The notes under the pieces: generated by a model
Databases searched by the model: none
What the model saw: only the letters and a program-made list of their open reading frames with translations
Told to the model about the DNA's origin: nothing
In this document: one piece after another, positions 1-64,000 of the stretch
Position numbering within the stretch: position 1 is the first letter of the stretch
Layout: every line of letters starts with the position of its first letter
Program-made: the position numbers and the translations under genes
From: Methanolobus sp.
GTDB taxonomy: Archaea; Halobacteriota; Methanosarcinia; Methanosarcinales; Methanosarcinaceae
DNA: 64,000 nt
Direction of reading: 5' to 3'
NCBI RefSeq assembly: GCF_016278365.1
Contig: NZ_JADQBZ010000006.1
Coordinates: 62,001-126,000, forward strand

Positions 1-3000
1 ATACAACCTTCAGGTATCGTAATTTCCAGTGGTCTGAGACAACCTTCGTTCAGAGGTATGTCTTCCTGCACAAGTGTCCTGAATACATAGAGCACAGCAG
101 CCTTGCACACAGCTACAGGTGCGTTGAGGTTTCCTGGATGCTGGGGCGAGGTTCCGGTAAAGTCAACATGTGCCCTTCTCCTTTCCCGGTCGATGCTCAC
201 CTTCACCTTGATCTCACTGCCGTCATCAAAGACCTGCACCGACTCTCCATCCTTCAGTGATGTGATGACTCTCCTCACGGCTTCCTCGGCATTGTCCTGT
301 ACATGGATCATGTATGCTTCCACAGTTTCAAGGGAAAAGTGTTCCACCAGCTTTCTCAGCTCCGCCACGCCCTTCTCGTTCGCAGCCACCTGTGCACGCA
401 GGTCTGCAATATTCTGATGGGGGGTACGTGCAGGATACCGCCCGCACAGCAGCCATTGATTCACATCCTCCTCCATAAATATCCCCTTTTCGACGATCCG
501 GGTTCCGCCGGTCATGGCACCCTCTTCCTCTATATGCCTGCTGCAGGGTGGCATGGAAGCAGGACTTATTCCTCCAATATCAGCATGATGCCCTCTTGAA
601 GCCACATAAAATGCTATCCTGTTCCCGATAAATACCGGGGTTATAACCGTAATGTCCGGCAGATGCGTTCCACCCCTGTAGGGGGAGTTGACCATGAATA
701 CATCGCCCTCCTGCATGTCCTTAGATTGCTCCATCACTGATCTGACGCTCTCTCCCATGGAGCCCAAGTGCACGGGGATATGGGGTGCGTTGGCCACAAG
801 GTTCCCCTTCCCGTCAAATACTGCACAAGAGAAATCCAGCCTTTCCTTGATGTTGACTGAGTAGGCGGTATTCTGAAGGGTGTAGCCCATCTGCTCTGCA
901 ATAGACATGAAACGATTATTGAATATCTCAAGCATCACAGGGTCTGCTTTGGTGCTAATGTCCTGCATCCCGGGGAACTGCTGCACTTCTGTAAGTACCA
1001 GGCAGTTCGTGGGTGTAAGTCTTGCCTTCCAGCCGGGCTCGATGACAATGGTTGTGTTCTCTTCTGCTATGATGGCAGAACCAAAGATCTCTGTTTCCGG
1101 TTTAAGATTCTCTCGTCTTACGACAGGGGTTTCATGGTATTGATCATATGTGTACATAAGAATACGGGATGTTAACTCATCCTGATCATTCTCAAAAGAT
1201 GACATCTCATTTTCCTGCATTTTTTCCCCGCCACTTATGATCTCGACCGAGATTGCTTCCACAACCATATCCTTGCCTTTCATAAGGAATCCGAAACGTT
1301 TTTTGTGCTCATGGTCAAACGCGGTCCGAATGCTATCCCAATCTGCGTAATCGACTATCAGGGGCGTATTCGTTCCTATATACCTCACATGCACTTTGTG
1401 CTGTACTGTAATGTTCTCCTCAATTGCCCCTTGTCTTAGCATCTCTTTCTTCCCTTCTGCCTCCATCCTGAAAAACTCAGTACTCAAACTAAAGAGCAGT
1501 TCTTCATTCAACACCTGCTCGACAGCATGCTCTTTGAGAATTCTCTGGTCTGCAAGTCCCATGCCGTATGCAGAGAGTACTCCTGCAAGGGGATGGATGA
1601 AGACATTTCGAAGTCCCAGTGAGTCGGCTACCCTGCAAGCATGCTGGGCCCCTGCTCCCCCGAAGCAGCACAGGGTGTAATCCTTGATGTCGTAACCACG
1701 CTGGATTGAGATTTTTTTGATGGCATTTGCCATGTTCTCAACAGCAACTTTCAGGAAACCCTCTGCGATTTTTTCTGCAGGATAGTCCTCGCCTGTGAAG
1801 GAAGCGACCTCAGCGGCAAGTTCCCTGAACTTCCGGATGACAATTCCTTTGTCAAGTGGCAGGTTGGCTTCAGGGCCGAAAACGTGAGGGAAGTGCTCCG
1901 GCTGTATCCTGCCAAGCATGAGGTTGCAGTCTGTGACAGTCAGCGGTCCACCTTTTCGGTAACATGCGGGTCCGGGATCCGAACCTGCAGAGTCAGGACC
2001 CACGCGGAACCTGCCGGAATTGAAGTGTAGTATGGACCCACCTCCTGCTGCAACAGTATGGATGTGGAGCATGGGGGAGCGCAGGTGCACTCCGGCAACT
2101 TCTGTCTCGAAGCTCCTTTCATATTCGCCGCTGTAGTGTGCAACATCCGTGGATGTTCCTCCCATATCAAAAGTGATTATATTCCTGAAGCCTGCCATTT
2201 CCGATGTCCGGACAGCCCCGACAATACCGCCTGCAGGGCCGGAAAGGATACAGTCCCTGCCCCTGAAATGCCGGGCATCAGTAAGGCCACCCCCGGACTG
2301 CATGAACATCAGGCGCGTCTTGTTGCCTGCATCTTCCAGTGTTGCAGCCATCCTGTCAATATATTTTCTCAAAACAGGGGACAGGTAGGCGTCTACAACT
2401 GTTGTTTCCCCGCTGCTGACAAATTTCATCAGGGGGCTGACCTCATGGGAAAGCGATATATGAGGGAACCCTATTTCCTCTGCTATTTTCCGGAGCTGCA
2501 ATTCGTGGTCAGGATAACGGTAAGCATGCATCAGTACGATAGCAAGAGACCTGATGCCGCTGGCATATAGCTTCTCAAGCTCTTCCCGTGCTTTAAGGAT
2601 ATCAGGGGGCGCCAGTTCCTCTCCCCGGGCAGTGTAGCGTCCCTTAACTTCGACGACGTTGCTGTAGAGCAATTCCGGTCGCTTGATCTCCAGTGCAAAG
2701 ATATCAGGACGGTTCTGGTAGGCTATACGCAATGCGTCCCTGAATCCCTCTGTCGTGACAAGGGCCGTGGGTTCACCTTTACGTTCCAGAAGGGCATTGG
2801 TCCCCACGGTCGTGCCCATTTTTACGGACGAGATATTTCCTCCTGATAAGGCATCCTCAGGCCTGAGTCCCAGTATCTCTCGAATTCCCTGTATGGCTGC
2901 ATCCTCATAGTGTTCCGGATTTTCGGAGAGCAGTTTTTGGGTAAGTAGTTTTCCTTCCGGCGACTTTGCAACAATGTCAGTAAAAGTCCCGCCACGATCG

Positions 3001-3050
3001 ATCCAGAATTCCCATGAACCGTTTTTGTCTGAAACCTTGCCTGTTAGCAT
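1..3050 (-). CDS. Fused HyuA-HyuB 5-oxoprolinase / hydantoinase, 3' end cut by window edge
   Basis: Uninterrupted frame of 1016 codons from ATG at 3050 (preceded by GGGAG) to the left edge. Residues 1-700 are hydantoinase A/oxoprolinase-like: an ASKHA-type phosphate loop (DRGGTFTD near residue 19), [16 protein letters not shown] near 85, [10 protein letters not shown], and an AAGGGSI loop. From D703 the chain continues without a break into hydantoinase B ([51 protein letters not shown]). Fused A-B enzymes of this kind are ATP-dependent 5-oxoprolinases of about 1280 residues, so roughly 250 C-terminal residues lie outside the window. Known family reaction: ATP-driven opening of 5-oxoproline or a hydantoin; which substrate is used here cannot be read from sequence. 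It stands alone with its own upstream region and is cytosolic. A separate broken HyuA-like fragment is found at 30173-30650. Confidence 0.92.
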
Positions 3051-3206
3051 GCTATCTCCCCGGAATACCTGATAACGGAATAAATCTGAATGTGTCCGGA
3101 AACAATTTCTTATTAAAAACAAGGTTCTATTTAGAAGTGTTTGTAAGGGGGATGAACAAGCTTCGAAAAAGCATCATCCTGAATGAAAAAAGAGCAAACC
3201 CTTAAA

Positions 3207-3497
3207 TCAGAGTTCTCTTTTCAAATTCTTCAGTGCAAATTGAAAAAGAGGCTTGATGCGCTCGATGGAAGATACTACCTCCTTATTTCCCACAAGTCCA
3301 GCCATGACTGCCGGCAATGGGCAACGGAGTGTCCACATATGCACTATCAATGTGAACCTCCGGTGCGAAAAGATGCCTTGGTACTTTACTTTGTTTATCG
3401 CATTAAGTATCTCTTCTCTGATTTCCATCTTGCTAAGGGAACTTACCAGCTGCGACCTCTTCCGCGCATACTCCATGCAGTCCTGCCTTCTGCCCAT
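3207..3497 (-). CDS. Small uncharacterised basic protein overlapping the HVO_0476-type gene
   Basis: A 96-codon frame that begins inside the 3' end of the zinc-finger gene upstream (55-base overlap, different frame). No domain is recognised. The C-terminal two thirds looks like a folded helical protein (TLRCPLPAVMAGLVG, then IERIKPLFQFALKN). The ATG at 3497 has AAAAGG directly before it; ATGs at 3476 and 3428 are alternatives, the last removing the overlap. The overlap is longer than usual for archaeal operons, so either translation is coupled, the start is internal, or the two frames are one gene separated by a frameshift. Function unknown. Confidence 0.55.
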   Translation of the reverse strand: MGRRQDCMEYARKRSQLVSSLSKMEIREEILNAINKVKYQGIFSHRRFTLIVHMWTLRCPLPAVMAGLVGNKEVVSSIERIKPLFQFALKNLKREL

Positions 3498-4102
3498 CCT
3501 TTTCGCTTGACCTCGTCGGCAAATATCCTTTTGATATACTTTGCCTCCACAGTTCCGCCTCTGCCGGATAAGAAGGTCCCGTCCCTTTTCCTGATCTTCG
3601 TTATCTCAAAGTCCAGGCCGCCGACAGTGTCGGTTTGTCCTATCGTGAATTGGTACCCGCCGTTGACTCTTTTTTGCAGTGCTTCGGTGCGTTTGCCCTG
3701 GTGTACGGATATCTTGACGATAACCTCATCGATGGCTCTTCCCCATATGGTAGTTATATCTGCAGCATTTGCAGCATTGACTCTCTTCTGTATCGTATCA
3801 ATGGCTGTTACAATGATCGGATATACTTCATCGCCTTCCTCATCGTCGACTATTATCTCGTCGTCCACTTCTACGATATCTTCTGTCGTCATCTTGTTAA
3901 TGCAACTGAGGGAATCCTGGCCCTTGCTGACTATTACCTTTACAGTGACGTCCTTTGCTCTCTCTATGGTTGCGGGGTGTACGGTACCGCATTCCTGGCA
4001 GCGCACTATCACGTTCTGGCCGGACTTCAATAAGTCGTGCGGCACCTCTATCTTAGGGGAACATGAAGGGCATACCACTTCTACTTCAACTTCTTCGCTC
4101 AT
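3443..4102 (-). CDS. HVO_0476-family zinc-finger protein
   Basis: 219 residues. An N-terminal zinc ribbon of two CxxC knuckles (CPSC at residues 10-13, CQEC near 35-38) is followed by an acidic linker (DDEIIVDDEEGDE) and a C-terminal beta-rich domain (VKISVHQGKRTEALQKRV). This matches the archaeal HVO_0476 family of cytosolic proteins of unknown role, probably nucleic-acid or translation related by inference only. The last 20 or so residues, rich in Arg, Trp and Gly, are atypical and lie exactly where the downstream frame overlaps, so the true C-terminus may differ if a frameshift is present. Confidence 0.8.
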   Translation of the reverse strand: MSEEVEVEVVCPSCSPKIEVPHDLLKSGQNVIVRCQECGTVHPATIERAKDVTVKVIVSKGQDSLSCINKMTTEDIVEVDDEIIVDDEEGDEVYPIIVTAIDTIQKRVNAANAADITTIWGRAIDEVIVKISVHQGKRTEALQKRVNGGYQFTIGQTDTVGGLDFEITKIRKRDGTFLSGRGGTVEAKYIKRIFADEVKRKGWAEGRTAWSMRGRGRSW

Positions 4103-4223
4103 AGTCTCAATTATCCATTGTATGGAGTGCGTAAATAATTAACTCTGTCCTCGATCCAGGGGTCTCTCAAAAAAGGATGCTCTGGGTCGGATACCCATGA
4201 TCCTGATAAGCAATTATCCTGTC

Positions 4224-5093
4224 CTATCTCTCACTTGCAGCATGTGCCGCAATAAACTCTCTCAGCAGTTTCGTACCAAGCAGTGCGCTCTGTCCATTGT
4301 CATACTCCGGCGCAATTTCCATGACATCAAAACCCACTGACATAGGTGCAAGCCTGTGTATCACTTCACGTACCTCAATATCGCTGAGGCCAAAAGGCTC
4401 AGGAGTACCAAGGCCGGGTGCATACGCGGGGTCAAGGGCGTCCATATCCAGGGAGAGGTATATCTGCGAGCAATCCAGATAGTCGATGACATCTGAAATT
4501 ACCTTTTTTATACCTTTCTCGCGAACATCGTCAGGGGTATAGTGTCTGATATCATTATCCTTTGCAAATACCCATTCTTCCTTTGGACCGCTACGCACCC
4601 CGATCGTCACGTAGTTATCAGTGATCTCGTCCAGGATGTGTCTTGATACGCATGCATGATTGTATTTGACACCGCCGTACTCCGGACGAAGGTCGAAGTG
4701 GGCATCCAGCACCACAACCCCAAAGTCATCGCCCGCCTGTTTTGCACATGCTTTCACGCAGGGAAGAGTAAGCGAATGCTCTCCTCCAAGCATAATAGGA
4801 ATCTTTCCGTCTGCAACGATGGGCTCGACTGCAAAAGCAAGTTCTTCAAGTGTCTGCTCTACTGTTGTGTAGTGTTCAAGGTTGCCTGCATCATGTATCT
4901 GCAGATCCTCGTAATCCACGTCAAAGTAAGCGTTGTACGTTTCAAAATTTGCAGATGCCTGTCTCATGGCGTCCGGAGCCCATCGGCTTCCTGACCTGTA
5001 CGATGATGTCCCGTCAAAAGGCACACCGAATATAACGTACCTGGCAGAAGCATAGTCTGACAGGGCATCCATCATCTCAGGTTTATGGAACAT
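4224..5093 (-). CDS. speB: Agmatinase (ureohydrolase family)
   Basis: 289 residues, normal for the arginase/agmatinase family. The binuclear manganese site is visible as GGEHS near residue 103, DAHFD near 130 and SLDMDALDP near 225. It hydrolyses agmatine to putrescine and urea. It lies 24 bases downstream of the aIF-5A gene on the same strand, so the two are probably co-transcribed. In haloarchaea an agmatinase-like enzyme is reported to remove urea from an agmatine-derived intermediate on aIF-5A to give deoxyhypusine; the linkage here fits that role, though free putrescine synthesis is equally compatible. All family metal ligands appear present. Confidence 0.93.
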   Translation of the reverse strand: MFHKPEMMDALSDYASARYVIFGVPFDGTSSYRSGSRWAPDAMRQASANFETYNAYFDVDYEDLQIHDAGNLEHYTTVEQTLEELAFAVEPIVADGKIPIMLGGEHSLTLPCVKACAKQAGDDFGVVVLDAHFDLRPEYGGVKYNHACVSRHILDEITDNYVTIGVRSGPKEEWVFAKDNDIRHYTPDDVREKGIKKVISDVIDYLDCSQIYLSLDMDALDPAYAPGLGTPEPFGLSDIEVREVIHRLAPMSVGFDVMEIAPEYDNGQSALLGTKLLREFIAAHAASER

Positions 5094-5117
5094 GTCAAAA
5101 GTAAGAGTTAAAAAACC

Positions 5118-5501
5118 TTATCTAAGGTCGATCCTCATCTTGCCCATAGCTGTGAGGTAGGTGATCTCTTCTCCTTCCTTTACCCTGTCCTTGTGCTCCT
5201 CAGGTATGGTCAGCTCGAAAGTTGAAAAGTCTCCCATATCCATAAGTTGTGCAATGTTTCCGCCAACGGAAAGCACCTGTGCTGTCTTTCTCTCTACGAT
5301 GGGTACATATGCCTTGTCCGAGATAGGGCCTACCATTGACCTCTTCTGATTGTCAAAGAGTCCGATAACATCAATCCTTGCTTTTGCTGAACCATGCTTT
5401 CCTGGTTTCGACTTGGCTATGCTCTTGATAACACAGGGCTCATCATCAACAATGACATATTTCCCCTCTTTGAGTTCCTTTACTTCAACTTGTACTTTCA
5501 T
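5118..5501 (-). CDS. Translation factor aIF-5A
   Basis: 127 residues, the usual archaeal length. N-terminal SH3-like domain with the hypusination loop KPGKHG, in which K35 is the residue modified to deoxyhypusine or hypusine; then an OB-fold domain. The factor relieves ribosome stalling at proline-rich and other difficult sequences. A strong GGAGG lies 7 bases before the ATG at 5501, and a TATA-like CATATATAG sits about 65 bases further upstream. It is the first gene of a two-gene unit with agmatinase. Confidence 0.96.
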   Translation of the reverse strand: MKVQVEVKELKEGKYVIVDDEPCVIKSIAKSKPGKHGSAKARIDVIGLFDNQKRSMVGPISDKAYVPIVERKTAQVLSVGGNIAQLMDMGDFSTFELTIPEEHKDRVKEGEEITYLTAMGKMRIDLR

Positions 5502-5645
5502 TTATAATCCTCCATTGGAACGTTAAATTATGATCGTAATTCGTGGGGTATAATTCCCTGTTCTATATATGAATTTAACCTCTATATCCCACAAGAACCG
5601 GAAATACTTTATAGCAGGCATTACTAACGCATTTAACTATATAAA

Positions 5646-7367
5646 TCAATTTGTCCATCTTTCCTGCAGACCCAGTTCCTGCAACTTTCCCTTTGAAGGC
5701 ACTCCTCTTTCATCCCAACCCCTGAAATGATAATAGTCGGTAAGGGCATTCCTGAAGACTTCCCTGTCAATGCCACCTTCTCCGAAGAATCTTTCAGGCA
5801 ATGCATCATCTTCATGCGAAAATCCAGTTTTGGTATTGTACATTCTCTCCAGATTGTATATTCGTTCTCCTGAGCGCAGCAGTTCCTCGGCAGTATAGGT
5901 CTTTCCGGTTGCAGCACTGAGAAGGGAAGCCAGTTCCACTTCTCCCATTGCAAAAGTGGCATAAGGGCAGATGACAAACGAATCAATTACTGCAGCAAGG
6001 TTCTGGAAATATTGTACAAGTGCAGCCTTCCCACCAAAACTCAGCCTGTCAAGTGCCATCGGCTTCCCCATCATCTCCGGCGCTGCCATGAAAGCACTCA
6101 GGTGACATCCTCCCCTGTTGGATGTCGCATAAGCAATAGCCATCCCTGCCATTTCCCGGGGGTCATATCCCGGGAGGTCAAGTTTCTTGACGCTCATACT
6201 GTTCTGCGGCATCCCTTTTGAGTACATATATGAATATGAACCTGCAGAAAGTTCGCTCCTACCCTCCCCAATATCCCGGACGAGTGCAACAAGTTTCTCT
6301 CTCTCAGGTGTGGAGGAGTGCAGCTCCATGTATGCTGCAACAGCAGATCCGCATGAAATGGGATCCATGCCATAGTCGACACACATTCTGTTGAGCAAAG
6401 TGATAGTATCCAGGTCAGCATTGCCAATATTGGGGCCAAATGCCCAGAGTAAGTCATAATCCGGGACCAGGGTCCCATCATCAAAATCCCTTCTGCACCC
6501 TACAGGGCAGGCATAGCATGGTTTTTTTTCGGTTTGGCAGTTCTCCCTGATGAACTCTCCTGATATACTATTTAGCGCAGATGAGCTCTTATTCCTGAAA
6601 TTGTTCGCAGGCAGGATCTTCATGTAGCTCATCAGGTCCGAAAAGACCGATGTTCCGTAATTTGCAAGGCCTTTGGATATCGGAGGATTTGCTGTCAACA
6701 GTTTGTTTACTTTTTCCACAGTCCTATCAAAGACCTCCGGCTCTGCCATCTCAGGAGTATTACTTCCTTTTATCACAATAGCCTTGAGATTCTTTGAACC
6801 GGCCACCGCTCCATGTCCCCCACGGCCGGCAAGATATCCGTCGTTCATCATACTCGCCAGCGGCACCAGCCTCTCTCCCGCCTTACCTATGCATGCCACC
6901 TTGCCTTTTGGCGCAAGGATCAATGCAGTTTCATGTGTGTCCTTTCCCCACAGATGGTCTGCAGGGAGTATCTCCACATCCTCATCCTCTATGTGAATAT
7001 AGGACGGTTCCGCAGCTTTTCCCAGCACTATCAGGGAATCCATACCTGCAAACTTCATCTCCGCACCAAGGCAACCTCCTGCATTGGAATCGAAGATAGT
7101 CCCTGTCAGGGGTGACTTTGTTGTTATGCTGAAGTGTCCTGACATGGGCGCAGAGGTTCCGGTGAGAGGTCCGGTGCTGAAGATAAGTGGATTTTCCGGA
7201 CTCAGGGGTTCTATTCCAGGGTCAGCCAGGTCCGCCATGAGCCGGCATCCCAGGCCACGCCCTCCAATGAACTGTTCTGCATACTTTTTCGTTGTCCTCG
7301 ATTCAGTGACCGAGTTATTCCCAAGGTCTATGATTACTGTCCTTCCGGTCCATCCGAACATGTTCAT
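5646..7367 (-). CDS. aor: Aldehyde:ferredoxin oxidoreductase family (tungsten or molybdenum enzyme)
   Basis: 573 residues, within the family range of about 570-620. N-terminal domain with the pterin-binding segment (GGRGLG, STGPLTGT, SNAGG), and the [4Fe-4S] cysteines C284, C287, C291 (PCYACPVGC) with the fourth at C467 (ICPYATF), matching CxxCxxxC plus a distant Cys. The family oxidises aldehydes to acids with ferredoxin using a bis-pterin tungsten or molybdenum centre; substrate not deducible. It needs metal and pterin supplied by systems such as modABC (45.7-48.3 kb) and MoeA (34.9-36.8 kb) in this window. Single gene, start ATG 7367. Confidence 0.93.
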   Translation of the reverse strand: MNMFGWTGRTVIIDLGNNSVTESRTTKKYAEQFIGGRGLGCRLMADLADPGIEPLSPENPLIFSTGPLTGTSAPMSGHFSITTKSPLTGTIFDSNAGGCLGAEMKFAGMDSLIVLGKAAEPSYIHIEDEDVEILPADHLWGKDTHETALILAPKGKVACIGKAGERLVPLASMMNDGYLAGRGGHGAVAGSKNLKAIVIKGSNTPEMAEPEVFDRTVEKVNKLLTANPPISKGLANYGTSVFSDLMSYMKILPANNFRNKSSSALNSISGEFIRENCQTEKKPCYACPVGCRRDFDDGTLVPDYDLLWAFGPNIGNADLDTITLLNRMCVDYGMDPISCGSAVAAYMELHSSTPEREKLVALVRDIGEGRSELSAGSYSYMYSKGMPQNSMSVKKLDLPGYDPREMAGMAIAYATSNRGGCHLSAFMAAPEMMGKPMALDRLSFGGKAALVQYFQNLAAVIDSFVICPYATFAMGEVELASLLSAATGKTYTAEELLRSGERIYNLERMYNTKTGFSHEDDALPERFFGEGGIDREVFRNALTDYYHFRGWDERGVPSKGKLQELGLQERWTN

Positions 7368-7404
7368 CCCTTAAGTTTTTTAATGAATAATAATCTCATG
7401 CATC

Positions 7405-7788
7405 CTAATCCCTGAGTTTGGGGTCTGTTGACAATGCCTCTGATTCCATTTCCAGCATCTTTCTTTTAAAATCTACTTTTTCCCCGCAGGTCTCTCCACA
7501 AAAACCACCTATATCTGATGCTGAAACAACTCTGTGACATGGTATGACAATAGGATATGGATTTTTTGCAAGAGCACTTCCAACAGCTCTTGAAGCTCCT
7601 TCTTTCCCTATCCTGCAGGCAAGTTCGGCGTATGTGATAGTTTGCCCGTAGGGGATCTTTCTGGTTTCAGTGAGCACTTTTTGCTGGAACTCCGTAAGGT
7701 TGCAGATGTCGAGATCATAACCGGAAAAATCCACCTTTTCCCCGCTGAAATATCGCAATATATCCTGAAAGACAGTATTCTGTTTCAT
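7405..7788 (-). CDS. ogt: Methylated-DNA--protein-cysteine methyltransferase
   Basis: 127 residues containing mainly the C-terminal DNA-binding and methyl-acceptor domain: EFQQKVLTETRKIPYGQTITYAEL (in short, the helix-turn-helix entry) and the active-site PCHRV with acceptor C84. It repairs O6-alkylguanine by suicidal transfer to that cysteine. The N-terminal ribonuclease-like domain of Ada/Ogt enzymes is reduced to about 35 residues, as in short archaeal homologues. ATG 7788 overlaps the stop of the matrixin gene by 4 bases, so translation is probably coupled. Two extra cysteines (GGFCGETCG) follow the active site. Confidence 0.92.
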   Translation of the reverse strand: MKQNTVFQDILRYFSGEKVDFSGYDLDICNLTEFQQKVLTETRKIPYGQTITYAELACRIGKEGASRAVGSALAKNPYPIVIPCHRVVSASDIGGFCGETCGEKVDFKRKMLEMESEALSTDPKLRD

Positions 7789-8492
7789 TTATCCTTCTCG
7801 CCGAAAATATCTTCTTCAAGCCTTTCTCTTTTCTTCCTGGAATGCAGCCATCCGCCTCCGTGATAGAACACAAGCGCCAAGCCAAGTAATATCCCCGCGA
7901 TGATCAGGGGCAGGGTCTTCTGCACGAGCAGGGGGTTGATATCATCTTTCTGGTCGTATGTCGGGAACATTATGTCATTCCTGTCGGTACTGTGTCCAAG
8001 GCCCAGAGCATGGCCTATCTCATGCTTTGCTATTTCCCGCATGTTAGCATCTCCATATTGCCTCCATGAGTATCCCTGGTAATTGCCTACTTCCAGTACT
8101 ATCTCAACTCGTTCATACCTGCCATTGACCTCGTAGGGTCTGGCAAAGCCCGCAACGCCTTCAGGAACGCCTGCATCTTTTTGCAGGTTCTCCACCCACA
8201 TGATGAGGATATCTGCATTATCTTCCTCTACTATCTCAAACTCAGGGATATATCCCAGTTTACCGCTCCCGCCGCTGCTCCAGTATTCAAGCGCCTTTTC
8301 AACCTGGACCCTGTAACTGGGACTGTAGTGGGGGGGAATATTCTTGTCATCAATATAAACGCTGATGGGCATGTTCTCCCAGGGTGCAGGGTTCAATTCC
8401 GGATATACTTTATCCGGGGGCGAAAAAAGCACTGCGATGAATAATAGGGCCAGGATGGCAAGCAGGAATGCTTTTCTTTTGTTGGCTGGCAT
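7785..8492 (-). CDS. Membrane-anchored matrixin-like zinc metalloprotease
   Basis: 235 residues. N-terminal signal anchor (residues 7-24, AFLLAILALLFIAVLF), then a matrixin-type domain with the zinc site HEIGHALGLGH (H157, H161, H167) followed by IMFP, the methionine turn. A second hydrophobic segment near 198-215 is followed by a basic tail rich in Arg and Lys. Predicted topology puts the protease outside the cell, tethered at both ends. Its gene overlaps the DNA-repair methyltransferase gene by 4 bases. Substrate unknown; possible targets are surface proteins. Divergent from the HAD gene across a short intergenic stretch. Confidence 0.85.
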   Translation of the reverse strand: MPANKRKAFLLAILALLFIAVLFSPPDKVYPELNPAPWENMPISVYIDDKNIPPHYSPSYRVQVEKALEYWSSGGSGKLGYIPEFEIVEEDNADILIMWVENLQKDAGVPEGVAGFARPYEVNGRYERVEIVLEVGNYQGYSWRQYGDANMREIAKHEIGHALGLGHSTDRNDIMFPTYDQKDDINPLLVQKTLPLIIAGILLGLALVFYHGGGWLHSRKKRERLEEDIFGEKDK

Positions 8493-8613
8493 TGTTATCT
8501 ACAATGTATTACTGGTCCTACATAATATATCTGATGAGGCATTCTTCTCTCAGGTCCCGGGAACTTCTTCTCGCGCCGTAAAGATAATTACGATTCAGTG
8601 CAAAGCATCTTCC

Positions 8614-9438
8614 ATGCAAAAACGTGTGGCTGTAGTTTTTGATAGTGCAGGTACCCTGCTGCGAATGTACCGCGTGGCGAAGGAGGCAGCCACAGGCACC
8701 ATCCTTGACAATATACAAACCACTCTGCTGGTGGCCCAAAAACCCCGCAGGGCTCTTGTGGTCATGAACGGTGACCTCGAGAGCACTATCCTATCCTGCC
8801 CCCCGATGACATTCCACCAATTTCTTGAAAAATACGATATCTCCATTGAGATCAGTTGTTCAAGCGGTTCCTTCGGGCTGGACGAAGCCTATGGAATAAT
8901 AAGGGGAAGCAGTGTATGCGTAGGTGATATCAGGGATGTTATCTCGGTTGTAAGGGGCCGTTGTCCTGATGTGTTCTATCTTGCTTCAGGTATAATCGTT
9001 GATGCTCAGGAAAGCACAGTTCCATATGTGCTTAGTACCGGAGGAAAAATGTATTCCAAAACACCGGCAACAATAGCCGAGCTGAAGAGAATGGGCGTGG
9101 ATGTATTCATTGCTTCAGGGGATGGCTATCATAATCTGGGGAAGCTTGCAGCATCTGTGGGCATCCCTATGAAAGATGTGTTTGGCGTTGCTTCACCCAG
9201 GGACAAGGAAAAGATCGTTCTCGAACTCAAAATTAAATATGGTACAGTTGTAATGGTGGGTGACGGCATGAACGACATACTTGCATTGAGAGCTGCAGAT
9301 GTCGGGATAATAACTACTCAGCAGGGTGATGAGAGGCCACAGGTTCTGCGGGATGCTGCAGACAGGGTCATTGACAATATCTACGATGTAACGGATATTG
9401 TAAGGAATATAGTGTCGCAAAGGTGCAGGAATCTTTGA
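8614..9438 (+). CDS. HAD-superfamily phosphatase, soluble P-type-ATPase-like
   Basis: 274 residues from ATG 8614. The open frame reaches back to 8365, but that part overlaps the divergent protease gene and is not family-like; the family starts with the nucleophile motif directly after the start (VVFDSAGTLL, Asp then Ser in place of the usual second Asp). Motif III is the GDGMNDILALRAADVG segment near residue 215, as in P-type ATPase phosphorylation domains but without any membrane helices. An insertion of about 100 residues lies between motif I and the ASGDG motif II. Probably a cytosolic phosphatase or phosphotransferase of unknown substrate. A T-rich run at 9451-9458 follows the stop. Confidence 0.8.
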   Translation: MQKRVAVVFDSAGTLLRMYRVAKEAATGTILDNIQTTLLVAQKPRRALVVMNGDLESTILSCPPMTFHQFLEKYDISIEISCSSGSFGLDEAYGIIRGSSVCVGDIRDVISVVRGRCPDVFYLASGIIVDAQESTVPYVLSTGGKMYSKTPATIAELKRMGVDVFIASGDGYHNLGKLAASVGIPMKDVFGVASPRDKEKIVLELKIKYGTVVMVGDGMNDILALRAADVGIITTQQGDERPQVLRDAADRVIDNIYDVTDIVRNIVSQRCRNL

Positions 9439-9523
9439 AGCATTAGTATTAGTGTATCTTTTTTTCAAAAGTTAACGGCGCAAAGCCGATGCGTCATGTT
9501 TATGTACTGAGTTTGATAATCCA

Positions 9524-9627
9524 AGTATAATATTTATTTGTAAAAAACTCATCAGAATGTTGTCAGATTGGTTGTATGGGATTGATCAATATTCAGCGGT
9601 GTTAGTTTTGTGCAGAATCTGCAAAAC
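9524..9627 (+). promoter_or_regulatory. Promoter and structured leader of the atwA operon
   Basis: A TATA-like AGTATAATATTTATTTG at 9524-9540 is about 170 bases before the atwA start, implying a leader near 145 bases. Inside it, 9605-9627 forms a hairpin: GTTTTG-TGCAG, loop AAT, CTGCAAAAC, with a two-base bulge. A small palindrome GCATA-TG-TATGC follows at 9641-9652. Inferred from sequence only; a closer, weaker promoter cannot be excluded. Confidence 0.45.
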
Positions 9628-9709
9628 CGTTAAGTAATTTGCATATGTATGCATAGAAACATACTAATGGACAATAACGCCCATGCATCAAGTAGGCGGA
9701 GGAAATCGT

Positions 9710-11323
9710 ATGGCAGTATTTATAGAAGTCAAAAACCTTTCACTGGAATTTGACGGTGTCAAAGTTTTAAAGAATATTAACCTGACCATCAATGAAGGCG
9801 AGGTTCTGGGCATCCTTGGAAGGAGTGGCTCGGGCAAGACCGTATTGATGCATGTTTTGCGTGGTGTGGAAGAGTATGAGGGCATAAGCGGACAGGTGAT
9901 CTATCATCTTGCACGGTGTGAGAAGTGCGGGCACATAGAACCTCCAAGCAAGACTGGAATGAAGTGTCCTGAATGTGATGATACCTTAAAGCCCTTTGAG
10001 GCTGACTTTGTTAAGCTCCCACTTCATGACCCCGGAAGAAGGGATATCACCAGAAGAATAGCTATCATGCTTCAACGCACATTTGCACTTTATGGTGATG
10101 ATATGGTTATTGCCAATGTGGTAAATTCTCTGACAGAGATTGGTGTCAGCACCGAGGATGCCATGGGTAAGGCTGTGGACCTGCTGGAAAAAGTGGAACT
10201 TTCCCATCGCATGATGCATGTGGCACGCGACCTGAGTGGCGGTGAGAAACAGAGGGTTGTCCTTGCACGCCAGCTTGTCAGGGATCCCATGCTGCTCATA
10301 GCGGATGAGCCCACGGGCACCCTGGACCCCCGCACTGCAAAAGTAGTGCACGATGTCATCGCGAAGGCTGTTAAGGACTACAAGATGACCATGGTGATAA
10401 CTTCCCACTGGTGCGATGTAGTGGAGGAGCTTGCTGACAAGGCTATTGTGCTCGAGGACGGGGCAATCGTAAGTGAGGGCTCTCCTACAACTATTGCAAA
10501 TGAATTCATGAAACTTGTCTGTGCAGTGGAGAAAAAGTCCGATATTGAGATCGGCGACACTCTTATCAAGGTCGATAATCTGGTCAAGAAGTACATCTCT
10601 GTGAGCAGGGGAGTTGTCTACGCTGTAAATGGTGTTTCTTTTGAAGTGAAGGAAGGTGAGATATTTGGTCTCGCAGGGACCAGCGGAGCAGGCAAGACCA
10701 CGACATCTGAGATACTGATGGGAATAGTGCAGCCAACAAGCGGTGAAGTGCATGTAAGGGTCGGTGATGAATGGGTGGATATGAAGAAGCCGGGTCCGGA
10801 ATGCAGGGGTCGTGCAGTGAAATATATGGGTATCCTCCATCAGGAGTACGGGTTGTATAACCACAGGACCATTATCGATAATCTTACAGAGTCCATAGGC
10901 ATCGACCTACCCTATGAGCTTGCAGTAAGGAAAGCTATTAACACTCTGATATCTACTGGTTTTACTGAGGAAAAGGCAAAATCTATATTATCAAAGATGT
11001 CAGATGAGGTTAGTGAAGGAGAAAGGCACAGGATTGCGCTTGCCCAGATCCTTATGAAGGAGCCCGTGATAATAGTAATGGATGAGCCTACAGGTACGAT
11101 GGACCCCATAACAAAGAAGGAGGTCACAAAATCCATTCTCAAGGCACGTGAAAAAATGGGTGACACTTTTGTTATCGTTTCACATGATATGGATTTCCTT
11201 GAGGAGATATGTGACCGTGTGGCTCTTATGAGGAACGGGAAGATCGTTGATATTGGAGCACCTGCAGCAGTTCTCTCAAAACTCACTGATAAAGAACGCA
11301 TGGAAGCAGCAGCAGGCTCATAA
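9710..11323 (+). CDS. atwA: Methyl-coenzyme M reductase activation component A2 (double ABC ATPase)
   Basis: 537 residues from ATG 9710, chosen because GGCGGAGG ends about 8 bases before it and the nine codons upstream of it are not family-like. Two ABC ATPase domains are fused: Walker A GRSGSGKT near residue 38 and GTSGAGKT near 325, signature LSGGEKQR and a variant SEGERHR, Walker B LLIADEPTGTLD and IIVMDEPTGTMD. The first domain carries a zinc-ribbon insertion of two CxxC pairs (CEKC, CPEC). A2 supplies the ATP hydrolysis that accompanies reduction of Ni in cofactor F430 to Ni(I) when methyl-coenzyme M reductase is activated. It heads a run of marker genes whose products include other subunits of that complex. 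Confidence 0.96.
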   Translation: MAVFIEVKNLSLEFDGVKVLKNINLTINEGEVLGILGRSGSGKTVLMHVLRGVEEYEGISGQVIYHLARCEKCGHIEPPSKTGMKCPECDDTLKPFEADFVKLPLHDPGRRDITRRIAIMLQRTFALYGDDMVIANVVNSLTEIGVSTEDAMGKAVDLLEKVELSHRMMHVARDLSGGEKQRVVLARQLVRDPMLLIADEPTGTLDPRTAKVVHDVIAKAVKDYKMTMVITSHWCDVVEELADKAIVLEDGAIVSEGSPTTIANEFMKLVCAVEKKSDIEIGDTLIKVDNLVKKYISVSRGVVYAVNGVSFEVKEGEIFGLAGTSGAGKTTTSEILMGIVQPTSGEVHVRVGDEWVDMKKPGPECRGRAVKYMGILHQEYGLYNHRTIIDNLTESIGIDLPYELAVRKAINTLISTGFTEEKAKSILSKMSDEVSEGERHRIALAQILMKEPVIIVMDEPTGTMDPITKKEVTKSILKAREKMGDTFVIVSHDMDFLEEICDRVALMRNGKIVDIGAPAAVLSKLTDKERMEAAAGS

Positions 11324-11373
11324 CTGCATCCCGGATGTTCCGGGTCAACTGGCAGTTTTGCCATTAAAAAGAG

Positions 11374-12936
11374 GTGTTTGGCACGAGCAGTACAATAAAG
11401 GTGGAAATCAATGGGAATGAGATCGAATTGCCTGAAGGTTCGGTCCTTGAGGATGCTATCAGGTTGTCAAACGCCCTTTACAGGAAAGGTACAGCTATAG
11501 GTATCCTTATAGAAAGGACTGGAGAACAAGTGGCAGATGTCTCCAGGTATACTGTCAGAACCTCAAAAGGTGAGTTCAGGATAGAACTTCAGGATATGCC
11601 CTCATCTTCAAGAAAAACCTGGCTTGCTAATCATGCGGAGTACAGGAACATGCCCGTTCGCTGGATAAGCAGGGATGCTGTTGCTTTTGGACCTTTTGCT
11701 TCTGCGATCGTTCCGGTCAGAGGAAATGCCCAACATAAAGGTTTTGAGATGATGTTTGCGGGGGGTTCGGATCCTGCAAATACTCATCTGATACTTACCA
11801 AGGACAAGCACTCCGCCGAATATGGAGCTCCTGAGGAAGGGACTTTTGCAAAAGTGATAAGTGGAAAACATGTCCTTCTTAGTCTGGCTAAGAACGACAG
11901 GATATTGGATATTGAACCCGTTACCCAATCAGAAGAGGCCGGGGAACATATATGCACTACAGACCTTTCCACACGGCTGGAAAACGGTTCCAGGATATTC
12001 ACGTACCTGGAGATAGAGATCGATGCCGAAGCTCCTGAAGGTGCAGAACACCTGTTTGCCGTAACGCGCGATGGTACTTTTCACATAGATGCTGTTTCTT
12101 CATCTTATATCTCGGATCACAGGTTTCAGGGTGAGCTTGTCACCTACGAGAACTTCGAATCCCGTTCCGCAGGTTCTGTATTTGTAAGGACCGTGGGATA
12201 CGGGGCAGGTAAGCTGTTCATTGCCACTGACGACAGGACATCGACCATCATGCACTCGGTAGTTGGTCATGTGGTCAGGGGTCTGGAGCTTGCCAAGATG
12301 GCACAGGAAGGCCAGAAGATCATGGTAGAAAGCGTTCCTCATCCTATCATGCTGCTTGGAATGAGCTATGTAGATGCTGAAAAAGAGATGGAGCTTCTGG
12401 GAGTGGAAGTTGTCAGGGCTGGCTATACGGAAGATGATGGTTTCATTGTGGCTCAGGACCCTGCAACAACAATAGGCATTTTAAAGGAAGCCAGGGTGAC
12501 ATTAAAGGGTGTCGACCCAGAGCATCTTGTTCGTGTAAAACTGTATAATGACCTTGTGCCAAAGACACTTGACTTCTTCAGGCATGCTACCGGAATGCAG
12601 TATAAGCCTGTAGGTGCTCTGGCTGTCCTCATGACCTATGATAACACCTATATATTTAAGGCCGTAGAGAAAGAGGCTGATAAATACAAGGAAATCCTGC
12701 CTGAGAATACTCCCTCTGTGAAAGTGGCGGCAGGAGAGCTTGGTGTCACTAACCAGGCTGCCAAAAGGGCCGGTATGGTGGGTGTCAAGCTGGAGGATAA
12801 TGACCTTTTCGGTCCTACGGGCGAAAAGTTCGCCAGCACGAATATCATCGGAAGGGTGATCGAGACGGAAAAGCTCAGGAATTTCAAGGATGACGATATC
12901 ATGTATATTATAGAGAGCAGCATGGAGGAATCATGA
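11374..12936 (+). CDS. mmp3: Methanogenesis marker protein 3
   Basis: 520 residues starting at GTG 11374 (no better ATG in frame; the start is preceded by an AAAAAGAGG stretch). The beginning resembles a small beta-grasp segment (IKVEINGNEIELPEG), and the chain matches the UPF0288/methanogenesis marker 3 family found only in methanogens and relatives. In the activation complex of methyl-coenzyme M reductase described from Methanococcus, Mmp3 is one of the subunits alongside A2, McrC, Mmp7 and Mmp17. Internal repeats of a beta-rich unit follow. Overlaps mmp6 by one base, indicating coupled translation. Confidence 0.92.
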   Translation: MFGTSSTIKVEINGNEIELPEGSVLEDAIRLSNALYRKGTAIGILIERTGEQVADVSRYTVRTSKGEFRIELQDMPSSSRKTWLANHAEYRNMPVRWISRDAVAFGPFASAIVPVRGNAQHKGFEMMFAGGSDPANTHLILTKDKHSAEYGAPEEGTFAKVISGKHVLLSLAKNDRILDIEPVTQSEEAGEHICTTDLSTRLENGSRIFTYLEIEIDAEAPEGAEHLFAVTRDGTFHIDAVSSSYISDHRFQGELVTYENFESRSAGSVFVRTVGYGAGKLFIATDDRTSTIMHSVVGHVVRGLELAKMAQEGQKIMVESVPHPIMLLGMSYVDAEKEMELLGVEVVRAGYTEDDGFIVAQDPATTIGILKEARVTLKGVDPEHLVRVKLYNDLVPKTLDFFRHATGMQYKPVGALAVLMTYDNTYIFKAVEKEADKYKEILPENTPSVKVAAGELGVTNQAAKRAGMVGVKLEDNDLFGPTGEKFASTNIIGRVIETEKLRNFKDDDIMYIIESSMEES

Positions 12937-13370
12937 TGTCTGAAGGGAAGGATGATACTCTCACCAAAATCGTGGTTATAAGCTCTGACAGTGTCCTGCC
13001 TATAGATGCTGCAATGAGGATATATCAGTCAGATACCAATATAGAAATCAAGGAAACATGTTTTGGGACCATGGTCACAGGTCCGAGGGATGCTGTGAAC
13101 AGGGTTGTCAGGGAAGTAGTGGACCTTGACAGGAATCATATTTTCGTAAAAGAGAGAGGTTTCCTGCCGGGAGATGAGAGAAGATGTCGTTCATCCCGTG
13201 GAGGAGGCCCAAGGCCCGGGTTCCATTACCTGAGGCATGAGGTGCAGATGTTGCCCACTATCGGAAAAGCACTTGATGCATATGACCGGAAAGCACCTCT
13301 TAAAGAAACAGGGCCAAAGAAGAAGCTTGATGTGGATAAACTGGAAGATATGATCAAATCCCAATTATGA
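12936..13370 (+). CDS. mmp6: Methanogenesis marker protein 6
   Basis: 144 residues from the second of two adjacent ATGs (12933 and 12936); GGAGG lies 7 bases before the latter and 4 before the former. Family-typical features include the IVVISSDSVLPIDAA start and an Arg/Gly-rich loop (RRCRSSRGGG) before a conserved FHYLRHEVQMLP segment. Restricted to methanogens; its exact role is not established. Position inside the activation operon suggests a part in methyl-coenzyme M reductase maturation or activation. Confidence 0.92.
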   Translation: MSEGKDDTLTKIVVISSDSVLPIDAAMRIYQSDTNIEIKETCFGTMVTGPRDAVNRVVREVVDLDRNHIFVKERGFLPGDERRCRSSRGGGPRPGFHYLRHEVQMLPTIGKALDAYDRKAPLKETGPKKKLDVDKLEDMIKSQL

Positions 13371-13379
13371 GGCAGTATC

Positions 13380-13847
13380 ATGGTTAAAGTCATCATATAC
13401 CCTACAAACAGCCTGATCCTTTCTGATATGGTTGAGAGGTTCGGCCATAAACCCATTGCTATGATGGAGAAGATCAAGGAAAAGATATCAACGGTCAGTG
13501 TGGATTCGCCTCCATTGAACATAACCCCTGAAGAGCCGAAGATGGGCTTGAAGTATGCAGCTGTAGAAGTACCGGCTGGTGTAAGAGGAAGGATGGCAAT
13601 AGTGGGCCCTATGATAGAAGAGGCCCAGGCAGGCATCATTGTCAACGAATCTCCGATGGCTTTTGGATGCATGGGTTGTGCGCGGACGAACGAACTGACA
13701 AAATACCTAATCAGGCAACGTGAGATACCTATCCTGGAAGTGGACTATCCACGTGAGGGCAATGACGAGGAAGCGAAGGAATTCGTTTATAAGATTGCAG
13801 AGTTCCTGAAGTCCCTGCCCAAGGATGAAGAGGAAGATAAAGCATGA
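13380..13847 (+). CDS. mmp5: Methanogenesis marker protein 5
   Basis: 155 residues. Family-like core with [22 protein letters not shown] at the N-terminus and a two-cysteine turn in FGCMGCART near residue 100, followed by IPILEVDYP. The cysteine pair could bind metal or take part in redox chemistry, but this is inference. Nine bases after mmp6 and overlapping mmp15 by 4 bases (ATGA), so part of one transcript. Function is not known experimentally to my knowledge. Confidence 0.9.
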
Positions 13848-15085
13848 GTGACAAATCCGTTGTAAAGGTAGCCCTGGTGTCATGCGGTTCGGAATATGCT
13901 GGTGTACATAAAGAACTTGAATCCGTAGCAAAATCCGTTGATGCCAAGCTGGTATTTCCGGAGATAGATGTTTCTTCTCTGGATACGATCGGCAGGGATT
14001 TTGGTATAGAGGCAGCCAGCCCGGATCTGAGACTCATGATGGCAAGGGCAAAAGCCGTTGTTGAAGGGATAACAGACGTCGACGGAGTATTCATTACTTC
14101 ATGTTTCAGATGCGCAGAAGCTGCCATTGTAAGGAATGAGCTGAGGCGTTATATCCACAAACATTCAGACATTCCTGTTATCAGTTATTCATTCACGGAG
14201 CGCACAACGGCAGCAACCCTGATGACCCGTATGGAAGCACTGACCACGATCGCAAGAAGGAAGCATCTGCTTGCAAGGGAGCACCAGACCGGCCTTACCG
14301 CAGGCATAGACTCAGGTTCCACCACCACCAAGGCTGTTATAATGAAAGATGACAAGATACTCGGTACCGGATGGGTGCCTACGATCAAGGTCATTGAAAG
14401 CGCAACGGAGGCTTTTGACAAAGCACTTGAACAGGCAGGTGTCAGGCGGGAAGACATCCAGGCGATAGGAACCACAGGGTATGGCCGTTTTCTTGTGGGT
14501 GAACATTTCAATGCCCAGCTTGTGCAGGAAGAGATCACAGTTAATTCAAAGGGTGCTGTCTATCTTGCCAACAAGCAGAAAGGTCCTGCCACTGTTATAG
14601 ACATCGGGGGTATGGACAACAAGGCCATATCCGTTGATGACGGCATACCCGGCATGTTCACAATGGGGGGTATTTGTGCCGGAGCATCCGGACGTTTCCT
14701 GGATATGACTGCCAAAAGACTTGGTGTGGATATCACCGAGCTTGGTGCCCTGGCGGTGAAAGGTATGCAGAATAAAGTGGACATGAACAGCTACTGTATC
14801 GTTTTCGGTATCCAGTCACTGGTAAATTCCCTTGCAAAAGGTGCCACTCCTGAAGACGTTGCAGCAGCTGCCTGTCATAGTGTGGTCGAGCAGATATTCG
14901 AGCAGCAATTACAGGAAGTTGATGTGAAGGAACCTCTTATCCTCGTGGGTGGTTCATCTCTCATTGAAGGTGTGCCCAAGGCGCTCAGCGAGCTTCTTAA
15001 GATAGAAGTACTTGTTCCCCCGAACTCCCATCTGATAGGTGCTGTGGGAAGTGCTCTCCTGGCCTCCGGGTTCGTGGAGGAGTGA
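13844..15085 (+). CDS. mmp15: Methanogenesis marker protein 15 (dehydratase-activator-like ASKHA ATPase)
   Basis: 413 residues. Residues 1-140 are a marker-specific domain; the remainder is an ASKHA ATPase of the 2-hydroxyacyl-CoA dehydratase activator type: [13 protein letters not shown] (phosphate 1), [18 protein letters not shown] (phosphate 2), [13 protein letters not shown] with C278, and a second cysteine in NSYCIVFG near 312. In the dehydratase activators these two cysteines from each monomer hold a bridging [4Fe-4S] cluster that donates electrons upon ATP hydrolysis. A similar ATP-gated low-potential electron role fits this operon but is inference. Confidence 0.92.
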
Positions 15086-15089
15086 CCCT

Positions 15090-15689
15090 ATGGAAGCTCT
15101 TGAGACATTCGTTGTAGAGTCAGCTGTTCCTGCGGAAGCTGCAGCTTACAGGAGCATTGTAGCTGATGTCATCTCCGAACTTATGCTGGGTGGGGCCATA
15201 GGGCGGATAAAGATCATTCTCAGGCCGGAAGATTCACTGTTCCAGATGGCTATTCTTTTAAGAGGTAGCCAGCCACCTGTCAGACTTGCAGATTTTGCCG
15301 GCCTGGGGTATGGGGTCATGGAGCGTAAAGAGGTCAAGATCTCAATAAGGGAAGAGAAGTACCTTCCTAAACTTCTGGAGAAACTGTGGGCCAGATATGG
15401 GCGCGGGCAGGTACTGCAGCCTGAAAGGAACACACTGATAGTGCGCCAGGATCAGGACCCGGAAAAGGAGATCGAATCTCTCGGGTCTATGCTTATAGCT
15501 GATCCTAAAGAGAGCCTGCAGTCCAGACTTATCGAGATGGCTATCAGGTCAACACCCGAAGGCTTCAGGGTTCGTTATCATGCCATGAAAGAGAACAGTT
15601 TCATTTTTGTAGCAAGCGAAGATACGCTGAAACCGGAGTGGATACAGCAGGCTCACCAGATGCTTGCCGAACTGCAGGAGGAACAATAA
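15090..15689 (+). CDS. mmp17: Methanogenesis marker protein 17
   Basis: 199 residues from ATG 15090, five bases after the mmp15 stop with GGAGG 8-12 bases upstream inside the end of mmp15; an in-frame start at 15039 is rejected because it would overlap mmp15. The sequence fits methanogenesis marker 17 (GGAIGRIKIILRP, LADFAGLGYGVMERKEV). Mmp17 is a reported subunit of the methyl-coenzyme M reductase activation complex, in which nitrogenase-like L-clusters form an electron path. Overlaps the mmp7 start by one base. Confidence 0.93.
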   Translation: MEALETFVVESAVPAEAAAYRSIVADVISELMLGGAIGRIKIILRPEDSLFQMAILLRGSQPPVRLADFAGLGYGVMERKEVKISIREEKYLPKLLEKLWARYGRGQVLQPERNTLIVRQDQDPEKEIESLGSMLIADPKESLQSRLIEMAIRSTPEGFRVRYHAMKENSFIFVASEDTLKPEWIQQAHQMLAELQEEQ

Positions 15690-16624
15690 TGGCGGCTGTG
15701 CTTGAACCATACATCTACGAAGGTGGTATTCATAAACATACTCTTATCACCGAACTTCTTGAAGATCTGGGAGGATACCTCATCCAGAAGATTCCCGCAG
15801 CTACTGAAGTCACGTTAATAATGCTGATTCCGAAAAAAGATGTTCCTCTTATTGAGGAGCTGGGCAAGAAATTACTTGGCAAACTGACCAGTGCGCCTCT
15901 TACAGGTACTGAGATAGCTGTAGTCTCGCCCACACTTGCTGCCCATCATCTCCCTCACTCGGCCTGTGACGTTGCTGAGCATCTGCGCAGGGACGGGGCA
16001 AACACCAATATGATAGGCCTGGCCAGGGGGATGGGCAGGAGAGTTGCACTTTCTGCTGACTATGAACGACGGCTTATCAACGAGCATGATATCGCCCTTT
16101 TCTCTTTCGGGACATTTGCAGATTGTATCAAAAATAAAAAACCCAAGTTATTTGAAGGTATAGATATACCTATTATTGCAACAGGAGGTCCGGACCTCAG
16201 GACAGAAGATGTCCCAAACGCTGATGTCTATGTAGGGAACATCGGTAGAGTGGCTCACCGTCTTCGGAAGTCTGAAGAGCTGAGCTCTCTGGATATAATG
16301 AACAAGAAGGTTGCCGAGGTCGTTGGCGTCATGAGGGAGGATATGTCAAAGGATCCCCTTTCGGTGCTTCCCCCTCGTGTCATGAAAGAGATATATGAAC
16401 AGATCCCCCAGATAGAACAGGTGCTCACACCTGCACCAATCACCCTGCAACTGGATGGTCTGCGCGTAAAACTTCCCTATGCTGAGTTCCATAAGAAGGT
16501 CGAAGACCTTGAATTTGATGAAGGGACTCGCCTGATAGAACTTGCAAGGGTAACTCCATCAAAAATGAAAAATTATATACTAATCAAGATCAAACGTGAA
16601 TCCGAGGTCGGTTTCACCATCTAG
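15689..16624 (+). CDS. mmp7: Methanogenesis marker protein 7
   Basis: 311 residues from ATG 15689 (TAATG overlap with mmp17; GGAGGAAC lies upstream); a longer in-frame start at 15638 would overlap mmp17 and is not family-like. Family segments include GGIHKHTLITELLEDLGGY, HHLPHSACDVAEHLRRDG and GLARGMGRRVALS. Mmp7 is reported as a subunit of the activation complex along with McrC, Mmp17, Mmp3 and A2. Last gene of the marker operon; a 38-base gap separates it from the next gene. Confidence 0.93.
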   Translation: MAAVLEPYIYEGGIHKHTLITELLEDLGGYLIQKIPAATEVTLIMLIPKKDVPLIEELGKKLLGKLTSAPLTGTEIAVVSPTLAAHHLPHSACDVAEHLRRDGANTNMIGLARGMGRRVALSADYERRLINEHDIALFSFGTFADCIKNKKPKLFEGIDIPIIATGGPDLRTEDVPNADVYVGNIGRVAHRLRKSEELSSLDIMNKKVAEVVGVMREDMSKDPLSVLPPRVMKEIYEQIPQIEQVLTPAPITLQLDGLRVKLPYAEFHKKVEDLEFDEGTRLIELARVTPSKMKNYILIKIKRESEVGFTI

Positions 16625-16662
16625 GTCAAGCCTCATGGGTCTGATTTATCGGGGTTATATGC

Positions 16663-17133
16663 ATGGATATTGAAAAGATCAAAAAGATTCTCGACCAGGA
16701 ACCGGAAGAAGCTGTTGCGGAAATGCTTGAGGATGTGGAAGAGCGCTATGGTGAGATTCCCTATATCATCAACTTCATGAAAGATATGCCAAGCTTATTC
16801 ATTTCAAGGATGATCTATGAGAACAGTGTCATGCGCCAGATGGATTTCATAGATCCCAAAACAGTTGAGCTGATAAGCATAGCAGTAGCTTCTGCACTCC
16901 GGTGCGAGTATTGTCTCAGGACACATGTAAGAGTTGCCAAACGTCTGGGAATCTCAAAAGAAGAGATGTTCAGTGCCACGCTCATAGCAGCCACCATTTC
17001 CAGCGCGGCTGTACTTGCAGAAGGTACACGCTCCCTGGATTCCCAGCTTAACAACATCAAGACTGAAATGGCAGACAGGGATGGTAATTGTTCTGTCTGC
17101 AGTATCGTTTCCCAGCTTCCTGAAGAAGAATAA
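16663..17133 (+). CDS. AhpD/carboxymuconolactone decarboxylase-family protein
   Basis: 156 residues. All-helical AhpD-like fold with the redox and proton-relay motif CEYCLRTH: C81, C84 and H88. Members with this motif act as thiol peroxidase reductants or related disulfide catalysts. An extra C-terminal cysteine pair (GNCSVCSIV) is unusual for the family and could add another redox site. The gene follows mmp7 by 38 bases on the same strand and may be read through from the marker operon; a role in protecting the oxygen-sensitive enzyme is possible but only inferred. Confidence 0.85.
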   Translation: MDIEKIKKILDQEPEEAVAEMLEDVEERYGEIPYIINFMKDMPSLFISRMIYENSVMRQMDFIDPKTVELISIAVASALRCEYCLRTHVRVAKRLGISKEEMFSATLIAATISSAAVLAEGTRSLDSQLNNIKTEMADRDGNCSVCSIVSQLPEEE

Positions 17134-17153
17134 CCTCTTCGATACCGGAAGCT

Positions 17154-18077
17154 TCAATATAGGGGTGTTCCGCTTATAAGGACACCTGCTATATAACCTA
17201 AAATGACTCCGCCGTTGAGGAACGGAAGCCCTGCCTGTGGCTTCCCTTTCATTACCAGCATACTCAGGGCTATGAATCCTATTATGGTTCCAACCATTGC
17301 TGCAATTGCAGGAATTGTGATGAAACCGGCTATAAGCTCTATTCCATATTTCTCTACAAGGAATACGTTTGCAGATACGACCAGTATTGTCGGCATGATC
17401 GCATCCCCCAAGCCCATAAAGAAAGCCTCTCTTTTCTGACCTTCATCTTTTTTGAACGAGTCTTCGATGAATGAATACTTTATATGTTTTGGTATGACGA
17501 AAAGTATGGGTAATCTCAGGTCCATAACCCCTTCCGCAAGGTCGATCATATGTTTTGTCTTATAGACGGCGATTGCATCGTATATCGCCAGTAGTGCCAG
17601 CAATACCACTACAGGCAGTATCGAAAGGGATATGCCGAATATGGCACTTGCTCCGGCACCTATTATGAGCCCGATGATATTAATGACATACCACTCGGGG
17701 AACTTATAGAGCAGGATAGTGAGAGCAGCTGCGACAGTAATGGAAATGGCATTGTTTGCCAGGGGGGATATATTTGTAATTGAGAGCAGGGCAAAGAATA
17801 CATAATACATTGTGGAGCCCACAGCCAGCAGGATTGTCAGCTGGATGATCCATTTCATATTCCTTTTGATAGCCATCAGCAGGACAAAGGTGAAGGCAAG
17901 TACGAAGATAATATAGAATATGCTGTTTGCGGTCGAATCCGGATTTTCGAAAGCTCTCATGTCATTAGCTGCCATGGGTGCTGCAAGCAGTAAAGCTACT
18001 ATCTGTACCACCAATATTATACCTGCCATTGCAAGCATGGGAACGTATTCCTGAATGCTCTTGTTTTCTGAACTCAA
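17154..18077 (-). CDS. Presenilin-like intramembrane aspartyl protease
   Basis: 307 residues with nine hydrophobic segments, as in archaeal presenilin/signal-peptide-peptidase homologues. The catalytic pair is visible as YD in LAIYDAIAVYKT near residue 165 and GLGD near 228, and the third signature PxL region appears as GLPFL near 285 (variant of PAL). It cleaves transmembrane helices within the bilayer; substrates in archaea are unknown. The N-terminus is short and cytosolic-like (SSENKSIQEYVP). Convergent with the AhpD-like gene, 20 bases apart. Confidence 0.87.
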   Translation of the reverse strand: MSSENKSIQEYVPMLAMAGIILVVQIVALLLAAPMAANDMRAFENPDSTANSIFYIIFVLAFTFVLLMAIKRNMKWIIQLTILLAVGSTMYYVFFALLSITNISPLANNAISITVAAALTILLYKFPEWYVINIIGLIIGAGASAIFGISLSILPVVVLLALLAIYDAIAVYKTKHMIDLAEGVMDLRLPILFVIPKHIKYSFIEDSFKKDEGQKREAFFMGLGDAIMPTILVVSANVFLVEKYGIELIAGFITIPAIAAMVGTIIGFIALSMLVMKGKPQAGLPFLNGGVILGYIAGVLISGTPLY

Positions 18078-18231
18078 TGTCGTAACTCCCGTTATTAATT
18101 AATAAATACAAATGTTTATATTTCTATTGAATATGTTAGATGTATATGCACTATTTAATGCTATGCCACTCTTTATTAAAAACAAATAATATAAATACAA
18201 GGGATGCGCATATAACGCAAGAGGGAACGCA

Positions 18232-18555
18232 ATGGAAAGCCGGGATATAATATTCTCTATAGTAATGGTAGTATCTGCATTTGTTCTTACCTATGAATGG
18301 CTTGGAAGATTCCAGTACAGCCCTGCAAATGCTTTAATCGTGCTTTCTGCCATGGTAATGGTGGGAGCCTTAGCCGCAATGATCCTTTCTGTGGATATGC
18401 GTCTGAGAAAGATAGATAACATGCTGGAAGCAAAGGAACGCTCGCTCAGGATAAATATCCAGAGTGTTGAAGGCAATCTCGATAAGAGAGTTGGTGAAGT
18501 GCTTGTCAGGATGGATGATGTCATGAATTCTCTGGACAGGACCCGTTACAGATAA
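18232..18555 (+). CDS. Small two-helix membrane protein with coiled-coil tail
   Basis: 107 residues, not recognised. Two hydrophobic segments (about 6-24 and 36-54) are followed by a charged heptad-rich tail (IDNMLEAKERSLRI through NSLDRTRYR) likely forming a coiled coil in the cytosol. Start is supported by GAGGG 6 bases upstream. A TATA-like AATAATATAAATA lies at 18184-18196 about 36 bases before the ATG. Single-gene unit. Confidence 0.75.
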   Translation: MESRDIIFSIVMVVSAFVLTYEWLGRFQYSPANALIVLSAMVMVGALAAMILSVDMRLRKIDNMLEAKERSLRINIQSVEGNLDKRVGEVLVRMDDVMNSLDRTRYR

Positions 18556-18616
18556 ATATAGACACCAACTTAAAACTATTTTCTACCTGTCCTAAATACA
18601 AATCCGAAAACCATAT

Positions 18617-18634
18617 ATACGTCGAATGACGTAT
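18617..18634. promoter_or_regulatory. Perfect palindrome overlapping a TATA box
   Basis: ATACGTC-GAAT-GACGTAT is a perfect 7-bp inverted repeat whose left arm continues from the TATA-like CCATATATAC at 18611-18620. It lies 42 bases before the ATG at 18676. A dimeric repressor bound here would block TBP, so it is a plausible operator; no regulator is identified. Confidence 0.45.
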
Positions 18635-18675
18635 TAAGATTCGATAGTTTTCCATTCTAACATAGAGGTGCGTAT

Positions 18676-18963
18676 ATGCGCATTAATTTAGAGCCGGTAG
18701 GTATTATAAAGAAAGCTGGGAAATGTTCTGAGGTTCTGATATACTCTGAATTTGAGCAACTGATAAAGAATATCGTATCAAAAATGGGTAAGAACGAAGA
18801 CACAGGGCGCAATCTCCTTATAATACACAAAAATAAGGTTAATAACGATATTCATCAGGTACAGATTACAAAAACAAATCTTATCGATTGGGCGGGAAAC
18901 ATCCTAAGAGTGGGGAAGATAGACGCTAATGATGATTCCGTGATCGATGTCAGGCTAGAGTGA
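18676..18963 (+). CDS. Uncharacterised 95-residue protein
   Basis: 95 residues, small soluble protein with an alternating beta/alpha pattern; start ATG 18676 with GAGGTG upstream. No motif or family recognised with confidence. The opening (INLEPVGIIKKAG) recalls the first strand of TsaA-like beta-barrel proteins, but the rest does not support that. It has its own promoter with an overlapping palindrome (18617-18634) and lies 42 bases before fen, with which it may be co-transcribed. Confidence 0.7.
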   Translation: MRINLEPVGIIKKAGKCSEVLIYSEFEQLIKNIVSKMGKNEDTGRNLLIIHKNKVNNDIHQVQITKTNLIDWAGNILRVGKIDANDDSVIDVRLE

Positions 18964-19005
18964 GTAATTTCTGGTCTGGGAGCAAATGTATTGGGTGGGT
19001 AATTT

Positions 19006-20022
19006 ATGGGTGTTGATCTAGGGGACCTCTTGCAGAAGAAGACGGTAGGAATACCTGACCTTTCATCAAAAATAATTGCTATAGACGCCTATAACACCCT
19101 TTATCAGTTCCTCAGTATTATACGCCAGAGGGATGGCACTCCTTTGAAGGATTCAAAGGGCAATATCACCTCTCATCTCTCGGGCCTCCTTTACAGGATG
19201 TCAAGCCTTATGGAAGCAGGCATAAAACCTGTATTTGTGTTTGATGGTAAGCCTCCGGAGATGAAGTCCCGGACAATCGAGAAGCGTGTGGAAGCTCGTG
19301 AGAGTGCAAAAGTAAAATGGACGCAGGCACAGGAGGCCGGACTTGCTGAAGAGGCGTATAAGTATGCTCAGGCTTCTTCAAGAATCGATGCGACAATTGT
19401 CGAAGATTCCAGGAAATTACTGACTGCAATGGGTATCCCATTTGTGGATGCTCCATCTGAAGGTGAAGCCCAGGCAGCCTATATGGTAACCAAAGGAGAT
19501 GCTCATTACGCAGGTTCGCAAGACTATGATTCTTTGCTTTTCGGTGCACCTCGTGTTGTCAGGAACCTGACAGTATCCGGGAAGAGGAAAATGCCAAAAA
19601 AGAATCTCTATGTTGATGTGAATCCAGAGGTTATGGAACTGGAAGGAATTCTTGCCGGGCTTGGTGTGACCCGAGAGCAGCTGATAGATATTGCACTCTG
19701 TGTGGGCACGGATTACAATGAGGGGCTTACGAACATAGGTCCAAAGAAGGCTCTCAAACTTGTTAAGGAGCATGGAAGCATCGAGAAGGTCCTTGCTTCA
19801 ACGGGAAGTGAGATTCCTGACCTGGATAGTATAAAGGATTTTTTTATGAACCCTCCGGTTACAAAGGATTACGGGCTTAACTGGAAAAAACCAAAAACAG
19901 AATATGTACTGGAATTATTATGTGATGAGCATGACTTTTCCCGTGAGAGGGTCAGCAAAGCTTTAGAAAAACTGGAGTCGTCTTCCGGCAAAGGCCAGAA
20001 GACACTTGACAACTGGTTCTGA
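19006..20022 (+). CDS. fen: Flap endonuclease 1
   Basis: 338 residues, standard archaeal length. XPG N-region at the start ([34 protein letters not shown]), XPG-I region with [13 protein letters not shown] and [11 protein letters not shown] supplying metal-binding acidic residues, then a helix-hairpin-helix ([19 protein letters not shown]). The C-terminus ends in QKTLDNWF, a PCNA-interacting PIP box. It removes 5' flaps during Okazaki-fragment maturation and base-excision repair. Convergent with gpmI, 15 bases between stops. Confidence 0.97.
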
Positions 20023-20037
20023 ACTTTATTGAGTCTA

Positions 20038-21585
20038 TCAGGATTTCCTCACCAGCAGGGAAGTACCTGTCATTTCCTCTGGCTTGCTGATGCCAAGGAG
20101 TTCCAGCATGGAAGGTGCTATATCAGCGAGCTTTCCGAGTTTGAGTGTGATACCTTCACCACCGTTTACAAGTATGCATCTCACAGGGTTGGAAGTATGT
20201 GCGGTGTGAGATTCTCCTGTAACATAGTCTATCATCTTCTCAGCATTGCCGTGGTCTGCTGTGATAAAGGCGGTTCCTCCGATGTCTACCAGCACGTCGA
20301 TGACTTTACCAACACACTCATCTACAGCCTCTACTCCCCTTACCGTAACATCGAAAGTACCTGAGTGACCTACCATATCCATGTTGGCGAAATTGAGGAT
20401 GATCACATCATATTTCCCGGATCTGATTCTTTTTACAAGTTCTTCGGTAACTTCATAGGCGCTCATCTCCGGCTTGAGGTCGTAGGTCGCTATCCGGGGA
20501 GAAGGTATAAGACATCTCTCCTCTCCTTCGTTATGTTTTTCCACGCCACCGTTGAAGAAGAATGTCACATGGGCATATTTCTCAGTCTCAGCAATCCTAA
20601 GCTGTTTTAAGTTCGCCCTGCTAAGTACCTCTCCAAGGGTGTTCTCTATATTCTCCGGCGGGAAGGCAATAGGAGCATCAAGTGTCTCGTCATACTCGGT
20701 CATACATACAAAGAACACATGAGGATGCGCCTTCCTTTCAAACCCTTCAAAGTTCTCATTCACGAATGCATATGTCAGCTGGCGTGCCCTGTCCGGCCTG
20801 AAGTTGAAGAACACCAGCGAATCCCCATCCTTCACAGTTGCTACAGGCGTACCCTGCTCATCGGTTATTACCGTGGGTTTGACGAACTCGTCATTCTCGC
20901 CTCTTTCATAAGCAAGTTCTATGGCAGATATGGGGTCCCTTGCGATAATACCTTCTCCCACTGTGAGTGCATCGTAAGCAAGCTGCGTTCGCTGCCAGCG
21001 TTTATCACGGTCCATTGCATAGTACCTGCCCATTACCGTGGCTACCTTGCTAAATCCGATGGAGCGGCAGAACTCCTCGTGGCCTTTCATATCTTCCAGG
21101 GCAGCTCTGGGTGGCACGTCTCTGCCGTCAAGGAAAGCGTGGATATATACATTCTCAAGCCCTTCTTTTTTTGCCAGCTCGATCAGGGCTCTCATATGAT
21201 ACATGTGGCTGTGTACACCACCGTAGGAGAACAACCCCATTATGTGAAGCGAGGAACTGTTCTTTTTAACATTATCGATAGCCTGAAGAAGTACTGGATT
21301 CGTGAAAAAATCCCTGTCCTCTATGGACTTGTTGATTCTGGTAAAATCCTGGTAAATAATCCTTCCTGCACCGATATTCAGATGCCCGACCTCTGAATTT
21401 CCCATCTGTCCCATGGGCAGGCCGACAGACTCTCCCGCAGCCTCCAGAAGACATGAAGGATATCTGTCTATAAGGCCGTCAAGTACCGGTGTCCTGGCGG
21501 CAAGCACTGCGTTTCCTATTGTTTCCTGTGTATAACCCCATCCGTCAAGTATCATGAGCAAAAGGGGTTTTCTGACTTGAGACAT
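20038..21585 (-). CDS. gpmI: 2,3-bisphosphoglycerate-independent phosphoglycerate mutase
   Basis: 515 residues from ATG 21585, which gives the family start ([18 protein letters not shown]); ATGs at 21612 and 21642 are in frame but add non-family residues, and none has a clear ribosome-binding site. Alkaline-phosphatase-like fold with phospho-acceptor S64 in MGNSEVGH, metal site GHSGTFD and [10 protein letters not shown] near the end. Interconverts 3- and 2-phosphoglycerate in gluconeogenesis, the main direction in methanogens. It works next to PEP synthase (41890-44304) in the same pathway, though the genes are far apart. This is the bacterial-type GpmI, not the archaeal ApgM. Confidence 0.94.
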
Positions 21586-21751
21586 GTAAGTAAAATAGTC
21601 CTGAAGGTTCATAAATGCGTTGTTTTCTGCAAGGTGGAACAAAACGAGTCATGTAACCAATATGAATGCATTGCGTTTCGCTCATCTGCAAACCATAAGA
21701 CATAAATAAATCGTAAAGAGAAGATTTAAGAATCATCTTCTCTTGTTACGA

Positions 21752-22036
21752 TCAGGATGATTTGATATGCGACAGCAGCAAATTAAACTGCAGTAAAAGG
21801 TTGCTTTCCAGAAAGAGTATGTCCTCTCTGTTCCTGTCCCTGCCTGTGGCTTTGAGGACCGTGAACTCAAGATCCTTTTCGGCTTCCGTACGAACCAGGG
21901 CGAACGGATCTGTGGAATAACTCTTTTTTCCCACTATTGTCCTGTTCAGAAAAAAGGGGTCAAGATAATTGTTAACCCACAGGCCGAGTTCCTCCCTGTA
22001 TCGTGTGGAAAGCGGCATATTCTCAATCCGGGTCAA
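21752..22036 (-). CDS. Uncharacterised protein with unclear start
   Basis: 94 codons from a TTG at 22036; no family recognised. The sequence is soluble, charged and looks like a real protein (LSTRYREELGLWVNNYLDPF). The same frame stays open and protein-like for 26 more codons upstream (EWIAYYEQNRKQA) up to a TGA at 22115-22117, without an ATG, GTG or TTG. Either translation begins at a rare codon near the AAGGGGG at about 22087-22093, or the 5' end has been damaged. Function unknown. Confidence 0.55.
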   Translation of the reverse strand: MTRIENMPLSTRYREELGLWVNNYLDPFFLNRTIVGKKSYSTDPFALVRTEAEKDLEFTVLKATGRDRNREDILFLESNLLLQFNLLLSHIKSS

Positions 22037-22331
22037 TGCTTGCTTTCTGTTCTGTTCATAGTACGCAATCCATTCGGTATTAATACCCCCTTGGCATTCT
22101 ATCCTGACTGGAGCTCAAAACTACCCAATGAGATTTTGTTTTCTCAATATTTATTGCTTTGTACTAATATTTATAATTATCTAATTATTAAACTAATGTT
22201 ATCGTTATTTATTTATCTATCTATCAGCCACTTTTAATGAGCTGAGAATTTTCTTTTCAGTCTGAGCGGGAAGTCCGGTTGAAATATTCCCGATACCATC
22301 AGGTAGTTCGAATTAATGAAGGGGTTAGAAT

Positions 22332-22730
22332 ATGCCAGAAACAATCAAGAAATCAGAAGATGAGTGGAAACAGATACTTTCCAAGGACGAGTATCTGGTT
22401 TTGAGACAAAAAGGCACTGAACCAGCATTTACGGGCAAGTACTACAATTCCAAGGAAAAGGGCACTTATCTCTGTGCTGCATGCAAACAGGAACTTTTCA
22501 GTTCGGAATCAAAGTATGACTCCGGTACGGGATGGCCAAGTTTCACAAGACCTATTTCTGAGGACCGCATTGTCCGGCATGAAGACAACAGCTATTTTAT
22601 GAAAAGGATAGAAGTGCTGTGCAGCAGGTGTGGAAGCCATCTGGGCCATGTATTCGACGACGGTCCTGCACCCACAGGAGAGCGGTTCTGCATGAATTCC
22701 ATATCCCTTGACTTCAACAAAGATAATTGA
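22332..22730 (+). CDS. msrB: Peptide-methionine (R)-S-oxide reductase
   Basis: 132 residues, a complete MsrB domain. Structural zinc is held by two CxxC pairs (CAAC near 50, CSRC near 98) and the catalytic cysteine is C120 in RFCMNSISLDF, preceded by the GHVFDDG substrate loop. It repairs R-methionine sulfoxide in proteins using thioredoxin. Start supported by GAAGGGG about 8 bases upstream. Separate gene with a clear terminator hairpin downstream. MsrA is not in the window. Confidence 0.96.
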   Translation: MPETIKKSEDEWKQILSKDEYLVLRQKGTEPAFTGKYYNSKEKGTYLCAACKQELFSSESKYDSGTGWPSFTRPISEDRIVRHEDNSYFMKRIEVLCSRCGSHLGHVFDDGPAPTGERFCMNSISLDFNKDN

Positions 22731-22761
22731 ATGAATATTTAAATTAGATCATGTAATTAAC

Positions 22762-22783
22762 GAGGCCATCTAATAATGGCCTC
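22762..22783 (+). terminator. Hairpin after msrB
   Basis: GAGGCCAT, six-base loop, ATGGCCTC: a perfect 8-bp stem 31 bases after the msrB stop, followed by a moderately T-rich stretch. It may also serve the convergent cupredoxin-like gene that ends at 22815. Confidence 0.5.
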
Positions 22784-22814
22784 TAAGTGTGTTTAAAACA
22801 GATGCCATTAACTT

Positions 22815-23228
22815 TTATCTTACATTTACGGTCATGGTCATATCAGGAATGTCTGCGATGCTGAATGTGTATGTCCCGCCGCTCTCAAAGACGTGGTGGA
22901 ATGTGTTTCCATATTTCATCTCCTGATCATCGAAGAGCCCGTCGTCACTTATAAGGGTGTATACTTTCTGCTTGTTGTTATTTCTCCAAGTGACCGTGTC
23001 TCCCCTGTTTATCTCCTGTTCGAGGGGTACGAAGCCATAATACTCCATACTTGCCATATATTTCGCTGATTCAACAGCTGACATCGGTACTTCGTCGGCT
23101 TCCTGTTCCTCTGAAGATGCCTGAGTCTGTCCTTCTGTCATATCATCTGCCTCTGCCTGTTCGTCCGCGCACCCGGATCCCATCACAAGTGCGATCAATA
23201 TAATGAACAATAACCATTTACTTTTCAT
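22815..23228 (-). CDS. Cupredoxin-like lipoprotein with degenerate copper site
   Basis: 137 residues from ATG 23228, chosen because AGGTGG lies 5 bases before it (the frame opens at GTG 23237). Signal peptide with lipobox GSGC (Cys at about residue 20), an acidic linker rich in Glu, Gln and Ala, then a plastocyanin/azurin-like beta domain (INRGDTVTWRNNN, THHVFESGGTYTF). In copper proteins the first ligand His follows the TWRNND motif and the second loop holds Cys, His and Met; here the first position reads KQKVY and the last loop IPDMTM, lacking Cys and His. So the fold is likely but a classical blue-copper site is not. Confidence 0.78.
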   Translation of the reverse strand: MKSKWLLFIILIALVMGSGCADEQAEADDMTEGQTQASSEEQEADEVPMSAVESAKYMASMEYYGFVPLEQEINRGDTVTWRNNNKQKVYTLISDDGLFDDQEMKYGNTFHHVFESGGTYTFSIADIPDMTMTVNVR

Positions 23229-23433
23229 GAGTGCCACCTATCATTTCAATATTGCTATCTTACTAATGATACTATAGTATCTCAATTTCATGGTGATGTC
23301 TCTGATTAATAAAAGTATTGCCTGTTGAGTGCGGGTTTTATATTAATGGTTATGACTATTTATCACAGTTGTTTAAATAATATGTAAAACTGTAACCGGA
23401 AAAACTTAAAAACAATGTTCTAAATCTAAGGTC

Positions 23434-23715
23434 ATGGATATCTCATTGTTAGTTCTTCTTTACCTTCTGGCTGTGAACATTGTTGCCTTTCACCTGATGG
23501 GCAAAGACAAGAAAAAAGCCAAAAAACGTGGCAGCAGGATACCGGAGAAGACTCTCTTCCTATGGGCTATCATTGGCGGAAGCATCGGATCGATTGCCGG
23601 AATGCAGCACTTCCGCCATAAGACACGTCACATGTCATTTAAGTTTGGGATGCCTCTAATACTGTTATTGCAGATATATTTCTTCGGAAGGCTCATCCTC
23701 GGCCTGATACTATGA
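23434..23715 (+). CDS. DUF1294 membrane protein
   Basis: 93 residues with three hydrophobic segments (about 4-20, 41-58, 74-92) and the family core: FHLMGKDKKKAKKRGSRIPE followed by GGSIGSIAGMQHFRHKT. DUF1294 proteins are small inner-membrane proteins of unknown function. A TATA-like element is not obvious; start ATG 23434 lies within an AT-rich leaderless-like context. Monocistronic. Confidence 0.85.
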   Translation: MDISLLVLLYLLAVNIVAFHLMGKDKKKAKKRGSRIPEKTLFLWAIIGGSIGSIAGMQHFRHKTRHMSFKFGMPLILLLQIYFFGRLILGLIL

Positions 23716-23739
23716 TTATGTCTGAAGAAAGCGGCTGGC

Positions 23740-24105
23740 TCAGAAGCCCAGCTTTTCCATTTCCCTGAGTACGTCCGGTGATACATCCGTGAAGTTCTGG
23801 ATGCCTCCGGTCCATGCCGCTATCATCATCGCGTCCTTGATCTCCTCGGCGGTCGCCCCGAACTTCTTGAGCCTCTGGAGTATTTTGACGGCACTCTCGG
23901 TTTTGAGGTTAGAGCACGCGATGGCAAACACAAGCAGATGCTTATCCTTTTTTGAAAGGCCGTTCTCCCTGTCTGCCCACACCGCACCATAAAATCCGGC
24001 AAGTCCTTCACCAAAAGCCTCATCCATCTGTTTTGCATAACGGACCGACCTTGGCTGGAACCCCTTCACATCATTTACCTGTACATCATCCTGCATTATT
24101 GTCAC
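23740..24105 (-). CDS. Carboxymuconolactone decarboxylase-family protein without CxxC
   Basis: 121 residues of the all-helical CMD fold (ADRENGLSKKDKHLLVFAIACSNLK, EEIKDAMMIAAWTGG). Unlike the AhpD-like protein at 16663-17133 it has a single cysteine and no CxxC motif, so it is not a peroxiredoxin-reducing AhpD. A decarboxylase or structural role is unproven. Convergent with the DUF1294 gene, 24 bases apart. Confidence 0.82.
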   Translation of the reverse strand: MTIMQDDVQVNDVKGFQPRSVRYAKQMDEAFGEGLAGFYGAVWADRENGLSKKDKHLLVFAIACSNLKTESAVKILQRLKKFGATAEEIKDAMMIAAWTGGIQNFTDVSPDVLREMEKLGF

Positions 24106-24226
24106 CTGTCTATTTTGCCTATAATCTCATCTATGCTTATAGTTCATTGACATCATTTATTGATATCTCATTACCAATCATAATTTAACAGGAAACAATT
24201 TAATGTTTTCTTAACATACCCTGATT

Positions 24227-24826
24227 ATGAAAAACAGCATTGAATGGGATATCGATGTCAGTATTCTCACAAACCGTTTCATCATGCTTGAAGTTGTGAG
24301 GGCCCTGGCTATTGCTTTTTTGTTCACGGGTATGATCGTATCCATAATTTTGCTTCCTTCATTGATGGATGGCTCCATCCTTACTGATGGCACCAATACT
24401 TCTGGATTCGGGTATTTCCTTTTCATGGTCTTTCTGCTTTTCCTGCTGACAGGAGTCTTCATTTTCATCTACTATGGGAACAGGTACATGCTATCATACT
24501 CTGTAGATGAGAAAGGTGTCAGGACATTAACCCGGAAAGCACAGAGGTCCCGGAACCACGTGGCTAATGTCCTGTTGATCGTCATGGGACTACTGAGCCG
24601 CAATCCCACTGCCGCAGGTGCAGGCATGATGGCGGAGGGCAGGCAGGATCAGGTTCTCCGGTGGAATAATGTCCGCAAGGTCATGCTCCATCCAAAACAT
24701 CATACTATCGTGCTCAGGGGTGGATATGGTGTGAAGAGTATCATCTTTTGCACACATGACATGTACGGGCCTGTATCTGCCTTTGTGGCGTCTCACTGCA
24801 AGGCCGTAGCTGTCGCATATAAATGA
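24227..24826 (+). CDS. Membrane protein with C-terminal PH-like domain (uncharacterised)
   Basis: 199 residues. Two transmembrane segments (about 20-44 and 62-83) precede a soluble beta-rich region (YMLSYSVDEKGVRTLTRKA, WNNVRKVMLHPKHHTIVLRGG). The pattern resembles membrane proteins with a bacterial-PH-like cytosolic domain, but no family is assigned with certainty. A further weakly hydrophobic stretch occurs near 104-126. Function unknown. Start ATG 24227. Confidence 0.72.
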   Translation: MKNSIEWDIDVSILTNRFIMLEVVRALAIAFLFTGMIVSIILLPSLMDGSILTDGTNTSGFGYFLFMVFLLFLLTGVFIFIYYGNRYMLSYSVDEKGVRTLTRKAQRSRNHVANVLLIVMGLLSRNPTAAGAGMMAEGRQDQVLRWNNVRKVMLHPKHHTIVLRGGYGVKSIIFCTHDMYGPVSAFVASHCKAVAVAYK

Positions 24827-24924
24827 TGGGTTCCAACAGAATGACTCAATATCGAATCTGTAAACTATATATTTTCATTTCCTGTCTAAGGTATATCTAT
24901 AATTAAGGAAATACATTCGTTGAA

Positions 24925-25428
24925 ATGGATTCCACAGACCTACTGAATGCCCTGCAAAAAGAAGCCCGGAAAATATCGAACGAGGATATCTGCCTGGCAA
25001 GAGCTGCAGTTGTTGAAAGCGTGCAGGACTTGCCCGGGAAGTACAGGAAAGCCTATTCCTCTGATTATTTTACCTACCTGTATGAGGCTTTCCAGGAGCT
25101 CAGGACCTGCAAAACAGCAGATAAGGCCGAGCCTGTGGACGACGAAGGTCACAGGGACCTGCTTGCAAGGATAAGCCAGCAGAAAGGCGGAAATAACCCC
25201 CGGCAAAGAGCATTCCTCCGTTTTGTGGCCGTGGTCATTCCTTATCTTGCGTTTGTTGCAAAACGGACGATACATCCTCCAGGGATGATCTTCCCCGGCG
25301 GACTGATGATCACATCTCAGGGAGACGAGTATTATTGTCCTGTCAAGAACAAGCAGTCGGGTGTTGAACTGGCCTTGTGTGACTTTTGCAAGTGCAGGGA
25401 TAGCGAGGAACTTGAAGGGAAAGTGTAG
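24925..25428 (+). CDS. DUF2115 (UPF0305) family protein
   Basis: 167 residues. A helical N-terminal half is followed by the family signature in the last 70 residues: FLRFVAVVIPYLAFVAKRTIHPPG and then cysteines in YYCPVK and LCDFCKCRD. The clustered cysteines could bind a metal or Fe-S cluster. DUF2115 is found essentially in methanogens and its function is unknown. Independent gene, convergent with the surface propeller gene. Confidence 0.85.
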   Translation: MDSTDLLNALQKEARKISNEDICLARAAVVESVQDLPGKYRKAYSSDYFTYLYEAFQELRTCKTADKAEPVDDEGHRDLLARISQQKGGNNPRQRAFLRFVAVVIPYLAFVAKRTIHPPGMIFPGGLMITSQGDEYYCPVKNKQSGVELALCDFCKCRDSEELEGKV

Positions 25429-25495
25429 GAATACCGGATAACCAGATACTATCTTTCCTGCTGGATGATTCCGGCATGCTCTCCCAATATTCTCT

Positions 25496-26908
25496 TCAGG
25501 TTCGCCTCCGGAATACCCACAAAGCTGCACAGACCACTGCCAGCAAGACTATGGCGATGCCAGACGCAGGAATGCTGCGTCCATCTTCCAATTCTAAGTC
25601 ATCAGTCGCACTGGTAACAGTTGTGTTATTATTTTCTGATTGATTTTTGCTATCTGTAGTAACTGGAGTTTCTTCCAGACTGGAATTAAGTATGACCTGC
25701 TCAGTTTCTCCTGTGTTTTCTATTGTGTTCATCTTTTTACTGTCAGTAGTGCCAGTATTGACACTTCCATAACTTTCCATGTCAGAATCACCCGAATCAT
25801 TGACGAGATCCTGTTGAGTCCCAATCGCTTCCAGTGGATCTTCTACCGAGCCCTCGATTGCCTCTTCTGGTACTTGCCCGGCAAGAGTGAACATGTAGAT
25901 ATCACAATGATCCATTCCATGGCGTCCATCTGACCATACAATTCTATTCTCATAAATTGCAGGTTGGCCTCTCCATTCTGATTCTGTTATTGAGGAATGG
26001 TCTGCCCAGTCAGTGATCTGAAATTCTTTTTCGGTAGACATGTTGTACATGTAGATCTCACGGTATCCATCCACCCAGACAATCTTGCTCCCGTATATTG
26101 CAGGCTCTCTTTGATCAGACTCATCTGTTGTGATCTGGGTCTCTTCTTCGGTAGATATATCATACATGTAGATATCCCAGTTACCGTTCCTGTAATCCTG
26201 CCATACGATCTTATCTCCATGAATGGCAGGATTCATCTGGTCTGCTTCTTCTGTGGTGATCTGCCGCTCCTCTGCGGCCGATATATCATACAGGTAAATA
26301 TCCCACATCCCGGAAGTATTAGTTCCGTTATAATTTCGGTCATCCTGCCACCCTATTGTATTGCCATGGATTGAGGGATTTGTCTGGTTTGACGGATGAG
26401 TTGTTATCTGCCGCTCCTCCTCAGTGGATATGTCGTACATGTAGATGTCCGAGTTCCAATTCCGTTCGTCCTGCCACACAATTATGTCATCGTAGATCAC
26501 TGGGGCGGAGAACGAATATGTCTCAATTAATAACAAGTCCTCTTCTGAAGAGATGTTATAAGCGTAAATGCCACAAGTCACTTTCTCTCCCGTTATGTCC
26601 TGGCGCCAGTCGTTCCACACTAATCTGTCTTCACAGATTGCCGGATACTCTGAGGTCATGGTATGGCCCGGTGTTACGATCAGCTCTTCCCCTGAAGATA
26701 CATTATATAGGTATATCTCAGCAGGGGAAAAAGCGCGTCTGTTATCCCACGTTATCCAATCTCCATAAATTGCCGGATTGTATGAATCAATTGAATTTGA
26801 AACGCGTGTCTCCACTCCCTCAGCCCTCTGTGCTAAAACATTATTTGCGCCACCAATAATAAAAAGAGATATCACTAAACCAATCGCTATCCTTTGTATA
26901 GCTCCCAC
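25496..26908 (-). CDS. Secreted seven-repeat beta-propeller surface protein with C-terminal anchor
   Basis: 470 residues. Signal peptide (1-26, cleavage near VLA-Q), then seven repeats of about 43 residues with the pattern PAIYGDKIVWQD...DIYMYDIS..EE.QITT, starting near residues 41, 86, 135, 175, 224, 264 and 310. This is a TolB-like, likely seven-bladed propeller. A Ser/Thr/Asn-rich stalk of about 90 residues with several N-glycosylation sequons leads to a C-terminal helix (IPASGIAIVLLAVVCAALWVF) and RRRT, a tripartite anchor like archaeal PGF/PEF-CTERM signals though the exact motif is not seen. Probably a cell-wall-associated adhesion or binding protein. Confidence 0.85.
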   Translation of the reverse strand: MGAIQRIAIGLVISLFIIGGANNVLAQRAEGVETRVSNSIDSYNPAIYGDWITWDNRRAFSPAEIYLYNVSSGEELIVTPGHTMTSEYPAICEDRLVWNDWRQDITGEKVTCGIYAYNISSEEDLLLIETYSFSAPVIYDDIIVWQDERNWNSDIYMYDISTEEERQITTHPSNQTNPSIHGNTIGWQDDRNYNGTNTSGMWDIYLYDISAAEERQITTEEADQMNPAIHGDKIVWQDYRNGNWDIYMYDISTEEETQITTDESDQREPAIYGSKIVWVDGYREIYMYNMSTEKEFQITDWADHSSITESEWRGQPAIYENRIVWSDGRHGMDHCDIYMFTLAGQVPEEAIEGSVEDPLEAIGTQQDLVNDSGDSDMESYGSVNTGTTDSKKMNTIENTGETEQVILNSSLEETPVTTDSKNQSENNNTTVTSATDDLELEDGRSIPASGIAIVLLAVVCAALWVFRRRT

Positions 26909-27159
26909 TTACAACAACCCCTGAATATCAAACCTGAAGTCAAGTACAATGATACTAACTATCTATTGGGATTTATTGCAATTGAAACAATGTTTCTTAA
27001 TTGGAATCCAGACTGCAGGATTATCAAGAATATGACAGGGCACAGCCAGATGAGAATGAAAGGTAGATCAAGGTGGCGGGAAGCTTGAAATTGAGGTCTG
27101 AATGTGTAGTTTTTAGGTGAGTGGCGGTGCTTTTTGTTACAGGTGATAGCCCTTTGGAT

Positions 27160-27552
27160 CTATTTTTCTTTCATTTCATTAATTTCTACATGTTCAGCTG
27201 TTATGGTCACAACTATATTTTCGTCACTAGTTGATCTATATATTTTTGCGTGTTCTTTCCCCAGCTTGTGTATTCGATCGTACCCGCCATATTCGTTCAC
27301 AGTATGGATATCACTATCTTCCGACAGCTTATCCCAGTTTATTATTATGCTGGGATATTTAACAAATTCTTTTAACATGTTTAAAAATCCGGATGTCGTG
27401 ATCACTATCTCTTTTTCTTTGTAAAAGTGTTCAATTCCTTTAATTATACCATCTGTGCGATCTTTGATAAAGCCATCTGCCTGCAATTTATCGAGTTTTA
27501 CAAGTGTTTCATCAGGCAACCTGAAACTCGTAGTTTTCCCTTGTTCTGTCAT
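27160..27552 (-). CDS. Ribbon-helix-helix protein with uncharacterised C-terminal domain
   Basis: 130 residues. Residues 7-50 resemble a ribbon-helix-helix DNA-binding fold (TTSFRLPDETLVKLDKLQADG, then RTDGIIKGIEHFYKEK), as in CopG/MetJ-type regulators. The C-terminal 75 residues form a separate domain with no recognised match. Likely a dimeric transcription regulator, though it lacks an adjacent toxin or obvious target gene. Next gene on the same strand (arsR) is 135 bases away. Confidence 0.7.
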   Translation of the reverse strand: MTEQGKTTSFRLPDETLVKLDKLQADGFIKDRTDGIIKGIEHFYKEKEIVITTSGFLNMLKEFVKYPSIIINWDKLSEDSDIHTVNEYGGYDRIHKLGKEHAKIYRSTSDENIVVTITAEHVEINEMKEK

Positions 27553-27687
27553 AGTTAAATAAACCTGTAGTCAGATATTTAACTATTTGTTTAAACCGAT
27601 GTTGAAATATAATAACCTACAAATAGCAAAGGAAAGTTGATTAAAAAGAAGCTTGATGATTTTTGATTTTATTTAGATGTAGAAACT

Positions 27688-28017
27688 TTACTCTGTCTTC
27701 AGAAGTTGTCGTATTTGCTGGTTTAAACTATAATAGGTAAACCTTGAACTCCTGTAAGAAACAACCGCTCCACTTTCCTTCATAATAGATAAATGATGGG
27801 AAACAAGATTTTGCTTTTCTTGCAACATATAGACCAATGCATTGACACAATAGTCCTGCTTTAGAAGATGATAAGCAATCTTAAGCCTTATCGGATTGCT
27901 TAATACTTTAAATGTTTCGCATAACCTGTTAATTTCATTTTCATCGATGTTCATCTCGCTTTCTAAATCGTGCTCCCAATCTTCTTTTATGTTTGAATCC
28001 GTTGGACAACATTTCAT
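27688..28017 (-). CDS. arsR: ArsR-family transcriptional regulator
   Basis: 109 residues. Winged helix-turn-helix of the ArsR/SmtB type: ETFKVLSNPIRLKIAYHLLKQ, recognition helix in QNLVSHHLSIMKESG, wing SYRSSRFTYYSL. Metalloid-sensing cysteines may be the CC pair at residues 3-4 plus C34 and C57 (DYCVNAL); the classical ELCVCDL motif is replaced. It is divergent from the universal stress protein and ACR3 genes with a palindrome between, so it most likely represses this arsenic island and releases on As(III) or Sb(III). Confidence 0.87.
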   Translation of the reverse strand: MKCCPTDSNIKEDWEHDLESEMNIDENEINRLCETFKVLSNPIRLKIAYHLLKQDYCVNALVYMLQEKQNLVSHHLSIMKESGAVVSYRSSRFTYYSLNQQIRQLLKTE

Positions 28018-28052
28018 GATATTGAATGAGAAGACAGAATGATATAAATTTT

Positions 28053-28070
28053 ATGATATCAGGATATCTT
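28053..28070. promoter_or_regulatory. Near-perfect palindrome in the arsR divergent promoter
   Basis: ATGATATC-AG-GATATCTT, a 7 of 8 inverted repeat 36 bases upstream of the arsR start, with related half-sites TTGATACC and GTGATATT just downstream (28069-28090). It lies in the 153-base arsR/uspA intergenic region and is the best candidate ArsR operator. Confidence 0.5.
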
Positions 28071-28170
28071 GATACCAAACTTGTGATATTATATTTGGAA
28101 ACTACGTATTGTAAATTGAGAGTATCCAGTTCATATCAAAGAGGTACTGGTAGATTGGAAGGAGGCATCC

Positions 28171-29022
28171 ATGATTGAAACTGTACTTGTGCCGGTCGAT
28201 TTTACAATAGAGAGCAAGGAACTGCTTGCCTGTGTAGGGGAATTAAAAAATGCCGGGCTTAAGAAGGTGATATTACTGCATGTTGTGGACATCTATCAGG
28301 CTCAGGGTCTGGCCCCGATGTTCGAGGAGAATGCAAAAAAGAGAATCGTCGAATACAGACAATTGCTGGATGAGATAAGTATGGATGCAAGCACGCTCGT
28401 TATCCATGGCGATGTTAAAAAGACGATCGTACGGGTCGCAGATGAGGAGAATGTGGATTGCATAGTAATGGGTGCGACGACTTCAGGCCTGGTAAGGGGC
28501 CGTCTCATAGGAAGGACGACCGAGTACATATCCCGTAGCTCGGGGAAGATAGTGCTGATTGAGAAATATGACACTCTCAGGGAAAGCGAAGAAGAGTCTT
28601 ATGTAAAAGCCTGTTCTGCTAAATTCTCAAAAGTGATGCTTCCTGTAGATATGTCGGAGAACTCACGTACACTGTTGGATGAGGTCAGTGGTCTGGTAGA
28701 TATAATTGATGAACTTGTTGTTGTTCATGTACTCGAGGATGTAAAAAGTGAAGAGTTTGAGATAACTAAAGAACAAAGTCTGAACTCCCTATCCAAACTT
28801 GGAAGTAAGTTTAAGGGTGATCTTGAAGTCAGTTATTATGTGATTGAAGGTAAGCCTGCAGAAGTGATTGATAGTTTTGCAGAAGAGTTGGGCATCACTC
28901 TCATAGCAATCACAAATCGTGGAATAGGATCCCTTAAGGATATCCTGCTTGGAGGCACGGCTGAGAGTCTGCTTAGAAAAACAAGGAAGCCAGTGTTGCT
29001 TGTTCCCGTAAAAAATAGGTGA
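28171..29022 (+). CDS. Tandem universal stress protein
   Basis: 283 residues made of two UspA domains (about 1-140 and 148-283). Both begin with a VLVPVD/VMLPVD strand; the ATP-binding glycine loop is GATTSGLVRGRLIGRTTEYI in the first and NRGIGSLKDILLGGTAESLL in the second. A strong GGAGG is 7 bases before ATG 28171. It is the first gene of the arsenic run and ends 4 bases before acr3, so the two are co-translated. A USP as the lead gene of an arsenite-efflux operon is uncommon; it may signal ATP state or serve as a stress partner, which is inference. Confidence 0.88.
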   Translation: MIETVLVPVDFTIESKELLACVGELKNAGLKKVILLHVVDIYQAQGLAPMFEENAKKRIVEYRQLLDEISMDASTLVIHGDVKKTIVRVADEENVDCIVMGATTSGLVRGRLIGRTTEYISRSSGKIVLIEKYDTLRESEEESYVKACSAKFSKVMLPVDMSENSRTLLDEVSGLVDIIDELVVVHVLEDVKSEEFEITKEQSLNSLSKLGSKFKGDLEVSYYVIEGKPAEVIDSFAEELGITLIAITNRGIGSLKDILLGGTAESLLRKTRKPVLLVPVKNR

Positions 29023-29026
29023 AATT

Positions 29027-30082
29027 ATGGAGGAAGAAAGAGAGCTTGACTTTTTTAGTAAATACCTGTCCATATGGGTCGCTATCTGTATAGTACTGGG
29101 CACTGCAATTGGGTATCTGTTCCCGGGATTCGCTCAGTCTCTCAGCAGGATAGAGGTGGCTAATGTCTCCATCCCGGTAGCACTCGTGCTGCTGGTGATG
29201 ATGTACCCGATCATGCTGAAGATCAACTTTGAAGAGGTACTTAATGTAAAGAAGAATTCTAAGCCTCTTACCCTGACAGTTATTATTAACTGGGCCATCA
29301 AGCCCTTTACCATGGCTTTCATTGCCTGGCTGTTCATGAGAGTCATTTTTTCCGACCTCATATCGCCCTCACTTCAGGAAGAATACATTGCAGGCATGAT
29401 CCTGCTCGGGCTCGCCCCATGTACGGCCATGGTGCTTGTGTGGACCTACCTTGCCAGGGGCAATATCAATTATGCGCTGGTGCAGGTTTCCGTGAACGAT
29501 CTAATAATCCTGGTGCTGTTCGCACCCCTGGGAGCACTGCTTGTAGGAGTGACCACGGATTTCCCGGTGCCTGTAATGACGGTCTTCTTTTCGGTGCTGT
29601 TCTATGTGGCAATACCCCTGTCCCTCGCGGTCATCACAAGACATGCGGCCATAAAAAGAAAAGGCGTTTCCTGGCTTGAGAGCAACCTCATCAGGAAGAT
29701 CGAATGGGTAACACCTGCAGGTCTGCTTATTACGCTTGTCCTGATCTTCATCTTTCAGGGAGATAAGATAATTAACTACCCGCTGCACATCCTGCTCATA
29801 GCTATACCCCTGATAATTCAGACATACCTTATATTCTATATAGGCTACTTCGGAGCCCGGAAATTGAAGATACCATATCAGGAAGCTGCACCTTCCACAT
29901 TCATCGGTGCCAGCAACTTCTTTGAGCTGGCTGTGGCAGTGGCTCTTATACTGTTCGGTATAGATTCCGGAGCGACGCTGGCAACTGTGGTAGGTGTGCT
30001 GGTTGAAGTGCCGGTGATGTTGCATCTGGTAAGCATCATGAAGAGAAATAAAGCCAAATTCCAGTTTGGAGTAGAAATTTAG
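29027..30082 (+). CDS. acr3: ACR3-family arsenite efflux permease
   Basis: 351 residues with ten hydrophobic segments. ACR3 hallmarks are seen: MYPIMLKINFEE near residue 61, LLGLAPCTAMVLVWTYLARGN with the essential cysteine near 134, and SNFFELAVAVA near 300. It exports As(OH)3 (arsenite) using the proton motive force. No ArsA ATPase or arsenate reductase ArsC is in the window. Co-transcribed with the universal stress protein; the following 640 bases hold a broken gene before the next permease. Confidence 0.93.
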   Translation: MEEERELDFFSKYLSIWVAICIVLGTAIGYLFPGFAQSLSRIEVANVSIPVALVLLVMMYPIMLKINFEEVLNVKKNSKPLTLTVIINWAIKPFTMAFIAWLFMRVIFSDLISPSLQEEYIAGMILLGLAPCTAMVLVWTYLARGNINYALVQVSVNDLIILVLFAPLGALLVGVTTDFPVPVMTVFFSVLFYVAIPLSLAVITRHAAIKRKGVSWLESNLIRKIEWVTPAGLLITLVLIFIFQGDKIINYPLHILLIAIPLIIQTYLIFYIGYFGARKLKIPYQEAAPSTFIGASNFFELAVAVALILFGIDSGATLATVVGVLVEVPVMLHLVSIMKRNKAKFQFGVEI

Positions 30083-30172
30083 ACTCAATTATCAGTTACC
30101 TTAAGTTATGAAATCTTGTCAGATGAAAACAAAGACTCTGCTCCATTAAATTAGATTTAAAATAGTGATAAG

Positions 30173-30650
30173 ATGCATTATGATTTAGGAATTGATGCCG
30201 GAGGAACCTACACTGATGCCTTTATTATAAATGGGGCCGGATGAAGTTATCGTTGATGCTAAAAAATTTCCGACTTACCCGGGCATACAATAAGGAATTA
30301 AAAACATATTAGATTCACTGGACAGTAACTATCTGAAAGATGTTAATCTGGTTTCAGTATCCACTGCCCTCTCAACAAACGCCCTCCTTGAGAATACAGG
30401 CAGGTCAGTAGGATTGATATTAGTAGGGGGAACACCCGGCAGACAAAGATTATCCTGTTGATCGTGTAACTTTTATTTCGGGTGGTCATGATACAAACGG
30501 GGAAGAAGAATATCCTTTGGATACCGAGGCTGTGCAAAGGTATGTAGAGGCATTTAAGCCATGGGTATCGGCTTATGCAATGTCTGCACATTTTGGTACG
30601 CGCAACCTCGAGCACGAACTTAAAGTAAAGAGCATAATGCTGTACGTTAT
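30173..30650 (+). pseudogene. Frameshifted, truncated HyuA-like hydantoinase fragment
   Basis: From ATG 30173 the frame reads a HyuA start (LGIDAGGTYTDAFIINGAG) and stops at TGA after 23 codons. A one-base shift continues the homology (DEVIVDAKKFPTYPG), with an in-frame TAA, and reaches LVSVSTALSTNALLENTG and GLILVG. A second shift near 30436 restores it (PVDRVTFISGGHD, then AMSAHFGTRNLEHELKVKS) until about 30650, after which homology ends. Only the N-terminal 150 residues of about 650 remain, so this is a decayed gene. It differs in sequence from the intact HyuA-HyuB at 1-3050, so it is not a recent copy. It sits between acr3 and the ArsP-like permease. Confidence 0.85.
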
Positions 30651-30724
30651 CCACGATGCTTCCATTTCAACTAATTTTGAAACAGAAACATTTAAGTACT
30701 TTATTTCAAATATAATTGAAATAC

Positions 30725-31765
30725 ATGACCCAAGATTATCTCCTACATCTAATGAACGTCGGTTTGCAATCCGTCCAGGAGTACCTGGCCTTGCACGTAC
30801 TGTTATGCCTGATTCCCGCATTCTTCCTTGCCGGAGCCATTGCATCACTCTTCTCCAAGGAATCTGTGCTGAAATACTTCGGTGCTGATGCACCAAAATA
30901 CATTTCTTACTCGGTGGCGGCCGTATCCGGCTGTCTGCTTGCGGTGTGCAGTTGTACTGTGCTTCCTCTGTTTGCGGGTATCTTCAAAAGAGGTGCCGGA
31001 ATCGGGCCAGCCACCACGTTCCTGTTCTCAGCACCTGCCATCAATATTCTGGCTATTGTCTATACAGCAAAGATCCTGGGATATGATATTGGAGTCGCCA
31101 GGGCAATAGCAGCGATTCTGCTATCGGTAGTGATTGGACTGACAATGGCACTGCTATATGAAAGAAATAAAGAGGAACATAGAGGGATCAAGACATTCAA
31201 TGGAGAGGAGCATTCCCACACGGCCTATATTTTCCTGCTGCTACTGGCAATACTTGTGATCCCTGAGATCATACAATCCTGGACCTACCTGGCCCTTATA
31301 GAAATTCCGCTCATAGCCGTGACAGTTTATCTGTCGTTCAAATGGTACACCAAAGAAGAAAGGGCAAGCTGGATGCAGGAAACCTGGTTCCTTGTGAAGA
31401 TGATAGCTCCTCTGCTGCTCATAGGCGTTTTCTTCGCAGGTATCATCGTAGAGCTCCTTCCTTCCGAAGTAGTGGTAAAATACGTAGGTGGTGGCAATTT
31501 CATGTCGTACTTCATCGCCTCTGTAGCTGCTGCGTTAATGTATTTCTCCACGCTTACAGAAGTTCCTATAATCAGTGCTCTTACTATCCTCGGAATGGCT
31601 AAAGGCCCCGCTCTTTCTATGCTCCTCGCCGGTCCGGCACTGAGTCTTCCCAGCATGATAGTGATCAGCAGGGTCATGGGCATTAAAAAGGGACTTTCAT
31701 ACATTGTGCTGGTCGTAATCATGGCAATGGTCTCAGGATTCGTATTCGACTATTATATGCTGTAA
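30725..31765 (+). CDS. arsP: ArsP/DUF318-family permease
   Basis: 346 residues from ATG 30725 (a TTG at 30716 is the other option; neither has a clear ribosome-binding site, as expected if the original upstream sequence was lost with the pseudogene). Eight or more hydrophobic segments; the family core AVCSCTVLPLFAGIFKRGAGIGP and SAPAINILA, then TLTEVPIISALTILGMAKGPALSMLLAGPALSLP. ArsP members export trivalent organoarsenicals such as methylarsenite; related DUF318 proteins are linked to other metals, so the substrate is inferred from the arsenic neighbours. Confidence 0.82.
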   Translation: MTQDYLLHLMNVGLQSVQEYLALHVLLCLIPAFFLAGAIASLFSKESVLKYFGADAPKYISYSVAAVSGCLLAVCSCTVLPLFAGIFKRGAGIGPATTFLFSAPAINILAIVYTAKILGYDIGVARAIAAILLSVVIGLTMALLYERNKEEHRGIKTFNGEEHSHTAYIFLLLLAILVIPEIIQSWTYLALIEIPLIAVTVYLSFKWYTKEERASWMQETWFLVKMIAPLLLIGVFFAGIIVELLPSEVVVKYVGGGNFMSYFIASVAAALMYFSTLTEVPIISALTILGMAKGPALSMLLAGPALSLPSMIVISRVMGIKKGLSYIVLVVIMAMVSGFVFDYYML

Positions 31766-31784
31766 GTGAAAAAAGGTGTAAAGG

Positions 31785-32474
31785 ATGAAGTTATTGATCG
31801 TTTCAGACATCCACGGAAACAAAGAAGCTCTTGACGCTGTTATGGCTGTGCCCCATGATGATGTCATCTGCCTCGGTGACCTTGTGGATTATGGGCCGTC
31901 ACCTGGTGAATGTATCGACCTGCTCAGAGAGCAGGATATACCAACAATCAGGGGAAACCATGATAATTCAGTAGCTTTTGGAATGGAATGCGGCTGTGGT
32001 CACGAGTACAAGCACCTTTCCATCGCAACGCGAAAATACACAAGAGATATTTTAAATGATAAACATATAGACTTCCTTCGCAAACTTCCTATGAATTATG
32101 AAAGGATAGAGAACGGGGTAAAACTATATTTTACCCATGGCAGCCCCCTGTCCTTTTATGATTACGTAAGACCGGATACTCCGGAAGAAACAGTAAAGGA
32201 GTATATAAGAGAAGTTGATGCAGATTTCCTATTCATAGGCCATTCCCATCTTCCCTTCACGCGGAAAGTAGGGGATGTTACCTTGATAAACCCAGGTTCT
32301 GTGGGTCAGCCCAGAGACGGGGATATCCGTGCAAGCTGCGCGGTTTTTGATACCGATACATTACAGGCCGAGTTCATCAGAGTTGGATATGATATGGAAG
32401 CAGTTTTCGACAAGATCAGGAAGAATATGCTTCATGCGGACGAACTGATCTCAATATTAAAAAAAGGGAAATAA
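31785..32474 (+). CDS. YfcE/MJ0936-type metallophosphoesterase
   Basis: 229 residues. Calcineurin-like phosphoesterase motifs in order: DIHGN (10), GDLVDYG (32-38), GNHDN near 58, HGSP near 119 and GHSHLPF near 154, giving a full dinuclear metal site. The family hydrolyses phosphomonoesters or phosphodiesters in the cytosol. Its place 19 bases behind arsP suggests co-transcription, but no arsenic-specific function is known. An insert CGCGH near residue 70 is an unusual local cysteine pair. Confidence 0.87.
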   Translation: MKLLIVSDIHGNKEALDAVMAVPHDDVICLGDLVDYGPSPGECIDLLREQDIPTIRGNHDNSVAFGMECGCGHEYKHLSIATRKYTRDILNDKHIDFLRKLPMNYERIENGVKLYFTHGSPLSFYDYVRPDTPEETVKEYIREVDADFLFIGHSHLPFTRKVGDVTLINPGSVGQPRDGDIRASCAVFDTDTLQAEFIRVGYDMEAVFDKIRKNMLHADELISILKKGK

Positions 32475-32522
32475 AGTTAAATTCACTTCCCATATGATAA
32501 TTGTATAAGCAAAGGTGATATG

Positions 32523-32753
32523 ATGAAAATAGAAATTCTTGGAACAGGTTGTGCAAAGTGCAAGAAGACAAAGGAAATAGTTGAGCAGGCAGTAGCTGAA
32601 CTTGGTGTCGATGCTGAAGTGGTTAAAGTTGAGGACATAAATGCTGCACTGGATTATGGAGTGATGATCACGCCTGCTGTTGTGATCGATGGTGATGTAA
32701 AGATCGCAGGGAAGGTTCCGACGATAGAGAAAGTAAAGGAATGGTTATCATAA
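32523..32753 (+). CDS. Mini-thioredoxin, redox-active disulfide protein
   Basis: 76 residues from the second of two adjacent ATGs (AGGTGA lies 4 bases before it; only 1 before the first). Thioredoxin/glutaredoxin-like fold without N-terminal extension, active site GCAKCKK and the cis-Pro loop ITPAVVIDG. Such small proteins of the redox-active disulfide protein 2 type are commonly encoded next to ArsP or ArsG permeases in arsenic islands and may handle metal- or thiol-exchange there. Followed after 25 bases by the DGC-domain gene. Confidence 0.88.
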   Translation: MKIEILGTGCAKCKKTKEIVEQAVAELGVDAEVVKVEDINAALDYGVMITPAVVIDGDVKIAGKVPTIEKVKEWLS

Positions 32754-32778
32754 GTATCAGAACAACGGAGGATATATC

Positions 32779-33177
32779 GTGGCAGAAGAACTAAAAATGA
32801 CGCAAGGAGCAAAATGTGCATGTGAAGCGGCAATCATTGGATTATATGCATGTGCAGGTGGCTCCAATGTAGGACAGATGGCAAACAAAGTTGCAGTTGA
32901 GCTTACTAAACAGGGAAGAGGCAAGATCATGTGTACTGCCGGTATCGGAGGCGATGTTCCTGGCATTATAAAAAGTACCGAAGGGACAGATGAGATAGTT
33001 GCTATCGATGGTTGTCCTCTGGTCTGTGCTAAAAAGTCACTGGAACGTGCAGGCTTCACAGTAGATAAGAGCATAGTGATAACCGAACTTGGCATGAAAA
33101 AGGGTGGAAGTCTGGATCTGCAGGAAAGTGGTGTAAATGAGATCATGGCCAAAGTAGGGGATGCATTGACTAGTTGA
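32779..33177 (+). CDS. DGC-domain putative zinc-binding protein
   Basis: 132 residues starting at GTG 32779 with GGAGG 7 bases upstream. Cysteine-rich: CAC near residues 13-15, the GLYACAGGSNVGQMAN segment, CTAGIGGD near 53, and a DGCPLVCAKK motif near 77-84, which names the family. Proteins of this family co-occur with thioredoxin-like and ArsG genes in arsenic operons. Metal binding is assumed from the cysteines and not proven. Confidence 0.87.
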   Translation: MAEELKMTQGAKCACEAAIIGLYACAGGSNVGQMANKVAVELTKQGRGKIMCTAGIGGDVPGIIKSTEGTDEIVAIDGCPLVCAKKSLERAGFTVDKSIVITELGMKKGGSLDLQESGVNEIMAKVGDALTS

Positions 33178-33219
33178 GAACAGACCGAACAACGTAATCC
33201 AATAACAAAGGTGAATTTC

Positions 33220-33428
33220 GTGGCTGATGACTGCTATCAGCCCCTGCCCACTGGCAACCACCAACAGCTGCAGGAGATCCGATCATTATCCCCTCAGTGT
33301 TTGCAATTGCAACAGCATTACCGGTAATATTCTTCTCAATGCTTCTGGTGTACTCGGTCTCCAGGGTAGGTGAGTTTGTGAACAAGCTTCATTTGATTGA
33401 GAAAAAGATACGGCTCGTAGCGCACTGA
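33220..33428 (+). pseudogene. Internally deleted CcdA/DsbD-like (ArsG-type) permease
   Basis: Two pieces of one membrane-protein gene lie in different frames. The first (about 33227-33265) gives MTAISPCPLATTN, the highly characteristic ISPCPLAT motif of DsbD-like permeases including ArsG. The second (about 33268-33428) gives AGDPIIIPSVFAIATALPV, a hydrophobic helix and EFVNKLHLIEKKIRLVA, typical of the C-terminal part. About 130-150 middle residues are missing, and the frame is broken. Preceding genes (mini-thioredoxin, DGC protein) are the usual partners of arsG, which supports the identity. Ends with TGA 33426-33428; the next 165 bases hold no supported gene. Confidence 0.72.
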
Positions 33429-33595
33429 TCTTTATGTTTGCAGACTGGGGAAAGAAATATTCCTACGCATAACTCTTTGGAACGATTCTCTTCACCCTGT
33501 GTGGATATTGCTTACTAGGTCGATGATATGTCCGAACCACTGCTTATATTCGTAAGGGGCGTAATCTTTAGGCAGCATTGTTTAATCAAAATTAG

Positions 33596-33668
33596 TAGTC
33601 CTGCGCGGATTCGAACCACGGTCTTCGGCTCCAAAGGCCGAAAGGATTGACCACTACCCTACAGGACT
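33596..33668 (-). tRNA. tRNA-Gln (UUG anticodon)
   Basis: Full cloverleaf on the minus strand. Acceptor AGTCCTG pairs with CAGGACT, discriminator A; anticodon stem TCGGC/GCCGA encloses loop CTTTGGA with anticodon TTG; T arm contains GGTTCGAATCC. No intron; CCA is not encoded. Archaea load this tRNA through GatDE transamidation. Confidence 0.95.
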
Positions 33669-33724
33669 ACGTTGATTAGCACAATAAATGCATAATGGTA
33701 CTTATTTGTTATGCAAAACTATGC

Positions 33725-34822
33725 TCACTTTGCGATTATCAGGGTAAGAAGATCCTTGTCTCGCAGGACATGGTCAAGACCTGCTCTCTGGCCGGGGTGC
33801 TTTGCAGACTTACCCCATATAAGTGCGTACCTGAACTTTCTTCTGAAATCGCGATGTAGTCGGTCACAGATGTCTCCGATCGTTGTACCGCTACGGACGA
33901 TGAGCGGCTCCTCCAGGTCTGCAGGCCCTCCCTGTGGTTTCAGGTATATTCTTATGAAATCCAGAGCATCGTAGATGACATCCCTTACTTCCTGCAGGTT
34001 CTTTTCCTTATCTGCGGATATGTAGGTAGCATCAGGAAATTCTCTCTTGCATTTCTTCAGTACGTATTCATCCGCCATATCCACTTTATTGACCACAGCT
34101 ATAGCCGGGACATAAACTCTGTTACCCATGATTATATCAATGAGCTGGTCTACGTTGATACTCTCTCTCACCAGAACGTGGGCATTATGTATCTTATATT
34201 CACCAAGGATGGTCTTTATGAGCTCATCAGGCATTTCCAGGTCAACGGTGCTGCTGATGGTCACACCTCCACGGTCCTGTCTCTTGATGACTACGTCCGG
34301 ATGTTTCTGGTTGAGGCGTATGCCGGCATCGTAAAGCTCCTGGGTGAGCACCTGATAGTGTTGGGGATGGAATACATCCATCAGGAACAACACAAGGTCG
34401 CAGTTCCTTACCACCGCAATAACTTCCTTGCCTCTTCCTCGCCCGCTTGCGGCACCTTTTACAAGCCCCGGCACGTCCAGTATCTGGATTGTTGCGTTCT
34501 TGTATTCAAGCACACCCGGGATGACATCAAGTGTAGTGAACTCATAGGCGCCCACCTGTGAATTGGCTCCGGTGAGCTTGTTCAGCAGGGTGGATTTACC
34601 AACCGAGGGGAAACCTACAAGGGTAACGGTAGCGTCGCCTGACTTCCTGACAGAGTATCCTTCTCCTCCGGATTTGCTGGACGCCTTCTTGATTACCTCG
34701 TCGCGCAGACGGGCAAGTTTGGCCTTAAGCCTTCCGATATGAAAGGAAGTAGCCTTGTTATATGGCGTTTTTCTGATTTCTTCCTCTACTGATATTATTT
34801 CTTCGTTTATGCTCATTTGCAC
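33725..34822 (-). CDS. DRG-family GTP-binding protein
   Basis: 365 residues, the usual length of archaeal DRG. G1 GFPSVGKST near residue 69, G3 DVPGLVKGAA near 114, G4 NKVD near 250, and a C-terminal TGS domain (about 290-365, IYLKPQGGPADLEEPLI and GTTIGDICDRLHRDF). A helical N-terminal region and the S5D2-like insert of the family are present. DRG GTPases associate with ribosomes and act in translation stress. Starts at ATG 34822; single gene. Confidence 0.95.
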   Translation of the reverse strand: MQMSINEEIISVEEEIRKTPYNKATSFHIGRLKAKLARLRDEVIKKASSKSGGEGYSVRKSGDATVTLVGFPSVGKSTLLNKLTGANSQVGAYEFTTLDVIPGVLEYKNATIQILDVPGLVKGAASGRGRGKEVIAVVRNCDLVLFLMDVFHPQHYQVLTQELYDAGIRLNQKHPDVVIKRQDRGGVTISSTVDLEMPDELIKTILGEYKIHNAHVLVRESINVDQLIDIIMGNRVYVPAIAVVNKVDMADEYVLKKCKREFPDATYISADKEKNLQEVRDVIYDALDFIRIYLKPQGGPADLEEPLIVRSGTTIGDICDRLHRDFRRKFRYALIWGKSAKHPGQRAGLDHVLRDKDLLTLIIAK

Positions 34823-34884
34823 CTACAATACCGTGCTAAACTAAAAAAGATTTCCCGATAAATCCCAATTATCCCTTCAAATCG

Positions 34885-36801
34885 TTATATTTCAGACGAG
34901 GATATGATCTCACCGGTTCTCTCATAAGTACGTAACCCTGCAGGAAGTTTCTCTGAGAACTCATTTGAACTCAACACTGATAGGAATGATTTGATTTCCC
35001 CGGCTTCCAGCACATCTTTGCGTATCACAAAATCGAATTCGTCCTCTGTCACTGAAAGAAAAGCAAGTCCTGCTTCTTCTGCCGCAGCCTTCAGGCCGAA
35101 CCCCACATCAGCTCTTCCGCTCTTTACTGCATCGCATACGGAACGATGTGTCTTTGATCCGGAGTTGTAGCCTTCAATGGTTTTTGTAAGTTCAGCTCTG
35201 GAAATGCCCTTTTGTGCCGCAAGCCTCCCTATCTCCCTTTCCAGTATAGCCCTTGTCCCTGATCCCCGATTCCTGTTTATCATACGCAGGCCGGGCAGAT
35301 CTTCAAGTCCCGCTACCTTGATTCCCGGGCGGAAGATGAGCCCGAGTTCGCGTCTGTATCCTTTGACAAGCACAACCCCCGAAAGTCTCATTTTCATAAT
35401 GACCGGCAGATTATACACTCCTTCTGCATCAGGCATGTTGACGCCGGCAATATCAGTGGTGCCCCCTGCAATTGCGGTGAACCCTGCGCTGGATCCCATG
35501 TTTAGGGTCCTGATCACTTTTCCGGTCATGTCCTCGAGTAGATCCACACCAAGGCACTGCCCGCCAACAAACATAAGATCCGGGCTTCTGGCATTACCGA
35601 ACATGGTAACCTCTACAGGGCTACCTGCTTCGATGTACTCGGTCTGCGCCTTTATCTCGATAGTGCCATCTGCATCCGCCAGGGTTGTAATAGCTCCTGA
35701 TGTCTTATCCGCAGGATACACCCTGCCACGTACTAATCCAACAGGGAACAGTTCCTCACGACCGCCGGAGCGAATACCGGTTCCCATTACCGCTGATACC
35801 TTTGCTTTAAAGGACGGCGCAACCCCAAGCGAATTATAGATGATGGGCGCCACGAACTCATTGAATATGCTGAGTGCAGACGTAGGGTTTCCTGGCAATC
35901 CGATAGTGGGAACCCCATTGATCATTCCGATGACGACCGGTTTGCCAGGTTTGATGGCAATGCCGTGAGTTAGTGTTTCTCCTTTATCCTCTATTATCCT
36001 GTACATGATATCGCCGATACCAGCTGAAGTACTGCCAGAGGTCAGGACAATGTTACACTCATTTATCGCCCTGTCAAGTGCTTCTTCCATCAATTTACTT
36101 TCATCCGGGACAATGCCGTACATCCTGGGTATTGCACCGCACTCTTCTACATTTGCGGCTATGGCGTAGGAATTTGCATCAAATATCTTTCCTGGTTTCA
36201 ACTCTTTTCCCGGTTCTATAAGCTCGTCACCTGTTGAAATAATGCCCACGAGAAGCTTTTTTACAGGAACTTCCATTTTGCCAATGGATGCCAGCACTCC
36301 TATCTCCCTTGAACCGATGCGGGTATTCTTCCTGAGCACACGCTCCCCTCTCATTATATCCGAGCCTGCACGCATGATATTCTCGGCAATGTGCACCGGC
36401 TGATAAATATAAACAGTATCTTCTGTCTGTTTCGTCTGCTCCACCATTATGACCGCATCAGCACCTTCCGGGATGGGTGCACCTGTTGAAATCTCTATGG
36501 TTTCCCCGTCATTAACAAAGAACCTGTCAGCACATCCTGCAGGTATGGATGCCGTCAGTCTGAGAGCGACAGGTTCCGGCTCTGTTGCCTTGTAAGTGTC
36601 CTTGGCGCGCAGGGCGTAACCATCCTTCACAGAACGGTTAAATGCAGGCACATCAACACCTGAGGGAACATCCTCCGCCAGGATACGCCCGGTAGCATTG
36701 CCGATATGTACATACTCGGTTCCTGGAAGTACTTTTATCCGGCTTACCAGTTTTCTTGCATCTTCCACAGGGGTTAGCTCTCTGAATTCCTTACGTTCCA
36801 T
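34885..36801 (-). CDS. moeA: MoeA fused to a periplasmic-binding-like domain
   Basis: 638 residues, about 230 more than plain MoeA. Residues 1-185 MoeA N-terminal domains (VPAFNRSVKDGYALRA), 190-330 the MoCF domain with TSGSTSAGIGDIMYRII and GLPGNPTSAL, 340-415 MoeA C-terminal domain; from about 425 a type II periplasmic-binding-protein-like domain (RMINRNRGSGTRAILER, KSGRADVGFGLKAA). MoeA inserts molybdate or tungstate into adenylated molybdopterin; the extra domain probably senses or holds the oxyanion or cofactor. The same fusion is known in archaea. Needed for AOR at 5646-7367. A small membrane-protein gene lies 6 bases upstream. Confidence 0.93.
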   Translation of the reverse strand: MERKEFRELTPVEDARKLVSRIKVLPGTEYVHIGNATGRILAEDVPSGVDVPAFNRSVKDGYALRAKDTYKATEPEPVALRLTASIPAGCADRFFVNDGETIEISTGAPIPEGADAVIMVEQTKQTEDTVYIYQPVHIAENIMRAGSDIMRGERVLRKNTRIGSREIGVLASIGKMEVPVKKLLVGIISTGDELIEPGKELKPGKIFDANSYAIAANVEECGAIPRMYGIVPDESKLMEEALDRAINECNIVLTSGSTSAGIGDIMYRIIEDKGETLTHGIAIKPGKPVVIGMINGVPTIGLPGNPTSALSIFNEFVAPIIYNSLGVAPSFKAKVSAVMGTGIRSGGREELFPVGLVRGRVYPADKTSGAITTLADADGTIEIKAQTEYIEAGSPVEVTMFGNARSPDLMFVGGQCLGVDLLEDMTGKVIRTLNMGSSAGFTAIAGGTTDIAGVNMPDAEGVYNLPVIMKMRLSGVVLVKGYRRELGLIFRPGIKVAGLEDLPGLRMINRNRGSGTRAILEREIGRLAAQKGISRAELTKTIEGYNSGSKTHRSVCDAVKSGRADVGFGLKAAAEEAGLAFLSVTEDEFDFVIRKDVLEAGEIKSFLSVLSSNEFSEKLPAGLRTYERTGEIISSSEI

Positions 36802-36807
36802 GTGCTC

Positions 36808-37056
36808 TTACTTTTCTTCAAGATATGCTATAAGCGTTTTGTTAAGTTTGAATATCCTTGAAGTAACATACCAGAGCCCCAAAAGGTACACAGCCCACGT
36901 GGGAATAGAGAGCATTTTCAAGGTAGGATTGTCATCAAGAGCTTCAAAGACTATCAAAAGGGTCACAGGCATAAGCAGTAGTATCGCCATTACCGAATCA
37001 TTCAGATATTTGAGGTTCTCCAATACTACTTTGCCTTTCTCTCCTGTTATTTCCAT
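36808..37056 (-). CDS. Small two-helix membrane protein upstream of moeA
   Basis: 82 residues from ATG 37056, chosen because AGAGGG lies 6 bases before it; the longer frame to 37116 adds non-protein-like residues. Two transmembrane segments (about 21-41 and 53-70) with charged ends. No family recognised. It is 6 bases before moeA and likely in the same transcript; whether this links it to molybdenum metabolism is unknown. Confidence 0.7.
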   Translation of the reverse strand: MEITGEKGKVVLENLKYLNDSVMAILLLMPVTLLIVFEALDDNPTLKMLSIPTWAVYLLGLWYVTSRIFKLNKTLIAYLEEK

Positions 37057-37199
37057 TCTTATCCCTCTGTCAGGTTTTATAATGTATATACATATTAACG
37101 GGCTATCTTGCTGCAAAACCAGTGTGTTTTCAGCAGGATATTATTATAATATTTGTATATAATTGTTATAGTATATAATTAGTTAATGCCTGACATAAT

Positions 37200-37233
37200 T
37201 CAAAAAAAGTATGTGGAAGGAAGAATCCTTCCA
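37200..37233 (-). terminator. Intrinsic-type terminator of ilvE
   Basis: Downstream of the ilvE stop on the minus strand, TGGAAGG, six-base loop, CCTTCCA (37214-37233) forms a perfect 7-bp stem, followed after five bases by seven consecutive T (37202-37208 as A on the plus strand). Confidence 0.6.
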
Positions 37234-37241
37234 ACAGAAGC

Positions 37242-38120
37242 TCACTTGAATATAGGGGTGCCTGTATTCTGGGTTATATGTTTGAAAGCCTCTACCATCT
37301 TCTTTGTAATAGGTCCTGGCTTTCCTGTGCCTATCGCACGCCCGTCAACCTTGACAAGCGGAGCGGCTTCGGCAGCTGTTCCGGTGACGAATATCTCATC
37401 TGCCGTATACAGGTCGAACATGCCCAGGTTCTCAACATGGACCAGAGTGCCCATCTCCTCCAATAATTCGATGGCAGTTGCCCTTGTAATACCTCTCAGG
37501 TTGTTGACCGTCGGTGGTGTGTAGACCTTTCCGTTCTTTATAATGAATATATTGTCGCCGGAACCTTCTGAAAGATAACCGTTGCTGTCAAAGAAGATTG
37601 CCTCATCGCCGCCTTTTTCATTGGCTTCTATCTTGGCAAGGATGTTGTTGAGGTAATTGAGTGATTTGATGTTTGGTGAAAGCGCATCTGCAGCGTTCCT
37701 TCTGACCGCGACAGTGACTCCTGTAAGTCCGGTTTCATAAAGGTCTCCGTACATTGCTCCCCATTCCTGGCTGATGATGAATACATTGGGCTTTGGACAT
37801 TTCCTGGGATCAAGCCCAAGGTCGCCGTTGCCTCGTGAGACTATAGGCCTGATGTAAGCATCCCTGAGATTGTTCTTCCTGAGAGTTTCAAGGATCGCTT
37901 CTTCCATTTCTTCCTTGGTCATGGGGATTTTCAGGGCTATGGCCGTTGCAGAGTCATAGAGCCTGTCGACATGCTCGCGTAATTTAAAAACACGTCCGTT
38001 GTATGCTCTTATACCCTCAAAGACACCATCTCCATAGAGGAAGCCATGGTCATAGACTGATGTCGTAGCCTTCGATTTTGGGACATACTCGCCATTATAA
38101 TAGATCAGTAGTTCGCTCAT
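37242..38120 (-). CDS. ilvE: Branched-chain amino acid aminotransferase
   Basis: 292 residues, a complete class IV pyridoxal-phosphate aminotransferase. Seen: [18 protein letters not shown] at 24-41, [16 protein letters not shown] with the PLP lysine near 155, [13 protein letters not shown] near 190 and GTAAEAAPL near 268. Catalyses the last step of valine, leucine and isoleucine synthesis with glutamate as donor. GAGGATT is 6 bases before ATG 38120. Monocistronic with a clear terminator. Confidence 0.95.
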
Positions 38121-38278
38121 TATAAATCCTCATCAAATTGATGGTAGAATTGATGCTAAACTATTATATATTTCTATTTGCAGGTCTTATTCCCTGATCC
38201 GGGCTTAAGTACCTCTCCTGTTGATACAAAAGGCTTTTATGTATAAACGCCTATTTCGTACCTCTGAGCATCTAAAGT

Positions 38279-38353
38279 GGTCCCGTGGCTTAGCCAGGAT
38301 ATAGCATCGGGCTTCTAACCCGAGGGTCAAGGGTTCGAATCCCTTCGGGATCG
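38279..38353 (+). tRNA. tRNA-Arg (UCU anticodon)
   Basis: Cloverleaf with acceptor GGTCCCG/CGGGATC (one G-U pair), discriminator G, D arm TGGCTTAGCCAGGA, anticodon stem TCGGG/CCCGA with loop CTTCTAA (anticodon TCT), T arm AGGGTTCGAATCCCT. No intron and no encoded CCA. A TATA-like TTTTATGTATAAA lies at 38235-38247 about 40 bases upstream. Confidence 0.96.
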
Positions 38354-38701
38354 CTTTTTATTTTTTAACAGTGACTTTAAATTCTTATTTGTAAACTTCT
38401 TCTAATACTTCATTCTTTGTTTATATATTTTCAAGTCTCAATGAGTATATTTTTAATACAATTCAAGGAAACCAAGCAACAGAGCAATAATAGTTAAATA
38501 TTCTCTAATTATCAGATAACATCACTAATATTGTACTAGCAATCCTGCTTTTTGAATATGCATGAACTGGTAAGAAGAAACAGATTTATATGTCTATCAG
38601 AATATTTATAAACACGTAGATATTTCTATAGTAAATGTGCAGTTTCTATTTCCAAAAACTGTTGAAAGCCGACTTAAAAGCATTTTACATATAAAATAGG
38701 C
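38354..38701. other. AT-rich intergenic region with histidine-kinase promoter
   Basis: 348 bases with no supported gene. After a T-rich tail behind the tRNA (38355-38366) the only signal seen is a TATA-like AATATTTATAAACA at 38601-38614, about 90 bases before the histidine-kinase ATG. No repeats, tRNA or small ORF with a ribosome-binding site were found. Confidence 0.5.
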
Positions 38702-40981
38702 ATGAAATGGAAAAGTATAGGGCTTGAAACTAAATTGTTGTTCCTTATAACCATTGGAACTGTAGTGGTTATGATCGGGGCCACAATGGCTATTACCTCG
38801 ACTGTCAGGAACCAGCAAACAGAGCTTGCCTACCAGCAGTCAGTGACTACGGCTGAGAATTATGCTAACATGTTTGACACGGACATGCGGGCAAGTATGG
38901 CTATGTCACGCACAATTGCAAGTACAATGAAACAGTACGATGGAAGGAACCGGAGTGAAGTAAATAATATCCTACGGCAGATAATTATGGATAATCCTGA
39001 TCTGCTCGGCACCTATGTTTGCTATGAACCCAATGCATTTGATGGTATGGATAGCGAGTATGCCGGGACTCCGGGTCATGATCAAACCGGGAGGTTCATC
39101 CCTTACTGGAACAAGCTTAACGGGTCTGTCCGGCTTGATCCTCTTTTGTATTATGAGGCCTCCGATTATTATCAGGCACCTAAGCATTCTGGCATAGATG
39201 TTATCACAGAACCCTATTTCTATGAAGGAGCCCTGATCGTAAGTTTTGTTTCTCCTATAATTGATAACGGGACTTTCATAGGTATCGGGGGAGTGGATCT
39301 TTCACTTGATTACATCGACAGTATTGTCAGCAACGTAACCATTTTTGATACCGGCTATGCTTTCATGGTCAGCAATACGGGAATACTGATGTCCCATCCC
39401 CTGGAAAAAGAATGGATCGGCTTCAGTGCACTTCAGGAGTTCGGTAATCCCGGCTTTATGAAAATGGCCGCAGATATCAGGGACGGTGATAGTGGCTATG
39501 TAAGAACCATCGACCCAACCACAGGTGAGTATGCTGTGATGTTCTATGAGCCTGTAGGGTCAGGTGAATCTTCCTTCGTACTTGTGGTGCCTGAAAAAGA
39601 GATGTTTGCAGGCGCCGATGAACTTCAACGGCAACTTATGACAATTTCCGCAATTGCCATAATGTTTATGGGAGGAGTGGCTTTCTTGATAGCAAATTCC
39701 ATAACCAGGCCGATAAGCAGGATTGTCAGCGATTTTCAGGATATTTCCAAAGAAGCTTTGCAAGGGAAACTGACCATCAGGGCAAATACAGATGTTGATG
39801 TTGATTTTAAGGAAATTCCCCAGGGCTTGAATGACATACTCGAGGCTCTGGAAAAGTCCAGCATATCCATGAAAGAGATGGAAAATGTGGTAAACAGCAG
39901 TCCTGTGATAGTATTCAAGTATAGTTTTACCAGTGAATTGCCGATAGAGCTTGTTTCCAATGGTATAAGGAATCTGGGCTATCATCCAAAAGAACTGACA
40001 AGCGGTCATATATGGTACCAGGATATTGTCCATCCGGAAGATCGTGAACGTGTCCAAAATGAACTTAAGCGCAAAATCGAAGAAAGTGAAAGTGATTTCC
40101 AGCAGGAATACAGGATATTGACCAAATCCGGAGAGGTTCGCTGGGTAGACGAGAGGACCCTGATAAAACGTAACATCAAAGGTAACATTCTCTCTTTGCA
40201 GGGGATCATATTCGACATTACTGAAAATAAGGAAGCTGAAAGCGCCCTTGTGGAAGCAAAAATGATGGCTGAGTCAGCTAACCAGACAAAGAGCCAGTTC
40301 CTTGCCAACATGAGCCATGAACTTCGCACGCCTTTAAATTCCATAATCGGTTTTTCAGACATACTTGCCTCTGAACTGTTCGCAGAGCTGGATCAGAAAC
40401 AGAAACAATACGCTTCCAACATCAATCGAAGCGGAAGACATCTCCTCAATATTATAAATGACATCCTTGACATATCGAAGATAGAAGCCGGTAAAATGGA
40501 TATGAACACTGAGACTTTCAGGATATCCGAATTGCTTTTAGAGCTCATGCAAACCATGGAGCCGCTTGCAAAACACAAAGATATCCGTCTTTTTACTACA
40601 GCACAAGGTCCGGGTTGTGAAATTCATGCTGACAAATTAAAAATAAAGCAGGTAATGTACAACCTGCTGAGCAACGCAATAAAATTCACTCCGTCTGGCG
40701 GCAGTGTCGAAGTAATTTTGAATTGCACTGTGAACGAGATGTCTGTCAGCGTCAAGGATGATGGTATAGGGATATCTGACCTGCAGCAAAAGGAACTGTT
40801 CAAACCATTTAAACAACTGGATCCTGATACAAACCGGGCATATGAGGGAACCGGCCTTGGCTTGGTGCTGGTAAAGAAATTCGTAGAAATGCATGATGGA
40901 AGGGTATGTGTCAAAAGCGTCCCGGGAAAAGGAAGCATTTTCACCTTTGCAATTCCCATCAGGCAAGGATACAAAACCTAA
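38702..40981 (+). CDS. Cache-HAMP-PAS sensor histidine kinase
   Basis: 759 residues. TM1 about 10-32; extracellular double-Cache sensor about 35-300 (GTYVCYEPNAFDGMDSEY, YYQAPKHSGIDVITEPYF, FIGIGGVDLSLDYI); TM2 about 308-332; HAMP about 333-390; PAS about 400-510 ending in a PAC motif (RWVDERTLIKRN); HisKA with H539 in SHELRTPLNSIIGF; HATPase with an N box (LLSNAIKFTPSGG) and G boxes (DDGIGI, GTGLGLVLVKKFVEMHDG). The Cache fold of this type often binds amino acids or methylated amines. No receiver domain and no response regulator nearby, so its partner is elsewhere. Confidence 0.93.
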   Translation: MKWKSIGLETKLLFLITIGTVVVMIGATMAITSTVRNQQTELAYQQSVTTAENYANMFDTDMRASMAMSRTIASTMKQYDGRNRSEVNNILRQIIMDNPDLLGTYVCYEPNAFDGMDSEYAGTPGHDQTGRFIPYWNKLNGSVRLDPLLYYEASDYYQAPKHSGIDVITEPYFYEGALIVSFVSPIIDNGTFIGIGGVDLSLDYIDSIVSNVTIFDTGYAFMVSNTGILMSHPLEKEWIGFSALQEFGNPGFMKMAADIRDGDSGYVRTIDPTTGEYAVMFYEPVGSGESSFVLVVPEKEMFAGADELQRQLMTISAIAIMFMGGVAFLIANSITRPISRIVSDFQDISKEALQGKLTIRANTDVDVDFKEIPQGLNDILEALEKSSISMKEMENVVNSSPVIVFKYSFTSELPIELVSNGIRNLGYHPKELTSGHIWYQDIVHPEDRERVQNELKRKIEESESDFQQEYRILTKSGEVRWVDERTLIKRNIKGNILSLQGIIFDITENKEAESALVEAKMMAESANQTKSQFLANMSHELRTPLNSIIGFSDILASELFAELDQKQKQYASNINRSGRHLLNIINDILDISKIEAGKMDMNTETFRISELLLELMQTMEPLAKHKDIRLFTTAQGPGCEIHADKLKIKQVMYNLLSNAIKFTPSGGSVEVILNCTVNEMSVSVKDDGIGISDLQQKELFKPFKQLDPDTNRAYEGTGLGLVLVKKFVEMHDGRVCVKSVPGKGSIFTFAIPIRQGYKT

Positions 40982-41020
40982 TCCAAGTCCAGTTTCTATC
41001 TATAAAAAAGAAGAAAGACA

Positions 41021-41629
41021 TTATTTCAATGCCTTGAATCTATTATCAATTTCATCCCAGTTTACGATATTCCAGAATGCATCGAAGAATTTCGCTTTTT
41101 CGTTCCTGTAGTCTATATAGAATGCATGCTCCCATGCATCCAGCGGCATAAGAATAGGATACTCCGGGAAAACAACGTCATTATGCTTCTCTACCTGCAT
41201 TATTGCAAGCTTTTCAATGTCATTGCAGTATGTCAGTACTGCCCAGCCAGAACCTTCCACGGTTGATGCTGCCTGTGTGAAGTCCTTCTTGAAACGGTCA
41301 TAGCTTCCAAAATCACTTTTTATCTGGTCGGCAATCTCACCCACAGGCTCCTTGCTAACTTTATCCGAAGGTCCCATGCTCGGCCAGAAATAACTGTGCA
41401 GGACATGTCCTCCAAGGTTGAATGCCAGTGATTTTGCTGTGGTCTTGACGTTGTAATCAGTACCATCTTTAATTGCCTTCTCCACACTCTCAATAATCGA
41501 GTTAGCATTTTTGACATAAGTGCTGTGATGCTTATCGTGATGTGTCCTTAGCTGTTCTTCAGACATGAATGGCTCCAGGTCTGCGTAACCATAGGGCAGG
41601 TCCGGTAATGTATATTGTTTCTTCCCCAT
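41021..41629 (-). CDS. sod: Superoxide dismutase, Fe/Mn family
   Basis: 202 residues. Metal ligands H30 (RTHHDKHHSTYV region), a second His in GGHVLHSYFW, and DAWEHAFYIDY supplying the Asp and last His; the gateway Tyr34-type residue is present. The Fe versus Mn preference cannot be settled, although the GGHVLHSYFW context is typical of archaeal Fe enzymes. Detoxifies superoxide in the cytosol. Convergent with the histidine kinase; upstream 260 bases hold an AT-rich promoter region and the hairpin at 41853-41873. Confidence 0.95.
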   Translation of the reverse strand: MGKKQYTLPDLPYGYADLEPFMSEEQLRTHHDKHHSTYVKNANSIIESVEKAIKDGTDYNVKTTAKSLAFNLGGHVLHSYFWPSMGPSDKVSKEPVGEIADQIKSDFGSYDRFKKDFTQAASTVEGSGWAVLTYCNDIEKLAIMQVEKHNDVVFPEYPILMPLDAWEHAFYIDYRNEKAKFFDAFWNIVNWDEIDNRFKALK

Positions 41630-41852
41630 TTTCTCCCTCTTCCGATGTTCAATTCTCCAGTATTTCCATTAATCGGGAAAATGAACTGCGTTCTTCAAGG
41701 AACTTCCTGCTCATGTATATAGCTTCAGCTCCATTCAACCGCAGTCTATCTCCCCACTACTGATCGCCAGTATATATTCAGAGACGATTCTATTATTCAC
41801 TTATTATTTGAGCGCATATAAGTGTTTTGAATCGTGGGAAATATAAACAATA

Positions 41853-41873
41853 TGTAGCGAATCTATCGCTACA
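41853..41873 (-). terminator. Hairpin terminator of ppsA
   Basis: TGTAGCGA, five-base loop, TCGCTACA is a perfect 8-bp stem 17 bases after the ppsA stop (minus strand), followed by a T-rich stretch (ATATTGTTTATATTT). Confidence 0.5.
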
Positions 41874-41889
41874 AATAGCAGAGCTTAGT

Positions 41890-44304
41890 TCACCCCTGCT
41901 TCTCCATATCTCTTTCTGTCTGAAGTATCCTGGGCACTATCTGCATCACGGAATCGGGATTAAGGGAAATTGAATCAATGCCCTCTCTTACAAGGAACTC
42001 CGCAAATTCCGGGAAATCGCTGGGTGCCTGCCCGCATAGCCCGCTATGCTTGCCGTTGCGCTTTGCTCCCTGTATGGCCATGGAAACTATTCTCTTGACC
42101 GCCTCATCCCTTTCGTCAAAGGACTCTGCAAGTATGTCCGAATCCCTGTCCACTCCAAGGGTGAGCTGGGTGAGGTCATTGGAACCTATCGAAAAGCCAT
42201 CAAAATATTTACTGAACTCATCTATCAGGAGCACGTTGCTAGGTATCTCGCACATCACGTACACCTGCAGGTCATTCTTTCCTCTTTCAAGCCCGTGTTT
42301 TTTCATTTCCGCAAGCACTTTACCCGCCTCGTCAACACGTCTGCAGAAAGGTATCATAAGGATCAGATTTGTAAGACCCAGCTCGTCCCGCACTCTCTTC
42401 ATCGCCCTGCACTCAAGTGCGAACCCTTCCCTGTAGCGCTCATCGTAATAGCGTGAAGCACCACGGAATCCCAGCATTGGATTGCTTTCCTCTATCTCAA
42501 AGTACTTACCTCCCAGCAGGCTTGCGTACTCGTTTGATTTGAAATCGCTCATACGCACGACCACAGGATTGGGATAGAATGCAGCTGCAATGGTGCCAAC
42601 CCCAAAGGAGAGCTTTTCGACAAAATAATCTTCTTTGCTGCTGTAACCTTTTGTGAGTCTCTCAATTTCCTCAGCATCGTTTGAATCAGCAACTCTTTCC
42701 AGATGCACCAGTGCCATAGGATGCACCTGTATGTAACTTGAGATAATGAACTCAAGCCTTGCAAGACCAATACCGCTATTTGGGATCATGGACAGGGAAA
42801 AAGCTTCTTCCGGATTTCCGAGATTCATCATTACTTCTGTCCTGGTGTTCTCCAGGTCCTTCAGGTCAAGGCTTTCAGTGTGGAAATCGAGTATGCCCTC
42901 ATAGATCTTCCCGACATCTCCTTCAGTGCAACTGACAGTGACTTCCATACCTGTCTTTAACTTCTCAGTGGCGCCTGCGGCACCCACCACAGCCGGTATG
43001 CCCAGCTCACGGCTGACAATGGCTGCATGGCAGGTCCTTCCGCCTTTATTTGTAATGATTGCGGCAGCTTTCTTCATTATCGGCTCCCAGTCAGGTGTTG
43101 TGGTATCTGCCACAAGCACCTCCCCGGCTTTAAAGGACGGGAGCTTCGAAACATCAGGGATCACATGTACTCTGCCTGCTGCTATCTTGCGGCCGATGCT
43201 TCTGCCGGTAACAATAACCGAAGATCTCTGGTCAAGATAGTAGGTTTCAAGGACATCCTTTTTTTTCTGGGACTGCACAGTCTCAGGCCTTGCCTGCACA
43301 ATGAATAATTCTCCCGTTTCACCGTCCTTCGCCCATTCGATATCCATTGGCATCTTTTTTCCATTTTTATTGGAGTAATGTTCCTCAATGGTAACTCCAT
43401 ACTGTGCGAGAAGGAGTATCTCCTTATTGTCGATGCAGAAACTTTTTCGGTCCGTTTCCGGAACTTCCACATTGCGGGTGAGTATACGTGAATCACCACG
43501 CCCGTAAATCATCTTTATTTCCTTTTCGCCCAGTTTCTTGTCGATAATTGACTTATAACCCTCTTTCAGTGTAGGCTTGAACACATAAAATTCGTCAGGG
43601 TTGACAAGTCCCTGCACAATATTCTCTCCAAGTCCGTAGGCAGCAGTTATGAACACAACGTCCTCAAACCCGCTATCAGTATCGATGGTGAACATAACGC
43701 CGCTGGAGGCAAGGTCCGAACGCACCATCTTCATTACTCCTATAGACAGCCCAACCTTGAAATGGTCAAATTTATTATTGACACGATAGGAAATGGCCCT
43801 GTCAGTGAAAAGTGAAGCAAAACACCTGACACATGCATCTTTCAGGGAATGATACCCATGTATGTTCAGATATGTTTCCTGCTGGCCCGCAAATGAAGCA
43901 TTGGGCAGGTCCTCCGCGGTTGCCGAGCTGCGCACTGCCACATCGGCATCAGGGCCGTATTGCTCACTCAGTTTATCATAAGCCGCTTTGATCTCATTCC
44001 AAAGGTCATCAGGCATATCTGCGTTGAGAATAACATTCCTTGCCTTTTTCCCTCTTATGGAAAGGTCGCGTACATCTTCGGTGTCCAGTCCTTGAAGGGT
44101 CTGCTTTAGCTCCTCAAGCGCGCCCGCAGATTTGAGAACATGCCAGTAGGCATCCGCAGTGATCGCAAAACCGTTAGGCACTTTAATGCCTTTACCTGTC
44201 AGTTCCCTGTACATCTCCCCTATAGAGGCATTTTTACCTCCGACTGAAGGAACATCTTCTATAGTTATGTCTTTGAACCATCGGATATAGTTGTTATTTC
44301 CCAT
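41890..44304 (-). CDS. ppsA: Phosphoenolpyruvate synthase
   Basis: 804 residues. N-terminal ATP-grasp-like pyruvate/ATP domain (VPSVGGKNASIGEMYREL, RSSATAEDLPNASFAGQQET), central swivelling domain with phosphohistidine H426 in GGRTCHAAIVSREL, and C-terminal PEP-binding TIM barrel (SLNPDSVMQIVP at the end, GSNDLTQLTLGVDRDS). Converts pyruvate, ATP and water to PEP, AMP and phosphate; entry to gluconeogenesis. Slightly longer than many archaeal PpsA. The coiled-coil gene upstream ends 14 bases before the start, so the two probably share a transcript. Confidence 0.96.
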   Translation of the reverse strand: MGNNNYIRWFKDITIEDVPSVGGKNASIGEMYRELTGKGIKVPNGFAITADAYWHVLKSAGALEELKQTLQGLDTEDVRDLSIRGKKARNVILNADMPDDLWNEIKAAYDKLSEQYGPDADVAVRSSATAEDLPNASFAGQQETYLNIHGYHSLKDACVRCFASLFTDRAISYRVNNKFDHFKVGLSIGVMKMVRSDLASSGVMFTIDTDSGFEDVVFITAAYGLGENIVQGLVNPDEFYVFKPTLKEGYKSIIDKKLGEKEIKMIYGRGDSRILTRNVEVPETDRKSFCIDNKEILLLAQYGVTIEEHYSNKNGKKMPMDIEWAKDGETGELFIVQARPETVQSQKKKDVLETYYLDQRSSVIVTGRSIGRKIAAGRVHVIPDVSKLPSFKAGEVLVADTTTPDWEPIMKKAAAIITNKGGRTCHAAIVSRELGIPAVVGAAGATEKLKTGMEVTVSCTEGDVGKIYEGILDFHTESLDLKDLENTRTEVMMNLGNPEEAFSLSMIPNSGIGLARLEFIISSYIQVHPMALVHLERVADSNDAEEIERLTKGYSSKEDYFVEKLSFGVGTIAAAFYPNPVVVRMSDFKSNEYASLLGGKYFEIEESNPMLGFRGASRYYDERYREGFALECRAMKRVRDELGLTNLILMIPFCRRVDEAGKVLAEMKKHGLERGKNDLQVYVMCEIPSNVLLIDEFSKYFDGFSIGSNDLTQLTLGVDRDSDILAESFDERDEAVKRIVSMAIQGAKRNGKHSGLCGQAPSDFPEFAEFLVREGIDSISLNPDSVMQIVPRILQTERDMEKQG

Positions 44305-44318
44305 TGTTTAACCCCACA

Positions 44319-45632
44319 TCACTTAGGTTTATGTGGGTCGTCGTAGATAACTTCTATGTTTTCCCCAAAAACAGGCACTAGTTCATGGTGCAATTCTGCT
44401 TTTGATCTGTCATGCTGCTCTGTAAGGCTTTCCAGTTGCGTTATTTCCATGGTCAACTCTTCTTCTATTGACTTCACCATGTCTGTGTACCGTATCCTGT
44501 CATTTACCAGGCGTTCTCTGTTGCGGTAAACCTGTATTTGTTTCAACTCAGCTGTCAGTTCATTCATTCTGGATGAATATCCTTCTTTTCTGTCACGAAG
44601 GTCTGATATCGTTGCCGGGTCTTTTAGCTTGCTGACATGTGCGAGCATCTTGGCATACATCTGGTCTTTCAGACCCAGGTCTTTGCTTTTTACCCGTGCT
44701 GCCAGTTCATCAAGGAAAGGATCAAGCTCATTTTTTGTGAGCGAATCAGGCTTATCCTTAATGGCTGCAAGAACAGTCCTGTTTTCTACAGACAATACAT
44801 GGATTTCGTTCTTATCCTGTTTTTCCATTCTGGAGATCGCTTTTGAAAGAGGTGCAAACAGCCGTTCTATATCTGAATCGATGGCTGATATCTTTACTTC
44901 TAGCGCATGGATTTCGTCCTCAAGCGCTTTTGCCTTCTCGAACTCGCTACTTTTTTCAAGTGCGTCCAGTTCCGAAATAGAGGCAGAGAGCTTTTTATTT
45001 GCAGTTTGATGCTTTGACTCAAGGCTTTGGATATTTTTCCGGGTTTGCAGGATATCCTTTTCTGTCAGGTGAATGTTCTCTATCACACCGGGAAGCCTCT
45101 CGAAAGCATCCATTTTTTCCTTCTCAGCCCTTAAGATACTGTGAAGCTCACCAAATCTGTTTTCAAGTTCTGTAAGACCCTGTTTCATCCTTCCGAATTC
45201 CTGGGGATAAAGGGATTTGATATACATCTGGCTCCTGCGGGTATTATCAACGACTGTTTTCATAACCGACCTTGAATCCGTATACAGGTCGATTGCATCC
45301 CGGGGGTCATTACTCCGGGGAAGAGTGATCTTTTCAATGATCAGGTCAAGGTTATGAGCTACATTATCCCGGTTGGAATCGCCAAGCTTTTCCATTCTCT
45401 TGTTTGCATTTTCTATTGGTTTTGCTTGAAAGAGACTCTTTTTGATATCCCTGAGATCTTCCAATGATGTCTCTATCTCAGTATACTTCGCCCTGATAAC
45501 TGGTCCTATATCGTCCACTTCTTTTTTTGATTCTGCCCTGACCAATTCCGGTAGTCTTCCAAATTCCAGCCTGAAGTTGTCCTGTGGGGCAACCTTTGGT
45601 TTTTTCCTGAAAAGATTCTCCAGAAATTTCAT
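44319..45632 (-). CDS. Long coiled-coil protein in operon with ppsA
   Basis: 437 residues, almost wholly helical with heptad repeats (for example LRDIKKSLFQA, TEKDILQTRKNIQSLESKH, ELTAELKQIQVYRNRERL). The N-terminus is basic (KFLENLFRKKPKV) and may touch the membrane or nucleic acid. No ATPase or Zn-hook motif is present, so it is not SbcC or SMC. No family with known function recognised. It is the upstream partner of ppsA with a 14-base gap. Confidence 0.75.
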   Translation of the reverse strand: MKFLENLFRKKPKVAPQDNFRLEFGRLPELVRAESKKEVDDIGPVIRAKYTEIETSLEDLRDIKKSLFQAKPIENANKRMEKLGDSNRDNVAHNLDLIIEKITLPRSNDPRDAIDLYTDSRSVMKTVVDNTRRSQMYIKSLYPQEFGRMKQGLTELENRFGELHSILRAEKEKMDAFERLPGVIENIHLTEKDILQTRKNIQSLESKHQTANKKLSASISELDALEKSSEFEKAKALEDEIHALEVKISAIDSDIERLFAPLSKAISRMEKQDKNEIHVLSVENRTVLAAIKDKPDSLTKNELDPFLDELAARVKSKDLGLKDQMYAKMLAHVSKLKDPATISDLRDRKEGYSSRMNELTAELKQIQVYRNRERLVNDRIRYTDMVKSIEEELTMEITQLESLTEQHDRSKAELHHELVPVFGENIEVIYDDPHKPK

Positions 45633-45726
45633 TATTATGAAAAACGAAATACTATCTTAAAAGCCTGATGGAAGTACCCTTTAAGTCCTATACATGGATT
45701 ACATCTAAGATGGAGGCTCTTATACT

Positions 45727-46848
45727 CTAAAATACCGCAATCTTTCGTTTATCCAGTTTCACTCTGCAGGTATCTCCTGCTTCAAGGTGCAATTTCTCAA
45801 AAGTCTGATTGGATGTTTCCGCTATGAGAAGATTTTGATGATGCCCGATATCAATGTAAATGAGTTTACTTGCACCCTTATTAACAATGCTCTTTACCGA
45901 TGCGCTGAATACATTCTCTTCCTGTGGATCAGTTTCACCTTCTTCTGATAAGATATAGATATTCTCGGGGCGGATACCCCATGATACATTCCTGCCCGCC
46001 CTCAACTTCTGCTGTATCACGCTTACCTGCAGTTCATCCTTGCGGAGCAGGACAGTACCTGTAGCAGTATCTTCCTCTCCCACAATAACATCTTCAAATA
46101 TGTTGGTCATGCCTACCAGTTCAGCCACATGACTGTTCTGAGGATGATAGAATACCTCCTCGGGAGTTCCTGTTTGCTGGACCCGGCCGTTATGGAAGAT
46201 AACCATCCTGTCAGCCATAGTGAAAGCTTCCACCGGATTGTGAGTAATGAACAGTATTGGAATGCCAAGTTCCTTCTGTATTCTCCTTATCATCTCTCTC
46301 AATTTCATACGCACGACAGCATCAAGCGCCGAAAAAGGCTCATCAAGCAGCAGTATTTCCGGCTTTGGCGCAAGTGCGCGGGCCAGTGCCACTCTTTGTT
46401 TCTGTCCCCCTGAGAGCTGGGAAGGATAATTGTCCTCAAGGCCTTCGATATGGAGCAACCGTAGCACTTCTCCGACCCTTCTCCCTTTTTCCTCTTCACT
46501 GAATCCTTTCAGTCCGTAGGCAATGTTCTTTTTCACATCCATGTGCGGAAAAAGAGCATAGTTCTGGAACACGTATCCGAGGCTTCGCTGCTGCACCGGC
46601 AGGTCAATCCTTTTATGGCAGTCAAAGTAGACCTTGTCGTTAACGATTATCTTGCCGCCATTGGGTTCCAGCAGTCCTGAGATGCACTGCAGTGCCGTGG
46701 TCTTCCCGGAGCCCGATCGCCCGAAAAGAACCACCAGCTCATTTCCTGCCTCAAATTTGGCATCAAGCATGAAAACAGGGTCTATCCCTTTCTTTTTATC
46801 ACTTTTTTTCATGTAATGACGTTTTCTGAAATCCACTTTGATTCCCAT
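45727..46848 (-). CDS. modC: Molybdate/tungstate ABC transporter ATPase
   Basis: 373 residues from ATG 46848 (GAGGTT 7 bases upstream); the frame to 46878 overlaps modB without family residues. Walker A LFGRSGSGKTT, Q-loop YVFQNYALFPHMDVKKNI, signature LSGGQKQRVALARAL, Walker B LLLDEPFSALD, H-loop FITHN. The C-terminal 130 residues carry a TOBE/Mop-like oxyanion-binding fold with two beta units. Drives uptake of MoO4 or WO4 with ModB and ModA. Third gene of modABC on the minus strand. Confidence 0.93.
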   Translation of the reverse strand: MGIKVDFRKRHYMKKSDKKKGIDPVFMLDAKFEAGNELVVLFGRSGSGKTTALQCISGLLEPNGGKIIVNDKVYFDCHKRIDLPVQQRSLGYVFQNYALFPHMDVKKNIAYGLKGFSEEEKGRRVGEVLRLLHIEGLEDNYPSQLSGGQKQRVALARALAPKPEILLLDEPFSALDAVVRMKLREMIRRIQKELGIPILFITHNPVEAFTMADRMVIFHNGRVQQTGTPEEVFYHPQNSHVAELVGMTNIFEDVIVGEEDTATGTVLLRKDELQVSVIQQKLRAGRNVSWGIRPENIYILSEEGETDPQEENVFSASVKSIVNKGASKLIYIDIGHHQNLLIAETSNQTFEKLHLEAGDTCRVKLDKRKIAVF

Positions 46849-46855
46849 TGTAACC

Positions 46856-47524
46856 TCATATCTTCCAGCGGTTGACAAGTCTTGCAGTTATAGCCATGGA
46901 GAGCAGGGACACGGTCACGAGTATGATCACCAGCATGTTGGCAAGCTCATTGTTGCCCCCCTGAAAGGCGCTGTAAATGGAGATGGCCATTGTGTTCGTT
47001 CTTCCGGGAATGTTCCCTGCGACCATCAGGGTCGCACCGAATTCTCCCACTGCCCTTGCAAAGCTCAGGACTACACCTGCAAGTATTCCCTTTTTAGCAA
47101 GAGGGAGCGTGATGAAAAGCGCAGTCTCAAGTTCCTTTCTTCCCAGAGTGAATGCGGCATATTCAAAATCCCTGTCTACGGCCTCGATGGCTGCTGTGGT
47201 GGTCTTGACCATGAGGGGCAGGGATACGACAAATGCGGCTATGACTGCCACTTGCCAGGTGAACAGTAAACTAATACCTGTCAGGTCAAAAAGAACTTTA
47301 CCAATGACCCCGTTCTTTCCCAGAAGCATGATGAGAAGATAGCCGGTCACTGTTGGAGGGAGTACCATAGGTAGTGTGACCAGCACATCGACCAGCCACT
47401 TTCCCATGAATTCCCTTCTGGCCAGGATATAAGATATGATGGTACCCAGTATTGCCACTATGAGAGTGGATATTGCCGCTATCTTAAGTGTTATTACAAG
47501 GGGAAACCATACCTGTTCAAGCAT
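46856..47524 (-). CDS. modB: Molybdate/tungstate ABC transporter permease
   Basis: 222 residues with five to six transmembrane helices and the coupling-helix motif EYAAFTLGRKELETALFITLPLAKKGILAG (in short, the EAA-G loop). MPMVLPPTVTGYLL is typical of ModB. Stops 7 bases before the modC start and begins 6 bases after modA, indicating one transcript. Confidence 0.93.
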   Translation of the reverse strand: MLEQVWFPLVITLKIAAISTLIVAILGTIISYILARREFMGKWLVDVLVTLPMVLPPTVTGYLLIMLLGKNGVIGKVLFDLTGISLLFTWQVAVIAAFVVSLPLMVKTTTAAIEAVDRDFEYAAFTLGRKELETALFITLPLAKKGILAGVVLSFARAVGEFGATLMVAGNIPGRTNTMAISIYSAFQGGNNELANMLVIILVTVSLLSMAITARLVNRWKI

Positions 47525-47530
47525 TCGAGT

Positions 47531-48328
47531 TTATCCGTTATTAGGAATACTGAACCCATATTGTTCCAGTATGGATTTACCTCTTTCTCCTGTGACGAAA
47601 TCAATAAAGAGCTGGGATTCTTCACGGTGACTTGTGGATGAGACTACAGCTATGGGGTAGGTGATGGGGGTGCTTACTGGAACGGAAGTTACCACTTCAA
47701 TTGTGCCCGATTTAGCAGGTGACGCATCAGTTCCGAATACAAATCCGGCGTCAACTTCTCCACGTTCCACATAGACAAGTACCTGCTTAACATTCTCGCC
47801 CATAAGCATCTTGCCTGAGACGCTGTTCCATATTCCTGCATTGGTCATTGATTCCTTTGCATATTTGCCGGCGGGTACTGTCTCTGGATTTCCGATAGCT
47901 ATATTCTTCACTTCTGGCCTTTGCAGGCTTTCCATGCCGGTAATCCCAAATTCGTTATCCTTTGGAACGATTAACACTAACGAGTTTTCCACGAAATCCT
48001 CTCTTGTATCGTTATAGATGAAACCTCTGGAGGCGAGCATGTCCATCTGATCCTGAGCGGCTGAGGCAAACACATCTATGGGTGCTCCGCTCTCTATTTG
48101 TGACCGGAGCGTACCTGATGCCGCAAAATTGAAAACGACATCAATATCAGGATTCTCTGTTTCAAATTCCTCCTCCATAGCAGTGAAAGCCTCTGTTAGG
48201 CTTGCGGCGGCGGATACTGTAAGCGTGACCTGTGGTTGTTCTGTCTCTTTATCTGTGCATCCGCTTGCAAAAAGTACGATCGTCAATATGACTGCTATTG
48301 CCATAATCAGTTTTTTGTTTAATACCAT
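47531..48328 (-). CDS. modA: Molybdate/tungstate-binding lipoprotein
   Basis: 265 residues. Lipoprotein signal with lipobox ASGC (Cys near 24), then the ModA core LTVSAAASLTEAFTAM, NFAASGTLRSQIESGAP and DVFASAAQDQMD. Serines of the first motifs bind the oxyanion. It is the ModA rather than WtpA type by its SAAASL motif, so metal preference is not certain. First gene of modABC; a ModE-like palindrome lies 53 bases upstream of the ATG. Confidence 0.93.
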   Translation of the reverse strand: MVLNKKLIMAIAVILTIVLFASGCTDKETEQPQVTLTVSAAASLTEAFTAMEEEFETENPDIDVVFNFAASGTLRSQIESGAPIDVFASAAQDQMDMLASRGFIYNDTREDFVENSLVLIVPKDNEFGITGMESLQRPEVKNIAIGNPETVPAGKYAKESMTNAGIWNSVSGKMLMGENVKQVLVYVERGEVDAGFVFGTDASPAKSGTIEVVTSVPVSTPITYPIAVVSSTSHREESQLFIDFVTGERGKSILEQYGFSIPNNG

Positions 48329-48380
48329 GCTGATATCCTTCTTTTTATTGGCCAGAACAACGGTGGATTCGGTCTATCTC

Positions 48381-48404
48381 CGTTATGTTCTGTCATACAT
48401 AACG
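48381..48404. promoter_or_regulatory. ModE-like palindrome upstream of modABC
   Basis: CGTTATGT, eight-base spacer, ACATAACG: perfect 8-bp inverted repeat. Shape and outer bases match the known ModE operator (CGnTATAT, short spacer, ATATAnCG). It lies between the modA start and an A/T-rich stretch (48415-48435, likely TATA region). No modE gene is in the window. Confidence 0.62.
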
Positions 48405-48526
48405 CATATCTTCCTCTTTTTATTATAAATATTTTTCTAAAACATGATACTGTTAAGTTAAGGAGTATGCTTTAATATAAAAAAGAGAGTCTGCTAAATA
48501 CTAAGGATATAATAACATAATATCTG

Positions 48527-48552
48527 AAAAAAGTAGCAGCATCGAAGCTGCT
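48527..48552 (-). terminator. Terminator of the cyclophilin gene
   Basis: On the minus strand AGCAGC, six-base loop, GCTGCT begins 11 bases after the stop at 48563 and is followed by ACTTTTTT. Confidence 0.55.
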
Positions 48553-48562
48553 TCAAAAAGAG

Positions 48563-48994
48563 TTATTCTTCAACAACAGTGACTTTCTTCATCACGTCTT
48601 TTGGCTTAATCTTGTTCACGACATCCATGCTTTCGATGACCTGACCGAAGACAGTGTGTATGCCGTCAAGATGTGGCTGTGGGGAGTGAGTGATGAAGAA
48701 CTGGCTGCCGCCTGTATCCTTGCCGGCGTGTGCCATTGAGAGCGCACCCTTGCCGTGCTTGCGCGGATTACCTTTTGTTTCGCACTTGATGCTGTAACCC
48801 GGTCCACCGGTACCATCGCCCTTGGGGCATCCACCCTGAATCACGAAGTTAGGCAGGACCCTGTGGAAACTGAGCCCATCATAAAATCCTTTCTTTATCA
48901 GTTTCTCAAAGTTCTCTACGGTCTTTGGCGCATCCTTCTCGAACAATTCCAGTACAATATTGCCTTTCTCAGTTTCAATGATCGCTTTCTTCAT
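48563..48994 (-). CDS. Cyclophilin-type peptidyl-prolyl isomerase
   Basis: 143 residues from ATG 48994, preceded by AAGGTG at good spacing (the frame also has a GTG at 49003). Short cyclophilin with the catalytic and cyclosporin-site residues: [38 protein letters not shown] and [11 protein letters not shown]. Cytosolic foldase. Single gene. Confidence 0.94.
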
Positions 48995-49190
48995 AAGTTT
49001 CACCTTTTGGCTAGATTAACAGAAGTAACCGATTTAAGTATTGTGCAAGAGATAGTTCAAATTTATTTGAATCTCATATATGCCTTCTTTTTATATATTT
49101 AATATGCATATATTATAGTATAGTGTCGACCATCAAAAATCGAAAGATTAAAATCTATTCCCAGTAGCTCAATCACTCACAGGTGTCTAT

Positions 49191-52100
49191 ATGAAGTGCC
49201 CCAATAAATTTATCTATGCCTCTATCATTTTTCTTGCCATCAGTCTATCCGCTTTAGCTTTGGATGTCGAGATGCTTACAACGGACATGCAGAGTAACTC
49301 CGGTGAACCCGTGGATGTCATTGTGAGAGTAACAAATAATTCAACTCCTATGAATAACACCCTCGTAAACTTCACAACTACATTTGGTATACTCAATTCA
49401 TCATCTGCGTACACCGACGTATACGGCATTGCGGCAATACAGCTAAATTCCAGTGTGTCTGGAGCCGCACAGGTCAATGCAAGCGCAGGCACTTCGTATA
49501 ATCTAACAAATATAACTTTTCTTCCCCTGGCCGCCAGTTCAATTCTGGTAGATGTCGATTATCCCGTAAATGTTGCGGGCAATATCACAAATATTACTTT
49601 TACCCCTGTGGATATTTTTGGCAATACCAATTCAAGTGAGCTGATATATCTGGAAATTAACATAAGCGACTATTCGGAAATTGTAACACTTTCAATAAGT
49701 CCCGGGAACATAACACACCTTGAAATCATTCCCGAAGGCTCAGCAGGTGTAAACTGGACCGCTCTGGAGATACTTGCCAATCCTGTAACCGGAAATGCTG
49801 TTCTGAGCCTGAACTCTACCATTGCAGGCAATATTAACATCACATCGACAACCGGTTCAGCTTCCAACTTTACGGAATTGGTGTTCATTCCAGGGGAACC
49901 CTCACGGATCGGAGCTGTATACAACGATGAATATACAGTGAACACGACCTCCAGTATGTATGTACGTCTTTATGATATCTATGACAATCCTACACCAAAT
50001 ATCAATCTCAATTTCAGTTTGACATCTCCTGAAAACACTGCCTACAACAGTCCTGTGGAATATAACTCTGCGGGACTTGCCTATTATAATGGGACCACGG
50101 ATCCCAGCGGGCAATTTGCCAATATTTTCAGGACCGATAAAAGAGCAGGTGCAAACATAATTAACATAGTTGTTGCGAATACTTCACTTCAGGGCAACAT
50201 TACTATAACTGGGATTGCAGACGAGATCGATAATTTGTATCTCTCACATAATCCCGGACTTGCTCTTTCCAATAACAAGGATTCCTATGTCCTCTCAGCC
50301 CGGCCGATAGATCAGTTCTTAAATCCAATATTGCCTCGCACAACCCCTATTAAAGAACTGGTCCGGTTCACAACAGCTAGTGGTTATCTTGTGCTGATAC
50401 CTTTAAACAACCAGGGGCAGGCAAATACTATAGTTGGTCCTACTCCTTATGTTGAGTCTCTCACAATAACAGCGACCTACAGGGATGCTTCTGGTTATAC
50501 TAATTTCACAAACAGCACCACTCTCTATTTTGTGGCTGGCTCTTTATATCTGCTGGACTTGTATTCGGTTCCAAATGCCATACTTGCACAGGGATTGAAT
50601 GGTAATCATGAAGCTACTGTCTCCCTTGTCGCACTGGACGAATGGGGCCATGCACTCCCTGGCATTTCTGTGGCTCTCAATAATACCAATACGACAGTTG
50701 GTACCCTGGCAGTCAGTGGTGTCAATGCTACGAATATTATTAATGTGACAACAGATGCCAATGGGAAGGTAAAAGCCTCCTTCTTAGGCAATGTTTCCGG
50801 AAATGCGACAATCCTGGCTACCAGTGGCAGCATCAACACCTCGATAAATATAAGCGTGAAGTCCGAGCCTTTCATGAGCGTGACACTGGATGTGAAACCA
50901 TCCAATGTAACATCCGGTGGTACTGTGAACGTAACAACGATCATCTCAATAGAAGGAGAACTCCCGATCATACGACCTGCAGCAAGTGCAATGCTGGTCC
51001 TTGACCGCTCAGGAAGTATGGACCCTGACTATTATGCGGGAACTCCTCTGGATGTCGTGCTTGTTATTGACAGGTCGGGAAGTATGAAATTCTTGGGCAC
51101 TTCCCCTGAACAACCAATGACAGACGCTAAAATAGCTGCAGGAGAATTCGTAGACAACCTTGCATCCAATGCACAGGCAGGAGTGGTATCATTCTCGACT
51201 TCCAGCAGGATGGACATAGGAATGACCCTTCTCCATTCCTATAACAACAAGACCTCAGTAAAAGGTGTCATCGATGTCTTAGTAGCTGATGGTTCAACTG
51301 CTATGGGTGATGCAATGGCAGATGCGAATAACATGCTTATAAATGGACGCCCGGAGTCAAAAAAAGTAATGATCGTCTTAACAGACGGTGTCTCTAATGC
51401 TGGCTCGGATCGTGAAGGTCAAGCAGCCGTTACAACCGCAAAGGCAAATGGAATCACTATTTATACAATCGGTCTGGGTGAAACAAGTTATATTGATGAG
51501 CCTGTTCTTCAGCGCATAGCTTTTGAGACTGAAGGAATTTATTATAATGCACCCACAAGTGCAGAACTACGCGAGGTGTACAATTCAATCGCACAGGAAA
51601 TAAGCGATTACGATGTACGCTTCGTGGAATATGGGACAGAAGGTTTTACTCCATATGACTATACCTTTCAGGGTTCGATAGACCCGCAGGAATCCGTTGG
51701 GATACAGGAATATGTGCTCAAATTCCAAGGGTATGATTTGGATACTGTCTTCAATGCTGGGAGCCAGTATGGTGGTTCGAGTGCAGGAGAATGCCTCATT
51801 CAAATAAATGGGGCAAACTTTACATTGATTCCTTCATCAAACACTCCAAGTGCCAATAATGTATGGGTGAATTATGAATATAATATTACTGCTCACCTAG
51901 CTTCAGGTTCTAACACAGTAACTTTCTATGATTATTATGCATATTTAGGTAATGGCGACTGGACTAGCCGGATTAGGAATGTAGAGCTATTCAGGAATGG
52001 TACTAGAATTGCATATCATCCCACAGATACTGATCTGAGTCGATTTGGTTATGAATGTAGCCTGAATCTAGTTAAGCCCTTTGAAGAAACACTCCTTATT

Positions 52101-55100
52101 AATGAGACGATTAATGACCTTAAAGTCCAACTTGATTGGGAAGACAGCGTTAATGACCTTTCTCTCCAATTAACAAGTCCATCTGGAATAGTTTATGGTT
52201 TAAGTAATGATACAACCGGATACTATTCAAACGGCGATACTTCCATATATATATGGATACAGCCATTGTCTTACATTTATCCGGATGATGATGCAGATAC
52301 TGTGGAAAAAGGCAACTGGACGGTAACTGTTGAAGGCACTGATCTAGGTGATTTTACCATTTCTACATACATAGATAAGATGAGCGCAGCCAAGTTATCA
52401 TCTCACGCATTCATTTCCAGTTTTGATGAAAGCCGCGGAGACAAGGCAGGACTTGCTCTTTACAGTATTGGTAATGTTTCACTTACCGACAGCCAGGCAA
52501 GTTATCTGCTTGACAATGGTAGCTGGGCTGGTTACTTCACTGTCCAGACAAACGGGATTTATTCTTTTGATATCTCATGGGATGACACCTCCGAAATGAA
52601 TGTTTCGCTTTATGAAGGCATAGATTTGCTGAATTCTTCAACTATTAACACAGGTGTTTGCCAGATAAGCTCTCCTTTGTATGTTGGAAAAACCTATCTT
52701 CTGGAAATAGCCAAGGGTCCTTATTCGGGTACTGATACTCATTTCACTGTTGATGTTTCAAGTTCTCCTCTGGATACCATTATGACCACTTACTACGATG
52801 GTAGTGATGAGAGTGGAAAAGGTACACCTCGTTTCAGGACATGGGAAGGTTCACAATGGTCCATGGAAAGTTATTCTAATTTCATAGATGGTGTACCGTA
52901 TTTTGTGCTTCTTGAGCCAAGTCCCGTAAGGGATGAGATTATAATGGTGACAGGTGATGATCAAAATGATGTCAATGCACAGATATGGGACGGAAACTCT
53001 TGGAGTTCAGTACAGGAGCTTAGCACTAAGCTGAGTTCAAGCGTAAGAAGGGGTTTTGACGTAAAGTATGAGCAAGAGTCAGGTGATGCTGTTGTAGTCT
53101 ATATGAACGTAAACAAGTATTCTAATGTGCCATTATATAGGGTCTGGAATAGCTCTTCTTGGGGTTCAGAGGCTGCAGTAGATTCTTCAAACACAGGTGC
53201 AGGTACTATCCAATGGATGAGACTTGAAGCAAAACCAAATTCAGATGAGATGGTTCTTGTGACCCTTGACAGTTCTAGAGATATACGTGCACAGGTATGG
53301 GATGGCGACTCATGGGGCAATGTTACTCAGATAACTAACAATGCCAGAACTGCAAATTACCAGTGCTTTGATGTAATTTACGAACAAGGTACAGGCAGAG
53401 CTATGGTGGTATGGGCTGATTCAAATAAAGTCCGATATCGTATCTGGAATGGTATTTCCTGGGAAAGTGGACAGGACCTCTATTCATTCTCCAATGATGT
53501 CTACTGGATAAAACTGGCAGCTGATCCGAATTCAGAAAGAGTTATATTAGGTTCTCAGGACGAAGCTTATGATGTTTATGTTGGTGTCTGGGATGGTTCT
53601 TCGTGGCCTTCTTCACAATTAGGAAGGATTGAGGATAACACATACCGCACTGATGTCAGATCATTTGATGTAGCATTTGAACAACAGACCGGTAAAGGAA
53701 TAGTAGTATGGGGTGATCGAAGTACCGTTCCAAAATATCGTACTTGGTCCGGTTCTTGGAGCAGCGAGTCATCAGCACTTGATCTGGGCAGCAGTGGTTA
53801 TACCAGGTGGGTACAGCTAACTCCTGATCCGATTTCAAATGAGGTATTCCTTATGACATCTGATGGCAATACTGATCTGAATATCCAGAAATGGTCTGGC
53901 TCTTCCTTTATTTCCACTGCGCAGGTTGAACCTTCTTCCACATGGAACTACGAGTGTTTCGACATTGTATTCTCTACACAGGAAGCGTCTGTTGAAAGTA
54001 CTCCTGTCTCCTGGAGTGGGTGGACTGCCGGCGTCACATCAACCCTTGAAAATGACTCCATTTCCCATCTGAGCAATGCGATAGATACAATCACTGCCGA
54101 CGGACTGACAGCTATAGATGAGGGATTGTACGTTGCCAATAATGAACTCTCCTCAGTGGATGGCAATTCCACGATTGTCATCATGACAGACGGCATTGAT
54201 AATGCAGGTTATCACTCCCTGCTGGAGGAAGCATACAGGGCAAAAGCCAACAACACCACGATCTATACAGTAGGTTTCGGTAACACCGAGTCTGAGGTTG
54301 ACTCTATACTTGCCGAAATTGCAAGTATCACCGGTGGTGAATACTATTTCGCTCCGAACTCAAGTGTCCTTAAGGAGATCTTCACGGGAATAGCAATGCA
54401 GATTACGAACTTCTCGGCAGGCGGACCGGAATTGAACCTACATGTTCCTTACAATTATGTATCTCCAATGGCCGTGGCGAAGGTCACCTATGTAACTGGA
54501 AGCAGCAATGCCACAACAGGTAATCTGACTCAGTTCGATATCCCTATACCTCCCGGAAGGAACAATGCCGAGCCTGCAATCACAACATCCGGTACCATGT
54601 CCATTTTTGAATGGAAGCTGCCGACACTGGGTCCTGGTGACAAGTGGGGTATATGGTATCAGATGAAAGTGGAAGGTGCGGGTTATGTGCCTCTGATACT
54701 GCCATCATCCACGATTACGTATACTGATTTGAGCGGTGAGAACATCACCATCTATATTCCCAGTGCGGGAGGCATGCCTGTCGGAGGAGGAGGTGGTTTA
54801 AGTCCCTTGTCGTATTCTCTGGGAGAATTGTTAGTAGTACCTGACCATTCCGTGCTGCAGATAGGCGAATCCACAAATATAACCTTAACAGTAAATGATA
54901 TTACCGGGAATGCCAGTTTTGCCTATGTGGTGCTTCACACAAGTCTTGGATCCTTCACCAATTATAATACTTCGTACGGTATGACTCCCATAAACGCTAC
55001 TGTCATTGGTTCAGACCATGTTAATTTCACGAGTCAGATAGCAGGTAAAGCCTATATCACTGCCTACGCGTATAATACAAACAATGTAAGTGATATGCTC

Positions 55101-55154
55101 AACGAGAGCGAATTGATATTAGTAAGGCCCAAGGGGATGATAACTATCAGTTAA
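49191..55154 (+). CDS. Giant secreted surface protein with interrupted vWA domain and propeller
   Basis: 1987 residues. Signal peptide 1-23 (cleavage after ALA). Residues 25-590 are tandem Ig/Big-1-like domains with many N-glycosylation sequons. A vWA MIDAS motif, LDRSGSM with D605, is followed only 22 residues later by a second one, IDRSGSM with D627, that starts a complete vWA (627-800; T703; TDGVSNAG). Next come a sugar-binding-like domain (about 815-950), a P-domain-like region (about 955-1070), a PPC-like domain (about 1085-1190), and about 1195-1605 a propeller of two alternating blade types. The C-terminal half of another vWA, without MIDAS start, follows (1605-1745; T1640; MTDGIDNAG), then a glycine hinge (GGGGGL) and an Ig-like end. 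No C-terminal helix is present. Probably an adhesin or S-layer-associated protein. Confidence 0.88.
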   Translation: MKCPNKFIYASIIFLAISLSALALDVEMLTTDMQSNSGEPVDVIVRVTNNSTPMNNTLVNFTTTFGILNSSSAYTDVYGIAAIQLNSSVSGAAQVNASAGTSYNLTNITFLPLAASSILVDVDYPVNVAGNITNITFTPVDIFGNTNSSELIYLEINISDYSEIVTLSISPGNITHLEIIPEGSAGVNWTALEILANPVTGNAVLSLNSTIAGNINITSTTGSASNFTELVFIPGEPSRIGAVYNDEYTVNTTSSMYVRLYDIYDNPTPNINLNFSLTSPENTAYNSPVEYNSAGLAYYNGTTDPSGQFANIFRTDKRAGANIINIVVANTSLQGNITITGIADEIDNLYLSHNPGLALSNNKDSYVLSARPIDQFLNPILPRTTPIKELVRFTTASGYLVLIPLNNQGQANTIVGPTPYVESLTITATYRDASGYTNFTNSTTLYFVAGSLYLLDLYSVPNAILAQGLNGNHEATVSLVALDEWGHALPGISVALNNTNTTVGTLAVSGVNATNIINVTTDANGKVKASFLGNVSGNATILATSGSINTSINISVKSEPFMSVTLDVKPSNVTSGGTVNVTTIISIEGELPIIRPAASAMLVLDRSGSMDPDYYAGTPLDVVLVIDRSGSMKFLGTSPEQPMTDAKIAAGEFVDNLASNAQAGVVSFSTSSRMDIGMTLLHSYNNKTSVKGVIDVLVADGSTAMGDAMADANNMLINGRPESKKVMIVLTDGVSNAGSDREGQAAVTTAKANGITIYTIGLGETSYIDEPVLQRIAFETEGIYYNAPTSAELREVYNSIAQEISDYDVRFVEYGTEGFTPYDYTFQGSIDPQESVGIQEYVLKFQGYDLDTVFNAGSQYGGSSAGECLIQINGANFTLIPSSNTPSANNVWVNYEYNITAHLASGSNTVTFYDYYAYLGNGDWTSRIRNVELFRNGTRIAYHPTDTDLSRFGYECSLNLVKPFEETLLINETINDLKVQLDWEDSVNDLSLQLTSPSGIVYGLSNDTTGYYSNGDTSIYIWIQPLSYIYPDDDADTVEKGNWTVTVEGTDLGDFTISTYIDKMSAAKLSSHAFISSFDESRGDKAGLALYSIGNVSLTDSQASYLLDNGSWAGYFTVQTNGIYSFDISWDDTSEMNVSLYEGIDLLNSSTINTGVCQISSPLYVGKTYLLEIAKGPYSGTDTHFTVDVSSSPLDTIMTTYYDGSDESGKGTPRFRTWEGSQWSMESYSNFIDGVPYFVLLEPSPVRDEIIMVTGDDQNDVNAQIWDGNSWSSVQELSTKLSSSVRRGFDVKYEQESGDAVVVYMNVNKYSNVPLYRVWNSSSWGSEAAVDSSNTGAGTIQWMRLEAKPNSDEMVLVTLDSSRDIRAQVWDGDSWGNVTQITNNARTANYQCFDVIYEQGTGRAMVVWADSNKVRYRIWNGISWESGQDLYSFSNDVYWIKLAADPNSERVILGSQDEAYDVYVGVWDGSSWPSSQLGRIEDNTYRTDVRSFDVAFEQQTGKGIVVWGDRSTVPKYRTWSGSWSSESSALDLGSSGYTRWVQLTPDPISNEVFLMTSDGNTDLNIQKWSGSSFISTAQVEPSSTWNYECFDIVFSTQEASVESTPVSWSGWTAGVTSTLENDSISHLSNAIDTITADGLTAIDEGLYVANNELSSVDGNSTIVIMTDGIDNAGYHSLLEEAYRAKANNTTIYTVGFGNTESEVDSILAEIASITGGEYYFAPNSSVLKEIFTGIAMQITNFSAGGPELNLHVPYNYVSPMAVAKVTYVTGSSNATTGNLTQFDIPIPPGRNNAEPAITTSGTMSIFEWKLPTLGPGDKWGIWYQMKVEGAGYVPLILPSSTITYTDLSGENITIYIPSAGGMPVGGGGGLSPLSYSLGELLVVPDHSVLQIGESTNITLTVNDITGNASFAYVVLHTSLGSFTNYNTSYGMTPINATVIGSDHVNFTSQIAGKAYITAYAYNTNNVSDMLNESELILVRPKGMITIS

Positions 55155-55434
55155 CATCTCTTATTGAAAGTCCATTTCTTTTTTTATACAATGAGTGGGA
55201 CATGGTCTTTGTAAATCCATTCCTATTATTATTCTTTTTCGCAACTGTTCTTCTGTCATCTTTTTCGATAATCTTCTGTATTCTCATTCTGCTGTTTTTG
55301 CGGGCACTATTAAGTTGTCTTCTCATTATGATTATCATGACAACTTACTGCACTATTTAGTAAAGTTTATATTCTCATAAAATAACTCCGGCATAATAGT
55401 ACAAACATTATGTACGTAATATGGTGGTATAAGT

Positions 55435-56313
55435 ATGGTAAAAAGAATCATAAGTGATGTGTTCAGGCACGTGCCTGTCAGAGTGCTGGCCCTTGCCATA
55501 GTGGCATTTGTGGCAATGAGTCTTCCGGCATCTGCATGTTATATTGGCGATCTTGTATGGAATGATCTCAATGGGAATGGTATCCAGGATGCTGGGGAAC
55601 CAGGTATTAAGGGTGTAGAGGTAAAACTTTACAAGTCAACTGGCGGGAGTTCCATCGCGACAACTACGACCAACTCTAATGGTTACTACAAATTCGCCGT
55701 TAATAACAATAAAGACTATAAGGTCAAGTTCATTCTGCCTTCAGGATATCTATTTTCCCCAATTGACCAGGGCACAGATGACAAGAAAGACAGTGATGCA
55801 GGCACAAATGGCTTGACTTCTGTTATCAAGATCAGGAATAGTAAAGATAACTGCACCATTGATGCAGGTATATACAAGCCAGCAAGTGTTGGTAACTTTG
55901 TATGGGAAGACAAGAACAACAATGGTATCCAGGATGTTGGTGAGCCTGCGATTGAAGAAGTTGAAGTCAGGCTCTACAAGTGTGATGGGGAATTTGTTGC
56001 AAACACAACAACAGATAGCATTGGATACTATATATTCACTGGACTTGCACCAGGCAGCTACTATATGGAATTTGTAAAGCCTACCGGATCGGTTTTTGCT
56101 CCACAGGGGCAGGGCAGCACAGCAATTGACAGTGATGCAGACGAATTCGGGAAAACAGATTGCTTTGCACTTATCTCAGGGCAGTACTATGATGACATAG
56201 ATGCAGGAATTTACTTCCCGCCCGAACAGGAGATCCCTGAGTTCCCGACAATCGCCCTGCCGGTTGCAGCGATCCTCGGTCTTGCATTCATAATGCAGCG
56301 CAAGAACGAATAA
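55435..56313 (+). CDS. SdrD-like B-domain surface protein with PEF-CTERM signal
   Basis: 292 residues. Signal peptide about 1-35. Two SdrD B-like repeats (about 37-148 and 152-262) share the opening G(D/N)xVWxDxNxNGIQDxGEP, a calcium-binding type loop, and a DAGIY end. The C-terminus IPEFPTIALPVAAILGLAF plus QRKNE is a classical PEF-CTERM sorting signal, which is processed by an archaeosortase (type C) and attached to the envelope. No archaeosortase is in the window. TATA-like ATTATGTACGTAATATGG context before ATG 55435. Cys at 36 and 119 could form a disulfide. Confidence 0.93.
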   Translation: MVKRIISDVFRHVPVRVLALAIVAFVAMSLPASACYIGDLVWNDLNGNGIQDAGEPGIKGVEVKLYKSTGGSSIATTTTNSNGYYKFAVNNNKDYKVKFILPSGYLFSPIDQGTDDKKDSDAGTNGLTSVIKIRNSKDNCTIDAGIYKPASVGNFVWEDKNNNGIQDVGEPAIEEVEVRLYKCDGEFVANTTTDSIGYYIFTGLAPGSYYMEFVKPTGSVFAPQGQGSTAIDSDADEFGKTDCFALISGQYYDDIDAGIYFPPEQEIPEFPTIALPVAAILGLAFIMQRKNE

Positions 56314-56317
56314 GTCC

Positions 56318-56340
56318 AAAAGGAGTAAATACTCCTTTTT
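56318..56340 (+). terminator. Hairpin after the PEF-CTERM gene
   Basis: AAAAGGAGT, loop AAAT, ACTCCTTTTT is a perfect 9-bp stem directly after the stop, continuing into a T/C-rich run to 56356. Confidence 0.65.
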
Positions 56341-56380
56341 CTCTTCTCTTTTTTCTTAACTGCGATCAAAGTGTTCGCAA

Positions 56381-57121
56381 TCATTCCATCTTAACATCGA
56401 CGATATGTCTGCTGACAATTAGTCTTGTATCATTCTTAGTGGCTGTAACCATATCAAGTGTGCTGCCGGGGGAGATATCAAAGCCGGCATCTTCCAGATA
56501 ATTTTCCCACGCAGGAGCATGTGCGCTGTCTATTTGGACTGTTACGTTTGTAGGTCCTGATGGCATCTCCATTCTACTGGAATTGTGATTCATTATAACT
56601 GTTGTAATCCCCCTGCCTGAAAGCCATGCATTTCCGTTGATCGAGACTATGCCGATAGTTGTCACACTCTTATTATCTATGGTACTGGTGTATACAGGAG
56701 GCTTTGATACCATGATCATGGAAGTGGAGGAGTATTTCTTTATCACACTTCCCATTTCATAGCTTATGGATTTTTTACCTTTTGAGAACTGTATATCCCC
56801 CATGGGGTAAGTTCCGAGGTGAGTACCGTCATAACTGATACTTATGTTAGATGAATGGTCGTTCACTGAAATCTCGGAGCCGTGGAGTTTCATCTTTAGG
56901 GTCTTCACAGGTGCCTGGTCGAAGGACACCCTTTTCATGCTGCTCTGGAGAACAATAAAACTCTGCTCTGCACTTTCAAATACGTTTGCATCGATATTTG
57001 ACTGTAGCACCGGATAACCAATGGCATATATGGTACCCATCGACAAAGTCACAATCCCGAACAATATGATGTATCCCAGAGTCTCAGAGACTGCGGAGTT
57101 ATTCCTATCTAGTTGAGTCAT
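56381..57121 (-). CDS. Pilin-like protein, DUF7289 type (cluster 1)
   Basis: 246 residues. Short charged leader then AVSETLGYIILFGIVTLSMGT, an archaeal class III pilin-like hydrophobic helix, then a soluble beta-rich outer domain. Two conserved family points: the QSFIVLQSSMKRVSFDQAP segment and the later GSVIKKYSSTS..MVSKPPV region, also seen in the paralogues at 59867-61297 and 61309-62103. Last gene of the first operon, overlapping the upstream gene by 17 bases. Probably a minor pilin or pseudopilin-like surface component. Confidence 0.82.
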   Translation of the reverse strand: MTQLDRNNSAVSETLGYIILFGIVTLSMGTIYAIGYPVLQSNIDANVFESAEQSFIVLQSSMKRVSFDQAPVKTLKMKLHGSEISVNDHSSNISISYDGTHLGTYPMGDIQFSKGKKSISYEMGSVIKKYSSTSMIMVSKPPVYTSTIDNKSVTTIGIVSINGNAWLSGRGITTVIMNHNSSRMEMPSGPTNVTVQIDSAHAPAWENYLEDAGFDISPGSTLDMVTATKNDTRLIVSRHIVDVKME

Positions 57122-57560
57122 AGCTGATCACACGATGTGTGGAACTGCTTGATACCGTGCCGTTGATAGGCATTGTTGCAGCAATTCCTCCTATAGTCAC
57201 TCTTACTTTCTGACCTGATGAATAGGAACCCACTTCTATTATCTGGTCTTCCGGACCATCATCCAAATTGATATCCGCATTAATATAATACGTCTCCTGT
57301 CCTGCTTTATCCGGTATCCTGTATTCCATTTCCATCATTCCGTTGGCAGGAAGGATCAGGTACATGTCCGTAATCACAGTGCTCATCATGTTTCCGATGT
57401 CACTGAACTGGTCTTCGACAACGACAGAATTTGGGCGCTGAAGAAATATATCGTAGGAATTTACAGTGATCACCATGAAGAATCCGATACATATCAGTGT
57501 CAACAGGATATATTCTACGATGACTGAAACCCCTTCCTCATTTTTCAATAGCGGTCTCAT
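57105..57560 (-). CDS. Pilin-like protein, DUF7266 type (cluster 1)
   Basis: 151 residues. Starts with KNEEGVSVIVEYILLTLICIG, a pilin-like leader and helix, followed by a domain containing MEYRIPDKAGQETYYIN, which is shared with the paralogue at 62110-62583. Overlaps its neighbours on both sides (4 bases upstream, 17 downstream). Function inferred as envelope filament or secretion component. Confidence 0.8.
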   Translation of the reverse strand: MRPLLKNEEGVSVIVEYILLTLICIGFFMVITVNSYDIFLQRPNSVVVEDQFSDIGNMMSTVITDMYLILPANGMMEMEYRIPDKAGQETYYINADINLDDGPEDQIIEVGSYSSGQKVRVTIGGIAATMPINGTVSSSSTHRVISYDSTR

Positions 57561-58021
57561 TTCTCCACCTCTATGACTTCCGGGCTTGAAACATATCTGG
57601 TTCTGCCGTCATTATATTCGATATTTACCCAGATGATGTCTTTCCCGGACATGTTTGTTTCATTGGCAATCTGCATCGGCATCATTATTCTAGTATCGAT
57701 TGCCTGTCCGCGTATAGCGTAAAGTGCCTTCATTTGATCATTGCAGTTGATGAAAATATCCTCAAATATCACCGGCACAGTTTTGTTGTTTGTCTGGTTG
57801 AGTTCATAAGACATATCCAGGATCATCCTTGTATTCTCCCTGGTCTGCAATGTCAGCTCCCTTATGTCCTCTTTTGGTAATTCCAGCACTGCATTCGATG
57901 AGTAATAACCATTGATTACTGCCTGGTTCGCAAGCACTGCTATCGCCACCAGGATGAGGGATATGACCAATCCGGAAAGTACTATCCACTGACCTTTGTT
58001 ATCCTTTCTTAAACTCTCCAT
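57557..58021 (-). CDS. Pilin-like protein, DUF7261 type (cluster 1)
   Basis: 154 residues. KDNKGQWIVLSGLVISLILVAIAVLAN is a leader plus single membrane helix; the outer domain is short with sequons (NQTNNKT, NETNMS). It corresponds in position and N-terminal pattern (GQ/AQ, helix, then Asn/Ser/Tyr-rich segment) to the 287-residue protein at 62580-63443 but lacks the long central domain of that one. Overlaps the upstream gene by 13 bases. Confidence 0.78.
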   Translation of the reverse strand: MESLRKDNKGQWIVLSGLVISLILVAIAVLANQAVINGYYSSNAVLELPKEDIRELTLQTRENTRMILDMSYELNQTNNKTVPVIFEDIFINCNDQMKALYAIRGQAIDTRIMMPMQIANETNMSGKDIIWVNIEYNDGRTRYVSSPEVIEVEK

Positions 58022-58530
58022 GCTGTTAGTCTCACCTCCACGATCAACAACTCATCATCAGCAATGTTCCATTCTCCGCCAGAACTGGAAACCGTAGAAT
58101 TGGAGAGTGACACTAAACGTCTGGCTACAACAGCATTTTCTGTGGGTGCGCCGTTAACGATAACCTTCTTGTCTGTCAGTTGTGTGGTCGCATTAACATA
58201 TGCTATGTTGACATTGTAGAGTATATCAGGAAGAAGGTATGAAAGCTCATAATCAAGCATCTCAAGATTGTTTGAATCTAGGCTTGCTTCATTCTCATCC
58301 CAGCTCGCAATGCATTCAGTCAGATCGTTCCTGATCGTTGCCTCGGGTGCGCTGTCCAGTACTGTCAATGCATCGGATGCTATTTGTTTTAGCTGGACGT
58401 CCATCACTAGTTCATTCTGTGGTGTTATTATCATGGCACTTTGGGTAATGGTCAGTATCGTCAATGTCATCAGCAGTGCAGCAGCAAGACCTTCCAGAGT
58501 ATGCAGTTGTGCTTTATCGTTCATTTCCAC
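58009..58530 (-). CDS. Pilin-like protein, DUF7288 type (cluster 1)
   Basis: 173 residues. NDKAQLHTLEGLAAALLMTLTILTI is leader and helix; the C-terminus ends VRLTAWRV, matching the MTLWRM end of the partial protein at 63451-64000, and both carry a QL.QMA.DAL.VL-type helix after the membrane. Ten-base overlap with the upstream gene. Confidence 0.8.
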   Translation of the reverse strand: MEMNDKAQLHTLEGLAAALLMTLTILTITQSAMIITPQNELVMDVQLKQIASDALTVLDSAPEATIRNDLTECIASWDENEASLDSNNLEMLDYELSYLLPDILYNVNIAYVNATTQLTDKKVIVNGAPTENAVVARRLVSLSNSTVSSSGGEWNIADDELLIVEVRLTAWRV

Positions 58531-59504
58531 ACCATCACATTGAGGTAAGCAGGCTCATAGAAAGGCTCCTCTCTTGATGTATACTCCAGTGGTGCTCCTG
58601 GCATTGTGAACCAGATATCATTGAATGTCAGTTCTAACAGGTAAGTCTGATTTGCACTAAAAAGACTGGAGTTCAGATCCAAACGCAGCATGTCATTGTG
58701 CTCTAGTGAATTACTTAAGTTTATAGGTGAGTATATGCCGTTAATCCTTTTGTATGCATTGAAATCAGCAGATGGGACGAGTGCGGTTCCATTCAGCTCT
58801 ATGCTTTCAAGTTTAGGATTTGTTCCTGTTACGTTAAATTTGCTTAAAACTACAGTGACATTTTCGTTCTTCGGTCCGGCGACGCTCAATGAAGTCACGT
58901 TAGATAGGGCAGGATAGGGTGTAGTAAGTTCCTCTGCATCAAAGTAAGCGGCCCTTCCTGTTTCTATCAGGACGATGCGCACAATTTTAATCACATCCCT
59001 GTCTGCCGGGATCTCGCCCCCAAGTGTTATGGCAGTGTTGTCAAGAACAATTGGTATGTTAGATGAAGTGTCTACGAGGGATATGTTATAGCCATAATAT
59101 AGGAACTTGCCGTTTACGTTATCATACAACCCCATCTTTTGCTCAAAATTTGTCTTATTCGTCTTATATATATGCATCATCGCAATCGTTTTATTTTTTG
59201 AGATGAGGTTTGGGCTATTTGTCAGTTTTGAACTGCTGTCATCGTCCGCCGCAAGACCAATTCTTTTAACGTTAGCAGTATTGTGTTCCCAATCCGTATT
59301 GCTTGTAGTGGTGTTCCCCCACCACCCGGGATCTTCAGCAAGGACCGTAGCTGTACGATAAGCTGTATGGTCAAGGCTCCCCTCATTTGCTGAACTGGGA
59401 AGAAATAAACCTGGAATGAATTGTACTATGAACATAAGAGCAATAAGGAACAACGAAATCCCAAGAAGGAAATCCACGGCAATTTGCCCTCTCTCATCTA
59501 TCAT
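58521..59504 (-). CDS. Pilin-like protein, DUF7287 type (cluster 1, first gene)
   Basis: 327 residues. DERGQIAVDFLLGISLFLIALMFIVQ is leader and helix; then a motif AYRTATVLAEDPGWW common to this family and a long beta-rich domain. A TATA-like TAATATAAATATTA lies at 59526-59539, about 28 bases before the ATG, which lacks a ribosome-binding site, suggesting a leaderless transcript. First gene of a five-gene overlapping operon. Confidence 0.82.
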   Translation of the reverse strand: MIDERGQIAVDFLLGISLFLIALMFIVQFIPGLFLPSSANEGSLDHTAYRTATVLAEDPGWWGNTTTSNTDWEHNTANVKRIGLAADDDSSSKLTNSPNLISKNKTIAMMHIYKTNKTNFEQKMGLYDNVNGKFLYYGYNISLVDTSSNIPIVLDNTAITLGGEIPADRDVIKIVRIVLIETGRAAYFDAEELTTPYPALSNVTSLSVAGPKNENVTVVLSKFNVTGTNPKLESIELNGTALVPSADFNAYKRINGIYSPINLSNSLEHNDMLRLDLNSSLFSANQTYLLELTFNDIWFTMPGAPLEYTSREEPFYEPAYLNVMVWK

Positions 59505-59621
59505 GCAGATAATATATGTACAATGTAATATAAATATTATTTGCTTTTAATGTATCTGATTAAAATCTCGAAAGTAAAACCTGCTCATTTCATATTCCTT
59601 CCATTTTTAATCCGGTTTGAA

Positions 59622-59659
59622 GCCCTTTAGGGCACACAGGAATATGCAACAACCTGTGT
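59622..59659. repeat. Two adjacent inverted repeats between the pilin-like operons
   Basis: GCCCT-TT-AGGGC at 59622-59633 and ACACAGG, 12-base loop, CCTGTGT at 59634-59659 lie back to back. They fall just after the small pilin-like gene on the minus strand and could end transcription of cluster 2 or be processed. The rest of 59505-59672 shows only the promoter noted for cluster 1. Confidence 0.45.
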
Positions 59660-59672
59660 CATGGGCCAAACT

Positions 59673-59786
59673 TCAACGGTAAAAACTTATAGCTAACACG
59701 CTGGCTATGATCAGCAACAGATAAAGAAAAAGGGTGAGTATAACTTTTATAGTATCCGATACGGCGCTATTGCCTTTCCAGAGCAT
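59673..59786 (-). CDS. 37-residue pilin-like single-helix protein
   Basis: ATG 59786 to TGA 59673. The product reads LWKGNSAVSDTIKVILTLFL and then a further hydrophobic stretch ending in SFYR: a charged leader with AVSD at the class III processing position followed by one helix and almost nothing outside. The N-terminus is that of archaeal type IV pilins, as in neighbours with AVSETLG and AVSEVLG. It lies 80 bases after cluster 2 and 168 before cluster 1, same strand, with a weak GGTAG upstream. Real small pilin-like component or remnant of a larger pilin cannot be told. Confidence 0.5.
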   Translation of the reverse strand: MLWKGNSAVSDTIKVILTLFLYLLLIIASVLAISFYR

Positions 59787-59866
59787 ACTTCATTACACTA
59801 CCTTATAATATACTTACTTTTGGATGCGCTTTATATAAGTCTACTATGAATTTCCTTATCCAAAGC

Positions 59867-61297
59867 TTAACTCAGCGTAATTGCAAGGTCGTTCCTGCTC
59901 ACATGAAGGTAAGTGATACTTCCCGGCATCCCGTCATATAGCAGTGTCAGCGTTGACTCCGAATAGTCCACAGGATCCGAATTTCCAGGTGATTGGATAT
60001 TGAACATGACTGACCCATCTTCTGTTATAAGCTTCATGTAGTGCTGTGTCAGATTGTATAGAGATGTTGTGTCTCCAGTAGTGATATTAGTATCCTTCCA
60101 TGTGAAATCTGGTTTGCTTGAAGTGTATTTCAAATTAAAAGTAGTATCCAATAAATCTATGTCTGCGTACTCGCCCTCCTTATTTGATCCGCTTACAGAA
60201 AACACATCATCGCTACCTACACCTTCCCACTCCTCGATTCCTCCACCCAGTGCAGTATCAATGTACTCAATTACCAGTGATATCTCGCTCTTCCGCTGCA
60301 AAGAATATTTTAGGGACTTTGTGCCTGATGAAGCGATTATTTCGTAATTTAATGAATGCAGCCCATTAGACTTCTCAGGAGATTTCAGGTTCAGCGTAAA
60401 ATCATACATAGGTGCAGTATTCGTCTGGTTAAGTGAACCAATCTTGAACGCCTGTTTAAGTTGATCCTTTCCCATTTCCGGGAGCACTTCCAGTTCTACA
60501 ATAGCTGTCTGGTTTGCGTCATCGGTCGTTGCACTGGCATAGGTGAGGGAATTAGCATAATCGGCCCAGGCTGTGTAGAATTCGCTCTTTATGTAGATGA
60601 GCACTTTATCTGAATTAAGAGGATTCACTCTGCTTACATTGTCAGGATACAGCACCACAGGCATATTATCGGAGCTCACAGTCACTGCAACATCCGTCCT
60701 TCCACTGAAAACCTCGTTTCCTTCTATCTTCATTATAGGTAGTGTGAGCGTTTCTCCATTATAATGGAATTCCGGCGGGGATATCATAACGGCCTTGCCG
60801 GTGGGGTATTTTGACCAGACACCGCCCCCTTCATAGCCGATGATGCGGTCTCCTTGGGTATAGGTAATGCTTCCCATGGAAGAATTGAACACAGTCATGT
60901 TTGGCTGGGCTACATGAGGCTCCCAGCTGTTCCATTTGAACCTGTTGTTGTTAAAAGTAGTATACCATGTTTCCTCACTGAGCTGGGTACATACCACAAT
61001 CATCTGGCTGTTCTGATAGGCACTAGTATCCCCATTGACATTGACACTGCCATCCATTATGGAGAAAGAAGTGGTCTGGCTGGGTGATTCTCCCAGTGCC
61101 ACCTTGCTTACCCTGGAGTCAAACACCGTAAACGCCTGTTCAGCTCTCTGGGCGTTGGCCATATCCTCCATATTTCTCATGGTGGGGGTTGAGTACAGAA
61201 GGATGACGCTCGTAGACGTAATAGTGAGCGCAAGGATTATCATAACTCCTACAACAGCGGACACAGCTTTTTCAGAAATAATAAATTTTTTGACCAT
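59867..61297 (-). CDS. Large pilin-like protein, DUF7289 type (cluster 2, second copy)
   Basis: 476 residues. SEKAVSAVVGVMIILALTITS is a pilin-like leader and helix, with AGGTG before ATG 61297. The first 240 residues align in pattern with the 246- and 264-residue paralogues (AEQAFTVFDSRVSKVALGESPSQT; VWSKYPTGKAVMISPPEFHYN; SEFYTAWADYANSL), and the last 235 residues are an additional beta-rich domain rich in Ser and Thr. Eleven bases after its neighbour at 61309. Confidence 0.82.
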   Translation of the reverse strand: MVKKFIISEKAVSAVVGVMIILALTITSTSVILLYSTPTMRNMEDMANAQRAEQAFTVFDSRVSKVALGESPSQTTSFSIMDGSVNVNGDTSAYQNSQMIVVCTQLSEETWYTTFNNNRFKWNSWEPHVAQPNMTVFNSSMGSITYTQGDRIIGYEGGGVWSKYPTGKAVMISPPEFHYNGETLTLPIMKIEGNEVFSGRTDVAVTVSSDNMPVVLYPDNVSRVNPLNSDKVLIYIKSEFYTAWADYANSLTYASATTDDANQTAIVELEVLPEMGKDQLKQAFKIGSLNQTNTAPMYDFTLNLKSPEKSNGLHSLNYEIIASSGTKSLKYSLQRKSEISLVIEYIDTALGGGIEEWEGVGSDDVFSVSGSNKEGEYADIDLLDTTFNLKYTSSKPDFTWKDTNITTGDTTSLYNLTQHYMKLITEDGSVMFNIQSPGNSDPVDYSESTLTLLYDGMPGSITYLHVSRNDLAITLS

Positions 61298-61308
61298 AAT
61301 CGCACCTA

Positions 61309-62103
61309 CTACTCGATAGTTACACTCATTGGAGATACTGTCACAAGCACATCTATGCCGGGATTATAATCCCGGCTTGCAGATATAGTACTGTTTGCAG
61401 GATCTCTGTGTTTGATATCCATTCCCAGCGTTTCATTCAGGTATCTTTCCCAGCCTTCGTAATAATCGCTTTTAATGGTCATGTCAACCCTGGATACATT
61501 TTCGTATACTGAAACCGATATTTGCCCTCCCTGGGAAACAACACGGGTCAGCCCTGAACCGGAAATGCTTTTTGTGCCTGAAATGGTTATCATGGGAATA
61601 AGTAATACGTTGTCATGATACGCGAAATCCGGTTTTGAAATCGCTATGGAACTTCCTTGCGGGTACCTGACCCAGGTGCCTGTGTTCTCATAGGCTACGG
61701 TATTTTCACCATATTGATTCTCTATCGTCCTCATCTGTCTTTCAAGGGAAGGGGTATTATAACTCGAATTGGTGCTATTCCATACCTGCATGCTCAAATT
61801 CATGTAACTGGTTCCTGTAACTGAGATGCTGCTCCCGTACATTTTAAGCTCTACGGACTGAGAGGGTGCTTTTCCGAATGCCACTTTGTTAAGGTTGGGT
61901 TGCAGCACAGAGAAACTCTGCTCTATGTTCAGAAGATGTCCTCTCTCCTGCATGTTTTCAAGCATGGGATATCCTGCGACGCCTATTACTGCAAGCGACA
62001 GAACCATCACTCCAAGGGTGATACTGAAACCAAGTACTTCTGAAACAGCATCATCGGATGCAACAATGTTTTTTCGTGCCTTTTTCCTGCTGTCCATGCG
62101 CAC
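61309..62103 (-). CDS. Pilin-like protein, DUF7289 type (cluster 2, first copy)
   Basis: 264 residues. SDDAVSEVLGFSITLGVMVLS, then IEQSFSVLQPNLNKVAFGKAPSQS and TWVRYPQGSSIAISKPDF: same order of segments as the protein at 56381-57121. Basic leader KKARKN. Six bases after the upstream gene. Single membrane helix, outer beta domain. Confidence 0.82.
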   Translation of the reverse strand: MRMDSRKKARKNIVASDDAVSEVLGFSITLGVMVLSLAVIGVAGYPMLENMQERGHLLNIEQSFSVLQPNLNKVAFGKAPSQSVELKMYGSSISVTGTSYMNLSMQVWNSTNSSYNTPSLERQMRTIENQYGENTVAYENTGTWVRYPQGSSIAISKPDFAYHDNVLLIPMITISGTKSISGSGLTRVVSQGGQISVSVYENVSRVDMTIKSDYYEGWERYLNETLGMDIKHRDPANSTISASRDYNPGIDVLVTVSPMSVTIE

Positions 62104-62109
62104 TCACTC

Positions 62110-62583
62110 TCAGGATATATCAATTGTATCGGTGATCGGGTTGTAAACCATCAGGTATTCGCCTTTTGAGCTGTAAAGAATGGTTGGAGTAACATTGGTA
62201 TCTTCGGTGGAATAGGGTACTTTAACTGTTGTCTCATCTCTCTCCTCAGACATGATTATTATTTCATTTGTACTGCTTGAGAACTCGATGGAATATTCCT
62301 TACCTGCTATCTTGTCTGGCAGAAATAGCCTGTAACTGATCCTTTCAACACCGGAACCTGCATCTTTTGCCATACCAACCATCGTATCCATAGATGTTAT
62401 ACGGACCGCAATATCGCTTCCATGTATTTCGAACTCGTCGCGCATCACGGTCTGCTCGGCCTGTCCCATCAGTGAATAAAATGATGTCAGAGCAATTACC
62501 ATCACAAGAACTGTTATGGAGAAAGTAAGTATGAACCCAATTGAGATAGATACTGCATTCTCATCGCCTGCCAGATCTCTCAT
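62110..62583 (-). CDS. Pilin-like protein, DUF7266 type (cluster 2)
   Basis: 157 residues. GDENAVSISIGFILTFSITVLVMVI, then YRLFLPDKIAGKEYSIEF, matching the 57105-57560 protein in the same order. Overlaps the upstream gene by 4 bases. Minor envelope component by inference. Confidence 0.8.
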   Translation of the reverse strand: MRDLAGDENAVSISIGFILTFSITVLVMVIALTSFYSLMGQAEQTVMRDEFEIHGSDIAVRITSMDTMVGMAKDAGSGVERISYRLFLPDKIAGKEYSIEFSSSTNEIIIMSEERDETTVKVPYSTEDTNVTPTILYSSKGEYLMVYNPITDTIDIS

Positions 62584-63443
62584 GACATCCCTCCCGGAAG
62601 GGGAATCGGCACTGTCCTATTGATGCTCATCTGGCTGGAAGCCATCCTCAGGGTTGGGTTCGCAACTTTGTATCTTGCAATCATGAAGGGCTGACCGGAT
62701 GAAGTATTGCCGGATATTGTGTAAATTCCAATAGTAGTGCTTCCATTGTAGATATTTATTGAATAATCCTGGCCCGTTGTAGAGGCAGGAAAATTGAATG
62801 GAGTTATAACATTAACCCCGTTGATCTGGTTACCTGTTATGTTGACTTCTAGAGTTGTCCAAGTACCGTTATTGTATCTGGGTACTAGCGAACTGTCAAT
62901 AACAGTTATAGTTATATTCCCGCTTGAATTGTACATTCCGATTGACCATAGGCTACTTCCGCTATTATTGACGGCTTCGATTACAAGCGGATTGGATTCA
63001 TTTCCCATGGTGGATGTGTTTAGCGTAATAAAGAACGATTCAGTCATGTTTACGTTGCTCACAAGGGTCCAGTTGTCTTTCCCCCCGGCAAGCCCGTTGT
63101 GGGTGAAATAAGGTTCTGAGAAACCATGGTCCTGTAGGTGGAAAGTAAAACCTGCTGTTGCATAGTTCTGTGAGGCTTTCCTGGAGTAGGAGTCAATATA
63201 TTCTTCATAACGGGTGATGTTATCCCCACTCAGTATGGAGTACCTGTAAGCGTCCTGGTATGCTTCAGTGGTTGTCTGGATCGCGTTGGCAATATCGTAG
63301 CGGGAAGTATCAATGCTTGATTCCGATGCCATGTTGCTGGCATATATAACATTGCTTAGCATGACTGTAATCACAACTATGCCTACTCCTATGGCAAAAC
63401 CTGCTATCAATAACAACTGAGCGGAATCGTCTAATTTTCTCAT
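62580..63443 (-). CDS. Pilin-like protein, DUF7261 type with inserted domain (cluster 2)
   Basis: 287 residues. DDSAQLLLIAGFAIGVGIVVITVML is leader plus helix, then ESSIDTSRYDIANAIQTTTEA. Unlike its 154-residue counterpart at 57557-58021 it has a large extra Asn/Ser/Thr-rich beta domain (about 90-250) with ten or so sequons. Overlaps the next gene by 4 bases; 7 bases after the partial gene. Confidence 0.78.
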   Translation of the reverse strand: MRKLDDSAQLLLIAGFAIGVGIVVITVMLSNVIYASNMASESSIDTSRYDIANAIQTTTEAYQDAYRYSILSGDNITRYEEYIDSYSRKASQNYATAGFTFHLQDHGFSEPYFTHNGLAGGKDNWTLVSNVNMTESFFITLNTSTMGNESNPLVIEAVNNSGSSLWSIGMYNSSGNITITVIDSSLVPRYNNGTWTTLEVNITGNQINGVNVITPFNFPASTTGQDYSINIYNGSTTIGIYTISGNTSSGQPFMIARYKVANPTLRMASSQMSINRTVPIPLPGGMS

Positions 63444-63450
63444 GCGATCA

Positions 63451-64000
63451 CTACATTCTCCAGAGCGTCATCTTTACATTCACGATATTGTAGAAATCTG
63501 TCGGATCCGCGTCCGGGATTCCGCTGCGTGTCGCAAATTCAGTTGTGTTACCGACGTCGAAATTTGATAAATGCACTCTCTTTGATATCACTACAGCGTT
63601 ATTCGAAGGATCCCCGTTATAGATGTATCTTCGGGATATTGTGACGCCTTCTTCATCCACCCAGCTGAAATGCACATTATGAGCGATACCTCTTTTGACC
63701 GCAACGAATTCCAGTGTCTCTGCAAGTGAACTGGACCGAAGCTCATGAGTTGGTGTCCTGACTGTCTTGTAGACGGTGCCGTTCCAGACGTACTGCTCGC
63801 CGTTCCACTTCAGGATGTCCTTCTTCAGGGCCGAATCCTGCCCGTAGGGAGAATATGAAAGTGCATTGAGCATGTCCTGTCCCATTGCCTGGAGTTGGGC
63901 TTCTATGTGGGCATTAGCTGTGGAGGATGTGAGAGGGGTAAGGGAAGTTGCCTGTACAGTGAATATGATAATACCGACCATGATGAGCGATGCAATGATC
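63451..64000 (-). CDS. Pilin-like protein, DUF7288 type, 5' end cut by window edge (cluster 2)
   Basis: The frame is open through the right edge: codons before the ATG at 63981 read IIASLI, continuing a membrane helix (IIASLIMVGIIIFTVQATSL), so the true start and leader lie outside. Outer domain with QLQAMGQDMLNALSYSP and the end MTLWRM as in 58009-58530. 183 codons visible. Confidence 0.8.
   Translation of the reverse strand, partial: IIASLIMVGIIIFTVQATSLTPLTSSTANAHIEAQLQAMGQDMLNALSYSPYGQDSALKKDILKWNGEQYVWNGTVYKTVRTPTHELRSSSLAETLEFVAVKRGIAHNVHFSWVDEEGVTISRRYIYNGDPSNNAVVISKRVHLSNFDVGNTTEFATRSGIPDADPTDFYNIVNVKMTLWRM

Follow-up and report, generated by a model that had tools for sequence, protein, structure and literature searches.

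A predicted ModE operator at the modABC promoter of a Methanolobus species, and further ModE boxes in its relatives

Known ModE systems and the Methanolobus locus

A known case of molybdate-dependent control by ModE with which our locus can be compared is that of Escherichia coli K-12, where ModE binds a box in the modA promoter. This box reads CGTTATAT-TGTCGCCT-ACATAACG (NC_000913) and lies 19 bases before the start codon, and a passage of PMC545781 gives the ModE consensus as ATCGNTATATA-N6-TATATANCGAT. For methanogens, a passage of PMC9765008, citing Studholme and Pau 2003 (a work whose title names Archaea), places modABC of the Methanosarcinales under ModE control; regulator, operon and order are the same as those considered here. 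The passage differs from our case in that it does not name Methanolobus, and it mentions control of nitrogenase by ModE. Since PMC9765008 already places Methanosarcinales modABC under ModE, we regard the box described below as a further case of known ModE control; it is almost certainly a docking site of the molybdate-sensing repressor ModE, and so belongs to an ordinary type of switch that bacteria and related methanogens are known to have. Among literature titles and the opening lines of abstracts, we recognised no paper on ModE in Methanolobus or on the hairpin RNA that we report below in its relatives.

The locus lies in a 64-kb stretch of a genome that its named relatives place in Methanolobus, and we refer to this whole analysed stretch as the window. 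The genome searched comprises 2.87 Mb and is 99.89% complete. Like the E. coli modABC box, the Methanolobus site is a 24-bp dyad of the form CGTTATRT-N8-ACATAACG before modA. The two systems differ in their surroundings: the Methanolobus promoter has an archaeal TATA box, and modE and modABC lie on separate contigs in this genome, whereas E. coli modE adjoins acrZ-modA.

The modABC operon and its promoter

The features of the locus, in the order in which they are read on the minus strand, are the following:

48446 to 48463, minus strand: conserved element CCTTAACTTAACAGTATC, 42-59 bp upstream of the ModE box
48422 to 48429, minus strand: TATA-like box TTTATAAT (TTATAT-like), from which transcription is predicted to start within the ModE box
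48381 to 48404, minus strand: predicted ModE box (operator), CGTTATGT-N8-ACATAACG, 52 bases from the modA start codon, conserved in relatives
47531 to 48328, minus strand: modA, molybdate-binding protein, 265 aa (TIGR01256, 212 bits; cut-off 62.5)
46856 to 47524, minus strand: modB, molybdate ABC permease, 222 aa (TIGR02141, 240.7 bits; cut-off 182.6)
45727 to 46848, minus strand: modC-like ABC ATPase (TIGR02142, 269 bits, below the cut-off of 285.05; other subfamilies fall further below theirs)

The box thus listed sits in the promoter of the mod operon, followed by modA, modB and the modC-like ATPase. The start codon of the ATPase gene was picked by eye inside the ORF 45727-46878, and the family scan took 45727-46803. 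Judged by the ModA and ModB matches, the operon probably encodes a molybdate-type transporter. ModA scores 36.5 bits against the tungstate model WtpA (cut-off 242.75), and the tungstate models all stay far below their cut-offs. Upstream, beyond the neighbouring peptidyl-prolyl isomerase gene, the window also holds a secreted-looking, repeat-rich ORF of 1987 aa (49191-55154, plus strand).

In this genome the start of the ModE box lies 17 bases downstream of the TATA-like box. From the position of the TATA-like box and the usual archaeal spacing between such a box and the start of transcription, the modABC transcript is predicted to start inside the ModE box. The arrangement recurs in the genus: of 26 modA promoters, 24 have a TTATAT-like box that begins 23-25 bp ahead of the ModE box, and the other two have it at 26 and 28 bp, by a scan in which places near -26 were favoured among equal scores. 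An operator that lies downstream of the TATA box and over the start is in the typical place of a repressor. The E. coli record names ModE a dual regulator, which would suit an activating role at modABC, but the location of the box downstream of the TATA-like box and over the predicted start in those 24 of 26 genus promoters makes it very unlikely that ModE is an activator rather than a repressor here.

The upstream element CCTTAACTTAACAGTATC occurs once in this genome when up to 2 mismatches are allowed, and many genomes of the genus have it at the corresponding position before modA; it may be the site of a second regulator. A copy was also seen in one relative (G004), before a ModE box of the second class described below.

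The inverted repeat as a probable ModE box

The original prediction had pointed to a perfect 8-bp inverted repeat at 48381-48404, before modABC, and had read it as a ModE-like operator. The sequence there is CGTTATGT-TCTGTCAT-ACATAACG, and the repeat is indeed perfect, with an 8-base spacer; its place before modABC also holds, with modA and modB over their NCBIfam cut-offs and the ATPase short of that for modC. A bare perfect 8-bp inverted repeat is unremarkable in the window, where 17 occur with spacers of 4-12 (11.0 expected) and one with a spacer of 8 (1.4 expected). The weight of the site therefore comes from its match to the ModE box, its position and its conservation, and not from its dyad symmetry.

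As a ModE box, the site stands alone. It is the sole match in the window when up to 3 mismatches are allowed, where shuffled sequence leads us to expect 0.20, and a pattern with one relaxed position in each arm finds no other match at 0-1 mismatch in the whole genome. We scored it with a matrix built from 27 of the 30 modA-upstream sites of the next section, from which the site itself and those of G036 and G043 were excluded. It reached 32.8 bits and the E. coli site 24.6 bits; 3 Mb of random sequence contained no site of 20 bits or more. The site is also a 24-bp dyad that follows the consensus core CGNTATATA-N6-TATATANCG at 13 of its 16 fixed bases, as counted by eye.

Conservation of the box before modA

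A search for ModA in 60 genomes gave matches in 52, and we examined 30 loci, one per genome, leaving out second copies and a distant second ModA family. The box was present at 0-1 mismatch in 25 of the 26 Methanolobus loci, and with 2 mismatches in the remaining one (G020). The four loci outside the genus showed 1 mismatch (G047), 2 (G048) and 3 (G043), and in one case no box (G036, 6 mismatches). Arm columns carry 1.1-1.9 bits and spacer columns 0.08-0.61: the arms are held and the spacers are free to vary.

We also scored a set of 79 named loci, 42 from Methanosarcinaceae and 37 others, bacterial. In the 300 bases upstream of modA, 34 of the 42 Methanosarcinaceae loci have a site that scores 14 bits or more, against none of the 42 for the reversed motif. 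The eight misses comprised seven Methanosarcina loci and one of Methanohalophilus at 13.4 bits; Methanosarcina has ModE, as seen in the control genome, despite its seven modA loci below 14 bits. Over the whole length of each locus, two of the 37 bacterial ones scored above 10 bits, and in one of them (Nitrospiraceae, L208, 18.9 bits) the site was directly before modA. Together with the 24-bp layout shared with E. coli modA, this retention across the Methanosarcinaceae bears out the operator reading of the original prediction.

The near-chance frequency of perfect inverted repeats in the window would allow the palindrome to be a product of chance without function. Such an explanation is barely credible, however, for a box that is kept at modA throughout nearly the whole genus while the spacers diverge, whose arms are also kept across species, which differs little from that of E. 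coli, and which is missing from three relatives that have no ModE (see below).

The ModE-type protein and its co-occurrence with the box

The presence of a ModE homologue elsewhere in the genome had been predicted from the box, and one was found: a single protein of 180 aa (L020:1213-1755, minus strand), the only one in this genome with a ModE-type HTH match (G000:C4 139877-140116). Its Mop/TOBE domain scores 62.8 bits with TIGR00638 (cut-off 55) and 58.5 bits with PF03459 (cut-off 22.3). The HTH region scores 62 bits against TIGR00637 (E 4.3e-17), which is below the curated cut-off of 98.5, and for this reason we call the protein ModE-type; the same cut-off was exceeded in none of 90 genomes of the family, 81 of which had a match of some kind. 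E. coli ModE has two Mop domains, and a tandem pair of this kind was not found in the 180-aa protein, which has one. Identity with E. coli ModE is 27% overall, with the motifs SYKxAW, GGK and SARN common to both, and the PDB relatives recovered with phmmer include the ModE structures 1b9m and 1o7l.

The box tends to be found where ModE is. Three relatives of the order that lack ModE (G025, G028 and G034) were without the box at modA, with best scores of -4.0 or less, in partly draft genomes and with one locus (L276) offering just 110 bases before the match. Where ModE is present, the two modA copies of G043 have boxes that score 27.0 and 16.3 bits, and G036 has a site of 21.2 bits at one copy and no box before the other. 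In G020 (L122, G020:C14) the modE frame is broken by stops and frame changes, and the modA box persists with the lowest score of the genus, 20.7 bits. Drawn from few and partly draft genomes, this co-occurrence is supportive of the ModE reading and falls short of proof.

The box could instead serve the response to another oxyanion, for instance through a tungstate-specific relative of ModE, with a transporter that answers to tungstate. Mop domains can bind tungstate too (PDB names include a molybdate/tungstate-binding protein), and the window contains an AOR-type gene, AOR-type enzymes being usually tungsten-dependent. We nevertheless consider this improbable: the genome has a single protein with a ModE-type HTH match, the layout of the box is that of the E. 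coli box, and ModA passes the molybdate model and falls far short of the WtpA cut-off.

A model for control of modABC

On the comparisons above, the box is very probably a ModE operator through which molybdate-bound ModE represses modABC. When cytoplasmic molybdate (possibly also tungstate) is plentiful, it would bind the single C-terminal Mop/TOBE domain of ModE, and a ModE dimer would grip the CGTTATGT and ACATAACG arms by its winged helices. Because the box starts 17 bases past the TATA-like box and covers the predicted start, bound ModE would be expected to block either the recruitment of RNA polymerase or the start of transcription at this promoter. Once molybdate runs short, ModE would leave and modABC would be transcribed.

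A search for ModE boxes elsewhere in this genome

The motif had also been expected to lead to Mo/W control of AOR and formylmethanofuran dehydrogenase genes, and here the expectation failed. Four matches to TIGR03129 (B-type formylmethanofuran dehydrogenase) were found in this genome, two of them over the cut-off, and the stretches around them contain no box, with best scores of 1.9 bits or less. No ModE box precedes the AOR-type gene either; the next best site in the window scores 6.7 bits and lies elsewhere, at 13890. The AOR-type gene itself (5667-6722, minus strand) scores 343.5 bits with PF01314.

With a relaxed pattern allowing up to 3 mismatches, the genome gave 92 matches in the forward orientation and 173 with the reversed control, and since the forward count is the lower of the two, we treat the weak matches as noise. 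Among the weak sites with fewer than 3 mismatches, other than L003, L006, L080/L141 and L082/L143, the neighbours are a chaperonin together with an integrase-type gene, and genes for a band-7 protein, a TPP enzyme, a GSDH-type enzyme and an acetyltransferase. The ModE box of this genome is at modA only, and a wider regulon is not seen by this motif. The original prediction was to be refuted by a lack of further copies near Mo/W genes and a lack of ModE, both together: the first is the case in this genome and the second is not, and relatives do carry further copies.

Further ModE boxes in the genus

Summed over the 27 Methanolobus genomes, the motif has 62 sites at 0-1 mismatch, and its reversed control has 16. 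By our sorting, 26 of the 62 lie at modA and 17 at a second mod-type operon or at like stand-alone loci (the second class). S-layer-type genes account for another 6 and FecB/BtuF-type binding-protein genes for 7, and the last 6 look like chance. The S-layer and binding-protein classes were set from scanned representatives (L092 for S-layer; L093, L101 and the second gene of L096 for binding proteins), and their other members were assigned by shared leaders and protein starts. In relatives the box also precedes a second molybdate-type transporter operon.

The S-layer-type genes were an unexpected target class. Before them the box comes directly after a TATA-like box (L092, L094, L097, L098, L099 and L103), and the product of L092 scores 223.7 bits with TIGR01567. 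Boxes were also seen before genes of FecB/BtuF-type periplasmic binding proteins (PF01497) at L093, L095, L096, L100, L101 and L102; at L101 the binding-protein gene is followed by an HmdB-like radical SAM gene, and at L093 by a methyltransferase-like gene. It is possible that the FecB/BtuF-type genes behind the boxes provide a second route of Mo or W uptake, for which MolBC-A (PMC4031551) offers a comparison.

A candidate hairpin RNA in relatives

Behind each of the 17 boxes of the second class (L104-L120, from 17 genomes of the genus) we found a 5' arm, CTCCGAACATTGCTACTT, and then a hairpin; the same was found at L164 and L165. The 16 pairs of the hairpin are 94.7% formed across the 17 sequences, compared with 90.3 in shuffles and 27-50% in slid versions. 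Seven pairs are altered on both sides (shuffle mean 3.1, with 0 of 500 as high), and the number of further pair types is unexceptional, 164 of 500 shuffles being as high.

Of 119 genomes searched with a model of this RNA (R1), 18 gave a match, and every one of these belongs to the genus, of whose 27 genomes they make up 18; 17 of these 18 had been in the training set, and G018 was new. Weak matches were obtained in G020 (E 0.13) and G011 (E 0.74), and the model search gave no match in the window or in the rest of this genome. Six genomes have the hairpin RNA without the distant second ModA (G002, G008, G009, G012, G014, which is 70% complete, and G021), and in them identity is 89% in the 5' arm, 79% in the box and 62% in the hairpin, against 32-37% in the flanks.

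In 13 of the hairpin RNA loci there was no Rfam match at the gathering score other than a tRNA, and in 3 loci there was none at E 1. The Moco riboswitch (PMC2408646) is likewise an RNA element upstream of molybdate transporter genes, a likeness that concerns only the hairpin RNA of the relatives; it differs in being absent from the window and in that the hairpin loci match no Rfam family apart from that tRNA.

The dyad of the hairpin scores as a weak ModE box (at least 7 bits) in 11 of the 17 sequences, and for this reason a second ModE operator, in place of an RNA, is an alternative. Pairing is kept, however, where the ModE letters are lost (for example in L107, L109 and L120), which favours RNA. 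We consider the conserved 5' arm and the covarying hairpin a candidate ModE-controlled small RNA or leader.

Implications for Methanolobus

The result in the window is an ordinary one, and the relatives are more interesting: there the motif leads to the promoters of another transporter operon and of genes for S-layer-type and binding proteins, as well as to a hairpin RNA that lacks an Rfam match. We tentatively suggest, with less than even confidence, that the ModE boxes of Methanolobus drive a molybdate-starvation programme. It would extend past modABC to a second mod-type operon with a hairpin-RNA leader (kept as a stand-alone ModE-controlled small RNA where the operon is missing) together with S-layer-type and FecB/BtuF-type genes, and the species studied here would represent a reduced form with the modABC box only. 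At modABC, the ModE box of bacteria recurs with almost the same letters as a predictable archaeal promoter element, with a fixed geometry to the TATA box, and this makes ModE control in Methanolobus directly testable.

Follow-up and report, generated by a model that had tools for sequence, protein, structure and literature searches.

In the pilus adhesins RrgA, GBS104 and S. sanguinis PilB, the vWA domain carries inserted arms, and in RrgA this domain itself sits within non-contiguous Ig-like domains (PMC7893114, PMC8179133). The protein described here, a giant protein of methane-cycling archaea encoded in a Methanolobus-type genome, resembles these pilus proteins in having extra segments that flank a vWA MIDAS, but while their arms are small hairpins or sheets, whole domains totaling more than 900 residues are inserted here, one of them a second vWA. 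It also resembles the PilY1 pilus tip proteins in combining a vWA with a beta-propeller, in its type I signal peptide and in its tie to several pilin-like proteins (PMC7541494). As far as described, however, the vWA and the propeller domain of PilY1 are consecutive and not nested (PMC7541494), and the archaeal propeller resembles PLL lectins. Since no PilY1 domain was matched in the 1987-aa protein (nine Pfam families matched at E up to 1), we do not consider it a member of the PilY1 group; by analogy, the PilY1/minor-pilin tip complex and the pilus vWA adhesins would be its closest working models (PMC7541494, PMC8179133, PMC7893114).

A vWA-type domain placed in another extracellular domain is also found in integrin alpha chains with alphaI, where alphaI sits in a propeller (PMC12422189). 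In the archaeal protein, by contrast, the host of the vWA is another vWA, and the propeller belongs to the inserted modules. Domain nesting of the A1-B-A2 type and at multiple levels has been documented at large scale, and the inserts in that survey were consistently smaller than their hosts (PMC13114784), whereas the combined inserts of the present protein are more than four times the size of the host domain. Our search of the literature returned no published case of a nested vWA pair.

Results

Architecture of the protein

The nested-vWA gene and its pilin-like neighbors lie in the window, that is, the whole stretch of 64,000 nucleotides that was analyzed, and comprise the following features.

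49191..55154, + strand: whole gene, encoding a signal peptide, an Ig-like stalk, the nested-vWA head and a C-terminal Ig-like region
49263..50960, + strand: Ig-like stalk, aa 25-590 (Pfam Big_1 in three stretches; weak intimin matches)
50976..51029, + strand: proposed piece 1 of the outer vWA, aa 596-613, beta1 and MIDAS loop D605/S607/S609 (conservation; AF2 strand 599-605)
51045..51608, + strand: complete inner vWA, aa 619-806, first module of gap 1 (Pfam VWA 621-797; MIDAS D627/S629/S631/T703/D732)
51627..52358, + strand: P-domain-like module, aa 813-1056, second module of gap 1 (weak sub-threshold P_proprotein match; alignment)
51705..52073, + strand: galactose-binding-like beta module, aa 839-961, inside the P-domain-like module (alignment; putative fold)
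52362..52484, + strand: proposed piece 2 of the outer vWA, aa 1058-1098, alpha1 and beta2 (stitched-profile window; AF2 helix 1063-1075, strand 1085-1099)
52485..52790, + strand: PPC-like beta module, aa 1099-1200, first module of gap 2 (AF2 strands only; alignment; putative family)
52803..53981, + strand: eight-repeat beta-propeller, aa 1205-1597, second module of gap 2 (W-x-G repeats; Foldseek)
54000..54425, + strand: proposed piece 3 of the outer vWA, aa 1604-1745, beta3 to the last helix, with T1640 and D1667 (Pfam VWA_3; conservation; AF2)
54438..55151, + strand: C-terminal Ig-like region, aa 1750-1987 (strands in the AF2 model of the homologue)
56381..59504, - strand: pilin-like cassette of five genes, DUF7289-DUF7266-DUF7261-DUF7288-DUF7287, converging on the vWA gene (Pfam)

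Hydropathy analysis identified the N-terminal signal peptide as the sole strongly hydrophobic segment of the 1987-aa protein and gave no transmembrane anchor in the C-terminal Ig-like region. Pfam detected two vWA stretches. The first (621-797) is a complete and contiguous VWA match (83.1 bits, profile positions 1-172) with a complete MIDAS, so that D627, T703 and the TDG motif holding D732 are all in place, as the initial annotation had read them. The second (1617-1720) is partial and misses the start of the profile, in agreement with the proposal of a C-terminal vWA part (T1640, and MTDG with D1667) that has no MIDAS start of its own. The lone MIDAS strand noted upstream was also recovered: its motif LVLDRSGSM (D605) precedes by 22 residues the LVIDRSGSM motif (D627) of the inner vWA.

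We propose, with a probability of about 0.8, that this protein is a secreted modular adhesin whose head is one vWA interrupted twice, with the three pieces folding together. Residues 596-613, 1058-1098 and 1604-1745 would then form one vWA with a complete metal site, while gap 1 would display the second, complete vWA and the P-domain-like module, and gap 2 the PPC-like module and the lectin-like propeller. With an outer vWA in three pieces, there would be two separate insertion sites, one after the MIDAS loop and the other between beta2 and beta3. The initial idea that an existing vWA received an insertion is supported, but the host appears to be in three pieces instead of two, and the propeller is not in the gap that holds the inner vWA. 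Both interrupted sites, the MIDAS loop and the beta2-beta3 hairpin, are loops of the host fold, and for this reason the outer vWA is probably a scaffold, which would carry exchangeable binding modules on the Ig-like stalk.

Contents of the two gaps

Gap 1 (about 614-1057) contains the inner vWA and the P-domain-like module, and alignments showed that in certain species the latter contains a galactose-binding-like module and in others an extra module of ~210 aa; the galactose-binding-like module is absent from L063, L069, L080, L083 and L160. Gap 2 (about 1099-1603) contains the PPC-like module and, in most homologues, also the eight-repeat propeller. The names of the small beta modules (P-domain-, PPC- and galactose-binding-like) come from weak matches and are putative. 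Eight W-x-G repeats (at 1218, 1266, 1319, 1370, 1419, 1467, 1519 and 1568) fit the eight blades that had been counted in the propeller, whose closest solved structures in Foldseek searches were the lectin propellers of PLL/PHL and BP39L (TM of ~0.7 when normalized to target length) and of AAL. These lectin propellers are seven- and six-bladed. The Methanococcoides alaskense homologue lacks the propeller and has an intact outer vWA, the L068 homologue has other modules, and L080, L081 and L083 have a different repeat region. The frame is constant across homologues, while the gap contents vary.

Further inserts were seen at the MIDAS loop of other vWA domains. The inner vWA of L083 and L082 is itself split after its own MIDAS loop (DVSGSMDPDYY) by a P-domain-like module, adding a further level of nesting. 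Three DPANN proteins (L089, L094 and L108) have a beta module of ~90 residues between the MIDAS loop and alpha1, the same position as in the Methanosarcinales protein, but they carry this one insert in a single vWA and no second vWA. Match coordinates had suggested a double vWA in L089, which the reading of its sequence replaced by one vWA with an insert. Since the inner vWA of L083 and the DPANN proteins have their inserts at the same MIDAS-loop site, this site appears to be repeatedly insertion-tolerant.

Pilin-like neighbors and a possible role of the protein

Three families of the neighboring cassette (DUF7289, DUF7288 and DUF7287) were matched above the Pfam cut-off, and DUF7266 and DUF7261 below it; we found no literature on the DUF728x families. 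The cassette adjoins the vWA gene in Methanolobus, in a Methanosarcinaceae MAG (L057), in M. alaskense and in two other Methanosarcinales-type genomes. Within the genus, a short-type DUF7288 gene (~75-91 bits, vs 132-166 for the other type) was present in 15/15 species with the nested-vWA gene and in 0/12 without it, a co-occurrence that is not an independent-sample test, since the split between types was drawn after the scores had been seen and since the species are related. In G051, a complete cassette is located ~0.7 Mb from the vWA gene, which argues against mere hitch-hiking. Gene neighborhood and domain analogy suggest that the protein may work together with the five pilin-like proteins as an adhesin at the tip or at the surface, and we consider such a pilus- or surface-adhesin role plausible. 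Alternatively, the nested head could be real and the protein could be a stand-alone S-layer-associated or secreted protein that is unrelated to pili, as may be suspected from the lack of a pilus/secretion ATPase on the window's contig and from the many order-level loci where no cassette lies next to the vWA gene; considering the exact co-occurrence in the genus and the cassette that G051 retains even though it is unlinked, we find this alternative somewhat doubtful.

Other genes of these types were also observed. Another cassette with pilin-like genes from these families (window 61309-63999, - strand) lies in tandem with the first and runs on into L170, and positions 55435-56313 (+ strand) of the window encode an SdrD_B protein with two repeats, whose C-terminal tail resembles a PEF-CTERM sorting signal. 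A DUF7288 pilin-like protein at L185:507-5045 (- strand; G053:C26) is interrupted by over 1200 residues that include FG-GAP (integrin-type) propeller repeats and further modules, and a match split in the same way was found in further genomes of that family. Two and three clustered nested-vWA genes are present in G008:C1 and G016:C14, respectively, and each of these genomes has two short-type DUF7288 genes nearby.

A probable third piece of the outer vWA

In the divergent homologue L083, a helix-strand motif (SAAQIASHEF...DRVGLATYS) located downstream of the inner vWA resembles alpha1-beta2 of a vWA. Using a vWA profile built from 44 domains from outside the family, we slid a window of 36 residues along the insert and tried every position as the middle piece joining the outer N- and C-pieces. 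In a first run, the inner vWA's own alpha1-beta2 scored top, which served as a positive control. When the inner vWA region was excluded, the window starting at q1054-1061 was the best one in 12/12 homologues, with a gain of ~35-49 bits over no middle piece and with the next separate window ~12-22 bits below. For the window's protein, the score rose from 90.0 to 133.9 bits with the middle piece, compared to 119.1 bits for the next separate window. The Pfam VWA profile gave a modest gain on the stitched outer domain, from 44.0 with two pieces to 54.7 with three, compared to 45.5 with the one decoy middle that was used, and the three-piece stitch covers positions 4-172 of its 174. Using hhalign, the score of the outer vWA rose from 207 to 250 upon addition of the middle piece (100% over 177 columns). 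These results also account for the shortfall of about 26 residues that the initial annotation had calculated for the outer vWA: the residues do not seem to be lost, as alpha1-beta2 would sit at 1058-1098.

AlphaFold2 models were then compared for residues 561-1760 of the window's protein (mean pLDDT 83, pTM 0.59) and for the M. alaskense homologue without propeller (pLDDT 74, pTM 0.61), using an alignment of 34 rows. In the first model, the predicted outer elements are a strand (599-605), a helix (1063-1075), two strands (1085-1099 and 1606-1617), two helices (1624-1632 and 1642-1653) and a strand (1660-1666), an order (beta1, alpha1, beta2, beta3, alpha2, alpha3, beta4) that is that of the inner domain, element by element. 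The second model has the same order, with a strand (63-69), a helix (716-729), two strands (738-752 and 853-864) and then two helices and a strand. On the basis of these models, the three pieces may close into one outer vWA in three dimensions.

Residues K1063, S1071, F1074, D1084, G1087, Y1091 and S1092 are constant in at least 40 homologues (with one V at K1063), and the mean identity of the middle piece (0.63) is close to that of the outer C-piece (0.64) and higher than that of its neighbors (0.55 and 0.44). If the outer vWA had two pieces only, 1058-1098 would be a part of the P-domain-like or of the PPC-like module, and its position directly between these two beta modules makes either a possible owner; we judge this to be improbable when a conserved helix and a long strand stand isolated among beta modules in the AlphaFold2 models, when the profile selects this segment in each of the 12 homologues and when seven of its residues are near-invariant. 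Altogether, the three-piece form of the outer vWA is likely and the vWA nesting itself is very likely.

Conservation and proposed origin of the nested pair

Homologues were drawn from whole genomes and from genome contigs, the latter belonging to Methanolobus, Methanococcoides, Methanomethylovorans, a Methanoperedenaceae archaeon (L068), ANME-2c (L073) and other Methanosarcinales. The best named match was from Methanolobus psychrotolerans (73% identity). The outer MIDAS residues D605, S/T607, S609, T1640 and D1667 are invariant in 39-40 homologues from five archaeal families: those of piece 1 are the same in 39/39 homologues, except for S607T in two, and T1640 and D1667 are kept in 40/40. The inner MIDAS (D627/S629/S631/T703/D732) is likewise invariant in 39-40 homologues. 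In each of the 38 distinct junctions listed, the two MIDAS motifs are spaced by exactly 22 residues, and the linker is DPDYYAGTP or a close variant. With such a spacing and with invariant outer MIDAS residues, the arrangement is not due to chance, and a dead fragment is unlikely, since it would not be so preserved. Metal binding by the outer vWA may be expected from these residues. The outer pieces also have a higher mean identity (0.84, 0.63 and 0.64) than the flanking modules (0.44-0.55). Judged from these alignments, the nested arrangement is maintained throughout an archaeal order.

The outer and the inner vWA sets each form one clade (support 100/100), and a sister relation of the inner and outer domains, and thus a common origin, was not rejected (AU p 0.43). 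In class-wide and phylum-wide samples, no group other than the Methanosarcinales showed the double MIDAS motif, and junction matches outside the order span mostly the inner half. Viral contigs gave unrelated single vWA domains only, as did plasmids. Neither the class-wide search with the stitched outer vWA nor the search of 393 genomes of the phylum with the junction returned a homologue without any insert or with a contiguous outer vWA. The state before insertion is therefore inferred, and insertion of a vWA into a vWA would be the simplest reading of the origin of the pair. The other origin that had been put forward, a partial tandem duplication leaving two independent vWAs with the second one truncated and D605 as a non-functional leftover, could draw on the near-identity of two MIDAS strands that lie 22 residues apart and on the common origin that was not rejected, but it is very improbable considering that both MIDAS sets are invariant, that the outer pieces are a clade of their own and better conserved than their flanks, that the beta1, alpha1 and beta2 elements "missing" from the C-terminal part are found upstream and conserved, and that a degenerate D605 strand with an intact C-terminal part was seen in no homologue.

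Discussion

One further reading, which we regard as unlikely, is a relay within the molecule between the two stacked MIDAS sites. The inner vWA, with the conserved acidic linkers D611-P-D613 and D806-Y-D808 as its tethers, would then act as an internal ligand or as a force-coupled switch for the outer one. If true, such a relay would be like the alphaI-betaI coupling of integrins, but inside one archaeal chain.

Since standard profile annotation misses the first strand and the middle segment of the outer vWA, similar cases may be hidden elsewhere. A vWA lodged in a host of related fold that is interrupted at two sites and still retains its metal site order-wide would be a striking natural case of domain insertion. 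The variation of the gap contents makes the folding and the ligand-coupling of both vWAs directly testable, and the interchangeable modules found in these gaps show how the scaffold of an adhesin can stay constant while its binding modules are exchanged.
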